Origin: Melioribacter roseus P3M-2
GTDB lineage: Bacteria > Bacteroidota > Ignavibacteria > Ignavibacteriales > Melioribacteraceae
Length of the DNA: 64,000 nt
Direction of reading: 5' to 3'
Assembly (NCBI RefSeq): GCF_000279145.1
Contig: NC_018178.1
Location: forward strand, 1,302,001 to 1,366,000
The notes under the pieces were generated by a model, which saw nothing but the letters and a program-made list of their open reading frames with translations, was not told where the DNA came from and ran no database searches. Of the stretch, positions 1 through 64,000 are shown piece after piece. The translations under genes were made by a program, and so were the position numbers. Position 1 is the stretch's first letter. Each line of letters begins with the position of its first letter.

Positions 1-726
1 GATTAACTTTTCGGCTTCTTCCTGAGCCAAAATTTTACGCGCTTCTTTGATAGTTGTTTTTCTCTTCTTTTTCTTTTTGGGAATCATGCTGCTGAGCATA
101 TCCTGTATGTTCGAAGTCATGTCGTCCATTCCCATCGGACCGAGCACCTGCATTCCGAAAGCGGGAGCTGTAATGTCGAATTCGATCATACGGTCGTCGA
201 GCTCTCCGTTCCGAAGTTTTTCGCGCATCCATTCGCGTGTTTTTTCGTTTTGAATTTCTTCGGACAAACTTTCGTCGTCGGTTTTCGAAGGACGTCTCAA
301 AGGCGGAATAAGCTGATCGAGGATTCTTTCTTCGGCAAGCTTTTCCGCTTTATCCCGAACTTCGGCAGTCTTTTCGGCTCTTACCATACTTACGGCAATT
401 TCCGTTAAATCCCGTATCATCGATTCAACGTCTCTGCCGACGTATCCGACTTCGGTAAACTTAGAAGCCTCTACTTTAACGAAAGGGGCGTTGGCAAGTT
501 TTGCGAGCCTGCGGGCTATCTCGGTTTTGCCTACGCCGGTCGGTCCGATCAGGATAATATTATTCGGCATTATTTCTTCGCGCATTTTTTCTTCTACCTG
601 TTGACGGCGCCATCTGTTGCGCAATGCAATGGCGACTGCGCGTTTTGCGTCGTCCTGACCGATTATAAATTTATCGAGTTCTTTTACGATTTGAGAAGGC
701 GTAAGTTGGTGCATGTTGTTGTTCAT
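1..726 (-). CDS. hslU: HslU, ATPase subunit of the HslUV protease (C-terminal part missing)
   Basis: AAA+ unfoldase that feeds proteins into the HslV peptidase chamber in the cytoplasm. The 242 codons present run off the left edge; the family is about 440-460 residues, so roughly the second half is missing. The start ATG (726-724) follows a GAGG ribosome site, and the protein opens with the family's [17 protein letters not shown]. Walker A GPTGVGKT is at residues 61-68, followed by the GYVGRDVE motif. A Lys-rich stretch (PKKKKKRK) lies in the inserted I-domain region. It is 11 bp downstream of hslV in the usual order, so the two are co-transcribed. Identification is secure. Confidence 0.95.
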
Positions 727-737
727 AATTTAAAACC

Positions 738-1274
738 TCATTTGTCTATTTCTTCTATGGTAATTTTATCGTTAGTATAAATACATATTTCCGCCGCTGT
801 ATTTAACGCTTCTTGAACAATCTCTTTAGCCGATAAGTTGCTGTGTTTTTTTAGCATTTTAGCCGCTGCCAGGGCGTACATTCCGCCGCTGCCGATTGCC
901 ACGATATTGTCTTCCGGTTCGATAACGTCGCCGGTTCCCGAAACGATGAAAGCCTTTTCGTTCGATATGATTGCCAGCATCGCTTCGAGGCGTCTTAAAT
1001 ATTTGTCGGTTCTCCAGTCTTTTGCCAGCTCGACCACGGCTCTTTCGATGTTCCCCCTGTAGGCTTCGAGTTTTTCTTCAAAACGATTTAAGAGAGTAAA
1101 AGCGTCGGCGGTCGAGCCCGCAAATCCGCACAATACCTTCCCGTCCAAAAGTTTACGAATTTTTTTCGAATTGTGCTTCATTACCGTATTGCCCAAAGTA
1201 ACCTGACCGTCGCCGCCCAAAGCGGCTTTGCCGTCTTTAATTACGCCGAGTATTGTCGTTGATCTTACTTTCAT
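738..1274 (-). CDS. hslV: HslV, peptidase subunit of the HslUV protease
   Basis: Threonine peptidase of the bacterial proteasome-like HslUV complex, 178 residues, full length for the family. The N-terminus is [10 protein letters not shown]. By family knowledge the mature enzyme starts at the Thr of TTILG, so this one has a short propeptide of about five residues that must be removed. Family motifs [35 protein letters not shown] and IGSGGMYA are all present. The start has an ideal ribosome site (AAAGGAG, 7 nt spacer). It precedes hslU and follows the membrane methyltransferase gene by 11 bp, so it lies in a run of minus-strand genes that begins with the two-component system. Confidence 0.96.
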
Positions 1275-1285
1275 ATAAACTCCTT

Positions 1286-1912
1286 TTAAATTCCTTTTTT
1301 AATCTTCCATGGGAAAATTCGAGGCGTATTTTTTATATATTCCTCATATTCTTTTCCGTATTTTTCTTTCAGCCTTTCTTCTTCGAATATCGAACCGATA
1401 TAAAAATAAATAACGACGCATATGAACGTTACAAAATAAAACAAATCCATTGCCGGACGGAATCCGAGAAACAGTATTGTAAAAAGATAGATCGGATGCC
1501 GTATGTATTTATATATTCCGCCGGTAATCAACGGCTGCTTTTCGTCAAGGTCGTTTTCATCATAACCGCCTTTAAGATACCTGACGATCTGACGTATTCC
1601 CGCGAATTCGAGCAAGTCGATCGGTTTTGCCGATATGATAATTCCCAGAAAAGAAAGAACCTGAAACACAAATGTAATAATATCATAGGGATAATGTAAG
1701 TCGTAGACCGTTATGCCCGGTTTGGGAGCGATTAAATAGAACAAAAGGAAAAAGATAATCGAAGTAACATTGTAAAAAAAACGATAGAATGCAATGGCTC
1801 CGCCGAGCTTCTCTTTTAGAGCGAGTTTTATCTTTTTTGACGCGAGCAACGTGTGTGTAATAGCAAATATCGAGAAAAGTCCGACGATGCCAATAATGTC
1901 GAATAAAATCAT
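1286..1912 (-). CDS. Isoprenylcysteine carboxyl methyltransferase (ICMT/NnrU-like) family membrane protein
   Basis: Integral membrane protein of 208 residues with about five hydrophobic segments. The C-terminal half holds the motif of the PEMT/ICMT membrane methyltransferases: [12 protein letters not shown], then a charged [16 protein letters not shown] segment and a Pro-containing tail. Members methylate isoprenylated or lipid substrates using S-adenosylmethionine, but bacterial substrates are mostly unknown and I cannot name one. The start ATG overlaps the rpoN stop by 4 bp, implying translational coupling to sigma-54. The family call is good; function is open. Confidence 0.75.
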
Positions 1913-3381
1913 ATTATTTTTTTACGCAGACGCGCTACCGGAATTTTCAACTGTTCTCTGTATTTGGCAACGGTTCTCCGGGCAATGTGTATCCCTTTTT
2001 CTTGAAGAATGCTTGCTATTTTGTCGTCGCTGTACGGTTTGTCTTTCGGCTCGTTTTCGCAAATTTCTTTTATCAATTCTTTTATGTGCTTGTTCGATAT
2101 TTCGTTGCCGTCGTCCGTGGAAAGTCCTTCGCTGAAGAAATATTTCAATTCGTGAATGCCCTGGGGGCTTTGCACGTATTTGCCGTTTACCACTCTGCTT
2201 ATCGTGGAAATGTCCATTCCTATTTCGTCGGCAATGTCTTTATAAATCATCGGCTTGAGATATTTAGGCCCGTTTTCGAAAAACTCGTATTGTTTTTCTA
2301 AAATTGCCTGCATTATTTTCATGAGAGTTTGCCTGCGCTGCTGCAGCGATGCGATAAACCATTTTGCCGATTCGAATTTTTCTCTCAGAAACTTGTGGGC
2401 TTCCTTTTCTCGTTTCGGTATTTTCCTCTTTCGCTTGTTGTTTTCCAGCATTTCAAGGTACGTCTTGCTTATCGTAACCGAAGGAACGGCTCTGTCGTTG
2501 AGTGTGACGATATAATTGTCGTCCACTTTTTCGATAATGAAATCGGGCGTGATCTGGTTGATCTGCTCCGAGTCGATATTTCCTTCGCCGGGCTTGGGAT
2601 TTAATTTTTGGATAATAGCCAGCGCCGATTTAAGAGTGTCGGTTGAGAGATTCAGGTTTTTCTGAATAATGTCAAAGCGTTTGTTGATAAAATCTTCGAA
2701 ATGCTCGCTCAGAATTTTTTCCGCTATGTATGAATAATACGGGTCGTAAGACGAGTTGCGTATTTGAATTAGCAGGCATTCCTGGAGATTGCGAGCCGCA
2801 ATGCCGACGGGCTCCAAAGTCTGTATTTTCTTCAGGACTTTTTCTGCGTCTTCCAGGCTCACTTCGATGCCCTCGAAAAGTTTCAGGTCTTTTACCAATT
2901 TTTCGAGGTCTTCTTTGAAGTAACCGTCTTTGTCGAGCGCGCCGATAATATTCTCGCCCAGAATCATTTCTTCTTCCGTCAGATCGAGCATATGCAGCTG
3001 GTCGATCAAATTGTCGCGCATCGATTTTCGCTGCATGGCTACGGGATAAACTTTTTCCTCGTCGTTGTTTTTATTGAGGCGTTCGAATTCTTGTTCGTAC
3101 TCGGAATCGTTCATAAAGTCTTCCAAGTCGAACTCGTCTTCCGAGTTGTCAAACTGTTCTTCTTCCTCTTCGTCCGAGTCATTATCTTTTTCGGGTTCTT
3201 CTTCCAACTGTTCGAGTTCCATCTCGTCTTCGAGAGTTTCTTCGAGTATCGGATTGAGTTCGAGCTCGGTTTTGATTCTTTGCTCGAGCGCAAGAGTGTT
3301 CAATTGAAGCAGTTTCTGATATTGTATTTGCTGGGGCGATAATTTTTGCTGCAATGACATTTTTTGTTGCAACGATAACAT
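1909..3381 (-). CDS. rpoN: RNA polymerase sigma-54 factor
   Basis: Alternative sigma factor that recognises -24/-12 promoters and needs an AAA+ activator. 490 residues, the normal length. Region I is Gln-rich (MLSLQQKMSLQQKLSPQQ...), followed by a very acidic region II rich in Glu/Asp (about residues 45-105). The core-binding domain has the LEPVGIAARNLQECL motif, and the C-terminal RpoN box reads ARRTVAKYRE (about 467-476). It lies 8 bp after the DUF3109 gene and overlaps the next gene by 4 bp. No sigma-54 activator is encoded in this window: the nearby response regulator is OmpR-type and lacks an AAA+ domain. Confidence 0.96.
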   Translation of the reverse strand: MLSLQQKMSLQQKLSPQQIQYQKLLQLNTLALEQRIKTELELNPILEETLEDEMELEQLEEEPEKDNDSDEEEEEQFDNSEDEFDLEDFMNDSEYEQEFERLNKNNDEEKVYPVAMQRKSMRDNLIDQLHMLDLTEEEMILGENIIGALDKDGYFKEDLEKLVKDLKLFEGIEVSLEDAEKVLKKIQTLEPVGIAARNLQECLLIQIRNSSYDPYYSYIAEKILSEHFEDFINKRFDIIQKNLNLSTDTLKSALAIIQKLNPKPGEGNIDSEQINQITPDFIIEKVDDNYIVTLNDRAVPSVTISKTYLEMLENNKRKRKIPKREKEAHKFLREKFESAKWFIASLQQRRQTLMKIMQAILEKQYEFFENGPKYLKPMIYKDIADEIGMDISTISRVVNGKYVQSPQGIHELKYFFSEGLSTDDGNEISNKHIKELIKEICENEPKDKPYSDDKIASILQEKGIHIARRTVAKYREQLKIPVARLRKKII

Positions 3382-3388
3382 AGTCTTT

Positions 3389-3952
3389 CTACTCCGTTAC
3401 TTTTTTAAATTTTGCTAACCAGTCGCTGCCGAAAACCCGAGCAAGAGCTTCGCGGCAAAACTCTATTATTGTTGTCGATGTTTCTTTCCCTTTGGTCAAT
3501 GCGGGAAGACATTCCTCGTACTTTTCGTATCGAAGCACGGGACCCCCGAAATTGGAAATTCTGATCGGAAACAGATGGCACGAAACCGGTTTGACAAAGT
3601 CGATTTTTCCTGCTTTGTAAGCTCTTTCGATGCCGCAAAGAGCAATATCGTTTTCGTGGACCACAAACACGCAAGCTCTGTCGTTCAAGCTTCTGGTCAT
3701 AAATTCGCCGTGCTCCTGAAACCAGAATCCTTCCCGATCTATCGCCTCGATATGTTCGGGAGGGAGAAATTCTTTAATAATTTCGAGGTTTTTGCCAATG
3801 ATCTCAATTTCTTCTTCCAGAAGAGGCGCTCCGTATTTGCTTTCCATCGTACAACATGCGCCTTTGCATTTGTTCAAATCGCATGTGAATTTCGTTTCGA
3901 TTATCTCTTTGTTTATAATAACGTTGTCTATTTCGATTAAGCGATTGTTCAT
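3389..3952 (-). CDS. DUF3109 family cysteine-rich protein
   Basis: 187-residue cytosolic protein without signal peptide. It matches the DUF3109 type, related to the YkgJ-like metal-chelating families. Cysteines occur as CDLNKCKGACC (C24, C29, C33, C34), with further single Cys in DRACVFVV, ALCGIERAY, VSCHLFPI, EECLPAL and EFCREAL. This pattern suggests bound zinc or an Fe-S cluster, but the function is not known. It sits between the response regulator and rpoN in a minus-strand gene run. The family call comes from remembered motifs, not a search. Confidence 0.75.
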   Translation of the reverse strand: MNNRLIEIDNVIINKEIIETKFTCDLNKCKGACCTMESKYGAPLLEEEIEIIGKNLEIIKEFLPPEHIEAIDREGFWFQEHGEFMTRSLNDRACVFVVHENDIALCGIERAYKAGKIDFVKPVSCHLFPIRISNFGGPVLRYEKYEECLPALTKGKETSTTIIEFCREALARVFGSDWLAKFKKVTE

Positions 3953-4037
3953 AATATTGGAATAATTTTTGTGGCAAGATACAAATTTTTGTTCATTCAG
4001 TAAATTGCGGCGCTCTTTTTTATTGGCGCGGGTAAGA

Positions 4038-4757
4038 TTAATTGCCGGGTTCGAATATATATCCCGCGCCGCGCACGCTTTTGAAGTAAACCGGATTTTC
4101 GGGGTCGGGTTCGAAATATTTTCTCAATCGCGAAATGAAAATGTCTACCGTCCGGGTTTCGACGTCGGAATTCAGATTCCAGACATTTTCGAGAAGCTCT
4201 TTTCTCGAAATTATCCTCGAGCTGTTTTCCGCCAGGTATTTTAATAACATTGCTTCTTTGGGAGTAAGTCTGAATGTTTTTTCGCCGGCGGCGCATTCGA
4301 GATTTATAAAATTGACCCGGTTGTTGCCGAATCGAAAAGTTTCGCCCGTCTTTTCCAGATTTTTATACCAGGACTTTCTTCTCAACATTCTTTCTATTCT
4401 CAGCAGCAATTCTTTTAAATTAAACGGCTTGACCACATAATCGTCGGCTCCGTAATCGAGTCCTTTTATTTTATCCTCATTTGAAGAGCGCGCGGTAAGA
4501 ATCAAAACCGGCATTTGGACGTCTCTGCTGCGAATCAATTTCGTAATTTCAAAACCGTCGTGATAAGGAAGCATTAAATCGACAATAATCAGATCGTAAT
4601 TTCCCGTGTTAATTTTTTCAATTCCCTCCCTGCCGTTTTTAGCCCAGTCAACAATATATCCTTCCTCGCTTAAATTGTATTCGAGGCCTATTGCCAGAGA
4701 TTCTTCGTCTTCGATTAATAAAATTCGTTTGCCTTTTAATTCATCGGGCGCCGTCAT
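4038..4757 (-). CDS. OmpR-family response regulator
   Basis: 239-residue DNA-binding response regulator. The receiver domain (about 11-125) has the acidic pair in LLIEDEE, the phospho-acceptor Asp60 in YDLIIVDLMLP, Thr88 in LILTAR and Lys110 in VVKPF. The C-terminal winged helix (about 140-237) ends with the typical TVDIFISRLRKY...VRGAGYIF. It lies 7 bp downstream of the sensor kinase and so forms a two-component pair with it. The signal and target genes cannot be read from the sequence. Confidence 0.93.
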   Translation of the reverse strand: MTAPDELKGKRILLIEDEESLAIGLEYNLSEEGYIVDWAKNGREGIEKINTGNYDLIIVDLMLPYHDGFEITKLIRSRDVQMPVLILTARSSNEDKIKGLDYGADDYVVKPFNLKELLLRIERMLRRKSWYKNLEKTGETFRFGNNRVNFINLECAAGEKTFRLTPKEAMLLKYLAENSSRIISRKELLENVWNLNSDVETRTVDIFISRLRKYFEPDPENPVYFKSVRGAGYIFEPGN

Positions 4758-4764
4758 TGTTTAT

Positions 4765-5718
4765 TTATCCCTTGTTTTTTAAAGCCGGAAGTTCAATTCT
4801 AAAAGTAGAGCCTTTGTTCAAACCATTGCTGTGTACGCTTATGGAGCCTTTATGCTGTTTTATGATTTCCTTTGTCCAATATAAACCCAAACCGGTTCCT
4901 TTTACGTTCGGCATGTTAACCGAATCGATCCGGAAAAATTTATTGAATATTTTTTTCTGATATTGCTGGGGAATGCCAATTCCGTTGTCGCTTATGTCGA
5001 TAATTATTTTTTTTCTGTTGTCTTTAACGGAAACGTTGATAGTGGGAGCTTCCTTAGAATACTTCAAAGCGTTGCTGATCAAATTGTCGATGACTATCTG
5101 CAAAGCTTTTTTATCGGCCGAGCAATATGAAACCGAAGAGCATTCATAACTTACTACGCCTTCCGGAACGGATAAATTTAAAATCGATTCGTTTACCAGT
5201 TCTTCGAACAGGATGCCGGCTTTGTATTCCCGTCTGTCGTGCACTATCTTTTTTTGTTCCAGTTTGGAAATTTCGAGTATAGTGTTTATCAAATTATCGA
5301 GACGTTTGACGTCCTTCATCATTAGCGAAAGAAAATCTTTCCGCTTCTCCTCGCTCACATTCTTGTAGGCCATGGTTTCGAGAAATAGTCTCAACGAAGA
5401 GAGCGGCGATTTCAATTCGTGAGTAACCGTGGCAATAAAATTGTCGTATAAATTTGTGAGTTTGTACTGAACCGAAAGATTCCGGAAGAAAATAAACATG
5501 ACTACCGCAATGCCGACAATAAGAATTATTCCCGCCGTGAAAACAAAAACGTTTGGGGTTTGAATGTCGATTAAAGGAGAAAGTTTTTCGCCTACCTGCT
5601 CGAAAACTATGTAATTGGTTACATACCAATAAATCCACAAAGCCAGTAAGCCGAGCCACGCGATTTGTGCTATAACGAAAGCTATAATTATGTAGAGATG
5701 AGAATTTGTTCTTTTCAT
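4765..5718 (-). CDS. Membrane sensor histidine kinase
   Basis: 317-residue kinase with two transmembrane segments (about 8-33 and 57-78) enclosing only a short periplasmic loop of about 23 residues, so it probably senses membrane or intramembrane cues rather than a large ligand. No HAMP domain is evident. The HisKA H-box is FIATVTHELKSPLSSLRL with His100. The catalytic domain has the N-box (NLISNALKYS), G1 (DISDNGIGIP) and G2 (KGTGLGLY). It is the first gene of the minus-strand run and partners the OmpR-type regulator 7 bp downstream. Confidence 0.93.
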   Translation of the reverse strand: MKRTNSHLYIIIAFVIAQIAWLGLLALWIYWYVTNYIVFEQVGEKLSPLIDIQTPNVFVFTAGIILIVGIAVVMFIFFRNLSVQYKLTNLYDNFIATVTHELKSPLSSLRLFLETMAYKNVSEEKRKDFLSLMMKDVKRLDNLINTILEISKLEQKKIVHDRREYKAGILFEELVNESILNLSVPEGVVSYECSSVSYCSADKKALQIVIDNLISNALKYSKEAPTINVSVKDNRKKIIIDISDNGIGIPQQYQKKIFNKFFRIDSVNMPNVKGTGLGLYWTKEIIKQHKGSISVHSNGLNKGSTFRIELPALKNKG

Positions 5719-5829
5719 CTTTCGCCGTTGAATTTGCGAATAAATATCGTTGAAATCGTCGAATTATACAATACATAATAAAATAACCCGGAATCCGGAT
5801 AAACCGTGTCGATTAACTTTTACATTTCT

Positions 5830-5859
5830 TTTACAGAAAGTCTGTCCGGAAATTATGAT
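5830..5859 (+). promoter_or_regulatory. Candidate promoter for the radical SAM gene
   Basis: TTTACA (5830-5835) and TATGAT (5854-5859) are 18 bp apart and would start transcription near 5866, about 16 nt before the ORF. This is a housekeeping-type -35/-10 pair found by eye in a 163-bp divergent intergenic region, which must also hold the promoter of the minus-strand sensor kinase. FCB-group promoters often deviate from this form, so confidence is low. Confidence 0.35.
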
Positions 5860-5881
5860 AATTATATACGTCAAATAAAAC

Positions 5882-7378
5882 ATGATGAAGAACATGAAAA
5901 TCTTAATGATTTATCCTGAAACGCCGGCGACGTTCTGGAGTTTCAAGGATGCGTTAAAATTCGTATCGAAAAAATCCGCCGAGCCGCCGCTCGGATTAAT
6001 AACCGTGGCTTCCATGCTTCCTGCGGAATGGGAAAAGAAATTAATCGATTTGAATGTGAGCCGGCTCGAAGACGAGGATATTTTATGGGCGGATTATGTA
6101 TTTCTGAGCGGAATGAACATTCACACCTCGTCGATAAGAGAGATTGTCAGAAAGTGCAATAATCTCGACCGGAGTATAGTGGGCGGAGGACCGCTTTTTA
6201 CATTTCAGTATAACGATTTTCCGGGCATCGACCACTTTGTATTAAACGAAGCCGAACTGACATTGCCGGGTTTTTTACGAGATCTGGCCGAAGGAAAAGC
6301 GGAAAAAGTTTATTCGACGAATGAATTTCCAGATCTTAGCGCAACGCCGGCGCCGATGTGGGAATTGCTCGACATGAATAAATATGCGTCCATGAGCATA
6401 CAATATTCGCGCGGCTGTCCTTATGATTGCGAATTTTGCAGCATCACAGTGTTAAACGGGAGACGCCCGCGCACAAAAGATTGCCGTCAGTTTACAGCGG
6501 AACTCGATAAATTATACGAACTCGGATGGCGCGGAGGAGTTTCTATTGTCGACGACAATTTTATCGGAAACAAAAGAGCCTTGAAATCCGAAACTCTGCC
6601 CGCAATAATAAAATGGCAGGAGGAAAAAAATTATCCCTTCAATTTTATTACGGAAGTGTCGATTAACCTTGCAGACGACGACGAGCTTATCGACCTGATG
6701 GTTAAAGCAGGAATAAACAGCGTTTTTGTGGGAATCGAAACAACCGATCCGGATAGTTTGAACGAATGCGGCAAAAAACAAAACTTAAAAAGAAATCTCG
6801 AAATGTCAGTAAAAAAATTGATAAACAAAGGCATGATTGTCTCTGGAGGCTTCATTGTCGGATTCGACAGCGACAAACCGGGGTTTCACAAACGGTACGT
6901 CGATTTTATTCAAAACAGCGGAATAGTTTCGGCAATGGTAGGCTTGCTCAATGCGCCCACGGGTACAAAATTGTACAACCGTCTTAAAAAAGAGAAACGC
7001 TTAATCGACACATTCAGCGGCAATAATATGGACGGTTTTACTAACATTGTGCCCAGGATGAATTACAAAGAATTAATGAAAGGCTATAGTCAAATTATTA
7101 AAAGAATTTATTCGCCGAAAGAATATTATAGCCGCATAAAAACGTTTATAGATACATACACCGTTCCCGGCTGGATGAAAATGAAAATAGGCGCAGGGGA
7201 GTTGAAAGCGTTTTTTATGATTTTGTGGAAGTTGGGTCTGCGAGATAAAGGAAAGCGGTATTTCTGGGAAATCTTTTTCTATACCGTAAGGAAATATCCT
7301 AAAAAATTCCCGCTCGCCATGACTTTCGCCGTATACGGATATCATTTCAGAAAAATATCCGGAGGTATAACCAATTAA
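5882..7378 (+). CDS. B12-binding-type radical SAM protein (DUF4070 type)
   Basis: 498 residues. The N-terminal part resembles a cobalamin-binding fold (MKILMIYPETPATFW... to about 140). The radical SAM core carries CPYDCEFC (CxxxCxxC) in SRGCPYDCEFCSITVLNGR, which holds the 4Fe-4S cluster, and is followed by the FITEVSINLADDDEL and FVGIETTDPDSLNECGKKQN segments. The C-terminal domain fits the DUF4070 group. Relatives include methyltransferases and hopanoid or other lipid-modifying enzymes; the substrate is unknown. Two starts are possible: ATG 5882 or ATG 5894, the latter giving the family-like MKILMIYP. It is a single gene with its own upstream region. Confidence 0.85.
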   Translation: MMKNMKILMIYPETPATFWSFKDALKFVSKKSAEPPLGLITVASMLPAEWEKKLIDLNVSRLEDEDILWADYVFLSGMNIHTSSIREIVRKCNNLDRSIVGGGPLFTFQYNDFPGIDHFVLNEAELTLPGFLRDLAEGKAEKVYSTNEFPDLSATPAPMWELLDMNKYASMSIQYSRGCPYDCEFCSITVLNGRRPRTKDCRQFTAELDKLYELGWRGGVSIVDDNFIGNKRALKSETLPAIIKWQEEKNYPFNFITEVSINLADDDELIDLMVKAGINSVFVGIETTDPDSLNECGKKQNLKRNLEMSVKKLINKGMIVSGGFIVGFDSDKPGFHKRYVDFIQNSGIVSAMVGLLNAPTGTKLYNRLKKEKRLIDTFSGNNMDGFTNIVPRMNYKELMKGYSQIIKRIYSPKEYYSRIKTFIDTYTVPGWMKMKIGAGELKAFFMILWKLGLRDKGKRYFWEIFFYTVRKYPKKFPLAMTFAVYGYHFRKISGGITN

Positions 7379-7407
7379 TAATTTAGTTTTTTCTAAATAA
7401 TATTTTT

Positions 7408-7415
7408 TATATTTG
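7408..7415 (+). promoter_or_regulatory. Candidate Bacteroidota-type -7 box before the FKBP gene
   Basis: TATATTTG matches the TAnnTTTG -7 element of the FCB group. The expected -33 TTTG is only poorly matched (TTTAG around 7382-7386), and the implied 5' leader is about 170 nt. The rest of 7379-7589 is AT-rich, with a weak stem-loop ATTTAG/CTAAAT just after the radical SAM stop that could end that transcript. Confidence 0.3.
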
Positions 7416-7557
7416 TAAAGTAAGTTGCATTTCACACCTGAAGTTTTTCACATCGAATTTGCAACATTGGTTCTTCTCTTAAACTATTCGTAGTTTTTTG
7501 ATGTTATTTAAAAAAGTAAATTAAACCTGATATAAATCAATCAATAAACAAAATAAC

Positions 7558-7575
7558 CCGCATTCAGGAATGCGG
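7558..7575 (+). promoter_or_regulatory. Hairpin just upstream of the FKBP ribosome binding site
   Basis: CCGCATT-CAGG-AATGCGG is a perfect 7-bp stem with a 4-nt loop, ending one base before TTGGAGG, the Shine-Dalgarno site of the FKBP gene at 7590. There is no T-run, so it is not a terminator. It may stabilise the mRNA 5' end or modulate translation. Confidence 0.4.
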
Positions 7576-7589
7576 TTGGAGGTAAAAAT

Positions 7590-8021
7590 ATGTCAATAGC
7601 AAAAACAGGTGACAAAGTAAAAGTCCATTATACCGGAACATTAAACGACGGCACTCAATTCGACTCGTCGCACGGCAACGAACCCCTTGAATTTACAATT
7701 GGCGAGGGAGCTCTTCTCGGTAAATTCGAAAATGCGGTAGTTGGTCTCGAACCGGGACAATCCGTCGATATTAATATTCCTGCCGACGAGGCTTATGGAC
7801 AAAGAAGGGAAGATTTGATTATAAAAGTAAATAACTCGAACCTTCCTCCTAATTTGAATCCGGAAGTCGGTATGAAACTTCATATGCAAACAGCCGACAA
7901 TCAAGTTATTCCTCTTACGATTGTAGAAGTGCTCGAAGACGGAATTATGGTAGACGCAAATCATGAATTAGCGGGGCAGGATCTTAACTTTCATATCGAA
8001 CTCGTATCAATCGAAGAATAA
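7590..8021 (+). CDS. FKBP-type peptidyl-prolyl cis-trans isomerase, SlyD-like
   Basis: 143-residue cytosolic prolyl isomerase and chaperone. It begins GDKVKVHYTGTLNDGTQFDSS, has the GxGxLLGKFE core, and has an inserted 'insert-in-flap' chaperone region (about 70-120, EAYGQRREDL...VTIVEV-like), as in SlyD. The C-terminus lacks SlyD's His/Cys-rich metal tail, so nickel binding is unlikely. The start has a strong GGAGG site, and the gene ends just before an intrinsic terminator at 8039-8069, so it is monocistronic. Confidence 0.9.
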   Translation: MSIAKTGDKVKVHYTGTLNDGTQFDSSHGNEPLEFTIGEGALLGKFENAVVGLEPGQSVDINIPADEAYGQRREDLIIKVNNSNLPPNLNPEVGMKLHMQTADNQVIPLTIVEVLEDGIMVDANHELAGQDLNFHIELVSIEE

Positions 8022-8038
8022 TAAAATCATTTGAATTT

Positions 8039-8069
8039 ACTCCGCGTCGATATGACGCGGAGTATTTTT
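8039..8069 (+). terminator. Rho-independent terminator of the FKBP gene
   Basis: ACTCCGCGTC (8039-8048), loop GATAT and GACGCGGAGT (8054-8063) form a perfect 10-bp stem, followed by ATTTTT. It lies 18 bp after the FKBP stop. The first ATG of the next gene (8052-8054) falls inside this hairpin, which bears on where that gene really begins. Confidence 0.85.
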
Positions 8070-10103
8070 ACCGAAAGGACTTATAAGATTAATCGGTTAA
8101 CAAACGAGAAATCGCCTTATTTAAAACAACACTCGAATAATCCCGTCGACTGGCATCCATGGTGCGACGAAGCGTTCCGTATTGCTCGGAGGGAAGACAA
8201 ACCCGTATTTCTTTCAATAGGATATTCAACGTGTCATTGGTGTCATGTGATGGCTCACGAATCGTTCGAAGACGAAGAAGTGGCAGAACTCCTGAATAAG
8301 AATTTCATTTCGATTAAAGTGGACAGGGAAGAACGCCCCGATATTGATTCCATTTATATGGCTTCGTGCCAGTTAATTACGGGTAGAGGAGGCTGGCCTC
8401 TCTCGATTTTTCTAACGCCCGACGGAAAACCGTTTTATGCCGGCACGTATTTCCCTAAGTATTCATATTACGGACGAATCGGTTTTGTCGATTTGCTGAA
8501 TCGTATAATCGACTTATGGAATAAAGACAGGAATGTATTGTTGCGGACCTCCGATGAAATTACTGCGGCAATAAACAAACACTTTGAATCTTCCGCTAAA
8601 GAAGCTTTTGACGATTCGGTCGTCGATAAAGCGTTCGAAACGCTAAAATTGAATTTCGACCCGGAATACGGCGGTTTCGGCTCCGCCCCCAAATTCCCTT
8701 CGCCTCACAATCTTCTGTTTCTTCTCGACCGCAACAATCCCCAGGCGGACGAGATGGTTCAAAAGACTTTAACGGAAATGAGAAAAGGCGGAATATTCGA
8801 TCAGCTCGGATTCGGATTCCACCGATATTCTACGGACGGAAAATGGTTTTTGCCGCACTTCGAAAAAATGATTTACGATCAGGCTTCGTTAATCGAAGCG
8901 TATGCGTACGCTTTTGCAAAAACCGGCGACGCCCTTTATGCGGATACTATTAATGAAATTTATGAATTCATAAAAAACGAAATGACTTCTCATGAAGGAG
9001 CCTTTTATTCCGCGCTCGACGCCGACAGCGAAGGGGAAGAAGGAAAATTTTATCTCTGGACTTCGGAGGAAATCAGATCCGTTGCCGGGGACGATTACGA
9101 AATCGCAAAGGAGATATTTAACTTTACCGACGAAGGCAATCACCGCAACGAGTCGAACGGAAATTCCACCGGCAAGAATATATTGTTTCTGCGTAAAAGG
9201 CCGGATAAACTGTATGAAAAATACGGGCGAAGCAAATACGACTCGATAAGAATAAATTTACTCGAAGCCAGGAAGAAAAGAATTCCTCCAATGAGGGACG
9301 AAAAAATACTGACCGATTGGAATGCAATGGTGATTTCGTCTTTGGCTAATGCCGGTTCGATTATCGAAAATGACGATATGGTTGCCTGGGCTGAAAGAGC
9401 TTATCAATGCCTGATGAAACATGCTTTTGTCAACGGCGAATTGTACCATTATCCCGAAAATAATATTACGGGGTTTCTCGACGATTATGCATATTTAATA
9501 AAAGCGGCTCTCGATCTCTATAGAGCCACATTGAACGAAGAGTATTTGTTTAACGCCTTGGAGTTAAACGATCTGCTTTCCGAAAATTTCGAAGACAAAT
9601 CGGAAGGCGGTTATTTTTTCAATAAAGCGGGCGCAAATACGATAAGAGTAAAAGACGCTTACGATGGCGCCGTCCCTTCCGGCAATTCGATTCAATTGTC
9701 GAATCTGATTGAATTATATTTTATTACGGGAAATAATTCGTACAGGCTGTCGGCTGAAAATTCAATCAAAACTTTTTCCTCCGGGTTAAATAAAAGTTCG
9801 ATAGGTTATACGTATTTTTTGCGCGGCATTAAGAAATTATATTCGAAAGATACGTCCCTTTTGCTGATTGCCGGCAAAAAAACCGGACGCGAATTTCTGT
9901 CCCGGTTAAGAAAAAATACTGATCTCTACTATCTACACGTCGCCGAAGATAACGTTGAGAGATTGATCAAAAGAGCGCCCTGGATTGAAATCTATAAACT
10001 CGATTCGGAGAAGACCGTCTATTATCTTTGCAGAGATTTTACCTGCGGTATTCCAACGGAAAAACAAGAAGAGATATTATCTGCTTTGACCACAAAAAAA
10101 TAA
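8052..10103 (+). CDS. DUF255 thioredoxin-domain protein (YyaL/SPATA20 type)
   Basis: Large soluble protein, about 680 residues. The N-terminal thioredoxin-like DUF255 domain has [20 protein letters not shown] and the redox-type motif [14 protein letters not shown], then [23 protein letters not shown]. The remainder resembles an (alpha/alpha)6 barrel ([47 protein letters not shown]). Physiological role is unknown. Start: the listed ATG lies within the FKBP terminator hairpin. A better-placed site is AAAGGA (8074-8079) followed after 8 nt by ATT at 8088, giving [11 protein letters not shown], where family members usually begin MNRL. True initiation may therefore be at 8088 on a rare ATT codon. 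Confidence 0.85.
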
Positions 10104-10178
10104 GGTTTTTTAAGAAAATCTGTTGAAACTGTCACGAACGATTCTTATAATAAAATCCAAAATTTTGAGATTTTACAA

Positions 10179-10350
10179 GTGCAATCGAGCAGTTCCCACA
10201 TAACGACCCTTCATAATAATTTGCCGACTACCCCGCGCGGCAAAAACAGAGAACTGCATACAAAAACGACGTCCACGCAAACGCATGTCACGACGTGCTG
10301 ATTTTCAGCGCTCAGCCCCAGCTTTTTCATTAATTAATTTAAGCAGGTAA
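10179..10350 (+). promoter_or_regulatory. Putative Thr-rich leader (attenuator-like) of the threonine operon
   Basis: The 247 bp before aspartokinase contain an open frame ending TGA at 10299-10301. Its last 13 codons (10260-10298) read T-K-T-T-S-T-Q-T-H-V-T-T-C, seven Thr codons out of 13. Possible starts are GTG 10179 (41 codons) or TTG 10221 (27 codons), neither with a strong ribosome site. Just after it, GCTGA-TTT-TCAGC (overlapping the stop) can form a short hairpin, and an alternative TCAGC lies at 10312-10316, followed by CTTTTTC. A leader peptide stalled by scarce Thr-tRNA is the classic control of thr operons; here it is an inference. Confidence 0.45.
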
Positions 10351-11753
10351 ATGAGTATGATAATATTAAAATTCGGCGGATCAAGTGTAGGTAATTCGGA
10401 AAGAATTAACGGCGTAATCGATATTCTTTCGAAGTATTATTTGAATAACGGAAAAAATTTGCCGTTGTTTTCTCGGCATTTCAGGGCGTTACCGACAAAC
10501 TGATAGAAATTGCCCGTAAAGCCGACAGCAGAGACAATTCCTACAAAGAAGAATTCGATTATCTGGTCGAACGACATTTGAAAATTGCAGCCGACTTGAA
10601 TCGAAACGAAGACTTACCCGGCATTGAAAAATTGCTCGGCAGTCTGTTTGACGAATTGAAAGAAATTCTGCACGGCGCTTATCTCGTGCGGGAAGTATCT
10701 CCCAAAACTCTCGACTTTATTCAAAGCTTCGGAGAAAAATTATCCTGCACAATAATCACTTACACGATGCAAAAGAGAGGAATAGACTGCGAATATCTGG
10801 ACGCCAGCAAATTGATAAAAACCGACGACAATTTCGGCAATGCAAAAGTAAACGAAAAGGCAACATACAATAAGATCAAAAGATATTTTTCGAGGCGCAA
10901 AAAGTTGCAAATCATTACCGGCTTCATTGCCTCTACTTCCGACAACGAAATTACCACGCTCGGCCGCGGCGGTTCGGATTATACGGCGTCGATTTTCGGG
11001 GCGGCTTTGAACGCTAAGAAAATAGAAATCTGGACGGACGTCGACGGTATTCTTACCGCCGACCCGCGTAAGGTCAAAAACGCATTCCCATTGCCCAGCG
11101 TCACTTACGAAGAAGCTATGGAATTGTCGCATTTCGGCGCAAAAGTTATTTATCCTCCCACTCTTTTACCAGCTCTGAAAAAGAATATCGAAACTGTAAT
11201 CAAAAACACTTTCAATCCGGAATTTCCGGGCACGAGAATTATCAAGCGTGAACAGAGTTCCGACATGACAGTCAAAGGAATTTCTTCGATAGACAACGTT
11301 ACATTGCTCGGCATATCGGGCGGCGGCATGGTAGGTGTAACCGGAATAGCGGGAAGATTATTTACGGCTCTGGCTCGCTATAATGTTAATATAATTTTGA
11401 TTTCGCAGGCGTCGTCGGAGCATTCGGTTTGCATTGCCATTCCTCCTGCGATGGGAAAGATTTCGGTCAAAGCGATCGAAGAAGAATTCAAACTCGAAAT
11501 CATGGAAGGCAAAATAAGCCGCGTTTCGCTCGAAGAAAATCTATCGGTTATAGCGGTCGTAGGAGAAAATATGAGACGAACTCCGGGCATTGCGGGAAGA
11601 GTTTTTCAGTCTCTCGGCAAAAACAATATTAATATTGTTGCCATCGCCCAGGGCTCGTCGGAATTGAATATATCGCTCATTATCGACAGAAAAGATATAA
11701 CGAAAGCCCTTAACGTGCTTCACAACAGTTTATTAAAAACAAGAAAACGGTGA
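10351..11753 (+). CDS. lysC: Aspartate kinase, one-base frameshift near the 5' end
   Basis: First enzyme of the aspartate pathway, ATP-dependent phosphorylation of aspartate, about 467 residues when read across the shift. The N-terminus IILKFGGSSVGNSERI is in one frame. From 10464 the other frame continues VVFSAFQGVTDKLIEIA. Restoring one A in the run at 10452-10457 joins them (NGKKFAVVFSAFQG). The kinase domain shows TTLGRGGSDYTAS, EIWTDVDGILTADPR and SHFGAKVIYPPTL. Two ACT domains follow (about 300-465), so feedback control is likely. No homoserine dehydrogenase domain is fused. Downstream are asd, thrB and thrC, so threonine may be the effector; thrA-like naming is equally defensible. Confidence 0.88.
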
Positions 11754-11757
11754 AAAG

Positions 11758-12807
11758 ATGAAAGAAAGCAAAATACCCGTAGCCGTATTGGGAGCGACCG
11801 GCAGCGTCGGACAAAGATTTGTCGAATTGCTTGCCAATCACCCCTGGTTTGAAGTCGTTGAATTATGCGCATCCGACAGATCCGCGGGAAAAAAATATAA
11901 AGACGCGGTCAACTGGATTATGGCTACTCCGATTCCTCCCCAATTCGAAAACATGATAGTAAAGAAATGCGAGACCGGTTTGATGGCGCGCGTGCTTTTT
12001 TCGGGACTCGATTCTTCGGTTGCGGGCGATATCGAAAAAATGTACGCCGAAGACGGATGTATTGTGATTTCAAACGCGCGCAATCACCGTTTCGACAAAG
12101 ACGTTCCGTTGATTATACCCGAAATTAATTACGAACACTTAGAACTTATTAAATCCCAAAAATATAAAGGAGCGATTGTAACAAATCCGAATTGCTCTAC
12201 AATCGGAATGGCGCTGGCTCTTAAACCTCTGATGGATAATTTCGGAATTGAAACGGTGAATGTGACTACGTTGCAGGCTATTTCGGGCGCGGGTTATCCC
12301 GGATTGTCGGGGCTGGACATTATGGATAATGTAGTGCCGTATATCGGCGGAGAAGAAGAAAAAATGGAAACGGAGCCTCTGAAAATATTCGGTAAGTTGA
12401 AAGACGATTCGATTGAATACGCCGATATTAAAATAAGCGCTCAATGCAATCGGGTCGCCGTTCTTGACGGTCATACGGAAAATATTCAGATTAAATTGAA
12501 AACCAAGGCGGAGCCGAAAGATATAATTGAAGCCTGGAATAATTTCAGATCTGCGCCTCAGGAATTGAATCTGCCTTCGGCTCCTGAAAAACCGATAGTC
12601 TATTTAGAGCAGGCAAATTATCCTCAGCCGAGAATTCATCGCAACCTTGGCGGAGGAATGTCGATTTCGGTAGGCAGACTCCGGGAATGTTCCCTCTTCG
12701 ATTATAAATTCGTAGCGCTGTCGCATAATACAATCAGAGGCGCGGCAGGGGGAACGATCTTGATTGCCGAATTAATGAAAGCAAAAGGGTATTTCGATGA
12801 GCTCTAA
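11758..12807 (+). CDS. asd: Aspartate-semialdehyde dehydrogenase
   Basis: Converts aspartyl phosphate to aspartate semialdehyde with NADPH, 349 residues. The Rossmann motif VLGATGSVGQRF is at 10-21, and the catalytic Cys146 is in VTNPNCSTIG. GGEEEKMETEPLKIFG and HTENIQIKLK are typical of the archaeal/fungal-like Asd subgroup rather than the E. coli type. The gene starts 4 bp after the aspartokinase stop and overlaps thrB by 11 bp, so it is part of the thr operon. Confidence 0.94.
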   Translation: MKESKIPVAVLGATGSVGQRFVELLANHPWFEVVELCASDRSAGKKYKDAVNWIMATPIPPQFENMIVKKCETGLMARVLFSGLDSSVAGDIEKMYAEDGCIVISNARNHRFDKDVPLIIPEINYEHLELIKSQKYKGAIVTNPNCSTIGMALALKPLMDNFGIETVNVTTLQAISGAGYPGLSGLDIMDNVVPYIGGEEEKMETEPLKIFGKLKDDSIEYADIKISAQCNRVAVLDGHTENIQIKLKTKAEPKDIIEAWNNFRSAPQELNLPSAPEKPIVYLEQANYPQPRIHRNLGGGMSISVGRLRECSLFDYKFVALSHNTIRGAAGGTILIAELMKAKGYFDEL

Positions 12808-13732
12808 ATCGATTAAAGTATTTGCGCCGGCTTCGGTTTCCAATGTCGGACCCGGATTCGACATGATGGGATTTGCCCTTCACACTCCCGGCGACGAAGT
12901 AACTGTAAAATTAACCGACCGCAAAGAAATTCGTATCGTTAAGATATCCGGCGACAACGGCTATCTCCCTTATGAAATTGAAAAGAATACTACTACCGGC
13001 GCCATGCTGTCTTTATTAAAGAAATACAGAATTAATGCCGGGATGGATGTATTCATACACAAAAAGATGGGAATCGGAAGCGGTTTGGGATCGAGCGCAG
13101 CGAGCGCCGTAGCCGGCGTGTTTGCTCTCAATGAACTTCTCGAATTGAGATTGTCCCGTTATGAACTTTTGGAACACGCGCTTAAAGGAGAATTTATTGC
13201 CAGCAGAAGCATTCATGCGGATAACGTTGCTCCATGTCTCTACGGCGGATTCGTATTGATTCGCAGTTATAATCCGATTGACATTATTAAAATCGATTAT
13301 CCGGACGATCTCTATTGTTCGATTGTCTATCCAAATATAGAAATAAAAACCAGCGAAGCCCGTAAACTTATAAGTAAGAATGTAAGTATGAAAAAAGCGA
13401 TTGCGCAGGCGGGCAATGCTTCGGCTTTGATTGCGGGTTTGATTACAGCCGACTACGATTTAATCGGCAGATCGATAGTCGATTACTTTGCCGAGCCGAA
13501 ACGCGCCGCTTTAATTCCCTGTTACGACGACGTGAGAAACGCCGCTCTGGAAAAAGGGGCGATTAATTGTAACATAACAGGCTCCGGTCCTTCGATGTTT
13601 GCATTTTCGAGAACCGAATCCGACGCGCGCTCTATTGCGCGAGCTATGTTGAAAGCCGTTAAATCCGCAGGCTTCGACGGCAAAACTTATGTGTCTAAAA
13701 TTAATAAAAAAGGCCCGGTGGTTTTAAAATGA
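12797..13732 (+). CDS. thrB: Homoserine kinase
   Basis: GHMP kinase that phosphorylates homoserine, 311 residues. The N-terminal motif is VFAPASVSNVGPGFDMMG, and the nucleotide-binding loop GIGSGLGSSAA is at 92-102. NITGSGPSMFAF is the C-terminal GHMP motif. It overlaps asd by 11 bp and thrC by 4 bp, implying coupled translation. Homoserine itself must be made by a homoserine dehydrogenase encoded elsewhere, since none is in this operon. Confidence 0.94.
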   Translation: MSSKSIKVFAPASVSNVGPGFDMMGFALHTPGDEVTVKLTDRKEIRIVKISGDNGYLPYEIEKNTTTGAMLSLLKKYRINAGMDVFIHKKMGIGSGLGSSAASAVAGVFALNELLELRLSRYELLEHALKGEFIASRSIHADNVAPCLYGGFVLIRSYNPIDIIKIDYPDDLYCSIVYPNIEIKTSEARKLISKNVSMKKAIAQAGNASALIAGLITADYDLIGRSIVDYFAEPKRAALIPCYDDVRNAALEKGAINCNITGSGPSMFAFSRTESDARSIARAMLKAVKSAGFDGKTYVSKINKKGPVVLK

Positions 13733-15036
13733 AATTCTACAGCACTAACGACAAAAAAAACATTGTTGATTTCGAAACTGCTGTAATGGAAGGATTGGCA
13801 AAAGACGGAGGCCTTTTTATGCCCGTCGAAATTCCTTCCTTGCAAAAAGAAATAATCGACTCGATTGAAAATTTTGATTTTGGGGAAATTGCTTTCAGAA
13901 TTACGAAAAATTTCGCCGGCGAAGAAATTGGCGAAAGCGACCTGTCGGATATTATTCGGGAAGCTATAAATTTTCCGGCACCGCTTGTTAATCTGAAAGA
14001 CGATTTAATGATACTCGAACTCTTTCACGGACCGACGCTTGCTTTTAAGGATTTCGGCGCGCGGTTTATGGCTAAAACAATGGGATATTTTGTAAAGAAA
14101 AAAGAGAGCACTCTGAATATTCTGGTGGCCACTTCAGGAGATACGGGCAGCGCCGTAGCCTACGGATTTTATGAAACGCCCGGTATTAATGTTTATATTC
14201 TTTATCCCAAAGGGAAGGTCAGTCTGATCCAGGAAAAACAACTGACAACGCTCGACAAAAACATAACCGCGCTCGAAATCGACGGCACGTTCGACGACTG
14301 CCAGAGATTGGTAAAAAACGCCTTTGTCGACGAGGAACTTAATTCTAAACTGAATCTTACCTCCGCAAATTCGATTAATATAGCGCGATTGCTGCCTCAA
14401 TCGTTTTATTATTTCGAAGCCTATAAACAAATTCGGGAAAAATCGATTCATTCGGTCTTCTCGGTGCCTTCGGGCAATCTCGGCAATCTTACCGCCGGTT
14501 TAATTGCAAAAAAGATGGGGCTCCCGATAACAAAATTTATCGGCGCGGTCAACAGCAATCATGTCTTTGCCGATTTTGTCAACAGCGGAATATTTAAACC
14601 GCATCCCTCGGTTCAAACTCTTTCGAATGCAATGGACGTCGGGAACCCGAGCAACCTGGCGCGCATACGGGAGTTGTACGGCGACAGTCTTTCCGATATT
14701 CAACGGGATATTCACTCCAAATCGTACGACGACGCCCAAACGCGTAGAGGCATAAGGGAAGTTTACGAAAAATACGGCTATATAATCGACCCGCACGGAG
14801 CAGTCGGGTATATGGCGGTAAGGGATTACGAAACGGTTAGCGCCGCCGCAAAATTTAACAAAGTGATTCTGGAAACCGCGCACCCTGCAAAATTCAAAGA
14901 TGTTATTGAAGACGAACTCGGAATTGAAGTTGAAGTTCCGGAACGATTGGCTGCCTGTCTCAATAAGCAAAAGAAAAGCGTTCGACTGAGCTCCGATTAC
15001 GAAGAACTGAAAGAATTTCTGCTCGGCGCCGTTTAG
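13729..15036 (+). CDS. thrC: Threonine synthase
   Basis: PLP enzyme converting phosphohomoserine to threonine, 435 residues, of the longer E. coli/yeast-like class. The N-terminus is MKFYSTNDKKNIVDFETAVMEGLAKDGGLFMP. The PLP lysine is Lys107 in GPTLAFKDFGARF, and the phosphate-binding loop is SGDTGSAVAYGF. It overlaps thrB by 4 bp and ends the operon. Its stop overlaps by 4 bp the stop of the convergent lipoprotein hydrolase, so no room is left for a separate terminator. Confidence 0.95.
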   Translation: MKFYSTNDKKNIVDFETAVMEGLAKDGGLFMPVEIPSLQKEIIDSIENFDFGEIAFRITKNFAGEEIGESDLSDIIREAINFPAPLVNLKDDLMILELFHGPTLAFKDFGARFMAKTMGYFVKKKESTLNILVATSGDTGSAVAYGFYETPGINVYILYPKGKVSLIQEKQLTTLDKNITALEIDGTFDDCQRLVKNAFVDEELNSKLNLTSANSINIARLLPQSFYYFEAYKQIREKSIHSVFSVPSGNLGNLTAGLIAKKMGLPITKFIGAVNSNHVFADFVNSGIFKPHPSVQTLSNAMDVGNPSNLARIRELYGDSLSDIQRDIHSKSYDDAQTRRGIREVYEKYGYIIDPHGAVGYMAVRDYETVSAAAKFNKVILETAHPAKFKDVIEDELGIEVEVPERLAACLNKQKKSVRLSSDYEELKEFLLGAV

Positions 15037-16247
15037 TTTAATACGTAAAATTGCGATTGATTAAAGCTGTCGAACCAGGGTATTAAGTCGAGAATTGCCG
15101 GTATTGCGCTTGTATAATGAGTTCCGTTGGGAATTATTATCAATTCGACGTCCGCGCCGCGCGCAGTAAAATAATCGTATGCCATATACGAATTTTCAAC
15201 CGGAACAAAGTCGTCTTTATTGCCGTGATAAAGTCGCATTGGGGCTGAAGGAGTCCAATTAATCAAACTGTTTTCTTTCAGTCTCGGCAAAAGTCTTTTC
15301 TCGGTTTTGTTTCGTATAGAAGTCAAAAATTCCGGCGTCAATAACGCTTTAAGGTCGGTCGGCAAAGATTCGTTAATTTTTCCGGTGTTTTTTGTGCCGT
15401 CAAAAAGTTGGGATATTGCAGAGGCGTAAGGCTCGTTGAAGAAGTAATTCAAGTCGTTCCAATTGTAAATTTTCGAATAAGCGTAAATGAGATAAGCTAA
15501 AAAAGCCGGCTGCGGATAGTTGTCGTTTTCGAGAATTTTTCCCGCGGTTAGTTCCAGATCGTATGCGCCCGCCATAGGAGCGGAAGCGGTAATGCTAAAT
15601 TCGTGTTTATAGTTAAGTTCAATTTCTTTTTGAGCCGCCATAGTCACATATCCGCCCTCGGAATATCCGGCTAAAAAAAGTTTACCGTTAAGTTTTAGAT
15701 TGCGGATGTTTGCGAATTCTTTTGCGGCGCGCAAAAAATCGATAACCGTATTTGCAGAAGTTTTATAGTGGTGGTAAGGATGCGCCGTTTCCGAAATGCC
15801 GAGTCCTAGATAGTCGGGTTCGCAGGCGTAATAGCCGAGCGCCGCTGCTATCAATCCTTCGAAAGCAAACAAGGGGTTTATCGAACCGACCCGATTGCGG
15901 TTTGCCTGTGTTCCGTGCTGTATGCTTATTGTCGATAAATTATTTGCGCCGACGGGAATAAATACAACCCCGGACGCCAATTCGATTTTATTGTCGTAAC
16001 CGACTGTATTGTAAATTAATTTATAGACTTCAACGCCGTGAATTATTTTTCCGGCGGTAATTTTCGAAATGCTTACGTTGTCGTATTCGGCTGCAAGCGT
16101 CTTTAGGAGTCCGGAATCGTACGAGGCGACTTTTTCATAATCGATAATTTTACCGAGTTCGGATTCCAAGGGCGCGATAACGTCGCTGCTCCTTTCGCAT
16201 CCGATCATTAAAATGATCAGCAAAAAATATGTTAGATTTCTTTTCAC
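15033..16247 (-). CDS. Alpha/beta-hydrolase lipoprotein (secretory-lipase-like)
   Basis: 404 residues. The N-terminal lipoprotein signal ends in the lipobox LMIGC with Cys17, so it is membrane-anchored on the outside of the inner membrane or on the outer membrane. The hydrolase domain has the nucleophile elbow GYSEGG (Ser196) and the later YHGNKDDFVP and GTHYTSA segments that supply the acid and His. It resembles the secretory lipase/tannase-like prolyl-oligopeptidase fold. Substrate unknown. It directly follows the DUF5916 gene and is likely co-transcribed with it. Confidence 0.75.
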   Translation of the reverse strand: MKRNLTYFLLIILMIGCERSSDVIAPLESELGKIIDYEKVASYDSGLLKTLAAEYDNVSISKITAGKIIHGVEVYKLIYNTVGYDNKIELASGVVFIPVGANNLSTISIQHGTQANRNRVGSINPLFAFEGLIAAALGYYACEPDYLGLGISETAHPYHHYKTSANTVIDFLRAAKEFANIRNLKLNGKLFLAGYSEGGYVTMAAQKEIELNYKHEFSITASAPMAGAYDLELTAGKILENDNYPQPAFLAYLIYAYSKIYNWNDLNYFFNEPYASAISQLFDGTKNTGKINESLPTDLKALLTPEFLTSIRNKTEKRLLPRLKENSLINWTPSAPMRLYHGNKDDFVPVENSYMAYDYFTARGADVELIIIPNGTHYTSAIPAILDLIPWFDSFNQSQFYVLN

Positions 16248-18868
16248 TAAATATTAATCCAATATGAAAATTTAATAAGAAAAATATCGTCTCCGGTCGA
16301 CCGCCATAAACTTTTTATATCTCTCGATAAGTCGAAATTACCCGCATAATCGTAGTTTGTCTGATTATGAGACCACACGAAATAAAATACGGAGCCGGGA
16401 ACAAACTCCCATCTGAGAACCGCGTTGCCCCTCAGAGATTTATAATTGAAATCGGGATTTTCAAAAGAGAGTTCTTCCGTGTCTCCATTACCGTCGGGGT
16501 CAATATAATAAATGTCGTCTTCATTGTCATATCTGACATGCGTATAAATTATAAAATCGTCGGTTCCGGGTCGGGCGAGTTCTTTGAATTCGCTGTATTT
16601 ACCCACGGCAAAAAACGGTTGAAGATAAAGCTGGAGGCTGAGTGTGGGAGTGAATGTCCAGTTTAGCCGGATGTTTGCAGAGAGTACGTTCTGTTTAATT
16701 TTTCCGAAAACGTAACGTTTATTGTAAGTTGCCGCTGCGGTCGGGTCGTCAAATGAATCGATCCATTGACGTGTTTCGTAACCGAATCTGTATTCCTGCT
16801 CGAAAATGAAATTGATCTGAGGCGTCGGTTTCCAGTCCACTTCGAGCTGAAGCTCGGTCGACTTTCCGCCGGCTACATCGGCTGAATAATCATAATCGAA
16901 ATCGAGCGCAACCTCTTTTCGGTTGTCTGTGCTAAAAGAAACTCTCACGGAATAATTTGCCGGGTCGATAGCCAACGGTCCGCCGCGTGTAAGCGTTTTG
17001 GTGTATTTCTCGAAAGAATAGTGACCGCTAAGACGAACATTATAATAATTATGAAAAGTGCCGCCGCTTCTGAACCATAAAAAATTTGCCAAAAGGTTGC
17101 CGTCGTAATCGAACGATCGAGCATGAGCGGCGTAAATAAATTTCTCCCTGAAAATTTTTGCGGGTTCGTACCAGCGATAACCCAAAACGACGTGTCCGTT
17201 TAATCTGTCCGCCAACCATTGAAACCCTAGATCGTTGTGTTCGAATCCTGGAGATGCGGCGCCTATTGCCGTATTGAAGTAAAAATTGCCGTGTTGTTTG
17301 TTCAACATCAATCTTCCGAAATACCCCGCGAGCGATGTTCTGTTGGAGTCGATACGCGCAAAAGAAGCGTCTGGGCGTTGAAAATAGCGGTGCGGTCTTT
17401 CCTGCAGATTTATCAGGTATTCTTTCGTCCCGTCAACGTACGAGCCGGCGAACGCTCCCGACAAAACGTATTGCTTGTCGTCGTCGAGAAAGCTCCAGCC
17501 GTCCAAACCTACGGTGTAAGCCTGTTTGGAAAGTTGATCTCCGAGGTTGTTTTCGTGTAAATCGCGATTTACCGATGTAACCATCAAACCGAGCGATTGA
17601 TTGCCCCGATTAAATTCCCTTTTCACTCTTAAAACGCCGTAGTGGGCGAGAGGTTCTACTTCCAATTCGGATATATTGTTGTTCGAATAAATTCTGGCAA
17701 AAGTTCTTTCCGTCAGAGCCGACACGGCTCCGATAGAAGTTGACTGGTCGATTTTTCCCGAAATTTTTGCGGCGCCCAAGATTCTTGTTTCGCCCGGGTA
17801 ATCGGCATAATCGTAATCGTCCGGCAGGTCGCCTGTGGGCGATTTGCCGATTCGTCGCGAATAGAAAAGTTCCGGCCAGCCGAAATTAAAGTTCCAATTG
17901 CTGTTCGAACCTCCTATGCCAAAGTAGAACAAATCGGCTCCCTCGACAAAGAACGGTCGTTTTTCTCTAAAATATGATTCGAAAGCCGATAAATTAATAA
18001 CCGCGGGATCCACTTCCACCTGACCGAAATCCGGATTAATAGTTAAGTTCATGTTCAGATTTGAGCCGATGCCAAGTTTAACGTCGGCCCCCGCGGAAGT
18101 TTTAAACTGATTCGATTTATAAAAAGGATCGCCGGCGTCGTGAACTAAAAATTGAGACTTTTGCAACAAGTAAGGAAGCAGTTCAATCCGCTGCTTCGGT
18201 TTGACGCCGTTTATGCCTTCGAGCGTGGCAAAATGGGAAACAAATCCGCTTTCGTTTTTCGGAACCATTACGAGATAAGAACGTTCGTTTTTTCTTTTGA
18301 TTTCGCGCGCAAAGTTTACGCCCCATTTCATTTTGTTTTGTTCTTTGAAGCGTAATTGCGAAAAGGGTATTTTCATTTCTACGGACCACCCGAAATCTTC
18401 TAGGCTTGTTTGAGCTTCCCAAACGCCGTCCCATGTATCGTCGTCCCAGCTGTCGTTAAATAGAATGCCGTCGATAACCGAGCCTCCGGCGTTAACGGCA
18501 AAAAAGAAGCCGCTTTTTTTATCGTTGTACGGATCCACATAAAATCCGAACCAGTCGGAAAGAATATAATTGTCTTTGCGGGTCAGACTCGCGTCGATTA
18601 GTTCCGGATGGCTGTCGTACAATTTGGCAGCTACGTATAAATACTCGTCGTCGTAGGCGATCCAAACTTCGGTTCGTTCCGAAGCGGGCATTCCTTCATT
18701 AGGGTCTCTCTGAGTAAAGTTGTCTACGGGCAAATAATTCCAGGCCGGTTCGGTAATTCTGCCGTCCAATTGAATTTCGGAATTCTCAAGTTTGAATGCC
18801 TTGATTGTAGGAGCGGCCGAGTTATTTCCGAAGATTTGCATAAATAAAATCAGCAATAAAGAAAACAT
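16247..18868 (-). CDS. DUF5916 outer-membrane-type protein with CBM9-like domain
   Basis: 873 residues with an N-terminal signal peptide (MFSLLLILFMQIFGNNSAA). The first 220 residues look like a CBM9-like carbohydrate-binding domain (IQLDGRITEPAWNYLPV, VWIAYDDEYLYVAAKLYD, DWFGFYVDPYNDKKSGFFF). The rest is DUF5916, rich in alternating aromatic beta strands (SYFREKRPFFVEGADLFYFG) and ending in an aromatic residue pattern (FLIKFSYWINI) typical of outer-membrane barrels. Likely a surface glycan-binding or transport-related protein; the true role is unknown. It shares its transcript direction with the lipoprotein hydrolase whose ORF begins at its stop. Confidence 0.8.
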   Translation of the reverse strand: MFSLLLILFMQIFGNNSAAPTIKAFKLENSEIQLDGRITEPAWNYLPVDNFTQRDPNEGMPASERTEVWIAYDDEYLYVAAKLYDSHPELIDASLTRKDNYILSDWFGFYVDPYNDKKSGFFFAVNAGGSVIDGILFNDSWDDDTWDGVWEAQTSLEDFGWSVEMKIPFSQLRFKEQNKMKWGVNFAREIKRKNERSYLVMVPKNESGFVSHFATLEGINGVKPKQRIELLPYLLQKSQFLVHDAGDPFYKSNQFKTSAGADVKLGIGSNLNMNLTINPDFGQVEVDPAVINLSAFESYFREKRPFFVEGADLFYFGIGGSNSNWNFNFGWPELFYSRRIGKSPTGDLPDDYDYADYPGETRILGAAKISGKIDQSTSIGAVSALTERTFARIYSNNNISELEVEPLAHYGVLRVKREFNRGNQSLGLMVTSVNRDLHENNLGDQLSKQAYTVGLDGWSFLDDDKQYVLSGAFAGSYVDGTKEYLINLQERPHRYFQRPDASFARIDSNRTSLAGYFGRLMLNKQHGNFYFNTAIGAASPGFEHNDLGFQWLADRLNGHVVLGYRWYEPAKIFREKFIYAAHARSFDYDGNLLANFLWFRSGGTFHNYYNVRLSGHYSFEKYTKTLTRGGPLAIDPANYSVRVSFSTDNRKEVALDFDYDYSADVAGGKSTELQLEVDWKPTPQINFIFEQEYRFGYETRQWIDSFDDPTAAATYNKRYVFGKIKQNVLSANIRLNWTFTPTLSLQLYLQPFFAVGKYSEFKELARPGTDDFIIYTHVRYDNEDDIYYIDPDGNGDTEELSFENPDFNYKSLRGNAVLRWEFVPGSVFYFVWSHNQTNYDYAGNFDLSRDIKSLWRSTGDDIFLIKFSYWINI

Positions 18869-19064
18869 CTTTTCTCCTGAGTTTCAGTTTGGTTTCTTTA
18901 GACTCTTTAATTTCGGTTCGGTTGCAAAAATAATCAAAAATAGGCTGTTTTTTAGTATTAAAATTAAATAAATAATAATTACAATATCGTACAAAATGTC
19001 TCATTATGGTAATAAGGCTCAGAATAAGCCAGTGATATTGGAAAAAAACGAGTGAAATCGAAGA

Positions 19065-19176
19065 AAACAGACCGTTTTCTGCTGGCACTCTGTTTGTTGA
19101 AGTGATAATAAGGCGGCGGTTTTTTTTGGCGGACTGTTTATCGGCTGGGCAGTTCGCTGAGATTGCCGCCCTTTTT
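19065..19176 (+). other. Structured intergenic segment with terminator-like end, function unknown
   Basis: Within the 395-bp stretch 18869-19263 there is AAACAGA (19065-19071) paired with TCTGTTT (19089-19095), then GGCGGC (19112-19117) that can pair with GCCGCC (19165-19170), directly followed by CTTTTT. This could be a small RNA with its terminator, or just a terminator upstream of the rpmH promoter. No protein-coding frame was seen here, and the remainder of the interval is AT-rich and featureless. Confidence 0.3.
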
Positions 19177-19201
19177 ATGTGCGCAAATAACCTCCCGGCG
19201 G

Positions 19202-19233
19202 TTTGTTAATTACGTCTAAAATGTTTACTTTTG
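19202..19233 (+). promoter_or_regulatory. Bacteroidota-type promoter of rpmH
   Basis: TTTG (19202-19205) and TACTTTTG (19226-19233) are separated by 20 bp, matching the FCB-group consensus TTTG, 19-21 bp, TAnnTTTG. Transcription would begin about 19240, some 24 nt before the L34 start codon. This fits a strong ribosomal-protein promoter and supports the lineage assignment. Confidence 0.7.
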
Positions 19234-19260
19234 CACATTTCGAACGATTAAATTAGGTGA

Positions 19261-19410
<150 letters not shown>

Positions 19411-19461
19411 TTCTGACCCTGTAACCGTCCCAATTTTTTAGGGACTTTCAAGAGGTTTATT

Positions 19462-19869
19462 TTGAAGCAATATGGTCTTTCTGCCGCAGAAAGAATCAAA
19501 AGAAAAAAAGATTTCGAGTTAGTATACAATAAAGGATACGTATTAATCTCTCCTTCTAAAAAATTGAAAGCGATTTATTATGCAGAATCTCAGGCGGAAG
19601 ACCCCGGAGTTAAAACCGCTTATGCGGTAGCTCGAAAAAGCGGCAAAGCAGTTTGGAGAAACAGAATTAAAAGACTGATGCGCGAGTCGTATCGTCTCAA
19701 TAAATCGATATTGACGGAACCGTGCAATGAAAATAAAATCAAATTGCTGCTTGTATTCGCATCTCATACGATGAATCAGACCAGGAATAAAAAAGTCAAG
19801 TTGAACGAAGTTATGCCGGAAGTCGTCGAATTGATGAAAAAAGTTAAAGACAGGCTCGAATTAAAATGA
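19462..19869 (+). CDS. rnpA: Ribonuclease P protein component
   Basis: Protein subunit of RNase P, which matures tRNA 5' ends, 135 residues. The start is TTG, supported by AGAGG 7 nt upstream. Family features include [20 protein letters not shown] and the RNR-type motif in [22 protein letters not shown] ([10 protein letters not shown]). It lies 51 bp after rpmH, and its stop overlaps the yidD start by 4 bp, as in most bacteria. Confidence 0.95.
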
Positions 19870-20075
19870 AGTACCTGTTTATCTACTTAATTAAATTTTA
19901 TCAAAAAGCAATTTCCCCAATGTTTCCACCGTCGTGCCGCTTTTATCCCACTTGCTCGGAATATTCGGTTCAGGCGTTTACTAAATACGGTGTAATCAAA
20001 GGGGGCGTTAAATCTATCTGGAGAATATTAAGGTGTAATCCCTTCAACAAAGGCGGTTACGATCCTCTCGATTAA
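19866..20075 (+). CDS. yidD: Membrane protein insertion efficiency factor YidD
   Basis: 69-residue protein with the YidD signature: an N-terminal amphipathic hydrophobic helix ([17 protein letters not shown]) and the cysteine motif [22 protein letters not shown], followed by [16 protein letters not shown]. It aids membrane insertion near YidC. It overlaps rnpA by 4 bp and is 17 bp before yidC. Confidence 0.95.
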
Positions 20076-20092
20076 TCTTAAAGGTAAATTTT

Positions 20093-22036
20093 ATGGACAG
20101 ACAATCAACCATAGCATTCATACTTATCGGAGTTATTTTAGTAGTATGGCTCTATCTCAATTCGCCCACTCCTCCTCCCGCATTGCCGGAAACAAACGAC
20201 TCGACGCTGACGGCGCAGGATACCTTGACGGCGGTCGAAGATACGATTCCCGTTGAAAAGGCAGAAGAGCCGGAAGCGAAAACCGAAATTGCCGGTGAAG
20301 AAATTCTTCCTTTCGGAACGACCCGACTCCCTGAAAAAATAATTACTATCGATACGAAGCTTGCAAGAATCGAATTGACCAGCAAAGGCGCCAAGATCAG
20401 AAAATATTATTTGAAGAATTATGAAACGTGGTATCACGAAAAATTCGACGAGAACGATTTTTATAATAGACACGTCCAGTTGATTAATCCGGATAACGGC
20501 GGCGATTTCAATTTGATCTTTGTCACGAAAGAAGGAAAACTTGTCAATACATCCAGCCTCGATTTTACTTCCGACGCGGGCAACTATTTTTATAAACTCG
20601 AAGAAAACGATTCACTGACGCTGAAATATAAATTCGAAGGAACCGACGGAAAAGAAATAGTAAAAACCTTCAAGTTTTTCGGCGGCGATTATGCCGCGGA
20701 TATCGATATTGAATTTTCGAACTTTCAGGACGTGATAAGCAGCTTCAGATACGACGTCGCTTGGACTAACGGAATAAATTTCACGGAAAAAAATTCGGTA
20801 GACGAAGCGTATTATTCAAACGCGGCTGTTTATGCCGGAGGCGAGCAGGTTATTATCGACGCTTCAAGTCCAGACGAAAAAGTGTCGAAGGATATAAACG
20901 GTAAAGTCGATTGGGCAGGCGTAAAAAGCAAGTATTTCTCCGTTATAATTTCTCCGAATGATCCCAACGACGACGGCGGAGCTTACGTCGAAGGCACGCA
21001 CACCGTCAAAGGCGAAGACGTACGCGAATATTACAGCGTAAGCCTCAAAGTTCCTTTCAAGAATCAAAGTTACCAAAAAGATTCATTCAAACTTTATATC
21101 GGTCCCGTTGAGTACAATACGTTGAAAACATACGGAAGAAGTTTCGAGGCGCTTGTCGATTTTGGCAGCTTTTTGGGATTGACTTTCATAATTAGACCGA
21201 TTTCGGAATATTTCCTGCTGCCTTTGATGAAATTTTTGCATCAGTTCATTCCGAACTACGGTTTTGTAATAATATTGCTCTCGATAATTGTGAAATTTGC
21301 TCTGCACCCGCTTACAAAACAGAGCATGAAGTCGATGAAAAAGATGCAGCTTTTGCAGCCGAAGATTAACGAACTTAAAGAAAAATATAAAGACGACCCG
21401 CAGAGAGTTCAGAAAGAAACGATGAAGCTTTATTCCACATACGGCATTAATCCGATGGGCGGATGCTTTCCTATGCTGCTTCAGATGCCTATTCTGATTG
21501 CTTTGTGGAGTTTGTTTAATGTGGCAATCGATATAAGGCAGCAGCCGTTCATACTCTGGATCGACAATCTGTCGGCTCCCGACGTAATATTTAAATTGCC
21601 GTTTAAGGTTCCGATTTTTAATATCGACGTGGTAAGCGGATTGGCGCTGCTTCTCGGCGTTACAATGTTTTTACAGCAAAAGCAAAGCGTAAGAGACCCC
21701 TCGCAAAAGGCGCTTGTTTATATTATGCCCGTGATGTTTACATTGATGTTTATGGGATTTCCTTCGGGACTCAATCTTTACTATTTCATGTTCAATTTAC
21801 TTTCGATCGTACAACAGTATTATATAAATCATAAAAAAGACGATATGGAACTTGTTCCTGTGGCCAATCCGAAGAAAAAACAGGGATTTATGGCTCGAAT
21901 GCTCGAAGCGGCGGAAAAGCAGGCTCAAACGCAGAAACAAATTCAATCGAAGTCCAAAAAAGAAAAAATAATCGACTACGAGTCGAAATGTGAAACGTCT
22001 CTTAATTACATTATTCTTTTCCTGTTTAACTATTAG
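20093..22036 (+). CDS. yidC: Membrane protein insertase YidC
   Basis: Insertase for inner-membrane proteins, 647 residues as read. There is one N-terminal TM (IAFILIGVILVVWLYL), a large periplasmic domain (about 40-345) and the conserved Oxa1-type core with five TM segments (from IPNYGFVIILLSIIVKFALHPLTKQSM to the SGLNLYYFMFNLLSIVQQYYI helix). The Lys-rich tail runs 47 bp into the next gene and ends in an odd hydrophobic peptide. Adding one A to the run at 21956-21961 would instead end the protein at a Lys-rich tail before the next gene. The tail may therefore be a sequencing artefact. Confidence 0.95.
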   Translation: MDRQSTIAFILIGVILVVWLYLNSPTPPPALPETNDSTLTAQDTLTAVEDTIPVEKAEEPEAKTEIAGEEILPFGTTRLPEKIITIDTKLARIELTSKGAKIRKYYLKNYETWYHEKFDENDFYNRHVQLINPDNGGDFNLIFVTKEGKLVNTSSLDFTSDAGNYFYKLEENDSLTLKYKFEGTDGKEIVKTFKFFGGDYAADIDIEFSNFQDVISSFRYDVAWTNGINFTEKNSVDEAYYSNAAVYAGGEQVIIDASSPDEKVSKDINGKVDWAGVKSKYFSVIISPNDPNDDGGAYVEGTHTVKGEDVREYYSVSLKVPFKNQSYQKDSFKLYIGPVEYNTLKTYGRSFEALVDFGSFLGLTFIIRPISEYFLLPLMKFLHQFIPNYGFVIILLSIIVKFALHPLTKQSMKSMKKMQLLQPKINELKEKYKDDPQRVQKETMKLYSTYGINPMGGCFPMLLQMPILIALWSLFNVAIDIRQQPFILWIDNLSAPDVIFKLPFKVPIFNIDVVSGLALLLGVTMFLQQKQSVRDPSQKALVYIMPVMFTLMFMGFPSGLNLYYFMFNLLSIVQQYYINHKKDDMELVPVANPKKKQGFMARMLEAAEKQAQTQKQIQSKSKKEKIIDYESKCETSLNYIILFLFNY

Positions 22037-24674
22037 CATGGCGCAGCGTAGCGACACGTTGCGCCTCGATCTTGAAGGCAGACTCCTCCCGTTCGGATTG
22101 GAAGAACAGATTCCGGCTAACAGACCGCGTATAGGATTAGCGCTTAGCGGCGGAGGCGCCAGGGCGTTGACTCAAATCGGTATCTTAAAATTTCTCGAAG
22201 AAATCGACCTCCCGGTCGACATGATTGTGGGCACAAGTATGGGCAGCATTATCGGCGGGCTCTATGCGTCCGGATACTCGGTCGATTATCTCGATTCAAT
22301 AGCTTTGAGTACGGATTGGAACGGAATATTTACTTCGGAAAGCTCCAACAGAAACGAATTGTTCGTCGATCAAAAGATTACGCAGGACAAAGCTGTTTTG
22401 TCTTTGAGGCTAGAAGGTTTGAAGCCGATCATCCCGCGCTCCCTGAATTCCGGTTTGAAAGGCTCTGCTTTTTTGAATTTGCTGGCGTTGAACGCCCCCG
22501 TTAAAACTAATGACTTCGACAAACTGATCTATAAATACAGAGCCGTATGTACCGACTTGGTTAACGGAAGGGAAGTTATTATAGGGAAAGGCTCGTTGGG
22601 ACTCGCCATGCAAGCCAGCTCAAGCGTTTCGTTCCTTTTGCCGCCCGTTCAGTACGATTCGCTCACTCTTGTCGACGGCGGCATAGTCGCTAATATTCCG
22701 GTTAAGGAAACGCGTCGACTCGGCGCCGATATAGTCATTGCGGGCAACGCCGTCAGCCCCCTTTATTCGGAAAGCGAACTCAATTATCCGTGGGTTCTTG
22801 CCGACCAGTTGATCAGTATCCCGATGCACCTTCTGAATAAAGAACAGCTCGAAAATGCCGATCTGGTAATTCAGCCGGACCTAACCGGAATACGAAACAC
22901 CGATTTCAAGAATATCGCCGGTTTAATCGAAAAAGGTTATATCGCAGCCAAGGAAAAAGAAACTGAATTAAAAAACCTTTATCTCAAGCATTTGAGAAGA
23001 AAAATTAAGAACGACAATGTTTATCGTAATGTAAAAATTAATCCCGCCGACCGGATTGAATTTTATTTCGACAGCCGAACGGTTGTGGACAGTATCGACG
23101 GCGTCGAATTAACTTTGATTTTATCCCGCATTAAAAAAGATTTCGGACTTAAAGACGCCGCTTTCGAAATTAAAGTTCTCAACGACACGACATACCTGAA
23201 TTTAATCAAAAACGAATATCCCGCCGTAATGAAAATCGAATTCGAAGGCGATTCCGCAGTTTCGAGATATCAATTGATGCAAATAGCCAGGAAGCAGATC
23301 GGAAAACCAGCCTGTCCGAAACATCTGTTTAAAGTCGCTCTGGAAATTATGAATTTATATCGCCGTTCCGGTTTCCCGATTGCAGACATAAAAAAGGTTG
23401 ATTTCAACAAACAAGACGGTACGCTAAAATTTTTGATTGAAGAGGGCGCGATTGACGAAATTAAATTGACCGGCAGATACAGAGCCAAGAGAGAAATTAT
23501 ACTTCGCGAATTTCCGATTAAGCGGGGAGAACCTTTTAAATTGGTAGACGCCGAAAAGGGTCTTATGAATTTGAGAAGTACGGATTTGTTTGAACAAATA
23601 GAATTGACCGTCGACCGGAGGAATGAAAAAAATATTCTTTCGCTTAAAATGATAGAGCGTCCGTCGAGCGTAATCCGATTCGGAATGCGAGTGGACAATG
23701 AAAATTTCACACAGTTTTCTGTTGATATACGGGACGAAAATTTCAACGGAACCGGCACCGAAATCGGGGCAATTATAGCCGGAGGAATTAGAAATCGATC
23801 GTTTATAATCGAACATAAAGCGAACCGTGTGTTCGATACTTATATGACTTACAAAGTAAGAGCTTTCTACGAATTTAACGACGTTAATGTTTACAAAGAC
23901 GATACGACCGCTGCGTTTAATCAATTTAAGCGGATTAAATCGGGGGAATACAGGCAGATCTTTTACGGAGGAACTTTCGGAATCGGGGCGCAGGTGAAAA
24001 GGATCGGAAATGTTATGGCGGAAGCGCGTTTTCAGGAAGACCGGATTAAAAATAAATCGAACGCCGAAAAACTGACCGGGAACGTTATTATTTCCGCTCT
24101 AAGATTTTCGATTGCCGTCGACACGCAAAACGATTATCCTTTTCCGACCGGAGGAGTTTATCTCAGAACTTATTATGAAACGGCGCAAGCGGCGCTCGGA
24201 GGCGACGTCGGTTACACAAAATTATTTTTCGATTACAAAAACGTCTTCAGTCCGTTGTCTTCGCATACTGTTACTTTAAGAACTACTATAGGCGTAGCCG
24301 ACAACACACTGCCGTTGACGCAACAATTTTCATTGGGCGGGCAGAACATGTTTTTCGGCTTTCGCAACGACGAGTACAGAGGAAGGCAAATTCTGAACGT
24401 TTCGGCCGAGTACAGATATAAGCTGCCTGTAAAAATATTCTTTGACGCTTATTTCAAACTCCGGTACGATATCGGATCCGCATGGGAAAAGCGCGAAGCA
24501 ATAAGGTATAAAGACCTGAAACACGGAATAGGAGCCACCCTGTCGTTCGATACTCCGATCGGTCCGGCTGATTTTTCGGTAGGAAGGAGTTTCTTCTTTA
24601 AAGACAGACTTCCGAAAAACACGCTCGTAAAGGGAGAACCCTTCTTCTACTTTACAATCGGTTATTATTACTGA
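21990..24674 (+). CDS. Patatin-like phospholipase with POTRA and Omp85 barrel (PlpD type)
   Basis: 894 residues. GTG start with a signal peptide (MKRLLITLFFSCLTISMAQ). The patatin domain has the oxyanion motif GGGARAL (54-60), nucleophile elbow GTSMGS (Ser83) and the DGG motif (Asp229), giving the Ser-Asp dyad. A POTRA-like region follows (about 400-575, including FLIEEGAIDEIKLTGRY), then a BamA/Omp85-like barrel ending in KGEPFFYFTIGYYY. This is the type Vd autotransporter layout: a phospholipase on its own outer-membrane transporter. It overlaps yidC by 47 bp, probably through an indel in yidC. Confidence 0.88.
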   Translation: MKRLLITLFFSCLTISMAQRSDTLRLDLEGRLLPFGLEEQIPANRPRIGLALSGGGARALTQIGILKFLEEIDLPVDMIVGTSMGSIIGGLYASGYSVDYLDSIALSTDWNGIFTSESSNRNELFVDQKITQDKAVLSLRLEGLKPIIPRSLNSGLKGSAFLNLLALNAPVKTNDFDKLIYKYRAVCTDLVNGREVIIGKGSLGLAMQASSSVSFLLPPVQYDSLTLVDGGIVANIPVKETRRLGADIVIAGNAVSPLYSESELNYPWVLADQLISIPMHLLNKEQLENADLVIQPDLTGIRNTDFKNIAGLIEKGYIAAKEKETELKNLYLKHLRRKIKNDNVYRNVKINPADRIEFYFDSRTVVDSIDGVELTLILSRIKKDFGLKDAAFEIKVLNDTTYLNLIKNEYPAVMKIEFEGDSAVSRYQLMQIARKQIGKPACPKHLFKVALEIMNLYRRSGFPIADIKKVDFNKQDGTLKFLIEEGAIDEIKLTGRYRAKREIILREFPIKRGEPFKLVDAEKGLMNLRSTDLFEQIELTVDRRNEKNILSLKMIERPSSVIRFGMRVDNENFTQFSVDIRDENFNGTGTEIGAIIAGGIRNRSFIIEHKANRVFDTYMTYKVRAFYEFNDVNVYKDDTTAAFNQFKRIKSGEYRQIFYGGTFGIGAQVKRIGNVMAEARFQEDRIKNKSNAEKLTGNVIISALRFSIAVDTQNDYPFPTGGVYLRTYYETAQAALGGDVGYTKLFFDYKNVFSPLSSHTVTLRTTIGVADNTLPLTQQFSLGGQNMFFGFRNDEYRGRQILNVSAEYRYKLPVKIFFDAYFKLRYDIGSAWEKREAIRYKDLKHGIGATLSFDTPIGPADFSVGRSFFFKDRLPKNTLVKGEPFFYFTIGYYY

Positions 24675-25225
24675 GACGGTCTCGATTTTCTTTCCCGCTC
24701 AGCAGCTTTTTCGGCAAGCGCCGTATAACGGGCTTCGTTCTGAAAATCTTTTAAGCGTTTATAAAGATTAGCCAGCGAATTATACACTTTGCTTTTCAGT
24801 TCGACGTTCTTAACGTTTGATTTGACAATATCAATTATTCTTGAATTCGTAGGCAGGTCGAGGTCGAAATTATAAAGACCGAGAAGATCCGTAAGCGGTT
24901 CGTGCGAAGCGGGATTGGCGTCTATGGCTTTTTTGTAGTACTCGATTGCGCTTTCGAGATAATCGTATTCATCGGAATTGTTTTCAAGAACTTTTGCCGT
25001 CCAAATCGATAGGTCGTATTTCTTGTGGCTGAAATCGCGAATAAGTTTCTCGGCGTACATTTTGATTTCGTCGAGACTCAGCGTCGGATTGCCCAGCAGA
25101 ACTTTAAAAACTTCCAAATCGTCGACGCCGTTTCTAACGGCTTCCGTAAAGGCGTCGAATAATTCGTCGGAAGAGCTTGAATACCTGAATGTGGATTCGA
25201 GTTTTTTGATCAAATCGTTTTTCAT
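24668..25225 (-). CDS. TPR-like helical protein, function unknown
   Basis: 185-residue soluble protein without signal peptide. It is all-helical in appearance, with TPR-like segments (YLESAIEYYKKAIDANPASHEPLTDLLGLYNF, SKVYNSLANLYKRLKDFQNEARY). The family could not be named. Its stop overlaps by 7 bp the stop of the convergent patatin gene. Such proteins usually mediate protein-protein contacts. Confidence 0.6.
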   Translation of the reverse strand: MKNDLIKKLESTFRYSSSSDELFDAFTEAVRNGVDDLEVFKVLLGNPTLSLDEIKMYAEKLIRDFSHKKYDLSIWTAKVLENNSDEYDYLESAIEYYKKAIDANPASHEPLTDLLGLYNFDLDLPTNSRIIDIVKSNVKNVELKSKVYNSLANLYKRLKDFQNEARYTALAEKAAERERKSRPSQ

Positions 25226-25288
25226 TTTCCTCGGAAAATTTTTACCGATCGGGATTTTTTATTTTTCAAATCGCTAAAAAGTTTCACT

Positions 25289-25669
25289 TCATTCATGCTC
25301 AAAGAGCGCGCAACACGCTCCGGCAGGGTCTTCGATAACGCAGTATTTTCCCATCCCGTTTATTACTTTGGGACCCGATATAACTTTGCCGCCGTTGCCT
25401 TTGCAGGCTTCAATGCTTGAATCCAGATTTTCAACGTTGATATAAATCATCCATAGTGAAGGCAGATTTGCATTCTCGCCTTTTTTATGACAAATTCCGG
25501 CGACGGGATTTCCTTCCGAGGGAATAATCATATTGTAATCGTCATAATCGCCCATACTTACCGGCTGTGACTTCCAGCCTGTAACTTTTTCGTAGAAACT
25601 CTTTAAGCCTGTAGCGTCGTCTACGGTTAAGTCATGCCAGGCGATGGCGCCGATTGTTTTGTTTATCAT
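25289..25669 (-). CDS. VOC-family glyoxalase-like protein
   Basis: 126-residue protein of the vicinal-oxygen-chelate fold. It has IAWHDLTVDDATGLKSFYEKVTGWKSQPV at the N-terminus, PVAGICHKKGE in the middle, and the second-half strand MGKYCVIEDPAGACCALFEHE. The His in AWHDL and the terminal Glu of LFEHE are plausible metal ligands. Substrate unknown; this single-domain type is often a dioxygenase or lyase relative. Next upstream is rlmD, 14 bp away. Confidence 0.8.
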   Translation of the reverse strand: MINKTIGAIAWHDLTVDDATGLKSFYEKVTGWKSQPVSMGDYDDYNMIIPSEGNPVAGICHKKGENANLPSLWMIYINVENLDSSIEACKGNGGKVISGPKVINGMGKYCVIEDPAGACCALFEHE

Positions 25670-25683
25670 GTCGGGCTCCGATT

Positions 25684-27129
25684 CTATTTTGTATATTCAA
25701 GCAAAGCCACGTTTTCAATGTGATATGTATGCGGAAACATATCAACGGGCTTTATCTTAATCAATTTATATCCGCCGTCGCAAAGCAGTTTTACGTCTCT
25801 TGCCTGAGTGGCGGGATTGCAACTGATATAAACTATTTTTTGGGGATGAACGCTTAAAATGTCGTTGACGGTTTTCGGGTGCATGCCGCTGCGAGGCGGG
25901 TCTGCAATCAGAATATCGGGCAAAGGAATTTTGTTCTCTTCTATTATCGGTAAAAAGGATTTGTTGAGATCGGTCGGAAACGGTTTGAAGTTCCCGGTTT
26001 TATTTAATTCAATATTGATACGAGCGTCTTCGATGGCAGGCTCAACATTTTCAAATCCGTAAATGTAACCTGCGTTTTCCGATATGAAAATCGGAATAGT
26101 TCCGGCGCCGGAATAAAGGTCGTAAACAATTTCGTCGCCCTTCATATTTGCAAATTCGAGCGCTGTGCGATAAAGTTTCTCCGCCTGCAGAGTGTTGGTC
26201 TGGAAAAACGAATTGGCGCTTATGCGAAAAACTTTTTCGCCGATAGTGTCGTAAATAAAACCGCTTCCGAAGAGGACAATTTCATAGTCGCCGGTAGCAA
26301 CCTGCGACTTCTTTCTGTTGATATTGTTTATCAATGTCGTAACTGCGGGAAAATTTGTTTGAATTAAATCGCTGTATTCTTTCATCAATTCGGGATTTTC
26401 TTCAGATGTTACCAGATTAACCATTAAATCTTTTCTGTGGAACGACTGCTTTATCACAAGATTGCGCAGGTAACCCGTATGAGTTTCGGTTGAATAAATC
26501 GTAGCGTTTTTCCCTTTGAAAAAAGAGCGGGTAAAGTTTAGTATTTCATTGCTCATTTCGGATTGAAGGAAACATTCGTCGATATCGAGCACTTTGTCGT
26601 ACATACCGGGAATATGAAGTCCGAGGGCAAAATTCTTGTCTTTAATTTCCTGCATCGAATTGATTTCATTTTCCGAGAGCCACCTTTTGTTGGCAAACGA
26701 AAACTCCATTTTATTCCGGTAGTAAAAAATTTTTTCGGACGGCGCGATTGGAAGCGATTCGAAATCGTTAAGTCCTCCGATATGATTAAATATTTCGTTT
26801 ACCTGGTCGCTCTTAAATTTCAGCTGAACCTGATAATCGAGGTCCTGTTGTTTGCATCCTCCGCAAACGCCGAAATATTTGCAACGTGGTTCGGTTCTAT
26901 AAGGAGATTTTTTTAATATAGCAACGGCTTCGGCTTCGGCATACGACTTCTTTATTTTTTTCAGACGCGCTTTAACTAAATCGCCCGGGTAGGCTCCTTT
27001 AACAAAAATTACGTAACGCTTTGAATTTTCCGGCTCGCTCGGATTTACTTCTTTTATAATTTTGGAAACTCCTTTGCCTTCGAATGCGTATGAGGTAATT
27101 TCGAGCTCTAAAATGTCGCCTTTTTTCAA
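25684..27129 (-). CDS. rlmD: 23S rRNA (uracil-C5)-methyltransferase RlmD/RumA type
   Basis: 481 residues. The N-terminal TRAM domain (MKKGDILELEITSYAFEGKG...GDLVKARLKK) binds RNA. Fe-S cluster cysteines Cys83, Cys89 and Cys92 occur in CKYFGVCGGC, with a fourth Cys in DECFLQS. The SAM motif is VYDLYSGAGTIPIF, and the catalytic nucleophile is Cys437 in VYISCNPATQARD, with the C-terminal FPHTYHIENVALLE. The product methylates a uracil in 23S rRNA. RlmD versus RlmCD cannot be settled by eye. Confidence 0.9.
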   Translation of the reverse strand: MKKGDILELEITSYAFEGKGVSKIIKEVNPSEPENSKRYVIFVKGAYPGDLVKARLKKIKKSYAEAEAVAILKKSPYRTEPRCKYFGVCGGCKQQDLDYQVQLKFKSDQVNEIFNHIGGLNDFESLPIAPSEKIFYYRNKMEFSFANKRWLSENEINSMQEIKDKNFALGLHIPGMYDKVLDIDECFLQSEMSNEILNFTRSFFKGKNATIYSTETHTGYLRNLVIKQSFHRKDLMVNLVTSEENPELMKEYSDLIQTNFPAVTTLINNINRKKSQVATGDYEIVLFGSGFIYDTIGEKVFRISANSFFQTNTLQAEKLYRTALEFANMKGDEIVYDLYSGAGTIPIFISENAGYIYGFENVEPAIEDARINIELNKTGNFKPFPTDLNKSFLPIIEENKIPLPDILIADPPRSGMHPKTVNDILSVHPQKIVYISCNPATQARDVKLLCDGGYKLIKIKPVDMFPHTYHIENVALLEYTK

Positions 27130-27132
27130 TTT

Positions 27133-27840
27133 CTAATCCTTTTGTAATAAGAAAAGATAATAACCGATATGTTTGTTTCCGCCCAGATTTAGATAGGCGT
27201 GAGATTCATGTTTTATCCGATTAATGATTTTTTTATAATAACTTTTCTCGGACGGTTCCAGTTCGGTTTTGCTTTCGTCCAGACGCTTATCGATTTCTTT
27301 GTAATAATCTTTAAGAGTATGCGACAGGTCTTCCTCGTAAATAATTTTAAATCTTCTTTCGGAATAATATTTTTTTAACTCGTCTATTCGCAAGGGATTT
27401 AAGTAAGAGTTTTCATAGATGTCCTTTATAAAAGCCGGGTATTTGTCCGAGAGATGAACTATTTCGCCGACGCAAAAGTATCCGCCGGTTTTTAATATTC
27501 TTTTAAATTCCTTAAGAATTCTGTTCCTGTCGGGCGTAGATACGGAAGCCTGAGCGTAAATCAAATCGAATTCGGAGTCGTCGTAATCCGTATTTTCAAA
27601 ACTCATCATTTTGATATCGACGGAAGGATTATTTTCGCCGGTCAGTCTGGCTTCGAGTAACGACTGGTAATCTTCCACGATCATGTCGACCGGGACATTA
27701 AAATGCTCGGCAATCCCGGAAGCCGCGTAGAAAGCTCCGCTGCCTGCGATCAATATTCTTTGTGGATTCGAGTTCAGATGTTTGAATAAGCTATCGACCT
27801 GATAATTCAAGCCGGGCAAAAGTATTGCGTTCTTTTTCAT
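27133..27840 (-). CDS. SAM-dependent methyltransferase
   Basis: 235-residue class I methyltransferase. The glycine-rich SAM loop is LIAGSGAFYAASGIAEHF. The acidic residue after strand 2 is in DMIVEDYQSLL, and the FDLIYAQASVSTPDRNRILKEFKRILKTGGYFCVGEI segment is the typical motif IV with post-motif. The substrate is unknown. It is 3 bp upstream of rlmD and 80 bp downstream of the polysaccharide operon, so it may belong to either transcript. Confidence 0.75.
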   Translation of the reverse strand: MKKNAILLPGLNYQVDSLFKHLNSNPQRILIAGSGAFYAASGIAEHFNVPVDMIVEDYQSLLEARLTGENNPSVDIKMMSFENTDYDDSEFDLIYAQASVSTPDRNRILKEFKRILKTGGYFCVGEIVHLSDKYPAFIKDIYENSYLNPLRIDELKKYYSERRFKIIYEEDLSHTLKDYYKEIDKRLDESKTELEPSEKSYYKKIINRIKHESHAYLNLGGNKHIGYYLFLLQKD

Positions 27841-27919
27841 GCCGTAAAAATAAGAAACTGGCAGATGTCTTTCTTAAAAAAGATAAAACAAAATAAAATC
27901 GGTATGAATAGTCTATTCC

Positions 27920-29314
27920 TTATTCGAATAAGTTTTTGAACAAAGCGCCGGTATAGTATTTTTCTTCTATATTTTTTTGTTTATAGAAATTATCAAGATA
28001 AACTGAATATCGTTTATATAGCAAGTTTAGTTTGTCCATTTTATAATTCTCGAAGACCCAGAGGTGTTTTTTCAATTTATAAAGTCTGGAATAGATTTTA
28101 CGATTGTAAAAAGGAGCCGCAATCCGGATAAGCAAATAAACAATAAAATGCCAGGCGTGCAGTTTGTAAACCGGTTTGAATTTTCCTTCGGATATTTTAT
28201 CGAGGGTTTTCTTAAAATAATAAGAAGCGCGGATATGATTGAAACCGTCTCCGTAACCGATGATATTTTTAATTAACTCTTCCCGCATTGCAGATTTATC
28301 GGATAAAAAGAATTCTTCAATTTTGCCTGACGAGTAGTACTCTATAATCATTTGAGAGAACTCGTCATAGTTTTTTGCTAATGCGGATCCCTTGTAGAGC
28401 GGGTCTCTGTTAAAATTCGGATCGGGATTTATAAAAACGGTTTGTTTACCCATCAGCCAGCTTTCAAGAGCCGTAGTCGATTCGAAACACGTCCATATAT
28501 CGGAGACGGAAATTAAATCGTGAATCGACTCTTCGTTGCATAAATAGACTGCATTAGGATAATGAGCCAGTTCGCTCATCTCGTTCACAACGGGTTCGGG
28601 GCGCTCGGGCGCGTTTTCCTGCGGATGTTGTTTTAATATAAACAGCGTGTCGGGATTATCCTCAATTGCTTTTTTGAGTATTTCGCGCACTGCAATTCGC
28701 TGTTTCTCTACCCATTCGAGTTTCGATTCGTCTCCTTTGAAGAAAGAAATTAGCTCTTCTCTGCCTCTTTTATGGTCTTTTTTACCGAACGCCCATCCGG
28801 CATACCCGATAACTTTCGAGAAATTCTCTTTGTTATATTTTTTTAAGAAGTCTTCTTTTTTCATGAAATCGTAAATTGAATACCTGTCGAAACCGGTGCC
28901 GCCGGTGACCACAATTTTATTGGCAGCTTCCGGAACCTCCTTTTTCAGGAATTCCGCGGTTCGCTCACTCCAACAGCATACATATTCCTGGTAAAATTTT
29001 TTATCCCTGTTAAAACCCCAGATGTTAAACGACCCGTCGGTTCTGAAGTTGCCTTCCGATATAAGCGCAAAGAGCGGAATGTTTTGTGAATGTGCGATTC
29101 GAGATATTTCAAAATAAAGATTGGAACCGATCGTATTGGCAGACAGGATAATATCAGGTTTAATGCGATATATTTGATGAATGTCGATATTGAGCGCGTG
29201 ATAAAATTTACAGTTAAGAAAACGTTCGGCAAAATACCTTATAGGCAGGAGCATTTCAACGTCTCTGCCCGTTGTGTCGTCTGTAAAACATAATACTTTG
29301 AATTCTCTTTTCAT
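27920..29314 (-). CDS. CDP-glycerol-transferase-like surface carbohydrate biosynthesis protein
   Basis: 464-residue cytosolic glycosyl- or glycerophosphotransferase-like protein. Motifs resembling the CDP-glycerol/GT-B transferases include TGGTGFDRYSIYDF, LFILKQHPQENAPE and FESTTALESWLMGKQTVFINPDPNFNRDP. Many capsule and surface glycan clusters carry such a gene. The exact donor is unknown. It is the last gene of the polysaccharide operon, 6 bp after the GT4 gene. Confidence 0.7.
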   Translation of the reverse strand: MKREFKVLCFTDDTTGRDVEMLLPIRYFAERFLNCKFYHALNIDIHQIYRIKPDIILSANTIGSNLYFEISRIAHSQNIPLFALISEGNFRTDGSFNIWGFNRDKKFYQEYVCCWSERTAEFLKKEVPEAANKIVVTGGTGFDRYSIYDFMKKEDFLKKYNKENFSKVIGYAGWAFGKKDHKRGREELISFFKGDESKLEWVEKQRIAVREILKKAIEDNPDTLFILKQHPQENAPERPEPVVNEMSELAHYPNAVYLCNEESIHDLISVSDIWTCFESTTALESWLMGKQTVFINPDPNFNRDPLYKGSALAKNYDEFSQMIIEYYSSGKIEEFFLSDKSAMREELIKNIIGYGDGFNHIRASYYFKKTLDKISEGKFKPVYKLHAWHFIVYLLIRIAAPFYNRKIYSRLYKLKKHLWVFENYKMDKLNLLYKRYSVYLDNFYKQKNIEEKYYTGALFKNLFE

Positions 29315-29320
29315 ACGCTG

Positions 29321-30628
29321 TTAATGTTGTTGCATTCCGGTAATTTCATCTAAATAACCGGCGAGTTTTTTTGTTAAATTTCTGTTCGTGTATTCGGAAA
29401 TATCCGTTTCGTTTGACGCGAGTTCTTTCTTTTTGAATTTTTCGTATAGTTCCGTGACTGTTTTTCTGGTTTTTTCGTAATCTCTGAAATCGCATGTTAC
29501 TCCGGCGTTTGCTCGTGTAACAATTTCGGAAGCGTCGCTTTCTTCCGGTCCTACTACCAGTATGGGCCTTCTCGAAGCAAGATATTCGAAAAGTTTTCCG
29601 GGCAGTCTGCCGTTAACATTGGGCATATCGTTGAGAATTAAAAGCAATACTTGGGATCGATGCATCTTTTTTAAAGTTTCCGAGCGGCTGAGATGAGGCA
29701 GAAGTTTAAGATTTTTTTTCAGTCCAAGATTTTCAATTTCGTCTATAACCGGCTTGCCTATAAAACCGGCGAGTTCAATTTCGAGGTCCTCGGCGAATTT
29801 GTCGTCTTCTTTTGCCAATTCGGACAAAACCCGCCAGAGTGTTTTCGCGTTCCTGTCGGGGCCCAAACTGCCGTAATGACTGAGCGTGAATTTGTTTGAA
29901 AGAGGCTCTTTTATGTTTTTAAAATCGTCTTCGTCATAACCCCAGACAATAACGCCCACGTTTTTTGCCCCGATCGATTCAAGGTCGCGTTTCCATGTAT
30001 TGCTGCAAATAGTTACCCGGTCGGCATATTTAAATACCCGCTGTTCCATCGTTTCGTGTATTTTTCTCGAAATCGGATTAAGCATTAACTGTGGAAAATA
30101 ATCAACCTGAGTCCACGGGTCCTGAAAATCGGCATGCCAGGGAATACCGAGCTTTCTTTTGATTTTATATGCAATCATATGGTTTGTATGCGGGGGACCG
30201 TTTGTAAATACGGCATCGACGCGGTTTTCCTGCAGATATTTTATTAAATATTTGGATGCCGGTCGTATCCAGAATCTGCGCGCGTCGGGAATAAAAAGAT
30301 TGCCTCGAATCCATATGCCGAGTTTATGGGCAAATGTATGCTCCTCTTCTTCCAGAAATACATTGTGAATCCGCTCTTCTTTTTTCTTGCCTGTAATCAA
30401 CTTAAATAAATTATAAGGCTCCCATATTTTCGTTTTTAATTGCGTCATGCCTTCCGGAATATCTTTGAAATTCGATTCGTCGATAACCGGGTACTCCGCA
30501 TTCTCGGCAGTACAAACAATCGGTTCCCATCCGAATTCGCGCAGATATTTTGCAAATTTCAGACAACGATGAACGGCAATTCCGCCGGAAGGAGGCCAGT
30601 AGTACGATACTATAAGCACCTTTTTCAT
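29321..30628 (-). CDS. Glycosyltransferase family 4
   Basis: 435 residues, GT-B fold. The N-terminus MKKVLIVSYYWPPSGGIAVHRCLKFAKYL matches GT4 enzymes with an N-terminal Rossmann domain. The C-terminal donor-binding part shows FTLSHYGSLGPDRNAKTLWR and LPGKLFEYLASRRPILVVGPEESDASEIV, with the E of FEYLA being the nucleotide-sugar contact. It likely adds a sugar to a lipid-linked precursor at the cytoplasmic face. Its start overlaps the flippase stop by 4 bp. Confidence 0.87.
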   Translation of the reverse strand: MKKVLIVSYYWPPSGGIAVHRCLKFAKYLREFGWEPIVCTAENAEYPVIDESNFKDIPEGMTQLKTKIWEPYNLFKLITGKKKEERIHNVFLEEEEHTFAHKLGIWIRGNLFIPDARRFWIRPASKYLIKYLQENRVDAVFTNGPPHTNHMIAYKIKRKLGIPWHADFQDPWTQVDYFPQLMLNPISRKIHETMEQRVFKYADRVTICSNTWKRDLESIGAKNVGVIVWGYDEDDFKNIKEPLSNKFTLSHYGSLGPDRNAKTLWRVLSELAKEDDKFAEDLEIELAGFIGKPVIDEIENLGLKKNLKLLPHLSRSETLKKMHRSQVLLLILNDMPNVNGRLPGKLFEYLASRRPILVVGPEESDASEIVTRANAGVTCDFRDYEKTRKTVTELYEKFKKKELASNETDISEYTNRNLTKKLAGYLDEITGMQQH

Positions 30629-32115
30629 ATGTCTTTATTTCCCGTTCCGGTAAATGTATTTAATAGTGTATTTATCAGTTTCTTGGGACTCTTAATATAT
30701 TCCAATTCCCGTTCCTCGTAAAAGCCGAATGGTAAAAGTATAAACGGGAAAGCTCCTGTCAAAATTAATTTTACAAATAAATAAATTGCGCCCTGAGGCA
30801 TTATATAAACCGGAACAGACAAGATTATTCCCCAAAAAATCAACAGTAAAATTTTTTTGTGCTCGAACGGTATTTTAAAATGCTTGTCGGATACGATTAA
30901 AGTCGCCAGATAAAAAATCACAAAGGCAATCAAAGTGTTGAATGCGGCTGCAATAATGCCGTATTTAGGAATAAAAATAAAATTGAGCGCAATATTCAGA
31001 AATGCAGCGCTCAATGTAATGGTTGCAATATGTTTTGTGTTTTTAGTGAGCATCATTCCAAGCGATGCGGTAATACGCATGCCGCTGAGCGAATATGAAA
31101 TCAAAATAACCGGCACAACCATATAAGCGGAAAAATATTCAGGTTTTTCTGCAAATATACCAACGATTTCCCTGCTGAAGAGCGAAATTGCAACGCTTCC
31201 CCAAAGAAACATGAAAGCGGAATACGTCATTAATTTGCTGAAAAATCTTTTGTCGTCCTTTTGGCCGTAGTATTTGTAAGCCACGGGCATCAGACTCAAA
31301 CTGAAAGGCATAATCAAAAACATATTGAGCACGCCGGCTATGCGGTATCCCAAACCGTATATTGCGTTCGATTCCGGACCGAGTAAATAAGTTATGATGT
31401 AGCGGTCGCTCAGGTTCAGAAGCATAATGCCGATTGTGCCAAATACCAAAGGGAATCCGAATTTGAACGATACTCTCAAAAGCTCGCCGTCGAAACGGTA
31501 CGACATCTGATTCAATAATTTTATAAGCAGGAACAGAGCCGTAGCGGCTTCGCCTATCAATGTGGCTGTAAATATTCCTTCCAGTCCTTTGTTCAATACC
31601 GTCAGCGCATATATGATGCCGGCAGCGATCAATATCAATTTTGTTACGCTGACCGCCGTAAAGAAAAACGCTTTCTCTTCGGCGCGGAATTTCGACAAAA
31701 AAAGGTTATTAAGCGTGCGAAAAAAAACTATCCATACTATAAGTCTTATGTAAACAGGTTTGATTAACAGAGCGGCTTCCAGATCGTTGTACGTATTTAT
31801 CAAAAGCTCGCCCGCCATAATAAGGAGAGCGCATACGAAAACAAGGAATAGAGTGATTGTAAAAAGAGCGTCTTTTTTCCGGGCTTTGTACTCCGAACTG
31901 TTGTTCAAAAATATGATCGACGCGGCTTGCCCGAGCAGAAAGATTTCCGCGAGTATGTTTGTCGTGATATCGAGCAAGTCCCATTTACCGAAATCCTGTT
32001 GCGTCAGATAAGCCGTATAAACCGGAAGAAGTACGACGCCGATTAGTTTGGGCGCCATATTGCTCAAGCTGTAGACAAAAGTATCTCTCAGCGTACTTTT
32101 GAGCCGCTCAATCAT
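30625..32115 (-). CDS. Polysaccharide flippase (Wzx/MATE-like)
   Basis: About 496 residues with some twelve to fourteen hydrophobic helices. It begins MIERLKSTLRDTFVYSLSNMAPKLIGVVLLPVYT, the typical start of O-antigen/teichoic-acid flippases. It moves lipid-linked oligosaccharide across the inner membrane. The reading frame is open further upstream (to 32172), but that part overlaps the end of the YfhO gene and encodes no family-like sequence, so the ATG at 32115, right behind the YfhO stop, is chosen. It overlaps the GT4 gene downstream by 4 bp. Confidence 0.88.
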   Translation of the reverse strand: MIERLKSTLRDTFVYSLSNMAPKLIGVVLLPVYTAYLTQQDFGKWDLLDITTNILAEIFLLGQAASIIFLNNSSEYKARKKDALFTITLFLVFVCALLIMAGELLINTYNDLEAALLIKPVYIRLIVWIVFFRTLNNLFLSKFRAEEKAFFFTAVSVTKLILIAAGIIYALTVLNKGLEGIFTATLIGEAATALFLLIKLLNQMSYRFDGELLRVSFKFGFPLVFGTIGIMLLNLSDRYIITYLLGPESNAIYGLGYRIAGVLNMFLIMPFSLSLMPVAYKYYGQKDDKRFFSKLMTYSAFMFLWGSVAISLFSREIVGIFAEKPEYFSAYMVVPVILISYSLSGMRITASLGMMLTKNTKHIATITLSAAFLNIALNFIFIPKYGIIAAAFNTLIAFVIFYLATLIVSDKHFKIPFEHKKILLLIFWGIILSVPVYIMPQGAIYLFVKLILTGAFPFILLPFGFYEERELEYIKSPKKLINTLLNTFTGTGNKDI

Positions 32116-32116
32116 T

Positions 32117-34630
32117 TTATTGCTTGTTCTTCTTTTTCTTGGCGAAAATGATTGTAACGGCAATCGATGCAAAGAGAAGTATATTAAGTATGAGCGAAAG
32201 ATTCTTGCCTATAATAAAAGCGTCGGGTTCATAAATGAATTCGATTTCATGCGTACCTTCGGGTACTACGATTCCCATAAAAGCGTGATTTGTCTTGAGT
32301 ATTTCCGTCTTATTGCCGTCTACAAAAGCTTTCCATCCCGGCAAGTAAGTCGTGCAAAATACAAGGAAGTTATCGCCCGACGTCGCGGCTTTTGCCGTTA
32401 TTTTTTCGTCGCTGTACGAAGTAATGGTCAACGAAGTCGTTGTGTCGGTTCCGTCGACTTTCAAATTACCGCTTTCAATAAAAGCCTTTTCTCTCGGATC
32501 GAATTCGTCGTTGGCAACGGCTTTCAGTATTTCGATCGGCTTTTTAATTTCTACGGTGTCTGCAAAGTAGAGTCTGGGAAGCGCCGTTTGATTTTCATAA
32601 ACAAAAGTATTTTGCGATTGATAAATCGGCGACAATCCCATCGGATTATACGGTCTGTCCGTTACGATATACTTTACATTTGCCATTCGCCAGAGGGTAA
32701 CGTTTGCCGGCGAGACCACGTCGATTATATCCTGATATGCCCTCGGTTTTACCGCAGAATATCCGAAGAAATCTTCCAGCAGAAAATAAACGTTAAAATT
32801 TCCGTTGTTGGAAATAGATCCCAACGATCCGTCCTGTTTCAGATTTAATATTCTGAACGGTTCTTTATCGTTCCTGCTTTTAATTGCGGTTACATATTCG
32901 GGTTGGCGGAACATTTCTTCGATTTTCCTGGAATCTTCGTAGTGAGCACCGCGGTTGCCGATCCTGAAGAGGTCGAATATTATCAGGAATGCAACAGCGC
33001 TTAATAATACTTCTTTTGTAATATTTTTATTCAGATAAGCATAAATCAATCCGAATGTGAGACTAAGAAGAGCCATGGCTATTTGCAGATCGCCGCGGAA
33101 CATATCCGCCATATAATCCGAAAGAGCATTGAACATTTGCGCCTGTTGCTGATTGCTCAGAGCCGCGGCATAACCGTTAACTCTCGAAACAAACCAGTCG
33201 GATATAACGCCGCCGAAAATAATAGAAAAAACAAAAAGTCCCGAAAAAACAAGAGCCGTGTTTTTGAATTGTTTCAGGCGCGCTGTGTTTTTTTCTTTGC
33301 GCAGTTCCGCCAATTTCATTAAACCCAGTCCGGTCATCACGGGAAAGATAATTTGAATTACGTGAAGTATCATTGACGGGGTTCTGAAATTATCGAAGAA
33401 AGGGAAATAATAGTACATCAAATTGTACACTACGGGAAATGTTCGTCCGAAGGAAATCAGCAAAAAGAATAGTACAACGATTGTAAAATAACGCACTGCA
33501 GGGTCTTTCCAGCGCAAAAATATCGTCATTATTCCGAGCGCAAAAACGATTACTCCCATATACATAGCCGTATCCACAAAAGGCATTTGACCGAAATACG
33601 TGTTAACTTCGACGGCTTGATTGTTTGTAAGAGGGCCTTTATAAGTCGAGCGTCCGAATCCGTAATAAGACGGCACAACGAAAGTTAATACTTCGCCGGG
33701 AGAAAAAGACCAGTTTGTTGCGTATTGATAAAAATCTGATTCGCTTTGCGCGCTTTTGTTCTCTTTTTCTACAATACTCTCCGTGCCTCGAGTGGAATAC
33801 GGCTTATATTCGAATAACTGTCCGTAAGTGTCATACGACATTAATACGGCTATTGCCGCCGCGGCAATCGATACTAAGACCGATTTAAAGAGTTGATTTC
33901 TCAAAACATTATTTTTTGTCGCAATTGCGTGGGCAAAATAATAAATGAAATAAACGAGCCCCGCCAGCCCGAAATAAAAAACAATCTGAACGTGAGCTCC
34001 GAAAACCAGTATATGTAAACCGACAATAAACAATAAGACGTCCAGAATTTTTATTTCTTTCTGAAATTTAAATAGCATCATCATAATGAAAGGAAAGATA
34101 GAAAGGCTCATCAGTTTTGTCGTGTGCCCTATAAAAAAGAGTACTATAATGCCGGTGCTGAATGCCGCCGATACGGCAGTTATGAAAGCAATGCCGCGCG
34201 ACGCTCCGAAACTTCTCATAAAGAAAAATGCCGTAAAAGCAAGCAATAGCAGATTGAAAGTATAAATGGCGTTGTAATTCTTGAACGCCGCCGAATAAAT
34301 TCTGGAAGCGTACGAATAGAGCATTGCCGTTAAATCGTAATAACGAGGCGACATCGAGGTTACTACCGCAGGCATACCGCAAAATATATACGGATTCCAT
34401 AGGGATACGCCTTCGCGCTCTTTTAAAGCATATTGCCGCATACTTTTGATTTGAACCAAATCGCCTGAAGTAGTTGTCTTGTCGCCGAACATGACCGGCG
34501 AAAAAAATACGAATAAAAGAAGGATAATTATCCCAAGCAATAACGCCGTTCTGTATTTTTCGGGAATCAGATTTTCGATAGTAAAGCCGTATTCTTTTGG
34601 CTGGTTTGCACCCTTCTTTTGCTTGCTCAT
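32117..34630 (-). CDS. YfhO-family multispanning membrane protein
   Basis: 837 residues. About twelve N-terminal hydrophobic helices (from ALLLGIIILLLFVFFSPVMFG onward), then a soluble periplasmic-type domain (about 600-800), and a final TM. The motif SGDLVQIKSMRQYALKEREGVSLWNPYIFCGMP in the first loop is characteristic of the YfhO/GT-C-like family, which acts in glycosylation of surface polymers. It lies within the polysaccharide operon between a glycosyltransferase and the flippase. Substrate unknown. Confidence 0.82.
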   Translation of the reverse strand: MSKQKKGANQPKEYGFTIENLIPEKYRTALLLGIIILLLFVFFSPVMFGDKTTTSGDLVQIKSMRQYALKEREGVSLWNPYIFCGMPAVVTSMSPRYYDLTAMLYSYASRIYSAAFKNYNAIYTFNLLLLAFTAFFFMRSFGASRGIAFITAVSAAFSTGIIVLFFIGHTTKLMSLSIFPFIMMMLFKFQKEIKILDVLLFIVGLHILVFGAHVQIVFYFGLAGLVYFIYYFAHAIATKNNVLRNQLFKSVLVSIAAAAIAVLMSYDTYGQLFEYKPYSTRGTESIVEKENKSAQSESDFYQYATNWSFSPGEVLTFVVPSYYGFGRSTYKGPLTNNQAVEVNTYFGQMPFVDTAMYMGVIVFALGIMTIFLRWKDPAVRYFTIVVLFFLLISFGRTFPVVYNLMYYYFPFFDNFRTPSMILHVIQIIFPVMTGLGLMKLAELRKEKNTARLKQFKNTALVFSGLFVFSIIFGGVISDWFVSRVNGYAAALSNQQQAQMFNALSDYMADMFRGDLQIAMALLSLTFGLIYAYLNKNITKEVLLSAVAFLIIFDLFRIGNRGAHYEDSRKIEEMFRQPEYVTAIKSRNDKEPFRILNLKQDGSLGSISNNGNFNVYFLLEDFFGYSAVKPRAYQDIIDVVSPANVTLWRMANVKYIVTDRPYNPMGLSPIYQSQNTFVYENQTALPRLYFADTVEIKKPIEILKAVANDEFDPREKAFIESGNLKVDGTDTTTSLTITSYSDEKITAKAATSGDNFLVFCTTYLPGWKAFVDGNKTEILKTNHAFMGIVVPEGTHEIEFIYEPDAFIIGKNLSLILNILLFASIAVTIIFAKKKKNKQ

Positions 34631-34658
34631 TTATTCACCGTATTAATTTTTTAATACT

Positions 34659-35940
34659 TTATTGATTTAGAATTGCTTTTGCATAATTTTCCCAGCTCAT
34701 TTTCTTTGCCTGCTCCTCGATTCTGCCGCGCGGAATCGGGTTTTCAATAAAATCTTTCATTACTTTATACATTGAATCGATGTCGTTCGGTTCGGCAAGA
34801 TATCCGTTATAACCGTGTTTGATTGTCTCGGGAAAATGGCCTACCGCAGTGGCTATCGAAGGCAGATTGAAGTTATAAGCCATCGACTCTACTCCGGATG
34901 GAGTGGCGACTTCGTAAAAGAGGACGTTGCAATCGGCCACCTGAAAATATTTATGGACTTCTTCGTTTGGCACGTATCTGTTGATTACGACAACGCTGTC
35001 GCGAATGCCGAGTTTGTCGATCAATTCAAGCGGTCTGTAACTGCTTTCGTCGTCTTTTTCTTTTGTAACGAGTTTTTTGATAAATCCGAAAATTTTCTTT
35101 TTAATTTAGTAGATAGTTTCTTTTCGTCCAAAGTCTGCCAGAAGGACTCGCCCACAATCAACAGCGATACGTCGTTCCGCTCTGCAGCTAACTTTGCAAA
35201 TGCGGGAATTACATTGTGCAAGCCTTTGTATTTTCGTATAAAGCCGAAAAAAGGAAAACATATTTCTTCAGTCCGAGCTCCGCTTTTATTTTTTCGCGGT
35301 CGATGTTGATATCGGGCGTAAACATATCGTATATCGGGTGATAAAGACGTATTACCTGTTGAATCCCTTTCCCGGCTAATTCCGTGTGCTTGGCTCTGGG
35401 CTGCCTGTCGACCAGAATAAATTTTTGTTTCGGAAAAATTTCCTGCAATTCCTGAAATGTTTTAAGTGAATGAACTATGAAAGTATGCGGTTTTTTCAGA
35501 GCGTATTTAAGGAAAATTTTGTCCAGTATGCTGCTTTCTTTTTGCGCTACCACATGCAGGTCGAATATAATCTCGCAGTTACAGCCCGTTTTTAATTTTT
35601 TAGCAATATAGCCCATCGGCATCCCCTGTACGGAAATAGCCCATTGAAAAACTACAATATCGGGGTTTATGCTTTTTATAAGTTTAACGGTTTTATTCCA
35701 GGAAAAAGGATTATTATAGTTTGTTATATATTCAATTTTGACCGGGGTGCCTTCCAGGAAGTTTTTCTTACTCGATCGGTCGATAAAATCACGCGGTATG
35801 ATGGAGGGGTATTGCTGCGTCCACGATACTATATAAACTTCCGCTCCCAATTTGCTCAAAGATTTTGCAAGCGATGTCGTATAGTTTGCAATGCCGCCTT
35901 TGAATTGCGGACCGGGACCGAAGATGACGATTCTTTTCAT
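34659..35940 (-). CDS. Glycosyltransferase family 4, broken by two single-base shifts
   Basis: Starts MKRIVIFGPGPQFKGGIANYTTSLAKSLSKLG, a GT4 N-terminal Rossmann motif, and when joined is about 427 residues. The first frame is lost at 35247-35252, where adding one base restores KKYVFLFFGFIRKYKGLHNV. The second break is near 35089-35102, where one added base restores LKRKIFGFIKKLVTKEKDDESSYRPLELIDKLG. The C-terminal domain (EVATPSGVESMAYNFNLPSIAT) has the donor-binding E and GV. Because both breaks are homopolymer losses and the protein is otherwise intact, the gene is probably functional in the organism. Confidence 0.82.
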
Positions 35941-35949
35941 GACTATTAA

Positions 35950-37005
35950 TTATTTGTTGTTTTTTATTCTTTCTACAGCCACATCATAAACTCGTCTCAT
36001 CCCTTCTTCGAGAGAAATTCTGGGTTCCCACCCAAGCAATTGTTTTACAAAACTCATGTCGCTGTAGCGGGAATGGACGCCCATCGGCTTGTCGGTCAAC
36101 GGTTTGATGGCGGGCGAGTAACCCGCAAATTTTGTGAAAAGTTGTATCAATTCAATGAAAGAAGTCAATTTACCCGAGCCGATATTGATAGCCGTGCCGT
36201 CGTGAATTTTGTCCATTGCCAGAAACATGCAATCCATCACGTCGTCGATATGTACAAAATCCCTGCCTTGCTGACCGGTGCCCCAAACTTCGAACGGGTC
36301 TTCTTTTCGAGCGGCGCGGGTTGCAATTGCAGGAACGGGATAACTCAAATCCTGGTCTTCGCCGTATCCGGAAAAAGGACGTATGCAAACAATCGAAATT
36401 CCGTAATGTTCGGCTGCAATCTTTGCCAGATATTCGCCGGTAAGTTTAGTCCATCCGTAAGTCATGTCCGGCTTTCCGAGGGTGTAGCCGTTGATGTCAA
36501 TGTAAGATTCCTTCAATGCGACTGCGTTTCCTTCCGCCTGCAGATTAATCGGATAGGCAGCCGAGGAGCTCGGATAGAGAACTCTTTCGGGTTTCGACTT
36601 GGCAATCCAGTTGAAAAATTCCGCGTCGATCGAAAGGTCGAGCGCTACAGCCATCGGGTCGCCTTCTATTTTTGCGCGTCCGCCGACTATCGCCGCAAAA
36701 TGGAATACGTCTCCGAATCGTTCTATCTTCAATCCGTATTCTCTTTTCAGCCAGTCCGCGTCTTCCTGAAGCTTGTTTAAAAATTTTCTTATATCCGTTC
36801 GAAAGAAAAACAAACGTTCGTCTTTACCGAAAACTTCGATATCCTTTAATTTTTTCGAAACCGGGTCTCCGAGCCATGTGGTCGGATGAGTTCCGACCGA
36901 CAGGTCGTCGACCATTATGACATAATCTCCGGTGCGTTTGAGTAGTTGTTTGACGGTATTTCTGCCTACGAATCCGCAGGCTCCTGTTACGAGGTGAAAT
37001 TTCAT
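35950..37005 (-). CDS. NAD-dependent sugar epimerase/dehydratase
   Basis: 351-residue extended short-chain dehydrogenase. The dinucleotide motif GACGFVGRN (8-16), FHFAAIVGG for NAD binding, and the catalytic SSSAAY with YGWTKLTGEY (YxxxK) are in place. It makes a nucleotide sugar precursor for the polysaccharide, most likely a UDP- or GDP-sugar epimerase; the exact substrate cannot be read. It is the first gene of the polysaccharide operon, 9 bp upstream of the broken glycosyltransferase. Confidence 0.85.
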   Translation of the reverse strand: MKFHLVTGACGFVGRNTVKQLLKRTGDYVIMVDDLSVGTHPTTWLGDPVSKKLKDIEVFGKDERLFFFRTDIRKFLNKLQEDADWLKREYGLKIERFGDVFHFAAIVGGRAKIEGDPMAVALDLSIDAEFFNWIAKSKPERVLYPSSSAAYPINLQAEGNAVALKESYIDINGYTLGKPDMTYGWTKLTGEYLAKIAAEHYGISIVCIRPFSGYGEDQDLSYPVPAIATRAARKEDPFEVWGTGQQGRDFVHIDDVMDCMFLAMDKIHDGTAINIGSGKLTSFIELIQLFTKFAGYSPAIKPLTDKPMGVHSRYSDMSFVKQLLGWEPRISLEEGMRRVYDVAVERIKNNK

Positions 37006-37140
37006 AATACGATTCCTTTTTCTTTTACCGTAAAAATAAGAATTTTTAGCGTTTATACTTCAATCCGAAGTGTTTTCCGGCGGATTGCCACCGTAAAATC
37101 AAACTGCTTTCCGGAAAGAAATTCTGCAAGTTTGTCGGTA

Positions 37141-37560
37141 TCAAAACGATTTTACCGTTGCTTCAACAGTTAATTTGCCGTTTTTCCTGAAGAAAAGGTC
37201 AACTTTAATTGTATCTCCCGCTTTTAAATCTATCGTTGCGCCAATGAGCATTATATGATGTCCGCCCGGCTTAAAACTTACGCTCGATTCAGGGGCGATT
37301 TCGACATGGTCAACTTCCCTCATGCCCATCATGTCGTCGCCGGCTTTGTAGGTTTCGTGAATTTCCACTATTTGCGCCGCCGCCGATTTAGCCGCATAAA
37401 GAGTATCTTCCGAATCGCCCGTATTCGAAATTGTCATATAAAGAGCGGAATTATGCCCAGAAGCCGCAGGACGCGCCCACGCACTTTCGATTTTTAATTT
37501 CGATTGTTGCGCGTTTATTAACAACGGCAGAAAAATTGTCAACAATAATATTCTTTTCAT
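37141..37560 (-). CDS. Periplasmic copper chaperone PCu(A)C
   Basis: 139 residues with a signal peptide (MKRILLLTIFLPLLINAQ). The domain has WARPAASGHNSALYMTISNTG and the metal-binding segment GMREVDHVEI...GGHHIMLIGA, matching the H(M)...M...HxM copper-site pattern. Such proteins deliver Cu(I) to cytochrome oxidase subunit II. It follows the SCO gene by 15 bp, forming a copper-insertion pair. Confidence 0.9.
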   Translation of the reverse strand: MKRILLLTIFLPLLINAQQSKLKIESAWARPAASGHNSALYMTISNTGDSEDTLYAAKSAAAQIVEIHETYKAGDDMMGMREVDHVEIAPESSVSFKPGGHHIMLIGATIDLKAGDTIKVDLFFRKNGKLTVEATVKSF

Positions 37561-37575
37561 AACGCTTTGCTCCGC

Positions 37576-38157
37576 TTACATTAATTTTTTGATATCCGCA
37601 TATATTTCTTCGAGATTAAGTTTACTGCCGGGATAGTTTTTTCTCACCACTCCATCCCGGTCGATTAATTGGATTCTGTCGGTGTGAACGTAATAATAGA
37701 TCTTTTTTCCGTCGGCTAATGTCGTCGAATCGCCGGGTACGGCCAGGACTTCAACGGTTTTCATTAACGAATCGATTTCGCTTCGGCTTCCCGTAAGAAA
37801 TTCCCAGTTGTCGGTGTCGAGATTTCTTATTTCCGCGTATTTTTTCAGGACTTCGGGAGTGTCGTTCGCCGGATCGAAACTGATCGACACGAAATTTACG
37901 TCCCTTATTCCTTCCCGCTTCAACATTTCTTTCAATAGACGCATGTTGTTTGTCGTAAGCGGACAGATGTCGGGACAGTTTGTAAAGATATAACCCGCGA
38001 CGGTTATCTTTCCTTTGATATTCTGCGGGAAAACTACATTCTTGCCGTCCTGATTGACAAGATGAAATTCGTATCGGGAAAGGTCGATCAATTCCGGAAA
38101 ATTGCCGCCGCATGCGATTAATATCGCCAATAATGGAATTATTTTAATTAATTTCAT
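37576..38157 (-). CDS. SCO1/SenC family copper protein
   Basis: 193-residue thioredoxin-fold lipoprotein with a lipobox Cys16 (ILIAC). The copper motif is TNCPDICPLT (CxxxC), and a later conserved His lies in YYVHTDRIQLI. It helps assemble the CuA site of cytochrome c oxidase, working with the PCu(A)C protein next to it. It is divergent from the T9SS nuclease gene, with 52 bp between, which must carry both promoters. Confidence 0.92.
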   Translation of the reverse strand: MKLIKIIPLLAILIACGGNFPELIDLSRYEFHLVNQDGKNVVFPQNIKGKITVAGYIFTNCPDICPLTTNNMRLLKEMLKREGIRDVNFVSISFDPANDTPEVLKKYAEIRNLDTDNWEFLTGSRSEIDSLMKTVEVLAVPGDSTTLADGKKIYYYVHTDRIQLIDRDGVVRKNYPGSKLNLEEIYADIKKLM

Positions 38158-38209
38158 ATTTAGTTATTTTGAAATATCCAAAAGTAATAATAACTAATTG
38201 GGATTTTAA

Positions 38210-39436
38210 ATGAAACGTTTCTTTACGATTGTTCTTTTTCTTGCAGCGGGGTTTTTAAACGCCCAGGACACGTTGAAAATTATGACTTATAATATTCATC
38301 AATATACGCCTTATAACCCTACGGCAGACAATCCGGACAGACTTGATTGGGACAATCCCGCGTTGAAATACGTTATAAATGAAATCGATCCCGATATACT
38401 GGTTTGTCAGGAAGTTGTCGATAAAGCTTCCGTTAATCAGTTTATGGAATATGTGCTTGAGTATAAATATAAAGCGGCGGAATTTATCGCTTCGACCGGA
38501 ATGAACAGCGCGCTTTTTTATAAAGAAGACAGAGTTGAATCGCTGGGAAATATAATTCACGACGCAGTAACCAGACCGATTAACGAATTTCCCGTGGTAA
38601 ATAAAACCACGGGCGACACGCTTATTATTTTTTCCGTGCATTTAAAAGCAAACGAAAGGTACGGCGATAACAGCGAAAATTTGAACAAACGGTTTCTCCA
38701 GGCAAACGTATTGCGCAACGTTACTTCCCGGTATCCCGAAGATAAAGATTATATTGTTTTGGGCGACTTCAATACGCTCAACGGTTCAGAAGCGGCTGTA
38801 GTTAAATTGACGGACCGTTCTTTCCCGGGTTATTTTATCGACCCGATCGATGCGATCGGAGAATGGAACGACAATCCGCTTTTCAAGCATACGCACAGTT
38901 ATTCAGCCACCGAGTTGACAAACCGGTTCGATATGATACTTGTTTCACAGGCGGTTAATGACCCGGGAGGAATAGAGTATGTAGACGGCTCGTATACAAT
39001 CGTGGGAAACGACGGCAATCATTTCGGGATGCCGGTAAATTCCGGTTCGAATCATTTCGGAATCGATCTGGCGGACTCTTTAATCTCAGCCAGCGATCAT
39101 TTGCCGGTTTATGCGCTTTTTAAATTCGATCAGCTGCAGAGCGTTTCAGACGGAACGGAAATTCCCCTCGGTTTTGAATTATACCAGAATTATCCGAATC
39201 CTTTCAATCCGTCGACAATAATTAAATTCAAACTCGAATCGGGCGGGTACGTAAAACTGATCGTATTCGATATGCTGGGCAGGGAAATAACAAAGCTTGC
39301 CGAAGGATATTACGCTCCCGGCTCATATAAATTTAATTTCGATTCCGACGGCTTTAATCTTCCTTCTGGAATTTACTTTTACAGGTTTATATATAACGGT
39401 TATTCAACCACGAAAAAGATGACGTTAATAAGATGA
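38210..39436 (+). CDS. Secreted endonuclease/exonuclease/phosphatase with T9SS sorting domain
   Basis: 408 residues. A signal peptide (MKRFFTIVLFLAAGFLNAQ) is followed by an EEP-fold domain: LKIMTYNIHQY, ILVCQEVVDKASV, FSVHLKAN, VLGDFNTLNGSEA, RFDMILVSQ and SASDHLPVYA give the metal-binding and catalytic positions. The last about 80 residues are a type A C-terminal sorting domain (YQNYPNPFNPSTIIKF...GIYFYRFIYNGYSTTKKMTLI). It is exported by the type IX system and may degrade extracellular DNA or another phosphodiester. Confidence 0.88.
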   Translation: MKRFFTIVLFLAAGFLNAQDTLKIMTYNIHQYTPYNPTADNPDRLDWDNPALKYVINEIDPDILVCQEVVDKASVNQFMEYVLEYKYKAAEFIASTGMNSALFYKEDRVESLGNIIHDAVTRPINEFPVVNKTTGDTLIIFSVHLKANERYGDNSENLNKRFLQANVLRNVTSRYPEDKDYIVLGDFNTLNGSEAAVVKLTDRSFPGYFIDPIDAIGEWNDNPLFKHTHSYSATELTNRFDMILVSQAVNDPGGIEYVDGSYTIVGNDGNHFGMPVNSGSNHFGIDLADSLISASDHLPVYALFKFDQLQSVSDGTEIPLGFELYQNYPNPFNPSTIIKFKLESGGYVKLIVFDMLGREITKLAEGYYAPGSYKFNFDSDGFNLPSGIYFYRFIYNGYSTTKKMTLIR

Positions 39437-39900
39437 ATAGGTTCCGATTGGCTTTGCATGCGTGCTTATGCATGATGCCATTGTTATACGGAATTTGTCC
39501 CGCTCAGAATTTACCGAATTCGATTTATGCGGAGGTGTTTGGCAATGCCGGCGGATATTCGATTAATTATGAAAGAATCGTATTTGAAAATTTGAGCGTC
39601 AGAGCCGGCTTTATGTTTGTTTCTGACGCAAGCGCGTTCCCGGCGCTGGTTAATTACAGAATTTACGCGGGTGAAAATTATTTTTCGGTGGGAGCGGGAA
39701 TTCTCAGCTGGCATATTTATTCAAATTATAAAATAATGAACGACGAATCGTTAGAAGGTTCGGGACTGATGTTTACAGCGCGAATAAATTACACGTTAGT
39801 CGCGCGCAACGGATTATTTTTAGGGATAAGTTTTACTCCGTTTTTATACAACGGGAAGATTATTCCGTTCGGAGGATTTTCGTTCGGGAAGGAATTTTGA
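39433..39900 (+). CDS. Outer-membrane-barrel-like protein, function unknown
   Basis: 155 residues. A signal peptide (MNRFRLALHACLCMMPLLYGICPAQ) is followed by alternating strands rich in Gly/Tyr/Phe (YSINYERIVFENLSVRAGFMFV, FTARINYTLVARNGLFLGISFTPF), resembling a small beta-barrel. It ends in an aromatic residue (GGFSFGKEF), as outer-membrane proteins do. It overlaps the T9SS nuclease gene by 4 bp, so the two are translationally coupled. No family was recognised. Confidence 0.6.
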   Translation: MNRFRLALHACLCMMPLLYGICPAQNLPNSIYAEVFGNAGGYSINYERIVFENLSVRAGFMFVSDASAFPALVNYRIYAGENYFSVGAGILSWHIYSNYKIMNDESLEGSGLMFTARINYTLVARNGLFLGISFTPFLYNGKIIPFGGFSFGKEF

Positions 39901-39936
39901 TTTATAAACAGAAGGATAAATCAGCTATAATTTTCA

Positions 39937-39944
39937 TAAATTTG
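39937..39944 (+). promoter_or_regulatory. Candidate -7 box before the pseudaminic-acid operon
   Basis: TAAATTTG matches TAnnTTTG and is 24 bp before the pseB start. No good TTTG -33 element is present at 19-21 bp upstream, so the assignment is tentative. Confidence 0.3.
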
Positions 39945-39967
39945 TCTGGATAAAATACAGGAGAACT

Positions 39968-40999
39968 ATGGACGGTAAAACAATTCTAATTACAGGCGGA
40001 ACGGGTTCGTTCGGAAAGAAGTTCGTTGAAACCGTATTGAAAAGACACACACCGAGGAAAATTATTATTTACAGCAGGGACGAGCTGAAGCAGTTCGAAA
40101 TGCAGCACAATCCCACCTACAGAAAAGAAGGCGTTCTGATGCGTTATTTTATAGGCGATGTACGAGATGAAGAAAGGCTCAAGAAGGCAATGGAAGGCGT
40201 CGATTACGTAGTTCACGCGGCGGCATTAAAGCAGGTGCCGGCTTGCGAATACAATCCGTTCGAAGCCGTTAAGACAAATGTGATCGGCGGACAAAATGTA
40301 ATCAATGCCTGCATCGAAAAAGGCGTCAGAAAAGTAATTGCGCTCAGTACCGATAAAGCCGCCGCGCCGGTCAATCTTTACGGAGCCACCAAACTGACAT
40401 CCGATAAACTTTTTATTGCCGCAAATAATTTCAAAGGCGCTCACGATATTAAGTTTTCCGTTGTGCGCTACGGGAATGTAATGGGCAGCCGCGGTTCGGT
40501 AATTCCCTTCTTTCTTCAAAAAAGGAAAGAAGGAGTTTTGCCCGTTACCGACGAAAGAATGACGCGCTTTAATATTACTCTTCAACAGGGAGTCGACTTC
40601 GTTCTCGAAAGTTTTAAAAGAATGTGGGGCGGCGAACTCTTTGTGCCAAAAATTCCTTCTTACAGAATTTTAGACCTTGCAAAAGCAGTGGCTCCCGAAT
40701 GTAAAGTGGAAGTGGTCGGCATTCGTCCGGGCGAAAAAATCCACGAAGAAATGATTACTCAGGCGGACGCGCTCAATACAATCGAATTCGACGATTATTT
40801 CGTAATACTGCCGTCGGTTCAATTGGGCAACGATCCGAATCTCAAATTATGGGATACCGAAGAATTCCGACTTAAAAGCAACGGGCAACCGGGAAAATTC
40901 TGCGAATACGGATTTTCTTACAACAGCGGAGCCAATCCGCATTTCCTGACGGTTGAAGAGTTGCGCGAATTAATAGAGAAAAACGTCGTTGTAGCCTGA
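39968..40999 (+). CDS. pseB: UDP-N-acetylglucosamine 4,6-dehydratase (inverting), PseB
   Basis: 343-residue SDR enzyme, first step of pseudaminic acid synthesis. The NADP motif is GGTGSFGKKF (10-19). HAAALKQVPACEYNPFEAVKTNV and LYGATKLTSDKLF carry the PseB/FlaA1-type catalytic residues, with Lys replacing the usual Tyr arrangement of epimerases. GGELFVPKIPSYRILDLA is typical of this group. A GAGAAC ribosome site precedes the ATG. It begins the pse gene set; pseC follows 11 bp later. Confidence 0.93.
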   Translation: MDGKTILITGGTGSFGKKFVETVLKRHTPRKIIIYSRDELKQFEMQHNPTYRKEGVLMRYFIGDVRDEERLKKAMEGVDYVVHAAALKQVPACEYNPFEAVKTNVIGGQNVINACIEKGVRKVIALSTDKAAAPVNLYGATKLTSDKLFIAANNFKGAHDIKFSVVRYGNVMGSRGSVIPFFLQKRKEGVLPVTDERMTRFNITLQQGVDFVLESFKRMWGGELFVPKIPSYRILDLAKAVAPECKVEVVGIRPGEKIHEEMITQADALNTIEFDDYFVILPSVQLGNDPNLKLWDTEEFRLKSNGQPGKFCEYGFSYNSGANPHFLTVEELRELIEKNVVVA

Positions 41000-41010
41000 A
41001 GGAAATTTAT

Positions 41011-42192
41011 ATGAAATCGAAAACTTATTCATACGGAAAGCAAAATATAGACCACGACGACATTGAAAGGGTGGTTGAAGTTCTCAAATCCGATTGGCTT
41101 ACGCAAGGACCGAAAGTAAGCGAATTCGAAAAAGCATTGTCGGAAAAATTCGGCGCTCAATATGCCGCCGCCTGTTCGAACGGTACAGCCGGATTACATT
41201 TGATTGCTCTAGGACTCGGCTGGTCGAGGGGAGATGTAATCATTACAACCCCGATAACATTTCTTGCAAGCGCCAACTGCGCAATCTATGTAGGCGCAAA
41301 CGTCGACTTTGCGGATATCGACGAGCGTTACTACACAATCGATCCGGAAAAACTCGAGGAGAAAATCAAATATTACAGCGCAAAAAACATCAACGTTAAA
41401 GCCGTGGTTGCAGTCGATTATGCCGGACATCCGTGCGACTGGGAAGCTTTAAAGAGCTTAAAGAAAAAATACGGATTCCAGCTTGTAAACGATTTCTGTC
41501 ACGCGCCGGGAGCGGAATATAAAAACGATTATCATTATGCCCTTAATTATGCCGACGCGGTCAATATGAGTTTCCATCCGGTTAAACACTTCACTACCGG
41601 AGAAGGCGGAGCCGTTCTATCGAACGACCGGGAATTTATCGACAGAGTCAAAACATTCAGAACTCACGGCGCAACAAAAGACCCTCGCATTCTCGAAAAA
41701 ATCGACGGTCCCTGGTACTATGAAATGCATGACGTAGGGTTCAATTACAGGATTACGGATTTTCAATGCGCTCTCGGAATTTCTCAATTAAAAAAACTCG
41801 ATTCGTTTATTACTGAAAGAAGAAAAATTGCCGAATATTACGATAAATTTTTTGAGAATGACGAAAGATTTGTTATTCCCCGGGTTGACGAGAATTCCAA
41901 ACACGCATATCATCTTTACCCGTTGCAGATAAAATTCGACGAACTCGGAATTTCTAAAAAGGAATTTTTCGATAAAATGAAAGAGAAGAATATCTTTCTG
42001 CAGGTGCATTATATTCCCGTTCATCTTCAACCGTTTTACAGAAAAAAATTCGGCTTCAAGGAAGGAGATTTCCCGATAGCGGAGATATTCTATAAAAGGG
42101 AAGTATCGATTCCGATTTATCCCGGACTTAATGAAGAAGACCTGGAGTATATTACCGAATCAATAGTCGGCGCGCTCGATTCAATGAAATGA
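41011..42192 (+). CDS. pseC: UDP-4-amino-4,6-dideoxy-N-acetyl-beta-L-altrosamine transaminase, PseC
   Basis: 393-residue DegT/DnrJ/EryC1-family aminotransferase. The substrate and PLP regions are CSNGTAGLHLIALGLGW, VVAVDYAGHPCD, and the PLP lysine in SFHPVKHFTTGEGGAV; the Lys of PVKH forms the Schiff base. It converts the PseB product to the 4-amino sugar. It overlaps pseG by 4 bp, fitting coupled translation. Confidence 0.93.
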   Translation: MKSKTYSYGKQNIDHDDIERVVEVLKSDWLTQGPKVSEFEKALSEKFGAQYAAACSNGTAGLHLIALGLGWSRGDVIITTPITFLASANCAIYVGANVDFADIDERYYTIDPEKLEEKIKYYSAKNINVKAVVAVDYAGHPCDWEALKSLKKKYGFQLVNDFCHAPGAEYKNDYHYALNYADAVNMSFHPVKHFTTGEGGAVLSNDREFIDRVKTFRTHGATKDPRILEKIDGPWYYEMHDVGFNYRITDFQCALGISQLKKLDSFITERRKIAEYYDKFFENDERFVIPRVDENSKHAYHLYPLQIKFDELGISKKEFFDKMKEKNIFLQVHYIPVHLQPFYRKKFGFKEGDFPIAEIFYKREVSIPIYPGLNEEDLEYITESIVGALDSMK

Positions 42193-43652
42193 AAATATCA
42201 ATTATTACAGAAGGATTTCAGAATACCGGATACGGTCATATCACAAGGTGTCTCTCGCTGTATCAGGCGTTCGAGGAAAGAAGAATTATACCCCGTTTCT
42301 ATATCAACGGCGACGATAAATGCGCTTCGTACTTAAATGGCGCCCGTTTCGAAATTATTGACTGGCTGAATCATCCAGCTCAATTGATTAAGAAAATAAT
42401 CAACAGCGATTTTGCTATAATCGATTCTTATCTTGCCGGCAGAGAGTTTTACGAAAAAATATCGAATTTTTGCGAACGTCTCCTTATAATTGACGATAAT
42501 CTCCGAATCGATTATCCCGAATCGATTATATTGAACGGAACAATCAATGCGGAGAATTTTCCGTATCAAAAAAAAACGGGCTACGAGTTTCTTCTCGGTT
42601 CCGAATATATACCGATTAGAAAACCGTTCTGGGATTCCGCGCAGCGTAAATACAATAAAGAAATAAAAAACATTCTGATTACATTCGGCGGGCAGGATGT
42701 TAGAAATCTTACAATCCCCGTTGTGAAATTAGTCGGCGAAATTTATCCGGAAGCGGTAATTCATGCGGTATTCGGCAATAAAGAAAACGGCGAAATCGAA
42801 AAGTTGAAAGAGCTTTATAAAGACGTAAAGTTTTATAACCTGCTGAACGCCCAACAGATTAAAGAATTGATGCTGACCGCCGATGTTGTTATTACCGCTG
42901 CGGGTCAAACATTATACGAGCTCGCCGTTACCGGAACTCCGTCAGTCGCGGTTGTTGTGGCGGATAATCAAAAAAATAATATCCTCGAATGGAGTAAATC
43001 CGGCTTTCTGATTGAACCGATTTTTTACAATGAAATTAATTGTATGAAAAAAATTGCCGAACAGCTTCAAAAATTCAAGTCGATCGGTCTGCGTAAAAAA
43101 TGCGGCAGCGCCGGCAGGAAAAAGGTAGACGGACAGGGCAGCCGCCGGGTCGTTTCCTATCTTATCGAAAGAAAATGCGCTGTCGATAAATTTTATTTGA
43201 GAAAAGCCGTATCTGAAGATTCTGAAATTGTATACGAATTGTCGAACGATCCGTCGGTAAGGTCGCAGTCGATTAACAAAAAACCGATAGAGTGGGATGA
43301 ACATACGATATGGTTCGACGGAAAAATAAAAGATAATAATTATTTGTTTCTGCTGGCGTTCGACCGCGAGGATAATTTTATCGGACAGATCCGCTTCGAA
43401 ATAGAAAACAATTCCGCCGTGGTAAGCATAAGCCTGACGGAAAAATTCCGCGGGAAAGGACTTTCCAAAAAAATTATTAAAGAAGGTTCGCGCAGATTAT
43501 TCAATGAATATCAAAATGTAGGCTCGATAACCGCATACATACTGCCGCATAACAGCGCGTCCCTGCGGGCGTTCGAAGCTGCGGGATATAAACCCGACGG
43601 CGAAGAATTGATTAATAACGAACTGTTCAAAAAGTTTCTACTTGAGAGGTGA
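42189..43652 (+). CDS. pseG: PseG UDP-sugar hydrolase fused to PseH-type N-acetyltransferase
   Basis: 487 residues with two enzymes in one chain. Residues 1-330 form PseG, a GT-B-like hydrolase that removes UDP from the diacetamido sugar, with MKISIITEGFQNTGYGHITRCLSLYQ, LLIIDDNLRID and LITFGGQDVRN. Residues about 335-487 are a GNAT acetyltransferase (KFYLRKAVSEDSEIVYELSNDPSVR, LTEKFRGKGLSKKIIKE, HNSASLRAFEAAGYK), the PseH function that acts just before PseG. In Campylobacter and Helicobacter these are separate genes. The chain starts 4 bp inside pseC. Confidence 0.9.
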   Translation: MKISIITEGFQNTGYGHITRCLSLYQAFEERRIIPRFYINGDDKCASYLNGARFEIIDWLNHPAQLIKKIINSDFAIIDSYLAGREFYEKISNFCERLLIIDDNLRIDYPESIILNGTINAENFPYQKKTGYEFLLGSEYIPIRKPFWDSAQRKYNKEIKNILITFGGQDVRNLTIPVVKLVGEIYPEAVIHAVFGNKENGEIEKLKELYKDVKFYNLLNAQQIKELMLTADVVITAAGQTLYELAVTGTPSVAVVVADNQKNNILEWSKSGFLIEPIFYNEINCMKKIAEQLQKFKSIGLRKKCGSAGRKKVDGQGSRRVVSYLIERKCAVDKFYLRKAVSEDSEIVYELSNDPSVRSQSINKKPIEWDEHTIWFDGKIKDNNYLFLLAFDREDNFIGQIRFEIENNSAVVSISLTEKFRGKGLSKKIIKEGSRRLFNEYQNVGSITAYILPHNSASLRAFEAAGYKPDGEELINNELFKKFLLER

Positions 43653-43656
43653 CAAA

Positions 43657-44691
43657 GTGATTATAGAAAATTTCGACACGGATAAAAAAGTCTTTATCAT
43701 TGCCGAGCTTTCCGCAAATCACAATCAGAATTTTCAGACGGCAATCGACTCAATCAAAGCAATCAAGGAGTGCGGAGCCGACGCCGTAAAGCTCCAAACG
43801 TACACGCCCGACACAATCACAATCGACTGCGACAACGAATATTTTCAAATAAAGCAAGGCACCATCTGGGACGGAACCACATTATATCAGCTTTATCAAA
43901 AAGCTTATACGCCGTGGGACTGGCAGCCGGAACTGAAAAAAATTGCGGAAGAGCTCGGACTTGTCTGTTTTTCGTCGCCATTCGATAAAACTGCGGTCGA
44001 CTTTCTGGAAAACATGAACGTTCCGGCGTATAAAATTGCGTCTTTCGAAATAACGGATATACCGCTGATCGAATACGCCGCATCGAAAGGAAAGCCGATG
44101 ATAATTTCGACGGGCATTGCAACCGAAGAAGATATAAGAGACGCCATCGACGCTTGTAAACGAATGAACAACGATCAGATTGCGCTTTTGAAATGCACTT
44201 CTTCCTATCCGGCTCCAATCGAGGATGCAAACCTGAATACAATTCCGTATATGAAAGAAAAATTCAATACGGCGGTCGGATTGTCCGATCACACGATGGG
44301 AACCGTTGCGCCCGTAGTCGCTGTGGCGCTCGGCGCCAGAATTATAGAAAAACATTTTATCCTGGATAGAAACTTAGGCGGTCCGGATTCGGCATTTTCG
44401 CTTGAACCCGCCGAATTCAAAAACATGGTAGAAGGCATCCGAAACGCCGAAAAAGCGCTTGGCAAAGCCGCAATCGAAATTAATGAAAAAATAAAAAAAA
44501 GCAGAACGTTTGCGCGCTCGCTCTTTGTCGTAAAAGATATAAAAGCCGGCGAGCCTCTTACGGAAGAAAACGTCCGATCGATTCGTCCTTCCCACGGATT
44601 GCATCCGAAATATTTGAAACAAATTTTAGGAAGAAAAGCTAAAACGGATATAAAAAAAGGAACTCCTTTGAAGTGGGAGCTATTCGAATGA
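43657..44691 (+). CDS. pseI: Pseudaminic acid synthase, PseI
   Basis: 344-residue NeuB-family enzyme that condenses the hexose with phosphoenolpyruvate. The synthase domain has IIAELSANHNQNFQTAIDSIKAIKECGADAVKLQTYTPDT, FSSPFDKTAVDFLEN, CTSSYPAPIED and GLSDHTMGTVAPV; the C-terminal SAF-like antifreeze domain begins RSLFVVKDIKAGEPLT. The start is taken at GTG 43657, 7 nt behind GAGAGG. An in-frame TTG at 43642 overlaps pseG and lacks support. Confidence 0.94.
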   Translation: MIIENFDTDKKVFIIAELSANHNQNFQTAIDSIKAIKECGADAVKLQTYTPDTITIDCDNEYFQIKQGTIWDGTTLYQLYQKAYTPWDWQPELKKIAEELGLVCFSSPFDKTAVDFLENMNVPAYKIASFEITDIPLIEYAASKGKPMIISTGIATEEDIRDAIDACKRMNNDQIALLKCTSSYPAPIEDANLNTIPYMKEKFNTAVGLSDHTMGTVAPVVAVALGARIIEKHFILDRNLGGPDSAFSLEPAEFKNMVEGIRNAEKALGKAAIEINEKIKKSRTFARSLFVVKDIKAGEPLTEENVRSIRPSHGLHPKYLKQILGRKAKTDIKKGTPLKWELFE

Positions 44692-44736
44692 ATGATTTGG
44701 CGATTGTTTTGCTAAATTAACAGAGGACTAATTTTA

Positions 44737-45039
44737 TTGAATCATATGCGCTTGAGTGAAAGAGATATTGAAATTATTAAAAAGGCAACGAAAAAATTTT
44801 TCGGAGAGAATGCTTCTGTCTATTTGTTCGGTTCGCGTACGGACGATTCAAAAAAAGGGGGCGATATTGATTTGTATATCGAAACAAAGGTCTTTCAAAA
44901 TATAATAGACAGAAAAATAAAAATGCTGGCTGAACTTCACAAAGAACTGGGCGAACAGAAAATCGATATTATAATAAATAATTTTTCAAGTAAAAAATTT
45001 ATATATCATGTGGCAAAAAGCGAAGGTATACGGTTGTGA
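44737..45039 (+). CDS. MntA-like minimal nucleotidyltransferase, antitoxin
   Basis: 100-residue nucleotidyltransferase (MNT). The active-site pattern is GS at 32-33 (YLFGSRTDDS) followed by GGDIDLYIE with Asp43 and Asp45. It pairs with the HEPN protein that starts 4 bp inside its end. In the known MntA/HepT system the MNT protein adenylylates the HEPN toxin and neutralises it. The TTG start at 44737 has GAGGA 9 nt upstream; an ATG at 44746 is a fallback. It sits between pseI and the sugar cytidylyltransferase, on the same strand. Confidence 0.85.
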   Translation: MNHMRLSERDIEIIKKATKKFFGENASVYLFGSRTDDSKKGGDIDLYIETKVFQNIIDRKIKMLAELHKELGEQKIDIIINNFSSKKFIYHVAKSEGIRL

Positions 45040-45557
45040 GCAAAAACAAATTTATACTCGAATCCGTAATCAAAGAGTGTAATCTGCATCTTAAGAGAAT
45101 GGATTATGCTTTTAGAAAGCTTAAACTGCGTTTCCCATACTCTACCGACAATTTGTTTCAACTTAACGACGATGAAATTGCGCTTATGGATCAGCTCATT
45201 TACAGGTTCACTAAATTGCAAGATGCAATTGGCAAAAAACTATTTAAATGTGTTTTGATTATGCTGGACGAAGAAGTTGCAAATAAATCTCAGATAGATA
45301 TTTTCAATCGTTTAGAACAATTGGAAATCATTAGCGATTATGAACGATGGAAAAGTTTGAGAGAGCTAAGGAATGAATTATCGCATGAGTATGGAGAAAA
45401 TGACAACGAATCAGCTGAGAAAATTAATTTATTGTTTGAAAAAATACCCGACTTGAAAAATTATCTCGATGAGATAATGAAATATTTGAATAAGAGGCAA
45501 TTTTTTGCCGTGAATATTCAATGCAAAGATTTCGATACGGTTCATATCCTAAATTAA
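45036..45557 (+). CDS. HepT-like HEPN toxin
   Basis: 173-residue all-helical protein. It carries the HEPN RNase motif RX4HXY as R112-N-E-L-S-H117-E-Y119, the arginine, histidine and modifiable tyrosine of HepT. It is probably an RNase toxin whose tyrosine is adenylylated by the adjacent MntA-like protein. Overlap with mntA is 4 bp. Compared with neighbours it has lower GC and fewer pse-pathway links, consistent with a mobile toxin-antitoxin cassette. Confidence 0.85.
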   Translation: MSKNKFILESVIKECNLHLKRMDYAFRKLKLRFPYSTDNLFQLNDDEIALMDQLIYRFTKLQDAIGKKLFKCVLIMLDEEVANKSQIDIFNRLEQLEIISDYERWKSLRELRNELSHEYGENDNESAEKINLLFEKIPDLKNYLDEIMKYLNKRQFFAVNIQCKDFDTVHILN

Positions 45558-45581
45558 CTTGCAAAATAAAAAAAGGAATTT

Positions 45582-46345
45582 ATGAGAAGAAAAACCGTTA
45601 CAAATTATGTGTGCGCCATAGTTCAAGCCCGCATCGGTTCTACGCGGCTGCCGGGAAAAATTTTTAAAGAACTCGAAGGCAAACCGATTTTATGGCACGT
45701 TGTTAATCGCCTTTCGCACTCGAAAAAATTAAAAATATTATTGTGGCGACTACGGACTTGCCCGAAGACGACGCGACCGAAGAATTTTGCAAAGAAAATA
45801 AAATCGATTGTTTCAGAGGAAGTTCCGAAGACGTGCTTTCAAGATACTACCAGGCGGCAGTGGACTATGAAGCCGATACGATTGTTCGCGTCACATCCGA
45901 CTGCCCCGCAATCGATCCGGTCGTAATCGACAAAATGATCGATAAATATTTGCGTCTGAATAAGACTGAGAAAGTCGACTACTTGAGCAATACAATCAAA
46001 AGGACATTCCCGCGCGGATTGGACGCCGAAATATTTTCTTTTGAAGCGCTTGCCGAAGCGTTCAGGTGCGCCAACGAAAAATACGAGCGCGAACACGTAA
46101 CTCCGTATATTTATCAGCGCCCCGACGTCTTCAAAATTGTCAGTTACGAAAACGATCGGGATTTTTCTTTTCACAGGTGGACGGTGGATACTGCTGACGA
46201 TTACGAACTGATGAAACAAATTTATAAAAATCTGTATAAGCCGAATAAGCTCTTTTATTTCGAAGACGTACTCAAATTATTTGAGAAGAAGCCGGAGCTG
46301 ATTAAAATAAATCAAAAAGTGAAACAAAAGAGTCTGGGCGAATAA
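45582..46345 (+). CDS. SpsF-type cytidylyltransferase, one-base frameshift
   Basis: About 254 residues when read across the shift. It begins YVCAIVQARIGSTRLPGKIFKELEGKPILWHVVNRL, the SpsF/CMP-sugar synthetase nucleotide-binding motif. The frame is lost at the A run 45723-45728; one added A gives SHSKKIKNIIVATTDLPEDDATEEFCKEN. Later motifs are RVTSDCPAIDPVVIDKMID and FHRWTVDTADDYELMKQIYKN. In this cluster it likely activates pseudaminic acid to CMP-Pse, replacing the usual PseF; this is inferred from position, not proved. Confidence 0.75.
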
Positions 46346-46346
46346 C

Positions 46347-46384
46347 TTGAAAGGCTTCGCCGGATAAACGACGAAGCCTTTCAA
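46347..46384. terminator. Bidirectional terminator between SpsF-like and FmdB genes
   Basis: TTGAAAGGCTTCG (46347-46359) and CGAAGCCTTTCAA (46372-46384) form a perfect 13-bp stem with a 12-nt loop. It lies exactly between convergent genes, 2 bp after one stop and 1 bp before the other. T-runs are weak on both sides, so efficiency is uncertain. Confidence 0.65.
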
Positions 46385-46385
46385 A

Positions 46386-46631
46386 TTAATTGAGTCCGCA
46401 AGTTCCGGTTGTGCAGCCGCCGAACGAAGGTACGCCGCAGCTGCCGTCGGAACACCCCGCCGAAGAGTCGAATGAAGCGCTTTCCGTCGAGGCGCTGAAT
46501 GAAGAAAGGAGTTTTTTATAATTTTTGGATTTGCAATCGGGGCATTCAACCTCGCCGGGATTGGTTATCGACTTATGAAAAATCTCATATTTTTTTCCGC
46601 AATCATTGCACTTGTATTCGTAAACTGGCAT
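46386..46631 (-). CDS. FmdB-family zinc ribbon protein
   Basis: 81 residues. The N-terminal zinc ribbon reads MPVYEYKCNDCGKKYEIFH and ECPDCKSKNYKKLLSSFSA, two CxxC knuckles binding Zn. The C-terminal tail is Cys/Gly/Ser-rich (CSDGSCGVPSFGGCTTGTCGLN). The family is small and of uncertain function, sometimes proposed regulatory. It is next to a FAH-family gene and is transcribed leftwards. Confidence 0.85.
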   Translation of the reverse strand: MPVYEYKCNDCGKKYEIFHKSITNPGEVECPDCKSKNYKKLLSSFSASTESASFDSSAGCSDGSCGVPSFGGCTTGTCGLN

Positions 46632-46643
46632 GTATGATTCTCC

Positions 46644-47303
46644 TTATTTGATTATTTCCGTATCGATGGTTCCGATATTTTCGAGTTCTGCGTGAATTTT
46701 ATCTCCCGGCACAACTCTGCCGACTCCTTCCGGCGTGCCTGTAAATATAAGATCGCCTTTTTCGAGAGTCATTTTAGACGAGATGTATTTTACTATTTTT
46801 ACCGGGTCGAACATCATATTTTTTATGGATGAGTTTTGTCTTAATTCTCCGTTGACCGAAAGTTTGATCGTTTCGTCGCCTCTAAGTTTATAATCTTTCT
46901 TCAATACAAATTCGGACAGAACCGCGGCGGTATCGAAACACTTGGAAAGAGTCCATGGGTCGCCTTTTTCCATAAATTCTTTTTGAAGGTCTCTCAACGT
47001 CATGTCGAGCCCTACGGCATATCCCGCAATAGCGTCTTCGGCGGATGAGTCGTCTGCGTTTTTAACGGTCTTCCCTATTAATAAAACCAGTTCAACTTCG
47101 TGATGCAGGTTATTGGAATAATCCGGGTGGATTACTTTATCGCCCGAATAAATCACATTCGAAGCCGTTTTCAGGAAAATAACCGGAAATTCAGGCACTT
47201 CGTTTCCGAGTTCCAACGCGTGGGCGGCATAGTTTCTGCCTACGCAGACGATTTTTCCAATCGGAATTTCGTCGTTGCTGTTTTTGATTTTTAAATATTT
47301 CAT
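46644..47303 (-). CDS. Fumarylacetoacetate hydrolase family protein
   Basis: 219-residue FAH-fold enzyme. Motifs include KIVCVGRNYAAHALELGNEVPEFPVIFLKTASNV, the metal-binding Glu pair in HHEVELVLLIGKTVKNA, and GDLIFTGTPEGVGRVVPGD near the C-terminus. Close relatives hydrolyse or decarboxylate acylpyruvates such as oxaloacetate or 2-keto-4-pentenoates. The precise substrate is not deducible. It lies 12 bp before the FmdB gene on the same strand. Confidence 0.85.
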   Translation of the reverse strand: MKYLKIKNSNDEIPIGKIVCVGRNYAAHALELGNEVPEFPVIFLKTASNVIYSGDKVIHPDYSNNLHHEVELVLLIGKTVKNADDSSAEDAIAGYAVGLDMTLRDLQKEFMEKGDPWTLSKCFDTAAVLSEFVLKKDYKLRGDETIKLSVNGELRQNSSIKNMMFDPVKIVKYISSKMTLEKGDLIFTGTPEGVGRVVPGDKIHAELENIGTIDTEIIK

Positions 47304-47345
47304 GGCTACCGTTAGATGATTGTTGATTAAATTGGTTTCAGCGTA

Positions 47346-48836
47346 TTAATTTTTCTTTTCGAACAATAATTCCGTGAAAATAAAATCGGGGGAATTGGGA
47401 ACTTCCAGGGTGAACCGCTTTACGTTTCCTTCGAAGTCCATGTCAAATTTTATCCAACCGCGCGTCAAAAATTCGTCTTCCCAATCGATAAAGAAAGTGT
47501 CGTAATGATAATGATTCAGAACGCCCCTGAAAGTAGGCGTGGGAATAAATTGCAAAAAGAGATTGCCGTCTTTCATGCTTACTTTGGCTTCGCCGTACAT
47601 TTTATCTTCGTATTTGCCGCAATATTTTTCGAGCGGAAGCGAAGGCGATGTGTTTTTAACTCTGACTTCTTCCCGTCTTTTGAGTTCGTCTTCGTACTTT
47701 TGAAGGCGCTCTTCCCATTTTTCTAACATTATTTTATTATAATCTTTCGGTTCTACGCTCGTAAACAAATCGACTATATAATCGCGTATGGCGGATACCA
47801 TTCCCGTTTCCATATTGCTCAATAGGGCAAAGCCGAAATTTTCTTCAGGTATTAGCGCCACGGTCGAAATCATACCCGGCATACCGCCTCCGTGATAGAG
47901 CATCCGTTTTCCGTTTCGGTATCTTATAAACCAGCCCAAGCCGTAATTCATTTCGCCAAAGGCGGTATGATTCGACCACATTTCTTTCGACTGCTCTTCG
48001 CTGAAAATTACGAGACTGTCGATTTTACCTCGATTGAGCTGAAGACGAATCCACTGAGCCAAATCGTTAACCGAAGAATTGATTCCGAGCGCGCCGCTTG
48101 CATTGTCTTTTTGAATGTCGGTATAAACTTTAATCTCGCCGTCTTTTTTGTAATGAGCCCTCGCTTTGTTTTCGGAAACGGCAAGTTCTTTGTACGACGT
48201 GTTTGTGTTGACCATTTTCAAGGGAACCAGGAAATGCTCTTTTATAAAATCTCCCCACGAAGTATCGGTTACGGCTTTGATAATTTCCGCCGCCGTAATA
48301 AACATAATATTTTGATATCCGTATTTCGAACGAAAACTCGAAACCGGTTTAAGGCGCCGCGCTCGTCGAATGACTTCCTTCCGATCGTAATTCGAACCGA
48401 GCCACAGAAAATCGCCGCTGAATGTAGCCAATCCGCTCCGGTGCGTTACAAGATCGCGAATTGTAATTTCATTTGTAACCCACGGGTCATACATCTGAAA
48501 ATCGGGAAGATAGTCGATCACTTTGTCGTCCCAATTTATTTTCCCTCTGTCTACCAGGATTGCAAGCGCTGCGGTTGTAAATGCTTTCGAACAGGAAGCA
48601 ATTACAAAAAGGGTGTTTGGATCGACTTTCTCGTCTTTGCCGAACTCTCTTACTCCGTATCCTTTGGCAAAAATAACCGAATCGTCTTTTACTATCGAAA
48701 CCGCAAAACCGGGCATCTCCCAGTCTGCCATTGAATTTTGAATGTATTCGTCGAGTTGTTTCAGCTTGTCCGATTGAGCATGTAAAACATGCCCGGACAG
48801 AAAGATGAGGATTAACAGAAAGTTTCTTGTCTTCAT
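47346..48836 (-). CDS. Serine hydrolase, beta-lactamase/class C-like
   Basis: 496 residues. A signal peptide (MKTRNFLLILIFLSGHVLHAQ) directs it to the periplasm. The active-site SxxK is S81-C-S-K84 (IASCSKAF), YxN occurs as YQN in SKYGYQNIMF, and the third motif is HGG in LYHGGGMPGM. A C-terminal lipocalin-like domain (about 390-496, PLEKYCGKYEDKMYGEAKVSMKDG) follows, as in the DUF3471 proteins. These hydrolases include peptidases, esterases and beta-lactamases; which one this is cannot be said. Confidence 0.85.
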   Translation of the reverse strand: MKTRNFLLILIFLSGHVLHAQSDKLKQLDEYIQNSMADWEMPGFAVSIVKDDSVIFAKGYGVREFGKDEKVDPNTLFVIASCSKAFTTAALAILVDRGKINWDDKVIDYLPDFQMYDPWVTNEITIRDLVTHRSGLATFSGDFLWLGSNYDRKEVIRRARRLKPVSSFRSKYGYQNIMFITAAEIIKAVTDTSWGDFIKEHFLVPLKMVNTNTSYKELAVSENKARAHYKKDGEIKVYTDIQKDNASGALGINSSVNDLAQWIRLQLNRGKIDSLVIFSEEQSKEMWSNHTAFGEMNYGLGWFIRYRNGKRMLYHGGGMPGMISTVALIPEENFGFALLSNMETGMVSAIRDYIVDLFTSVEPKDYNKIMLEKWEERLQKYEDELKRREEVRVKNTSPSLPLEKYCGKYEDKMYGEAKVSMKDGNLFLQFIPTPTFRGVLNHYHYDTFFIDWEDEFLTRGWIKFDMDFEGNVKRFTLEVPNSPDFIFTELLFEKKN

Positions 48837-48916
48837 TCTAATTCCGATAAATTGTTCATTAAGTAAGTGAAATATAAGAATAGCGTTACTATTTTAGAAA
48901 GGGGATATTTTATTAA

Positions 48917-49447
48917 TCAACGAGCTCGCTTGTATTTTCCCATCAGTACGGCTTCGCCTAAAATATGCCCTTTCATCAATCCGAGCAGTTTTTTCTTCGT
49001 CATTTTATCGTCGGCTGTTAAAACCGTATCGAGCGCGTAGAGTTTGAAATAGTAACGATGAATTCCTGAAGGCGGACACGGACCTCCGTACGAATTAAGT
49101 CCCCAATCGTTCAGTCCTTCGACAGAATTCGGAGGAATTTGTTTCTTGTTCGAAGCTCCTTCGGGAAGATAATCGATCTCGGGAGGAATATTATACAATA
49201 TCCAATGTATCCAGTCGCCTGCAGGAGCGTCGGGGTCGTCGTTTATCAATGCAAGCGATTTGGCGCCTTCGGGTATGTTGTTCCATTTCAAGGGAGGCGA
49301 AACGTTTTCTCCGTCGCATGTATAACGGACGGGTATCATGCCTTCGTTTTCGAAGGCCGGCGAAATCAATTCGAATTTCATTGCCACCTCCGTATTGCAA
49401 TAATTGCCGAAAACAATTAAGAAAAATATCGTTAATAATTTTTTCAT
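48917..49447 (-). CDS. YbhB/YbcL family Raf kinase inhibitor-like protein
   Basis: 176 residues with an N-terminal signal-like segment (MKKLLTIFFLIVFGNYCNTE) and a possible lipobox (FGNYC). The PEBP core reads PVRYTCDGENVSPPLKWNNIPEGAKSLALINDDPDAPAGDWIHWILYNIP and GGPCPPSGIHRYYFKLYALD, the conserved ligand-binding pocket. The bacterial role is unclear. Its start overlaps the stop of the kinase-like gene upstream by 1 bp. Confidence 0.9.
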   Translation of the reverse strand: MKKLLTIFFLIVFGNYCNTEVAMKFELISPAFENEGMIPVRYTCDGENVSPPLKWNNIPEGAKSLALINDDPDAPAGDWIHWILYNIPPEIDYLPEGASNKKQIPPNSVEGLNDWGLNSYGGPCPPSGIHRYYFKLYALDTVLTADDKMTKKKLLGLMKGHILGEAVLMGKYKRAR

Positions 49448-50196
49448 TATGCCGAGAGAGATAAAATTTTTTCCTTGGAAAAGAAATTGGGGAATTTACG
49501 CACGATACACTGACCGATCATTTCTGCTATTTCGTCCGGGTTCATTAAATTGGTGTTAATAACTGCATGATAAAGAAGCGGGTCTTCGATATTTTTATGG
49601 AAGAATTTCCAGATATACTGTTTGCGCGCATCGTCTTCTTCGCGAATAAAGTCCGCCGCTTTTTTGTAATCGAGATTATAAAGGCGGCATGCGTTTTCAA
49701 TTCTGTAAGACAAAGGCGCAACCAGTCGAATGTGAAACGCGTTTTTTCTTTTGGCGGTAATGATGTTTGCGCCTCTGCCCACGATAATTACATTGCCGAA
49801 GTCGGCTAATTTTAATATTGTCTGGGATATTTTTCTGAGCAAAAGAATTTTCGAAGGCGTAACTCCCAGCAGTTCGCCGAACCACGTTTCGATTTTGGGA
49901 GGTTTTTCTTCGTGTAAATATTTTCTGAAATGATCGGGCAGTTGATGGTCTTCCATTATTTTTTCTATCAATGCTTTGTCGAAATACGCCCAATCGTCGT
50001 AACCCTCGATTGCCCTTTTGTTGAAATATTCCACGAGCTTTTCGCAGATTACCGCGGCTCCGACTCCGGTTTCCCTCGAAATTGTGATTACCGGACCGGG
50101 ATTTAATTTCCGGTGATGAATTCGCGCCTCTTCCGAATCCCTGTAATGCTTTTCAATATAAATGCGAGCTTTTTCGTATGCCCCGAGAACCTTCAT
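49447..50196 (-). CDS. Cytidylate kinase-like family protein
   Basis: 249 residues of the cytidylate-kinase-like family, also with AK-type features. It has ITISRETGVGAAVICEKLVEYFN as P-loop variant and VIIVGRGANIITAKRKNAFHIRLVAPLSYRIENACRLYNLDYKKA as the LID/core. The P-loop lacks a classical GxxxxGK pattern, so it may not be a true CMP kinase. It lies immediately upstream of the YbhB gene. Confidence 0.75.
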   Translation of the reverse strand: MKVLGAYEKARIYIEKHYRDSEEARIHHRKLNPGPVITISRETGVGAAVICEKLVEYFNKRAIEGYDDWAYFDKALIEKIMEDHQLPDHFRKYLHEEKPPKIETWFGELLGVTPSKILLLRKISQTILKLADFGNVIIVGRGANIITAKRKNAFHIRLVAPLSYRIENACRLYNLDYKKAADFIREEDDARKQYIWKFFHKNIEDPLLYHAVINTNLMNPDEIAEMIGQCIVRKFPNFFSKEKILSLSA

Positions 50197-50327
50197 TGTC
50201 CACCCCCTTATTTTGTTGGAAATCAGGATGTGGAGAGTTCGCCTAAAATCTAATAAAAAGTCAGGTCAAAGTGAATAGAAATATCAAAGGATAAACGCAC
50301 ACTTTATCCCGTATATTTAATATCAAT

Positions 50328-50367
50328 AAAGCGGCATACGGAAAACTTACGGTAGATACGCCGCTTT
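50328..50367 (-). terminator. Stem-loop at the end of the S9 peptidase gene
   Basis: AAAGCGGC (50328-50335) pairs with GCCGCTTT (50360-50367) around the stop codon of the peptidase gene, whose coding direction is leftwards. On that strand the stem is followed by ATTG, with no long T-run, so it is only a weak terminator candidate. Confidence 0.35.
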
Positions 50368-51402
50368 GTTGATGTCCTCTAATCTTTTTATTTTGACCGG
50401 CGGATCGAGATATTTATCGAGAAAGCCGTAAATCTTAATTCTGATTTGGCGCGCAGCTTTTGTATCGAGCCGGTCAAACGAATGTCCTCCCGGCATATCT
50501 TTGAAAATTTCGTACTCGAATTTTTTACCGGCGGCTTTTAACGATTTAATAAGATGCTCCACTTCCAGAACGTTAACGTCTTCGTCGTTTGTATTCGTAT
50601 GAATCAAAAGAGGCGTTTTTAATTTTTCCGCATTCCACGCGGGCGAACGTCGTCTGTATTCGTTAACGTTTTCATCGGCTGTTTGTCCGATATGATAGTC
50701 AGCCGAATAGAGAGCTCTGTAGCTGTCGTCTTTGTATCCCATTCGTGCAATCAGATCGCTTACGGGAACGCCCGCAAAGCAGACCTTATAATTTTCCGGA
50801 TGTTCGAAGACGTTCATCAATGCAATCAATCCGCCGTGGCTCCAGCCGATAATACCGACGCGGTCTTTGTCCGCAAAGTCGTAATTTTCCAGAACAAATT
50901 GCCTGCTGGCGTTAACGTCTTCGATTTCGAGACCGCCGTAATCGATTTTTTCATAAAAGGATTTTCCGTATCCTGTGCTTCCGCGGTATTCCGCCGCCAC
51001 TACTATATATTTTTGATAAATCAATTCTCTGATGATATGCGTGTAGTAAGTGCTGAAGTTTGCATGTACCCCCCCGTGCGGAAATACAATTACGGGATAC
51101 TTTTGGGAATAATCGATTCCTTTGGGGATGAAGATATAAGACCAGAATTTAACGGGATTGCCTGCGCCCTGTCCGGTCGGATTTTTTTCTTTCCAAAGAG
51201 GAGGTCCCGTCAGGAAGACTTTGTCGATAAACGCCACATCGCCCACACGCTGGAACCATATAACATCGTCGATCTTTTTTTCGAGTACGTCGAGCCGATG
51301 ATCCAACGATTCGCTGCTGTTTTTGAGAGCTTTCAGTTCTTCTTTGACATCCTGAGCGAATAACGTTGTAAATGAAATTAAAATCATAAGTAAAATTTTC
51401 AT
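50347..51402 (-). CDS. S9-like prolyl oligopeptidase family hydrolase
   Basis: 351 residues with a signal peptide (MKILLMILISFTTLFAQ). The nucleophile elbow is GWSHGG in VGIIGWSHGGLIALM, with PVIVFPHGGVHANFS upstream for the oxyanion site. THTNTNDEDVNVLEVEHL and DMPGGHSFDRLD supply the Asp and His. The family cleaves oligopeptides or esters in the periplasm. It is a single gene ending in the weak stem-loop at 50328. Confidence 0.85.
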   Translation of the reverse strand: MKILLMILISFTTLFAQDVKEELKALKNSSESLDHRLDVLEKKIDDVIWFQRVGDVAFIDKVFLTGPPLWKEKNPTGQGAGNPVKFWSYIFIPKGIDYSQKYPVIVFPHGGVHANFSTYYTHIIRELIYQKYIVVAAEYRGSTGYGKSFYEKIDYGGLEIEDVNASRQFVLENYDFADKDRVGIIGWSHGGLIALMNVFEHPENYKVCFAGVPVSDLIARMGYKDDSYRALYSADYHIGQTADENVNEYRRRSPAWNAEKLKTPLLIHTNTNDEDVNVLEVEHLIKSLKAAGKKFEYEIFKDMPGGHSFDRLDTKAARQIRIKIYGFLDKYLDPPVKIKRLEDINKAAYLP

Positions 51403-51615
51403 GACTTCCCCTTTTAATAATTATCGGTAACAAATTAAAGAATTAATTCAAAATAATGAAGGAAGGCTTTTCGTTCTTCGTTTTGGGGTTCAACGTTCTT
51501 GGTTTTGGGGTTGGTGGTTTGTCATTCAAAGTTATACAACAAAGAACGTCAGCGCTTCCGCACAACCGCACCTCAGCGCTCCTAACGCCTGCACACCAGA
51601 ACGACGAACGCCCAC

Positions 51616-51656
51616 GTCTTTGCGACCCCAGAATGCGGGGGAAACAAACTCTAAAC
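51616..51656. repeat. Half copy of dispersed palindromic repeat
   Basis: GTCTTTGCGACC..AGAATGCGGGGGAAACAAACTC resembles the start of the element at 51814-51902 but stops before the second half. Confidence 0.6.
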
Positions 51657-51664
51657 AAAACTTC

Positions 51665-51759
51665 GTCTTTGCGAGGAGCGAGCAAAGCGAACGACGAAGC
51701 AAACTCTGATGAATTCCAGTGAGATTACTTCGCCCGCTGAAAGCGGGGCTCGTAATGAC
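51665..51759. repeat. Dispersed palindromic repeat, copy A
   Basis: Starts GTCTTTGCGAGGAGCGAG and ends GGGGCTCGTAATGAC, so the two ends are imperfectly complementary (TTGCGAG/CTCGTAA). Inside is GACGAAG...CTTCG and CCCGCTGAAAGCGGG. It resembles REP-like intergenic elements seen in many bacteria. Confidence 0.6.
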
Positions 51760-51813
51760 AAATAGCGATACACCCACTACGGGAAAAAGAAAACTCTGAA
51801 AGGACAGCCAGCT

Positions 51814-51902
51814 GTCTTTGCGACACCGCAGAATGCGGGGGAAGCAAACCTAAATGAATACAAGTGAGATACTTCCCCCGCCTGCGGCGGGGTCAGTATG
51901 AC
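51814..51902. repeat. Dispersed palindromic repeat, copy B
   Basis: Starts GTCTTTGCGACACCGC and ends GGGGTCAGTATGAC. GCGGGGGAAG (51835-51844) and CTTCCCCCGC (51872-51881) form a perfect 10-bp inverted repeat around a 27-nt loop. Same family as copy A. Confidence 0.65.
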
Positions 51903-51973
51903 AAAATAATGCATAGCAACATCGAAAAGGAAACGCAGTGAATTTAACAAGTCCCGCGCCTTGCACTGCGCCG

Positions 51974-52018
51974 CTTACGGTTAACGCCGCGGGGCGATGG
52001 CTCAAGAGCCGCCGTAAG
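51974..52018. repeat. GC-rich stem-loop element
   Basis: CTTACGG (51974-51980) pairs with CCGTAAG (52012-52018), enclosing an inner GGCT-CAAG-AGCC hairpin. It resembles the element at 52334 in GC content and in a nearby GTYCCGCGCCT word. Confidence 0.4.
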
Positions 52019-52079
52019 GTCGGTAAACAAATCTATTGTTATACTTCATTAAAATCAAATAGATGATAACCTAGAAGAC

Positions 52080-52139
52080 GTTGCGATTTGCTTTTTCACA
52101 ACCGTGTCGGGATTTCTTTGACATACCTGTCCGTCTCTG
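52080..52139. repeat. CRISPR-repeat-like element, copy 1 (outside the array)
   Basis: Begins GTTGCGATTTGCTTT (52080-52094), the first 15 nt of the CRISPR repeat with one change, and later carries TTTCTTTGACATA (52113-52125), identical to repeat positions 23-35. The gap between the two blocks is 18 nt instead of 7. From 52087 to 52139 it is 50/53 identical to 52893-52945. On the minus strand it would read as an anti-repeat able to pair with both arms of the crRNA repeat. Confidence 0.7.
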
Positions 52140-52333
52140 CAAGATGTTTTAAAATAAATTTTTTCTGCGTCAGACGAATCAAAATCTTGAATAAAAAAAA
52201 GAAGAGTTTCTTCATTTCTCCCGCAGGAAGCGGGATTAATACGGAATAAATTTTTGTGTAATGTTTTACCGCTCAAGCTCGCTGAAAATGCTAATTTACG
52301 ATAAAGGAATATTATTTTATTAAATATAAAAAG

Positions 52334-52401
52334 CCGGCGGTATTAACAGTTCCGCGCCTGCCGCCGGGCGTCTTAAAGTTACGCTCACGGAAGCACTTTA
52401 A
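52334..52401. repeat. GC-rich double stem-loop element
   Basis: CCGGCGG (52334-52340)/CCGCCGG (52361-52367) and TTAAAGT (52373-52379)/ACTTTAA (52395-52401) form two adjacent stems. No protein frame. Possibly a degraded dispersed repeat. Confidence 0.4.
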
Positions 52402-52738
52402 AACGTTGTTTTATAATAACTAATTATTCATTACCTGTCAATAGAACCTACTTTTTACACTATAATTGAATATTCATTTGAACTAAAGGTCTGGTCGGTA
52501 TATTAGTCCGTTAATTTTGTTAAATAAAGGATTATTCGCTGTTATTCTGTACCGTTTCTTAAGAAATGCTCATGCGGTTGTAACGGCAGATCAATGAGCG
52601 CTCTCTCAATGATAAGCCTTTGGCTATATTTTTACCAAACCAATCCTTTTAATGCGGTTTTGTATATTACATCTCATACGTTAATCTCACCAGGCTATAT
52701 TCTATAGTTAATCGTAATCATGTACGCATATATTTCCC

Positions 52739-52770
52739 CGTACTTATTCCGTATATTTCCGTACGCATTC
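52739..52770 (+). repeat. Three short head-to-tail units upstream of the array
   Basis: CGTACTTATTC, CGTATATTTC and CGTACGCATTC follow each other directly, about 120 nt before the degenerate CRISPR unit. Could be protein-binding iterons or chance in AT-rich DNA. Confidence 0.3.
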
Positions 52771-52892
52771 ATGTGCCCGATACAGAAGCATACTTAAATT
52801 GATTTTATTACTTGTACAATCTTTCTTATATAGGAATCCAATAACAATTAGAGGCGTTTTTTACCGACTATACTTTTTATGGTTTATAATGG

Positions 52893-52961
52893 TTTGCTTT
52901 CTCTCAACCTTGTCGGGATTTCTTTGACATACCTGTCCGTCTCTGACGGATTAAAACCAAG
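52893..52961 (+). repeat. Degenerate hybrid CRISPR unit (copy 2 of the 53-nt element)
   Basis: From 52893 to 52945 this repeats the 52087 element with 3 differences; after ACGG it continues with ATTAAAACCAAG (52950-52961), the exact 3' end of the CRISPR repeat. A 29-nt spacer-like segment (52962-52990) then leads into the first perfect repeat. It thus joins the outside element to the array. Confidence 0.7.
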
Positions 52962-52990
52962 TATGCGTAGCTACTGTGCTGCTTAAACTG

Positions 52991-54548
52991 GTTGTGATTT
53001 GCTTTCAAATTTTTTCTTTGACATATTAAAACCAAGGAATTATTGCGTTTTATGTTATTACGCCAGTTGTGATTTGCTTTCAAATTTTTTCTTTGACATA
53101 TTAAAACCAAGGATATTGACGTTAGCGACACTGAGGAAAAGGTTGTGATTTGCTTTCAAATTTTTTCTTTGACATATTAAAACCAAGATAAGCTGATTGC
53201 TAAAAATGTTCTGATTGTTGTGATTTGCTTTCAATTTTTTCTTTGACATATTAAAACCAAGTATCTCTATCATGAGTTGCGCAAAAGAGGAGTTGTGATT
53301 TGCTTTCAAATTTTTTCTTTGACATATTAAAACCAAGAAACGGTAATATAAAATAAAGGGGAGCTAGTTGTGATTTGCTTTCAAATTTTTTCTTTGACAT
53401 ATTAAAACCAAGGAGTACACAGGATAGGGCAGAAGAACAGCGTTGTGATTTGCTTTCAAATTTTTTCTTTGACATATTAAAACCAAGAGGTAGGCAGGGA
53501 CAAACTCAGCGAAGGTGTTGTGATTTGCTTTCAAATTTTTTCTTTGACATATTAAAACCAAGGTAAGCAATTTTAACTCCTCCGTCGATTCTGTTGTGAT
53601 TTGCTTTCAAATTTTTTCTTTGACATATTAAAACCAAGCAGGATGTCGAGCTTCATCGCCTTTGCAACGTTGTGATTTGCTTTCAAATTTTTTCTTTGAC
53701 ATATTAAAACCAAGTCCATTGCCGCACAACAACGGTGATGGCATGTTGTGATTTGCTTTCAAATTTTTTCTTTGACATATTAAAACCAAGAGAATTGGGC
53801 AGACGAGGTCTATAAATGGTGTTGTGATTTGCTTTCAAATTTTTTCTTTGACATATTAAAACCAAGATAGAGACAGCGGAAACGACGGAAACGCCGGTTG
53901 TGATTTGCTTTCAAATTTTTTCTTTGACATATTAAAACCAAGGACTCCCGCAGAGGCAAAGCGGAGCGCATCGTTGTGATTTGCTTTCAAATTTTTTCTT
54001 TGACATATTAAAACCAAGGAGAGAAGGGGTGGGCGACTGTCAAGGCAGTTGTGATTTGCTTTCAAATTTTTTCTTTGACATATTAAAACCAAGCCCGCCC
54101 CAAACAGACCCCAACGGGACTTCGTTGTGATTTGCTTTCAAATTTTTTCTTTGACATATTAAAACCAAGTAATTTCTTTTTCTACTGAATCTCCTATTAG
54201 TTGTGATTTGCTTTCAAATTTTTTCTTTGACATATTAAAACCAAGTTAGCGAAATAAATGGCAGATTATCCTGATGTTGTGATTTGCTTTCAAATTTTTT
54301 CTTTGACATATTAAAACCAAGTATTCGACGCTGTTAATGATGGCTTGGTAGGTTGTGATTTGCTTTCAAATTTTTTCTTTGACATATTAAAACCAAGAGC
54401 TCTTCAATAGGATTTGCAAACGGTTTGTTGTGATTTGCTTTCAAATTTTTTCTTTGACATATTAAAACCAAGTTTACCCCCATAAATGGAATGCAAACGT
54501 TAGTTGTGATTTGCTTTCAAATTTTTTCTTTGACATATTAAAACCAAG
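52991..54548 (+). CRISPR. Type II-C CRISPR array, 21 repeats of 46 nt, 20 spacers
   Basis: The repeat starts GTTGTGATTTGCTTTC, has an AT-rich middle, and ends TTTGACATATTAAAACCAAG; length 46 nt. I counted 21 copies from 52991 to 54548, essentially identical except the fourth (53217-53261), which lacks one A. The 20 spacers are 29 or 30 nt; one more 29-nt spacer lies before the first copy, behind a degenerate unit. The 5' end of the repeat is complementary to the tracrRNA at 61101, so crRNAs read on the plus strand. Spacer targets cannot be identified without a search. Confidence 0.97.
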
Positions 54549-54558
54549 GTACCCCGAA

Positions 54559-54585
54559 CTAACTCGTTGTTATTCAATGAGTTAG
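54559..54585 (+). other. Hairpin directly after the last repeat
   Basis: CTAACTCGTTG and CAATGAGTTAG form an 11-bp stem (one G-U if RNA) with loop TTATT, starting 11 nt beyond the last repeat. No T-run follows, so it is not itself a terminator; it may mark the array end. Confidence 0.45.
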
Positions 54586-54633
54586 CATGATTTTAGGATT
54601 AAAAAAATCAGACGGGGGAACAGGAATGTCAAT

Positions 54634-54665
54634 AAGCCCTCTCTTTTTACGAAAGAGAGGGCTTT

Positions 54666-54667
<2 letters not shown>
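54634..54667 (+). terminator. Terminator of the CRISPR transcript
   Basis: AAGCCCTCTCTTT (54634-54646) and AAAGAGAGGGCTT (54652-54664) form a perfect 13-bp stem with 5-nt loop, and TTTTT (54663-54667) gives a T-tract on the plus strand. It overlaps the cas2 stop codon and could serve both directions, but the T-run favours ending the plus-strand array transcript. Confidence 0.75.
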
Positions 54668-55007
<340 letters not shown>

Positions 55008-55087
55008 TTAATACAGCGAGGGGATTGTAATAAGCGATAATAATATTTGTTTTGTTTTGTTCATATCTCCCGATTTTGATTAAAGAA

Positions 55088-56077
55088 TTATGTTTCAAGT
55101 TCAGGATAAGTAATCTTTCTAGCCTTTCCTTCAAAACAACGCGCTAGCGAAGAGGAAGTTCTCTGCGCGGCAATCATTAACGGACTTCTTTTGCCTCCGA
55201 TGATTACATCCAAAGTTCCGATATTCAACAATTGTCTTTTTATTGAGCTGTCCAATTCATAAAAATTTTCGCCGTTACTCACAATCGAATAAACCACATT
55301 GTCGACGAACGGTCTGTAAGGTTCCATAATATCGTCCGCCAAGCAATATGCGTTATATTTATTAGAGTGATGAATTCCCAATGTGGGCAACATACCCGAC
55401 CCCACAATAGCCCTGGCAATAATGGCGCGAAGTATTGCATAACCATAATTAAGCAAATTATTCGGAGGTTCTCCGTATCGGTCTCTTATAAAATCCGGTA
55501 TCATCGGGAAGAAGTTTTTCCAGTAGTAAGCCGCCGCTCTGCCCTCGTAATTATCCGGGTCGCCGGATCTTACTTTTTTAGACCATGTAATCATATTATT
55601 AATTTTGACATTCCTCTTTTTCAGCATCATTGCTTGGTTGCGGATTTTTGCCGCTATTGTTTGAGCCCATAATTGTTTTTTAAGCGGGAGAGACGATTCA
55701 ATTTGCGCATTGATAATCTTTGTTTGTTCGTTATTGCCTTCCAGCGGCATAAACAAACCGCTGGGCATATGGGACTTATTACAGATTACAATGGCGGCGT
55801 TGTTATCCAAAAGAGAATCGAGCAACCCGTGAGTTAAAGTAATTTGACGGTGATCCAGCACAATAATGCCTATATCCTCTATTGGTAGTGTATGAGAAAG
55901 GGCGTCCGCCGCCTTCATTCGCTTTTCGAGCCATCCGTCGTCTATATCGGATGCAGCTGCGGTTCCGTAATTTTTGCTTTCGCTTTCCACTAAATTTTCT
56001 TTATATCTTATCGTTAACTGATTATTCTTCATTGAAAGATATGCCGGATTGCCAATATATAATGTTCGTTTTATCAT
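55088..56077 (-). CDS. cas1: CRISPR-associated endonuclease Cas1 (type II)
   Basis: 329 residues. It begins MIKRTLYIGNPAYLSMKNNQLTI. Metal ligands are Glu in GDPDNYEGRAAAYYW, His in LGIHHSNKYNAYCLADDIMEPYRPFVD, and Asp in the same segment. The integrase inserts new spacers together with Cas2. It is 8 bp downstream of cas9. Slightly longer than many type II Cas1 proteins, mainly at the C-terminus. Confidence 0.96.
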   Translation of the reverse strand: MIKRTLYIGNPAYLSMKNNQLTIRYKENLVESESKNYGTAAASDIDDGWLEKRMKAADALSHTLPIEDIGIIVLDHRQITLTHGLLDSLLDNNAAIVICNKSHMPSGLFMPLEGNNEQTKIINAQIESSLPLKKQLWAQTIAAKIRNQAMMLKKRNVKINNMITWSKKVRSGDPDNYEGRAAAYYWKNFFPMIPDFIRDRYGEPPNNLLNYGYAILRAIIARAIVGSGMLPTLGIHHSNKYNAYCLADDIMEPYRPFVDNVVYSIVSNGENFYELDSSIKRQLLNIGTLDVIIGGKRSPLMIAAQRTSSSLARCFEGKARKITYPELET

Positions 56078-56085
56078 TTTCTAAC

Positions 56086-59000
56086 TCACATTAATGGTTT
56101 TATATTACCCAACCTGTCGACCTGGATTTTTATGCAACAATCAGCAATGTTAAATTTGCCGTCCATTGTTTTGGGAGATTTATCATGCCAATCAATTTCT
56201 CCTTTTATTTTTTCTTTCGGATTCGAAGGTATAATAGCGTTTGCAATACGATGCTGAATGAATTGACAGACGCTTTTTGAACTACTAACCATTCTATATA
56301 TTCTTTCAGAAATTTCCTTCTTGTTATCCCAGTCTATCGGCGAAGGATGGTTTGTTTTTATTTTCTTTTGCTCCTCTTCGGTTGGAACGTAAACCAAATC
56401 ATTTGGAGATAAAATAATAGTTTTAAATCCCTCTTTTATCTCCGCTATTGATTTTCCTTCTATCAATCTTTCTATTGCCTTATGGGTTGCCAACGAATAC
56501 TTTTCGGGGCGTTCTTTTGTCGTTTCGTTTTCGTAAATAATAAAATAGGCTATAGCTCCTTTATCAACTTCCACATATTTATTTCCGAATTTATCGTCGG
56601 GTGATTTCTTTTCATGAATAGTTACTTTTTCAATTCTCTTGCCCGCCTTCTTTGTTAAAGCTTCTAACCCTTCTCCGGAGAAAGCCTCTGTAGCGTTGTC
56701 ATTATAACGAGAGAGGTGTTCGTGCAATAAATCGGCTAAAGGCGATTTTCCCTCTTTAGCATATGGAATTTTATTTATTTTGTCATGGGTGAATGATTTA
56801 TCCAGCGATACTCTTTTAGCGGCATATTCAACAAATTCAGCAATTTCAATATTCTCAAATTCATAATTATCGAGGATGTAAACAGTTTTATATTCATTTT
56901 TCCCGTTCTTTTTAATCTTGCCGGTGTCAACCTTTTTAGAGTTCTTCTTCAAGTATTTTTTAACCTCTGTCAAAAGTCTATCCGAATCTTCTATATCGCC
57001 GCCAATTTTATCAATGATATTTTTAATTAATCCCCGCGCCAATCTATCATATACATAACCGGCTAATCTTCTTTTTTCAGGATCGCGTTCAACTTTCATT
57101 CTTTCTATTTGAACTTTGAAAGCTTCCAAAACAGGCACGTTCCGTTTTTCTTTTATCCATATAATACCTTGAGGTTCTTTAAACATTGATTTGCGCACAG
57201 CCAGCCATCTTCCGTTTCCGTCTTTTATTTGTTTTTCTTTTATTTTTACGGGTTTTCCGTTTTTTATTTCCCATTTCTCATATTTGTTATAAGGTTTTGT
57301 AACAATCGGAGTGTTTTCTTTAAATGAAATCACGCATGATTCGAGCGAATCTTTTACGTCCCGGGCAAAATTATTCCACGGCGGTTTAAAATCTCTTATT
57401 TTTCTTTTGCATAAGGTCAATCTGTATTTTCTGATTTCTTCATTTGTATCAGAGGCATTAAGCGTGTTTAAATAACGAATATGCTCCCGGGTTGTGGCGG
57501 CTATTACTATCGCGTCCAAAGCATGATGTCTGTGATCCAGACGTTTTATGCCGTTTTTTTCTAATTTTTCATTAACGCTTAATTTAAAACCGAATTTTTT
57601 ATTTCCGTATTCGTCTTCATATTCATAGATTAATTTTTGCCCAAGTATTTTTTCCAATCTTTCAAATCTCGGTTTTAACAATCTTTTCCATACGTCGTTC
57701 AATCCCCAATTATCTTTAAGCTCCGAAGTAATGGAGCCGACCGTAAAAATCATATTATTTGGCTCTGCCAAAACAGGACGCAAAAGCTCCCCTAATTTTT
57801 TCCCGATATAGCGAGTGTCGTTTATTTGTCTTTCGATAAAATCATCGGGAACTTCAGTCGCCAGCAGATTTTTTCTTTTAGCGCGATTGTTTTTAAATGT
57901 ATCGTCTACAAAATGCTTATATTCATCGTAGGTAAAAATCTTAATATCTTTCCCTTCGTAAGAACAATAACCGTTACTGGCGCTTATAAAGTTTGCGGCA
58001 AGTTCATTTCCTTTTGCCTTGTTGACAATACGTTCCGCAATAATCAAATTGCTCATTGCGTCGTTTTTCATTTTTGAACGGGGAATAATGTGCTCAATTT
58101 CATATTCGTTTCCGTCGAAAAGTTTGCTAAGAGGAATTATTTTACCCGTATAAGGAGAACGACAATTTTGATTCAGCCAAAGAATATATTTTTTCAATTG
58201 TTGTTCGGTTGGTATTTTTTCGGATTTAACTTTGCCGTTCCAGTCTTGTTCATTAACCGACGCCTGGTCTTTCCACAAACGGAAGCGTTCGATGTCTTTC
58301 GGATTGTCGGGATTCGGTTTTACTGTAAATCCCGAAATAATTTTATTGCCTTCTTCGTCATAATGTTCAAACGCTGTTTCGTTAAGCAGCTCGGTTAATA
58401 TTTTTTTTGCTTTTAATTTTTCGTCAAAATTATTTTTTTGCGCTTTGCTTATTAATTCGCGCTGTTTAGAATTATTTTTTAGTTCTCTACCCAGCTCCAC
58501 ATGAATTTCGTCTATCCTACCGTATTTATCCCACACTTCTTTTACCAACGAACATGTTTCGCGCATTACCGATTCTACCAAAGGATTGCGCAACTCGCCC
58601 GGTTTAAGCATTTTTAGTACTACCTTTCCATATTCTTTTGGAGAATCGCATCGAATTTCTTCTTTTTCCGAATGTCTGCCGTATAACAAATAAGCCGCCT
58701 GATAAGTGTTCAAACCCTTAATAAGCTCTTCGTACGATTTTTTCTTAATAAAACTTTTTAATATTTGTTTCGGGATTGCTTCGTCGGATACATTTTGGAT
58801 TTTATTTTCGCTAAAATTTACCGTTCTTAATCTTTCTAATATATGATCGGCCGTATCCAACGCGCTCTCTATCGAATGTAAAAATCCTTCCTTCTCTTTT
58901 TTATTTTAAGTTTTACTTCTTTTGCGCTTTCTTCTTTTAACCGACTAACAATAGATTGAGGATGACTCCAGTATTTGCCGACACGCATAAACATCAACAT

Positions 59001-61059
59001 TTTACGAACTGCCAATGCGGAATATGAACCGTATTCTTTTTTTAAAGCAGGTAATTTAGAAAGAGCCTCCGCTAATTTTTGGGCTTGATCCGAAGATAAT
59101 TTAAAAGTTTCATAATTATCATTTCGGACGGAATTACCTTCGTTATCCGATAAAGACCATCCGAGGGAACTCAAAATGCCTTTTTTACTTTTCTTTATCG
59201 GCTAAATCATGCGAATAATCCGCATGCCACAACTTGAATAGCAGCGTTTCGTCTTCTATTATATAATTCCCGTCAATTTCTAGGTTTTTAAAAAGTTTTT
59301 TGTAACGATGTTTTGTCTCGTTGCCTTTTAATATATCTCTGTTTCTGAAAAGGTTTATATAATGCGAAGATTCTTTAGATTTTCTATCAATTTTTATGGG
59401 TTTGGATTCGTTACACTCATTAATGACCAACAGCAAGTCTTTTTCCGTAACATTTTCTTTATTATTCATCAAATCAAACAATTTCTCTTTTACATTGTCG
59501 TTTATGTACGATTTTGTTTCGTCCACTTCCAGAACTCTTCTGCCTTTTTCGTCCGTATATTCTTTTCTTATTAATCTTATATTATGAATATCCTGCCATA
59601 TGCGAAATTCCTGGAAAACCGGAGACGATTTAGGAATACATTTTAATCCGTAGGTTTCGCCGTCTATTCCTTTTCTTTTTTCATATTGACATTCTCCAAT
59701 AAGATTTTTTTGCGACTTTAATTCCCTTTGGAAATAGATAATATCTTTACTTATAATATGAAACAAATCTTTGGAAATAAGTTCTTTAGCTTTATGCAAA
59801 TTGTACTTTGACTGCGTCGGATAAAAGCTCTCAATTATTTTTTTAATCAGGTCTTTATTGTTATTTAATTTTCTCAATTCTTCGTTGAGTTCGCACTGTT
59901 TGTTCCAGATAGCCTCCAATTCTTTTTCATATCGCCAACGGTACACGGGATATTGACGAATCTTATAATCTTTGCCTTCTCTGTGCGCGTTGACCAGTTC
60001 GTCAAAAAAGAATTCTCCCGGATGCTTGGATGATATTTTATCATTGAGAGCCGTTGTGCACAAAGCCCAGTCGTTTTCCGTAGGTTGTTGCGGAGTATTT
60101 TGCTTAAACTTTCCGTTTTCAATTTTCTGCGTTACTATAAAGGTAAATTCGTTTCCCTCCCATTGAGGCTTTTCTTTTCTTTCTACTTCATAGGGCATAA
60201 TAGATTTATCTTCGAGATATATCTTAAATTTTTTCAGTCCTTTTCTTCCTGTTTCGCTCGTCTCCTCGATTCTGCTTACTTTAGTTATCGAAACAAATTT
60301 TATTTCACACTTATCTTTTTTAAATTCGTCTTTAACTTGGAATTCACAAAAGTCGCCTTTGTCCTCGATAATTAATCTTTGTTTGAATTCCGAGCGATCG
60401 ATAAGCGATGTATCCTCCAAGTCTTTCCTGCCGCTCTTAAATCCTCTCCTTTGATTAAATAAGTACAGTATTCTAACAATTTCATCTTTTGTAAGTTTTT
60501 TTGACAATCCCTTCTTTCTTAGATAATACACGGCCCAATCTTTTGGCAACAGTTTAATATCATCATTTCTCTTTTTACCTTTATGCGTGTCTCTGTATTT
60601 TATTTCTTCAATTATTTCATTTAGTTCTTCATCTTTGTAGCCGAAACTTTTATAAAATTCACGATAACTGTCATCGGAAATCGGGGCGTAATCGCTTATT
60701 CGAAAAACGAACGCCCCTTGTTCCCTAATTATTTCTTTTATTTTTTTTGTATTATCAAGCGGAAAATCTTCCGGCAGCCAATTCATTATTTTAAATAACC
60801 TAATCAACTTGGTTCTTCTTAACTTGTAACGATGTTTTAATCTTCTGCTTCCTCTTTTTTGTCTGCGTGCGGCGGCTTTTGTTACAACAGGAGCGCCCTC
60901 TTCAAATTTCTGAAGATAGTCTGCCTCCGTTGGAATAATTCTGCTTGTACACCATTCAATACTTCCTTCTTTGCCATAATTCTCAAAATGCTCCGGCAAA
61001 TTCAGCAAAGCGGCTCCGATTGAATTTGTGCCGATATCGAGTCCCAATACTTTTTTCAT
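56086..61059 (-). CDS. cas9: Cas9, type II-C, about 1,657 residues, with two compensating frameshifts
   Basis: RNA-guided DNA endonuclease. RuvC-I has KKVLGLDIGTNSIG with Asp8; the Arg-rich bridge helix spans about 61-90 (KAAARRQKRGSRRLKHRYKL). RuvC-II VELGREL gives Glu about 855, HNH EYEIEHIIPRSK gives His about 990, and RuvC-III LDHRHHALDAI gives Asp about 1182. Total span 4,974 nt is divisible by three, but the frame slips out between about 59190 and 58900: deleting one base in the T run 59189-59192 and adding one at 58897-58902 gives a continuous protein (GILSSLGWSLSDNEG... to KEGFLHSIESALDTADHIL). All catalytic residues lie outside the shifted piece. Confidence 0.93.
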
Positions 61060-61100
61060 TGTTCCCTCTATTTTTTTAAATCATTTTTTACGATATTTAC

Positions 61101-61186
61101 AGCGAAGCAAATCACAATAAGGATGATTCCGTAGGAAGCTTTGCTTCATAAGTTTGCCCCTTGTACTTAACAGGGGGCATTTTTAT
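61101..61186 (+). ncRNA. tracrRNA of the type II-C system
   Basis: Plus strand, divergent from cas9 and about 40 nt upstream of its start. AAGCAAATCACAA (61106-61118) is complementary to the 5' part of the CRISPR repeat (TTGTGATTTGCTT). Then comes a short GGA-UGAU-UCC hairpin, a GAAGC-TTT-GCTTC hairpin, and a terminator stem TGCCCCTTG/CAGGGGGCA with a 7-nt loop followed by TTTTT (61180-61184). The anti-repeat, two hairpins and terminator match the layout of known II-C tracrRNAs. The 5' end and promoter are not defined. Confidence 0.85.
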
Positions 61187-61372
61187 TTCCCGCCTATTTA
61201 TTAGCCCTAACATTTCAATAATATTAGTTAAAATAATGACATCATTTTTAAAAGTAAATCTTAATTGTCATAAATTGCGGCAGTTCCTGGCAACCATAAG
61301 TATAAGTCTGTTCAATAAATGTTCTGCATTGCTATGGTAATAAAAGGTTCCGGAGAAGCAACATCAGAGAGT

Positions 61373-61489
61373 TCAATCGTTGTCGTAATTGCGGAAAGAA
61401 TCCGGTTCGCTCGGCTTGATAATTCTGTTAGCAATTTTAACGGCAATTATCAACGCTATCAGGAATAATACTGTTTCCATATAATTCAT
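61373..61489 (-). CDS. Possible 38-residue single-TM membrane peptide
   Basis: MNYMETVLFLIALIIAVKIANRIIKPSEPDSF... has one hydrophobic helix and a charged tail, in a stretch otherwise without genes. No clear ribosome site lies before the ATG, and no family is recognised, so it may be chance. Confidence 0.3.
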   Translation of the reverse strand: MNYMETVLFLIALIIAVKIANRIIKPSEPDSFRNYDND

Positions 61490-61619
61490 TTTAAAAATCT
61501 GTCGGCAATACAAACGGATATAACTTTCGGTTGAATAATAGCAAACATTTCACGAAACATCCAGTAAAATTCCGCGTGTCTTCATAAAGCGTTTTTATCA
61601 AACATAAAATAAGCGCGTT

Positions 61620-61650
61620 TTACCGCCGCATATTGACGCGGTAATTTTTT
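61620..61650 (+). terminator. Terminator-like hairpin upstream of the DUF971 gene
   Basis: TTACCGC (61620-61626), 11-nt loop and GCGGTAA (61638-61644) followed by TTTTTT (61645-61650). There is no known plus-strand gene before it except the tracrRNA, so it is either a back-up terminator or a leader attenuator for the DUF971 gene. Confidence 0.6.
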
Positions 61651-61697
61651 ATTTCGATTTAATAACATATTTTTGTCTCAAACAAATTTCGGATAAT

Positions 61698-62042
61698 ATG
61701 AGACCATTAAGGATAGAATTACACAAACAGGATTATTTGGAAATCGAGTGGGACGACGGAAAGATTCATAAATATCCTTTAAAATTTTTGAGGGACGAAT
61801 CGCCCGACGCCGGCAATAAAGGCGAAACGATTTTATGGAAGCATTACGCCCCGCCGCCGAAAGGTCCGGAAAAACCCGGCATGTACGAGATTGAAAGCAT
61901 TACTCCCGTCGGCAATTACGCAATTCAAATAAAATGGAAAGACGGATACGACTACGGTATTTACTCGTGGGAAGCGCTGCGTAAATTCGGCGAATATCTT
62001 GAACTGAAAGACAATCTTCATCAGGATTTCGATAATCACTGA
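61698..62042 (+). CDS. DUF971 domain protein (GBBH-like N-terminal fold)
   Basis: 114-residue stand-alone DUF971 protein. The motif IELHKQDYLEIEWDDGKIHKYPLKFLRDESPDA and the C-terminal GNYAIQIKWKDGYDYGIYSWEALRKFGEYL are characteristic of the domain seen at the N-terminus of gamma-butyrobetaine hydroxylases and in Fe-S related proteins. Function unknown. Its stop overlaps the end of the convergent decarboxylase by 7 bp. Confidence 0.88.
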   Translation: MRPLRIELHKQDYLEIEWDDGKIHKYPLKFLRDESPDAGNKGETILWKHYAPPPKGPEKPGMYEIESITPVGNYAIQIKWKDGYDYGIYSWEALRKFGEYLELKDNLHQDFDNH

Positions 62043-63478
62043 TTATTCAAGAGTGTTTCGTATTCCCTCTTGATTACTTTGCGCGCTTCTTCGACGTGTC
62101 TTTCTTCCTGACGGATTCCCGAAACTACGAGTCGAATTGTAAATTTGTCGTTCAAAACCGTGTGAGTAAGGAATAATTCGCCCGTAGAATTTATACGCTC
62201 CAGCAAAAGTTTGTTGAATTTGTTCAAATCTTCTTCTTTCAATCCCGGAGGAACCGCTCTGAAACAAACGGCGCTGAACGGCGCCGGCGCCAATAATTCA
62301 AATTCGTTCGACTCTCTTATCCAGTCGGCAAAAGATTGAGCCAGACGAATATGTTTTCTTAAAATTTCCTTCAATCCTTCGACGCCGAAATATCTGATTA
62401 CGAACCAGAGTTTAAGAGCGCGGAATCGTCTGCCCAGTTGAATGCCGTAATCCATCAGATTTTCAACTTCCGCATCGACTTCCGTTTTGAGATATTCCGG
62501 CACAAGCGAAAACGCCCTTTTCAGTGTTTCGGGACGTTTTGTATAAAACACGCTCAGGTCAATCGGAACGAAGAGCCATTTATGAGGATTCGACACAATC
62601 GAATCGGCGTTTTCGATGCCCTTGAAATGTATTTTCATTTCCGGCAGCATGGCGGTTACTCCGGCATAGGCGGCGTCGACGTGAAGCCACAAATCGTACT
62701 TCCGGCATATCGAACTTATTGCATCGACAGGATCTACGCTCGTTGTCGAAGTCGTTCCGATTGTGGCAACGACGCAAAAAGGATCAATCCCCATTGCAAT
62801 GTCTTCGTTGATCGCTTTTTCAAGTTCCGCCGGAATCATCCTGAATTCCGAATCGACTTTGATTTTACGAACGCCTTCAATTCCGACGCCGAGCGCAATC
62901 GCGGCTTTTTCTATCGAAGAATGCGCTTGTTCGGAACAGTATAATCTCATAGCCGGAAGCGAGCTCATTCCTTTTGTTCTCGATTCTGGAAATTTATAAT
63001 CCCGCGCCGCGGCTATACCGTGAAAAGAACTTATCGACGCCGTATCGTAAATTATTCCTTTAAAATTTCCGGGCAATCCGAGCATCGAACGATACCATTC
63101 GAGCGTTTTTGCTTCCACTTCGGTCAGCGCGGGAGAAGATTTCCAGACCATTCCGTTCGAATTGAATGTCGAACTTACGATATCCGCCAGGATTCCCGGA
63201 CCGCTGGCGGTCGACGCGAAATACGCCATGAATTTGGGATGCTGCCAGTGAGTAATTCCGGGCATTACAATTCGATCGACGTCTTCAAGAATCTTATCAA
63301 ACTCTTCGCCGAAGTCCGGCGGCGAGTCGGGCATCCGTTTATTAATTTCGCCCGGTTTAATATCGGGCAGCACGCGATACGTTTCGATATCTTTTAAATA
63401 ACGTTCCGCCCATTCGATTACCCGCTTGCCGGCGGCGGAAAATTCTTCCGGCGTCATGTCCGATATTCTTTTGGGCAT
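62036..63478 (-). CDS. PLP-dependent aromatic amino-acid decarboxylase
   Basis: 480-residue group II decarboxylase. It has PGITHWQHPKFMAYFAS, HVDAAYAG with Asp268 contacting PLP, and the PLP lysine Lys300 in SNPHKWLFVPID. The family decarboxylates tryptophan, tyrosine, dopa or phenylalanine, and the substrate is not clear from motifs alone. It lies directly downstream of the hydrolase gene (1-bp gap) and ends within the DUF971 gene. Confidence 0.88.
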   Translation of the reverse strand: MPKRISDMTPEEFSAAGKRVIEWAERYLKDIETYRVLPDIKPGEINKRMPDSPPDFGEEFDKILEDVDRIVMPGITHWQHPKFMAYFASTASGPGILADIVSSTFNSNGMVWKSSPALTEVEAKTLEWYRSMLGLPGNFKGIIYDTASISSFHGIAAARDYKFPESRTKGMSSLPAMRLYCSEQAHSSIEKAAIALGVGIEGVRKIKVDSEFRMIPAELEKAINEDIAMGIDPFCVVATIGTTSTTSVDPVDAISSICRKYDLWLHVDAAYAGVTAMLPEMKIHFKGIENADSIVSNPHKWLFVPIDLSVFYTKRPETLKRAFSLVPEYLKTEVDAEVENLMDYGIQLGRRFRALKLWFVIRYFGVEGLKEILRKHIRLAQSFADWIRESNEFELLAPAPFSAVCFRAVPPGLKEEDLNKFNKLLLERINSTGELFLTHTVLNDKFTIRLVVSGIRQEERHVEEARKVIKREYETLLNNQ

Positions 63479-63479
63479 T

Positions 63480-64000
63480 TTAAAACCTCGTTTTTGTAAG
63501 CCAATTGGAAATTATTCTCGCCAGTTCAATTCTTCTGTCGGCGAACGAATGACCGCAGCGGAGAATATGTTCTTCAAGCAACTCGGCGCCCGTCATTTTC
63601 AGCGAGGCTATAAGCGGCAGGTGATGGATTTCCAACGGCGCCGTTGTATCGTACTCCGCTCCGATAATCAGCAGGTTTTTCAAGGAAAGGTTGCTCGAAT
63701 ATTTCAACAGATTCCAGTCATCGATATGATTTATCAACTGATTTAGAAGACCTTCGGCCGATGCGTTATTAACTATCGTAGCGGCAAATTTTATTTTCTC
63801 GACGCTCAGATTGTAAATTTCCTTATTAATCTTAAGCAGCTCGCCGAATGCCCCGGCATTAAATCCCGCCATCGAAATAACGTTTTTTATTTCATCGCTA
63901 AAAACTGAATAATAGAGCGAAGCAAAACCTCCCATACTGTGCCCGGCGAGGATAATTTTACCGGTGTCGGCTCTTAATTTTTCATTACCCCGGTTCGACT
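63480..64000 (-). CDS. Alpha/beta-hydrolase, N-terminus beyond the window
   Basis: Partial: about 173 codons reach the right edge. The nucleophile elbow GHSMGG is present in IILAGHSMGGFASLYYS, the acid in NLLIIGAEYDTTAP, and the His in RCGHSFADRRIELA. The true start lies beyond the window. It precedes the decarboxylase by 1 bp, suggesting co-transcription. Confidence 0.8.
   Translation of the reverse strand, partial: SNRGNEKLRADTGKIILAGHSMGGFASLYYSVFSDEIKNVISMAGFNAGAFGELLKINKEIYNLSVEKIKFAATIVNNASAEGLLNQLINHIDDWNLLKYSSNLSLKNLLIIGAEYDTTAPLEIHHLPLIASLKMTGAELLEEHILRCGHSFADRRIELARIISNWLTKTRF

Follow-up and report, generated by a model that had tools for sequence, protein, structure and literature searches.

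A threonine-codon leader gene without a conserved intrinsic terminator upstream of the ask-asd-thrB operons of Melioribacteraceae

The thr operon of E. coli is preceded by the leader gene thrL, which senses threonine and isoleucine and acts through a GC-rich intrinsic terminator. The tnaC leader of E. coli senses free tryptophan by arrest of the nascent chain, and controls a degradative operon. Outside the proteobacteria, control by leader peptides has mostly been recorded by way of the terminator that stands beside a codon-rich frame. In the toiL-topAI system of E. coli, stalling of the ribosome on the uORF controls translation downstream, and Rho termination occurs as a consequence (PMC12121999).

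In this work, we have used sequence comparison to analyse the region upstream of the aspartokinase (ask)-asd-thrB-thrC operon in a stretch of 64,000 nucleotides from Melioribacter roseus P3M-2 (hereafter the window). Our results indicate that this operon is in all likelihood preceded by a regulatory Thr-codon leader that works without an intrinsic terminator, an estimate that leaves aside the Rho step considered below.

The leader gene and its conservation

The leader gene lies at positions 10179–10301 of the window, on the forward strand, and consists of a GTG start, 40 codons and a TGA stop (translation MQSSSSHITTLHNNLPTTPRGKNRELHTKTTSTQTHVTTC). A Thr-rich frame ending at 10301, with seven Thr in its last 13 codons, had been predicted from the letters of the window, and both the codon listing and a count over the whole window bear this out. 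The putative regulatory block at 10260–10298 of the same strand reads ACA AAA ACG ACG TCC ACG CAA ACG CAT GTC ACG ACG TGC, with six of the seven Thr codons being ACG; the Thr codons extend to within one codon of the stop, and Ile codons are not enriched. Among the 5452 stops in the six frames of the window, the leader alone has at least seven Thr within the 13 preceding codons; exactly six are found at none and five at six stops. When 608 kb of related loci were scanned, eight places had at least six Thr, and five of these were leaders directly upstream of thr operons. As in an amino-acid leader, we are dealing with a short gene rich in codons for the product of its own operon, here and in the 14 operons described next.

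We located aspartokinase genes in 79 of 116 relatives, in 60 genome loci and throughout the family, and took the upstream regions from the returned loci. The same design occurs in 14 ask-asd-thrB operons from seven genera of the family Melioribacteraceae, the window included (the others are L003, L004, L005, L006, L064, L066, L068–L070 and L072–L075). It comprises a promoter at a fixed distance, an ATG, GTG or TTG start, 26–40 codons, and a stop 51–73 nt before ask; the Thr-rich frame, whose presence in relatives the original prediction had proposed as its check, is kept in all of them. The leaders end in the pattern T-x-T-x-T...[R/C]-stop, with Thr-alternating ends such as TSTQTHVTTC, TTYTFTTTR, TATSTQTYTMTR, TATSTHTQTMTR and TCITCTC, and the codons upstream of the Thr block are poorly conserved. 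The nearest named relative, L003, is a Melioribacter roseus MAG with an aspartokinase 91% identical, and the last 33 nt ahead of the leader stop codon are identical in it. In L069, only three of the last 16 leader codons are Thr, and Met and Cys codons take their place. In every operon with this leader, asd and thrB come immediately after a monofunctional ask, and only one of the 15 monofunctional operons of the family is the exception (L083, a monofunctional ask-asd without a Thr leader). The Melioribacter-type leader was absent from all fused thrA-type operons examined; within the family most of these have no Thr leader, though the leader of at least one (L080) is of the classical form.

Some leader ends, in L069, L066, L074 and L075, alternate Thr-Cys or Met-Cys (TCITCTC, HTSTCTC, SMCMC), and might thereby also sense Cys or Met. 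In L006, the SulCav Melioribacter MAG, an additional monofunctional ask-asd-thrB-thrC operon is preceded by a Thr leader of its own; this may be a genuine second copy, or the contig may be a contaminant.

A predicted promoter, TTGAAA-N17-TATAAT (10123–10151, forward strand), matches the consensus at 11 of 12 positions, and is at the sequence level the only strong conserved one at the thr operon of the window. It lies 5΄ of the leader, which at the sequence level speaks against a transcript start after 10300, one of the two observations that were to refute the original prediction; the other, a loss of the Thr codons in relatives, is not seen. The pattern TTG-N3-N17-TANNNT is found upstream of all 14 leaders and ends 26–30 nt before the leader start in 13 of them (37 nt in L069), the chance of finding it at that distance being 0.0025 per sequence. 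In the window the GTG at 10179 starts 27 nt 3΄ of the TATAAT, and the coordinates and GTG start originally assigned to the leader are supported by the NTG that 13 of the 14 leaders have 26–30 nt after the same box. An alternative in-frame TTG start, giving 26 aa, is less likely because the promoter-to-start position is conserved. Since the promoter pattern stands at a fixed distance from the start across the 14 leaders, we take the GTG start and the Thr frame as real, and on this comparison the frame 10179–10301 is a genuine Thr-codon leader gene.

The identities of the genes that follow establish that the leader is placed directly 5΄ of the thr operon, as had been proposed. On the forward strand these genes are ask, of the monofunctional type (10357–11753), asd for aspartate-semialdehyde dehydrogenase (11758–12807, TIGR00978), thrB for homoserine kinase (12797–13732, TIGR00191) and thrC for threonine synthase (13729–15036, TIGR00260). 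The ask frame of the window is broken near 10452–10457, where A6 stands against A7 in L003, and this one-base break gives rise to two ORFs, 10351–10503 and 10578–11753. It is either an assembly homopolymer error or a real recent mutation; the copies in L003 and other close relatives are intact.

Terminators and other leaders

A hairpin of 7 bp, GTGCTGA/TCAGCGC (hairpin B), is predicted at 10295–10311 of the forward strand (arms 10295–10301 and 10305–10311; −8.0 kcal/mol), with its 5΄ arm covering the last codon and the stop of the leader. Counterparts exist in seven of the 14 leaders, the window included, with differing sequences that still pair, and are absent in the other seven. The minimum free energy structure also contains a possible 1:2 pause-type hairpin, ACGTC/GACGT, within the Thr codons (10269–10296, forward strand). 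GCTGA/TCAGC pairings and a CTTTTTC tract had been reported to lie just after the frame; both exist, the latter at 10322–10328, but no stem adjoins the tract. An intrinsic terminator near it was rejected, as the terminator scan of the window found no stable stem directly 5΄ and there is no conservation. In L003 a T tract is likewise present but lacks an adjoining stem on its 5΄ side, and the closest to a terminator among the 14 leaders is L068, where hairpin B is followed by TTTTC.

The scan of the 14 ask leaders found no conserved intrinsic terminator between leader and first gene, and the same scan finds strong ones in the control leaders of class 1 (below). Nor do the 14 leaders have the mutually exclusive antiterminator and terminator of the thrL type, there being no terminator and hairpin B being present in only half of them. 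What stands of the attenuator first proposed here is a conserved Thr-codon leader before the thr operon; its thrL-type form does not, with no conserved terminator and a T tract without a stem.

Class-1 Thr leaders were found in other FCB lineages (L008, L013, L028, L031, L045, L087–L089 and L091), and to these L080, with a fused thrA and from the same family, is added; a rougher scan adds L161, L163, L164, L166 and L167. Their stop lies 75–110 nt before the gene, which codes for aspartokinase or is thrA, and the Thr run ends several codons before the stop. The first ten have a strong terminator with a U tract, of −11 to −22 kcal/mol. Inspection of the sequences shows complementarity between the stop region and the 5΄ arm of the terminator, for example in L008 (GGCTGAAGC with GCTTCAG) and in L031 (GAGGAAGG with CCTTCCTC). 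These class-1 Thr leaders are classical attenuators. The original prediction had considered such attenuators to be hardly described in the FCB group, which is too strong, as leaders with a Thr run and a strong terminator occur commonly among other Bacteroidota and Ignavibacteria. Vitreschak et al. in 2004 reportedly listed some attenuator candidates in Bacteroidetes and Chlorobi, and the classical form in this group is therefore not new. The contig of L013 that carries its Thr-leader thrA operon also has a SAM-I riboswitch at 10648–10766 (RF00162, 70 bits).

Melioribacter itself has terminator-bearing leaders upstream of hisG (a His leader, KIHTGNWHHHYNYF) and of trpE (a Trp leader, HWWWWRS). 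Upstream of hisG (L179, reverse strand) the leader MKRKIHTGNWHHHYNYFSSAGMV is accompanied by the terminator CCCCGGCGCATGTCGGGG plus T9, with an antiterminator arm, GCGCCGG, in the leader end, and upstream of trpE (L181, about 1620–1780) the leader MKNRNHWWWWRSVIPVISVIT is accompanied by the terminator CCCTTCTTAGTTATCACTGAGAAGGG plus T6. Judged by these elements, the first is a classical His attenuator and the second a classical Trp attenuator. There is also a branched-chain leader (LLGIINLIIINIISLVIILG) 117 nt before ilvD (L180, reverse strand), and branched-chain-rich frames precede ilvD in all 25 family loci with a script-placed start (L183–L211), a few of these starts being misplaced. The ilvD leaders of the family are usually without an obvious T-run terminator. 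In the Melioribacter ilvD leader, TCAATCCCTAAC is predicted to pair either with TTAGGGATTGA or with the ilvD Shine–Dalgarno sequence, GTTAGAGGATTGA, and the modelled access to the latter is 0.21 with the ribosome at the stop and 0.39–0.46 with the ribosome stalled 18–30 nt upstream; on this modelling it looks like a translational attenuator. Given its own His and Trp attenuators and the branched-chain leader before ilvD, Melioribacter does use leader-peptide control, and probably does so widely; nor is thr the only place in this genome where a terminator-poor leader occurs.

How the leader could control the thr operon

Comparison across the family shows conservation of the leader gene together with its promoter and Thr codons, and of its association with the thr operon; that the leader regulates, and in which direction, we infer. 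The leader very probably lets the cell sense a shortage of threonine by ribosome stalling. We propose that the 40-codon uORF senses charged tRNA-Thr and controls ask-asd-thrB-thrC in cis. With threonine plentiful, the ribosome would pass the Thr codons and leave at the stop, and downstream expression would be damped; with threonine scarce, it would stall on the Thr block abutting the stop, and expression would go up. The damping step would not be an intrinsic terminator, and stalling would relieve the repression through a terminator-less step. As this step we tentatively favour termination by Rho within the leader and spacer, which are C-rich and unstructured; a stalled ribosome would block it, as in E. 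coli tna.

The Rho step is favoured because there is no terminator and no clear sequestration of the ribosome binding site, because the spacer is C-rich and G-poor, and because Rho is encoded in the genome. The spacer, from the leader stop to the ask start, occupies 10302–10356 of the forward strand, and (C−G)/L is 0.146 in the 14 leaders versus 0.031 in 59 control 5΄ regions (P = 8 × 10−6, with related sequences treated as independent). C-rich, G-poor RNA and a genomic Rho are thus both present, as in Rho-dependent leaders of the tna or mgtL kind. Against the Rho step, the spacer is short for a Rho-loading site, and the proposal depends on base composition and the absence of other candidates.

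Could the leader act on translation instead? It is conceivable, though we doubt it, that alternative hairpins around the leader stop and the ask ribosome site control the translation of ask. With threonine plentiful, a ribosome at the stop might melt hairpin B, the spacer would pair with the ask Shine–Dalgarno sequence and start region (a possible hairpin C, 10310–10356 of the forward strand, predicted at −8.9 kcal/mol in the window), and translation would be blocked; with threonine scarce, a ribosome stalled on the Thr codons might let hairpin B form and free the ask site. Both hairpins can be drawn, with a 2-nt overlap, in the window, L003, L005 and L004, a stronger form is seen before ilvD in the same genome, where the segment after the leader stop can pair with the ilvD Shine–Dalgarno sequence, and toiL-topAI of E. 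coli uses such a switch, with Rho as a follow-on (PMC12121999). However, when the thr leaders were folded with a ribosome at each codon, access to the ask ribosome site did not change consistently between stalled and terminating ribosomes. Native spacers occlude this site no more than shuffled spacers, hairpin C and leader-to-RBS duplexes are no better than shuffles, and access equals that of control genes (0.49 versus 0.50 in 65 control genes), although equilibrium folding is a weak test, which also missed antitermination in most class-1 controls. A conserved static sequestration of the ribosome binding site is, within the reach of that weak test, unsupported by the masking, shuffle, duplex and control-gene comparisons. 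Long-range pairing between leader codons and the ask Shine–Dalgarno sequence was also rejected: it is suggestive by eye (ACCCTT with AAGCAGGT in the window and ACCCCGT with ACGGGT in L003; also in L070 and L006), but the duplex z is only −1.2 to −0.4.

Classical attenuation in the style of E. coli thrL, through an intrinsic terminator, is unlikely. The Thr leader, a hairpin overlapping the stop and the CTTTTTC tract downstream would suit it, and this form is found at his and trp in the same organism, but the 14 leaders have no conserved terminator stem and the stem is missing before the T tract of L003 as well.

There is even less to be expected from the idea that the conserved block is a nucleotide motif, an ACG-rich RNA or DNA site, in which the Thr frame is incidental. 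ACG makes up 52 of the 75 Thr codons (69%) in the last 16 positions of the 14 leaders versus 40 of 336 (12%) in ask, and only 5 of 64 in class-1 leaders; ACG is not scarce in Melioribacter, where eight genes have it at 53 of 189 Thr codons. The block is exactly conserved with L003, the nucleotide pattern persists in L069, where the codons are Met-Cys, and the codon choice stabilises local folding with a strong naive z. The mean z is only −1.2 against GC-matched controls and −0.6 against codon-order controls, though, and the Thr codons are in frame with a conserved start codon across leaders of different lengths. For the same much weaker z, a choice of ACG codons for RNA structure only was rejected. 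The tRNA loci scanned in the genome include tRNA-Thr genes with the anticodons GGU, UGU and CGU, and the ACG bias may reflect sensing of the CGU isoacceptor or an aid to local pairing.

Finally, it is very improbable that the leader only supplies ribosomes to ask by reinitiation, with no sensing of threonine, since short leader genes are proposed to boost translation in this way at distances near 10–14 nt (PMC4833913), whereas here the distance to ask is 51–73 nt, and the Thr codons and their restriction to thr operons would be left unexplained.

Relation to known leaders

On balance we lean towards the view that the thr operon of Melioribacteraceae, and perhaps ilvD, has codon-sensing leaders without an intrinsic terminator, the thr leader being tuned to ACG and its output being Rho-dependent or translational. 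If true, this would be a lineage-wide, non-classical form of amino-acid attenuation. Leaders without a terminator escape terminator-based searches and Rfam: in Rfam 15, no family scored at or above its gathering threshold, either in the window or at the thr leaders of the scanned loci, and among open papers we found none describing the thr leaders of Melioribacteraceae. As one terminator-less leader is kept in seven genera beside classical forms in relatives, the switch of the output step is open to comparison, and it can be tested in this clade, which includes a cultured genus.

The Rfam families Thr_leader and Bacteroid-trp share with our leader that they are amino-acid leaders of biosynthetic operons. 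toiL senses antibiotics that target the ribosome and not an amino acid (PMC12121999). The class-1 Thr leaders (such as L008, L013, L031, L045 and L087) also stand before aspartokinase or thrA, but differ from the Melioribacter type in their earlier end of the Thr run, their more distant stop and their strong terminator. The likeness to E. coli tnaC is that there is no intrinsic terminator and that a Rho-loading region would be covered by a ribosome halted close to the leader stop; in contrast to tnaC, the Melioribacter thr leader would respond to codon starvation, and the action of Rho on it is a proposal. With E. coli thrL, it shares a short gene rich in Thr codons directly 5΄ of a thr biosynthetic operon, and is set apart by having no terminator, no enrichment in Ile codons, and Thr codons that run almost to the stop.

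Follow-up and report, generated by a model that had tools for sequence, protein, structure and literature searches.

Two closely similar elements, E1 and E2, lie beside the Type II-C CRISPR array of Melioribacter roseus P3M-2, within the 64,000-nucleotide stretch of DNA analysed here (the window, to which all coordinates refer unless a contig is named). The best overall explanation, to which we assign a probability of about 0.8, is that they represent its two oldest repeats, at the leader-distal end, interrupted by small palindromes, copied once and deprived of the ends that face each other. Similar interruptions recur at the same end of many other II-C arrays.

The locus and its leader-distal end

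The array comprises 21 repeats of 45-46 nt at 52991-54548 on the plus strand (20 exact and one with a 1-nt deletion at 53217). It is followed by the leader side (54549-54665), with the motif AGGATTAAAAAAAT at 54595-54608, and then by cas2 (54666-54995), cas1 (55088-56077) and a II-C cas9 (56086-61059), all on the minus strand. The cas9 gene is split into three open reading frames by two compensating frameshifts, which are either real or sequencing errors: 59185-61059, 58869-59174 in a different frame, and 56086-58860 in the frame of the first; HNH and RuvC_III are found only in the last of these. A tracrRNA candidate at 61107-61186 (plus strand) begins with the anti-repeat GCAAATCACAA, pairs with the repeat over 15 bp at -20.0 kcal/mol and continues into stem-loops and a terminator. 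The presence of cas9-cas1-cas2, the tracrRNA candidate and the array, with neither csn2 nor cas4 adjoining, defines the locus as Type II-C. The available text of PMC3534657 gives three CRISPR loci for M. roseus, with 16, 20 and 21 repeats. A known Rfam RNA was rejected as well, since Rfam gave only weak CRISPR-DR49 matches, all on ordinary repeats of the array, and two matches below threshold that look like chance.

Three observations together place E1 and E2 at the old, leader-distal end of the array. Among the arrays listed, cas genes were found beside the repeats in 78, and in 76 of these they are located 3' of the array. Further, in Ignavibacteria arrays a GGAT..AAAA motif stands 3' of the last repeat in 14 of 15 cases and 5' of the first repeat in 1 of 9. 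Finally, the available portion of PMC8092290 describes the II-C array of Flavobacterium columnare, from which alone experimental proof of the polarity comes, as transcribed from within, toward the variable leader end, with a 'T' terminal repeat at the opposite end. Between E2 and the first normal repeat lie 29 nt (52962-52990, plus strand), the length of a spacer and hence the oldest spacer of the regular array, while E1 and E2 are separated by 753 nt (52140-52892).

The preliminary description had noted 50 identities over 53 positions between 52087-52139 and 52893-52945, and an ungapped comparison confirms this figure. With 52075-52150 as query, only two matches in the 3,300,414-bp single-contig genome rose above noise (E 7e-34 and 2e-17), the third having an E-value of 0.4. 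The repeat blocks reported inside both elements are likewise real: each element aligns locally to the array repeat, for which GTTGTGATTTGCTTTCAAATTTTTTCTTTGACATATTAAAACCAAG served as reference, with a score of 19.5, above the highest of 2,000 shuffles (17.0 for E1 and 17.5 for E2), and TTTCTTTGACATA occurs exactly at 52113 and at 52919. A genome-wide dispersed element was rejected, E1 and E2 being the only two copies in the genome, as was a viral or plasmid origin of the element.

Direct comparison with the repeat reveals the same two insertions in both elements, all on the plus strand. The first consists of 18 nt that follow TTTGCTTT and stand in place of the 7-nt CAAATTT of the repeat; it occupies 52095-52112 in E1, where it ends in TGTCGGGA, and 52901-52918 in E2, where it reads CTCTCAACCTTGTCGGGA. 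The second, CCTGTCCGTCTCTG(ACGGA), follows TTTGACATA. Its full form, CCTGTCCGTCTCTGACGGA, is a perfect hairpin in E2 (52932-52950), with the complete 6-bp stem TCCGTC TCT GACGGA at 52936-52950 in this copy only; in E1 (52126-52139) the right arm of the hairpin has been lost. The sequences once described as a longer, GC-rich middle and an extra CCTGTCCGTCTCTG are thus present, but they are two separate insertions into one repeat. E1 (52080-52139, plus strand) retains an intact 5' half, GTTGCGATTTGCTTT, including the GTTGCGATTTGC already recorded for it at 52080-52091, and has lost the 3' end; its first 25 nt pair with the tracrRNA candidate at -16.1, against the -20.0 of a normal repeat. E2 (52893-52961, plus strand), the terminal repeat of the array, has lost the 5' end and retains the 3' half, closing like a true repeat with an exact ATTAAAACCAAG at 52950-52961. 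The missing ends are those that face each other.

The surroundings hold little else that resembles a repeat. Twenty nucleotides before E1, ATTAAAATCAAA (52048-52059, plus strand) agrees weakly, at 10 of 12 positions, with the repeat 3' end and may be a third remnant. Within the 753-nt interval, no further degenerate repeats above shuffles were found on the plus strand; on the minus strand the E1 query scored 13.5, a value reached by 10 of 300 shuffles. The interval itself has no phage or plasmid match and no second copy in its own genome, and 96 nt of it (52347-52442) show 73% identity to a place in one other genome (G007, E 3e-8). On the far side of E1, 51430-51910 belongs to a dispersed repeat family, matched at about 60 places in the same genome, and has GC-rich palindromes at 51733 and 51876.

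On the minus strand the two elements had also been taken for a possible decoy RNA or regulatory anti-repeat. Antisense E1 and E2 are indeed able to pair with the repeat (-35.9 and -31.5 kcal/mol), but the antisense of any repeat pairs with crRNA, and for an ordinary repeat the pairing is far stronger (-66.1 kcal/mol). No terminator-like site lies near E1 or E2. Moreover, among 164 genomes of the order, no other contains the whole 53-nt element, and it is different hairpins that recur at the same places; a regulatory or decoy role is accordingly very improbable. An identity of E1/E2 as the tracrRNA or its anti-repeat was rejected as well, an anti-repeat with stem-loops and a terminator behind it being present instead at 61107-61186. 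CreR is a degenerate mini-array that represses cas genes, and the tracr-pairing 5' half retained in E1 would suit a guide of this kind. However, the 24 nt upstream of E1 and E2 match the cas9/tracrRNA promoter no better than elsewhere in the window, and a CreR-type guide, to which we give even less credence than to the decoy or anti-repeat, was rejected in view of the lack of a guide-like match to the cas9 promoter region. Promoter-like sites near E1 and E2 are no more numerous than in shuffles.

Interrupted and half repeats in related arrays

The identification as old degenerate repeats, one of the options raised at the outset, gains its strength from the leader-distal place and from the recurrence of the pattern in many other II-C arrays. 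Genomes found by Cas9 homology contributed fifteen arrays belonging to this repeat family, that of the window included, a first contig scan with Cas9 alone having yielded no relative. In this less biased set, interrupted repeats occupy 4 of 9 visible far ends: those of the window, of L051, of L046, which has two interrupted repeats, and of L050, where a single repeat carries three insertions. A scripted census, based on a pattern scan of genome contigs that yielded many Bacteroidota arrays, flagged at least 14 of 106 array entries, or at least 12 of 100 once duplicates had been removed. The entries dropped before counting were L136 and L185 (L046 locus), L186 (L071), L177 and L089 (L042) and L181 (from the genome of L044). 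The value of 12 in 100 is no frequency, since the array set was chosen toward interrupted repeats and comprises listed matches only. Four interrupted-repeat cases lie outside the census (L050, L051, L135 and L202), and a separate pattern scan, which was unable to match E1/E2 and whose matches were mostly unrelated to arrays, serves as no census.

Among the arrays listed, the interrupted repeats stand at the cas2-distal end in 12 of 12 census arrays, with a mean relative rank of 0.04 (0 of 20,000 permutations), although the true first repeat may sit further out because some loci start inside an array. Where the 5' half is undamaged, the insertion starts after repeat position 13-21 in these arrays. 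The inserts differ between arrays, whereas the place of insertion in the terminal repeat stays the same. By eye, a GC-rich hairpin is seen within the inserts of 8 of the 12 census arrays, while those of the other four (L076, L097, L105 and L119) are AT-rich and without a clear hairpin.

Loss of one half of the terminal repeat is widespread, too. A half repeat, detected through the last 16 nt of the repeat only, closes the far end in 33 of the 67 listed arrays in which this end is visible. Terminal half repeats match the consensus at 0.27-0.58 over positions 1-18 and at 0.73-1.00 over positions 20-46. Further, again among the arrays listed, 42 of 100 repeat consensuses contain the motif TAnnTTTG, the Bacteroidota -7 box, where 1.9 would be expected; the repeat of the window has TTTCTTTG in its stead. 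Since positions 1-18 have decayed and 20-46 are kept, the repeat would appear to be built of two modules, one for tracrRNA pairing and the other a probable promoter, with a junction that tolerates insertions. In the last repeat the pairing half would be useless, because no spacer stands before it, and it is the conservation of the 3' half that points to a promoter role.

Enlarged repeats of 67-101 nt are accompanied by spacers of normal length. In L097 (1215-1797) and L076 (1-456), four or five successive repeats, each about 92 nt long, share a near-identical 45-46-nt insert and have normal 30-nt spacers, and 33-36 normal repeats then follow. In L162 (5117-5844) the repeat forms at the old end alternate in the order A B A B B B A; alternating forms are also seen at the old ends of L066 (268-520), L087 and L119. 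Copying at the leader-proximal end alone is insufficient to produce these arrangements, because clean newer repeats follow identical enlarged runs in L076, L097 and L109 and because the forms alternate in L162, L066, L087 and L119. Array recombination, or collapse and refilling of the array, as reviewed in the part of PMC8047081 available, may lie behind such patchy orders. Searches of open-licence PMC papers brought up no title or abstract that names palindrome-interrupted or half repeats.

The second insertion site and a possible source of the inserts

With E1 as query, the 164 genomes of the order yielded one exact 20-nt match beside an array outside the window, in genome G038; the remaining weak matches are shorter or less identical. 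The contig concerned, L202, is identical with L101 and belongs to a Melioribacter sp. MAG; its array consists of a single spacer between two repeats. In the terminal repeat CCTGTCCGCCCTTTGGCGGA occupies the site of insertion 2, and the other repeat, adjoining the leader, has the first insertion only. In this reduced II-C array (7276-7475), an interrupted repeat thus lies directly at the leader. Across the family the site-2 pattern is found in exactly 3 of 79 genomes (G000, which is the genome of the window, G031 and G038), with 0 for the reversed control, and the stems differ by a paired change, TCCGTC/GACGGA versus TCCGCC/GGCGGA. A single ancestral insertion whose stem was kept would fit, and so would several insertions at a hot spot, all from one palindrome family.

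The paired change, together with the common site and orientation in the three genomes, might also suggest that the family's terminal repeat has inherited insertion 2 as a functional stem-loop, placed for example at the 5' terminus of the first crRNA precursor. This seems improbable to us, given that the pattern is confined to three genomes and is missing from L046, which is equally close by Cas1 (70.5%). The flanking genes tested are not common to the window and the other two carriers, and the picture would look identical if members of one palindrome family had entered a hot spot independently.

It is conceivable, though we rate it as rather unlikely, that selection keeps the hairpins of terminal repeats as anchors, too unlike the other repeats to recombine with them, so that the array does not collapse. 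Interrupted repeats are confined to the far end, polymorphisms of terminal repeats have been proposed to reduce array collapse (in the text of PMC8047081 at hand), and the sole collapsed array seen, the two-repeat array of L202, has a hairpin in both repeats. However, 34 of the 67 visible far ends show no half repeat by the test applied above, some having insertions instead, and survivorship alone gives the same pattern.

As for the inserts themselves, palindromes of the form CCCG..CGGGACARG number 329 matches against 33 for the control in 48 relatives, several of which have many copies, and hairpins like them lie within repeats of L050 and L109. In the genome of M. roseus P3M-2, neither CCCG..CGGGACARG (2 against 1 in the control) nor CYTGTCC..GGA (103 against 120) is enriched. 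Y1_Tnp genes occur in 42 of the 48 relatives, and three are present in the genome of the window; over the 48 genomes their relation to hairpin number is weak, with a rank correlation of 0.37 (p 0.009) that ignores kinship. An origin of the inserts through the REP/TnpA-REP mechanism, as outlined in the accessible text of PMC6006769, is possible.

Proposed history and comparison with known systems

If E1 and E2 are the two oldest repeats, their history would have begun with two small palindromic insertions into one repeat, one at the junction between the tracrRNA-pairing part and the 3' half and one directly before TTAAAACCAAG. The repeat would then have been copied once together with its insertions, through spacer acquisition or array recombination. 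The facing ends of the copies might have been lost as 753 unrelated nucleotides came to stand between them, either by replacement or by growth of the intervening DNA, with E2 still acting as the closing repeat of the array. II-C arrays have promoters inside their repeats and are transcribed toward the leader, as is established for other II-C systems. Since this is so, the 3' half kept in E2 probably once was, and maybe still is, the transcript start for the oldest spacer; with no spacer upstream of E2, nothing would have kept the lost 5' half from decaying.

For the window itself the outcome is modest, the supposed 'anti-repeat' being old array wreckage. Beyond it, interrupted repeats are natural mutants that show which parts of the II-C repeat are needed where: the last repeat can do without its tracr-pairing half but retains the 3' half, and repeats of about twice the normal length have normal spacers. 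Both observations make the location of the promoter and the repeat-length rule of II-C adaptation testable. A more sweeping proposal, which we regard as speculative and doubtful in its entirety, would treat the 46-nt II-C repeat of Bacteroidota and Ignavibacteria as a unit of two modules, tracrRNA pairing at positions 1 to about 18 and a stand-alone promoter at about 20-46, with a junction that takes inserts from 10 nt to over 50 nt in length. Cas1-Cas2 would copy even enlarged repeats of up to about 100 nt in full, alongside spacers of the normal 30 nt, because the second cut would be measured from the far end instead of depending on total length. A bare promoter would be what is retained of the last repeat, and hairpins there would guard the array against recombinational collapse.

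Degenerate terminal, or trailer, repeats as portrayed in the available passages of PMC8047081 and PMC8092290 resemble those described here in being leader-distal, in decaying at one end and in forming a stable anchor of the array. While the known cases show substitutions or truncations, here whole palindromes have been inserted at defined places, and the decaying half is the one that pairs with the tracrRNA. REP and related palindromic mini-elements, which TnpA-REP (Y1) proteins mobilise, are, like the palindrome family considered here, short GC-rich hairpins dispersed in genomes. REP elements have many copies in their host, whereas the palindromes tested here are not enriched in the genome of the window, and a Y1 protein would be a candidate for mobilising them. 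The II-C systems of Neisseria, Campylobacter and Flavobacterium, with promoters embedded in the repeats, share with this locus an array convergent with cas9-cas1-cas2 and transcription toward the leader, although for the present locus the promoter in the 3' half is deduced from conservation. Overall, degenerate terminal repeats are known already; what the searches of open-licence papers did not turn up is a set of repeats, from many genomes, that palindromes interrupt at a single defined junction and always at the same array end.
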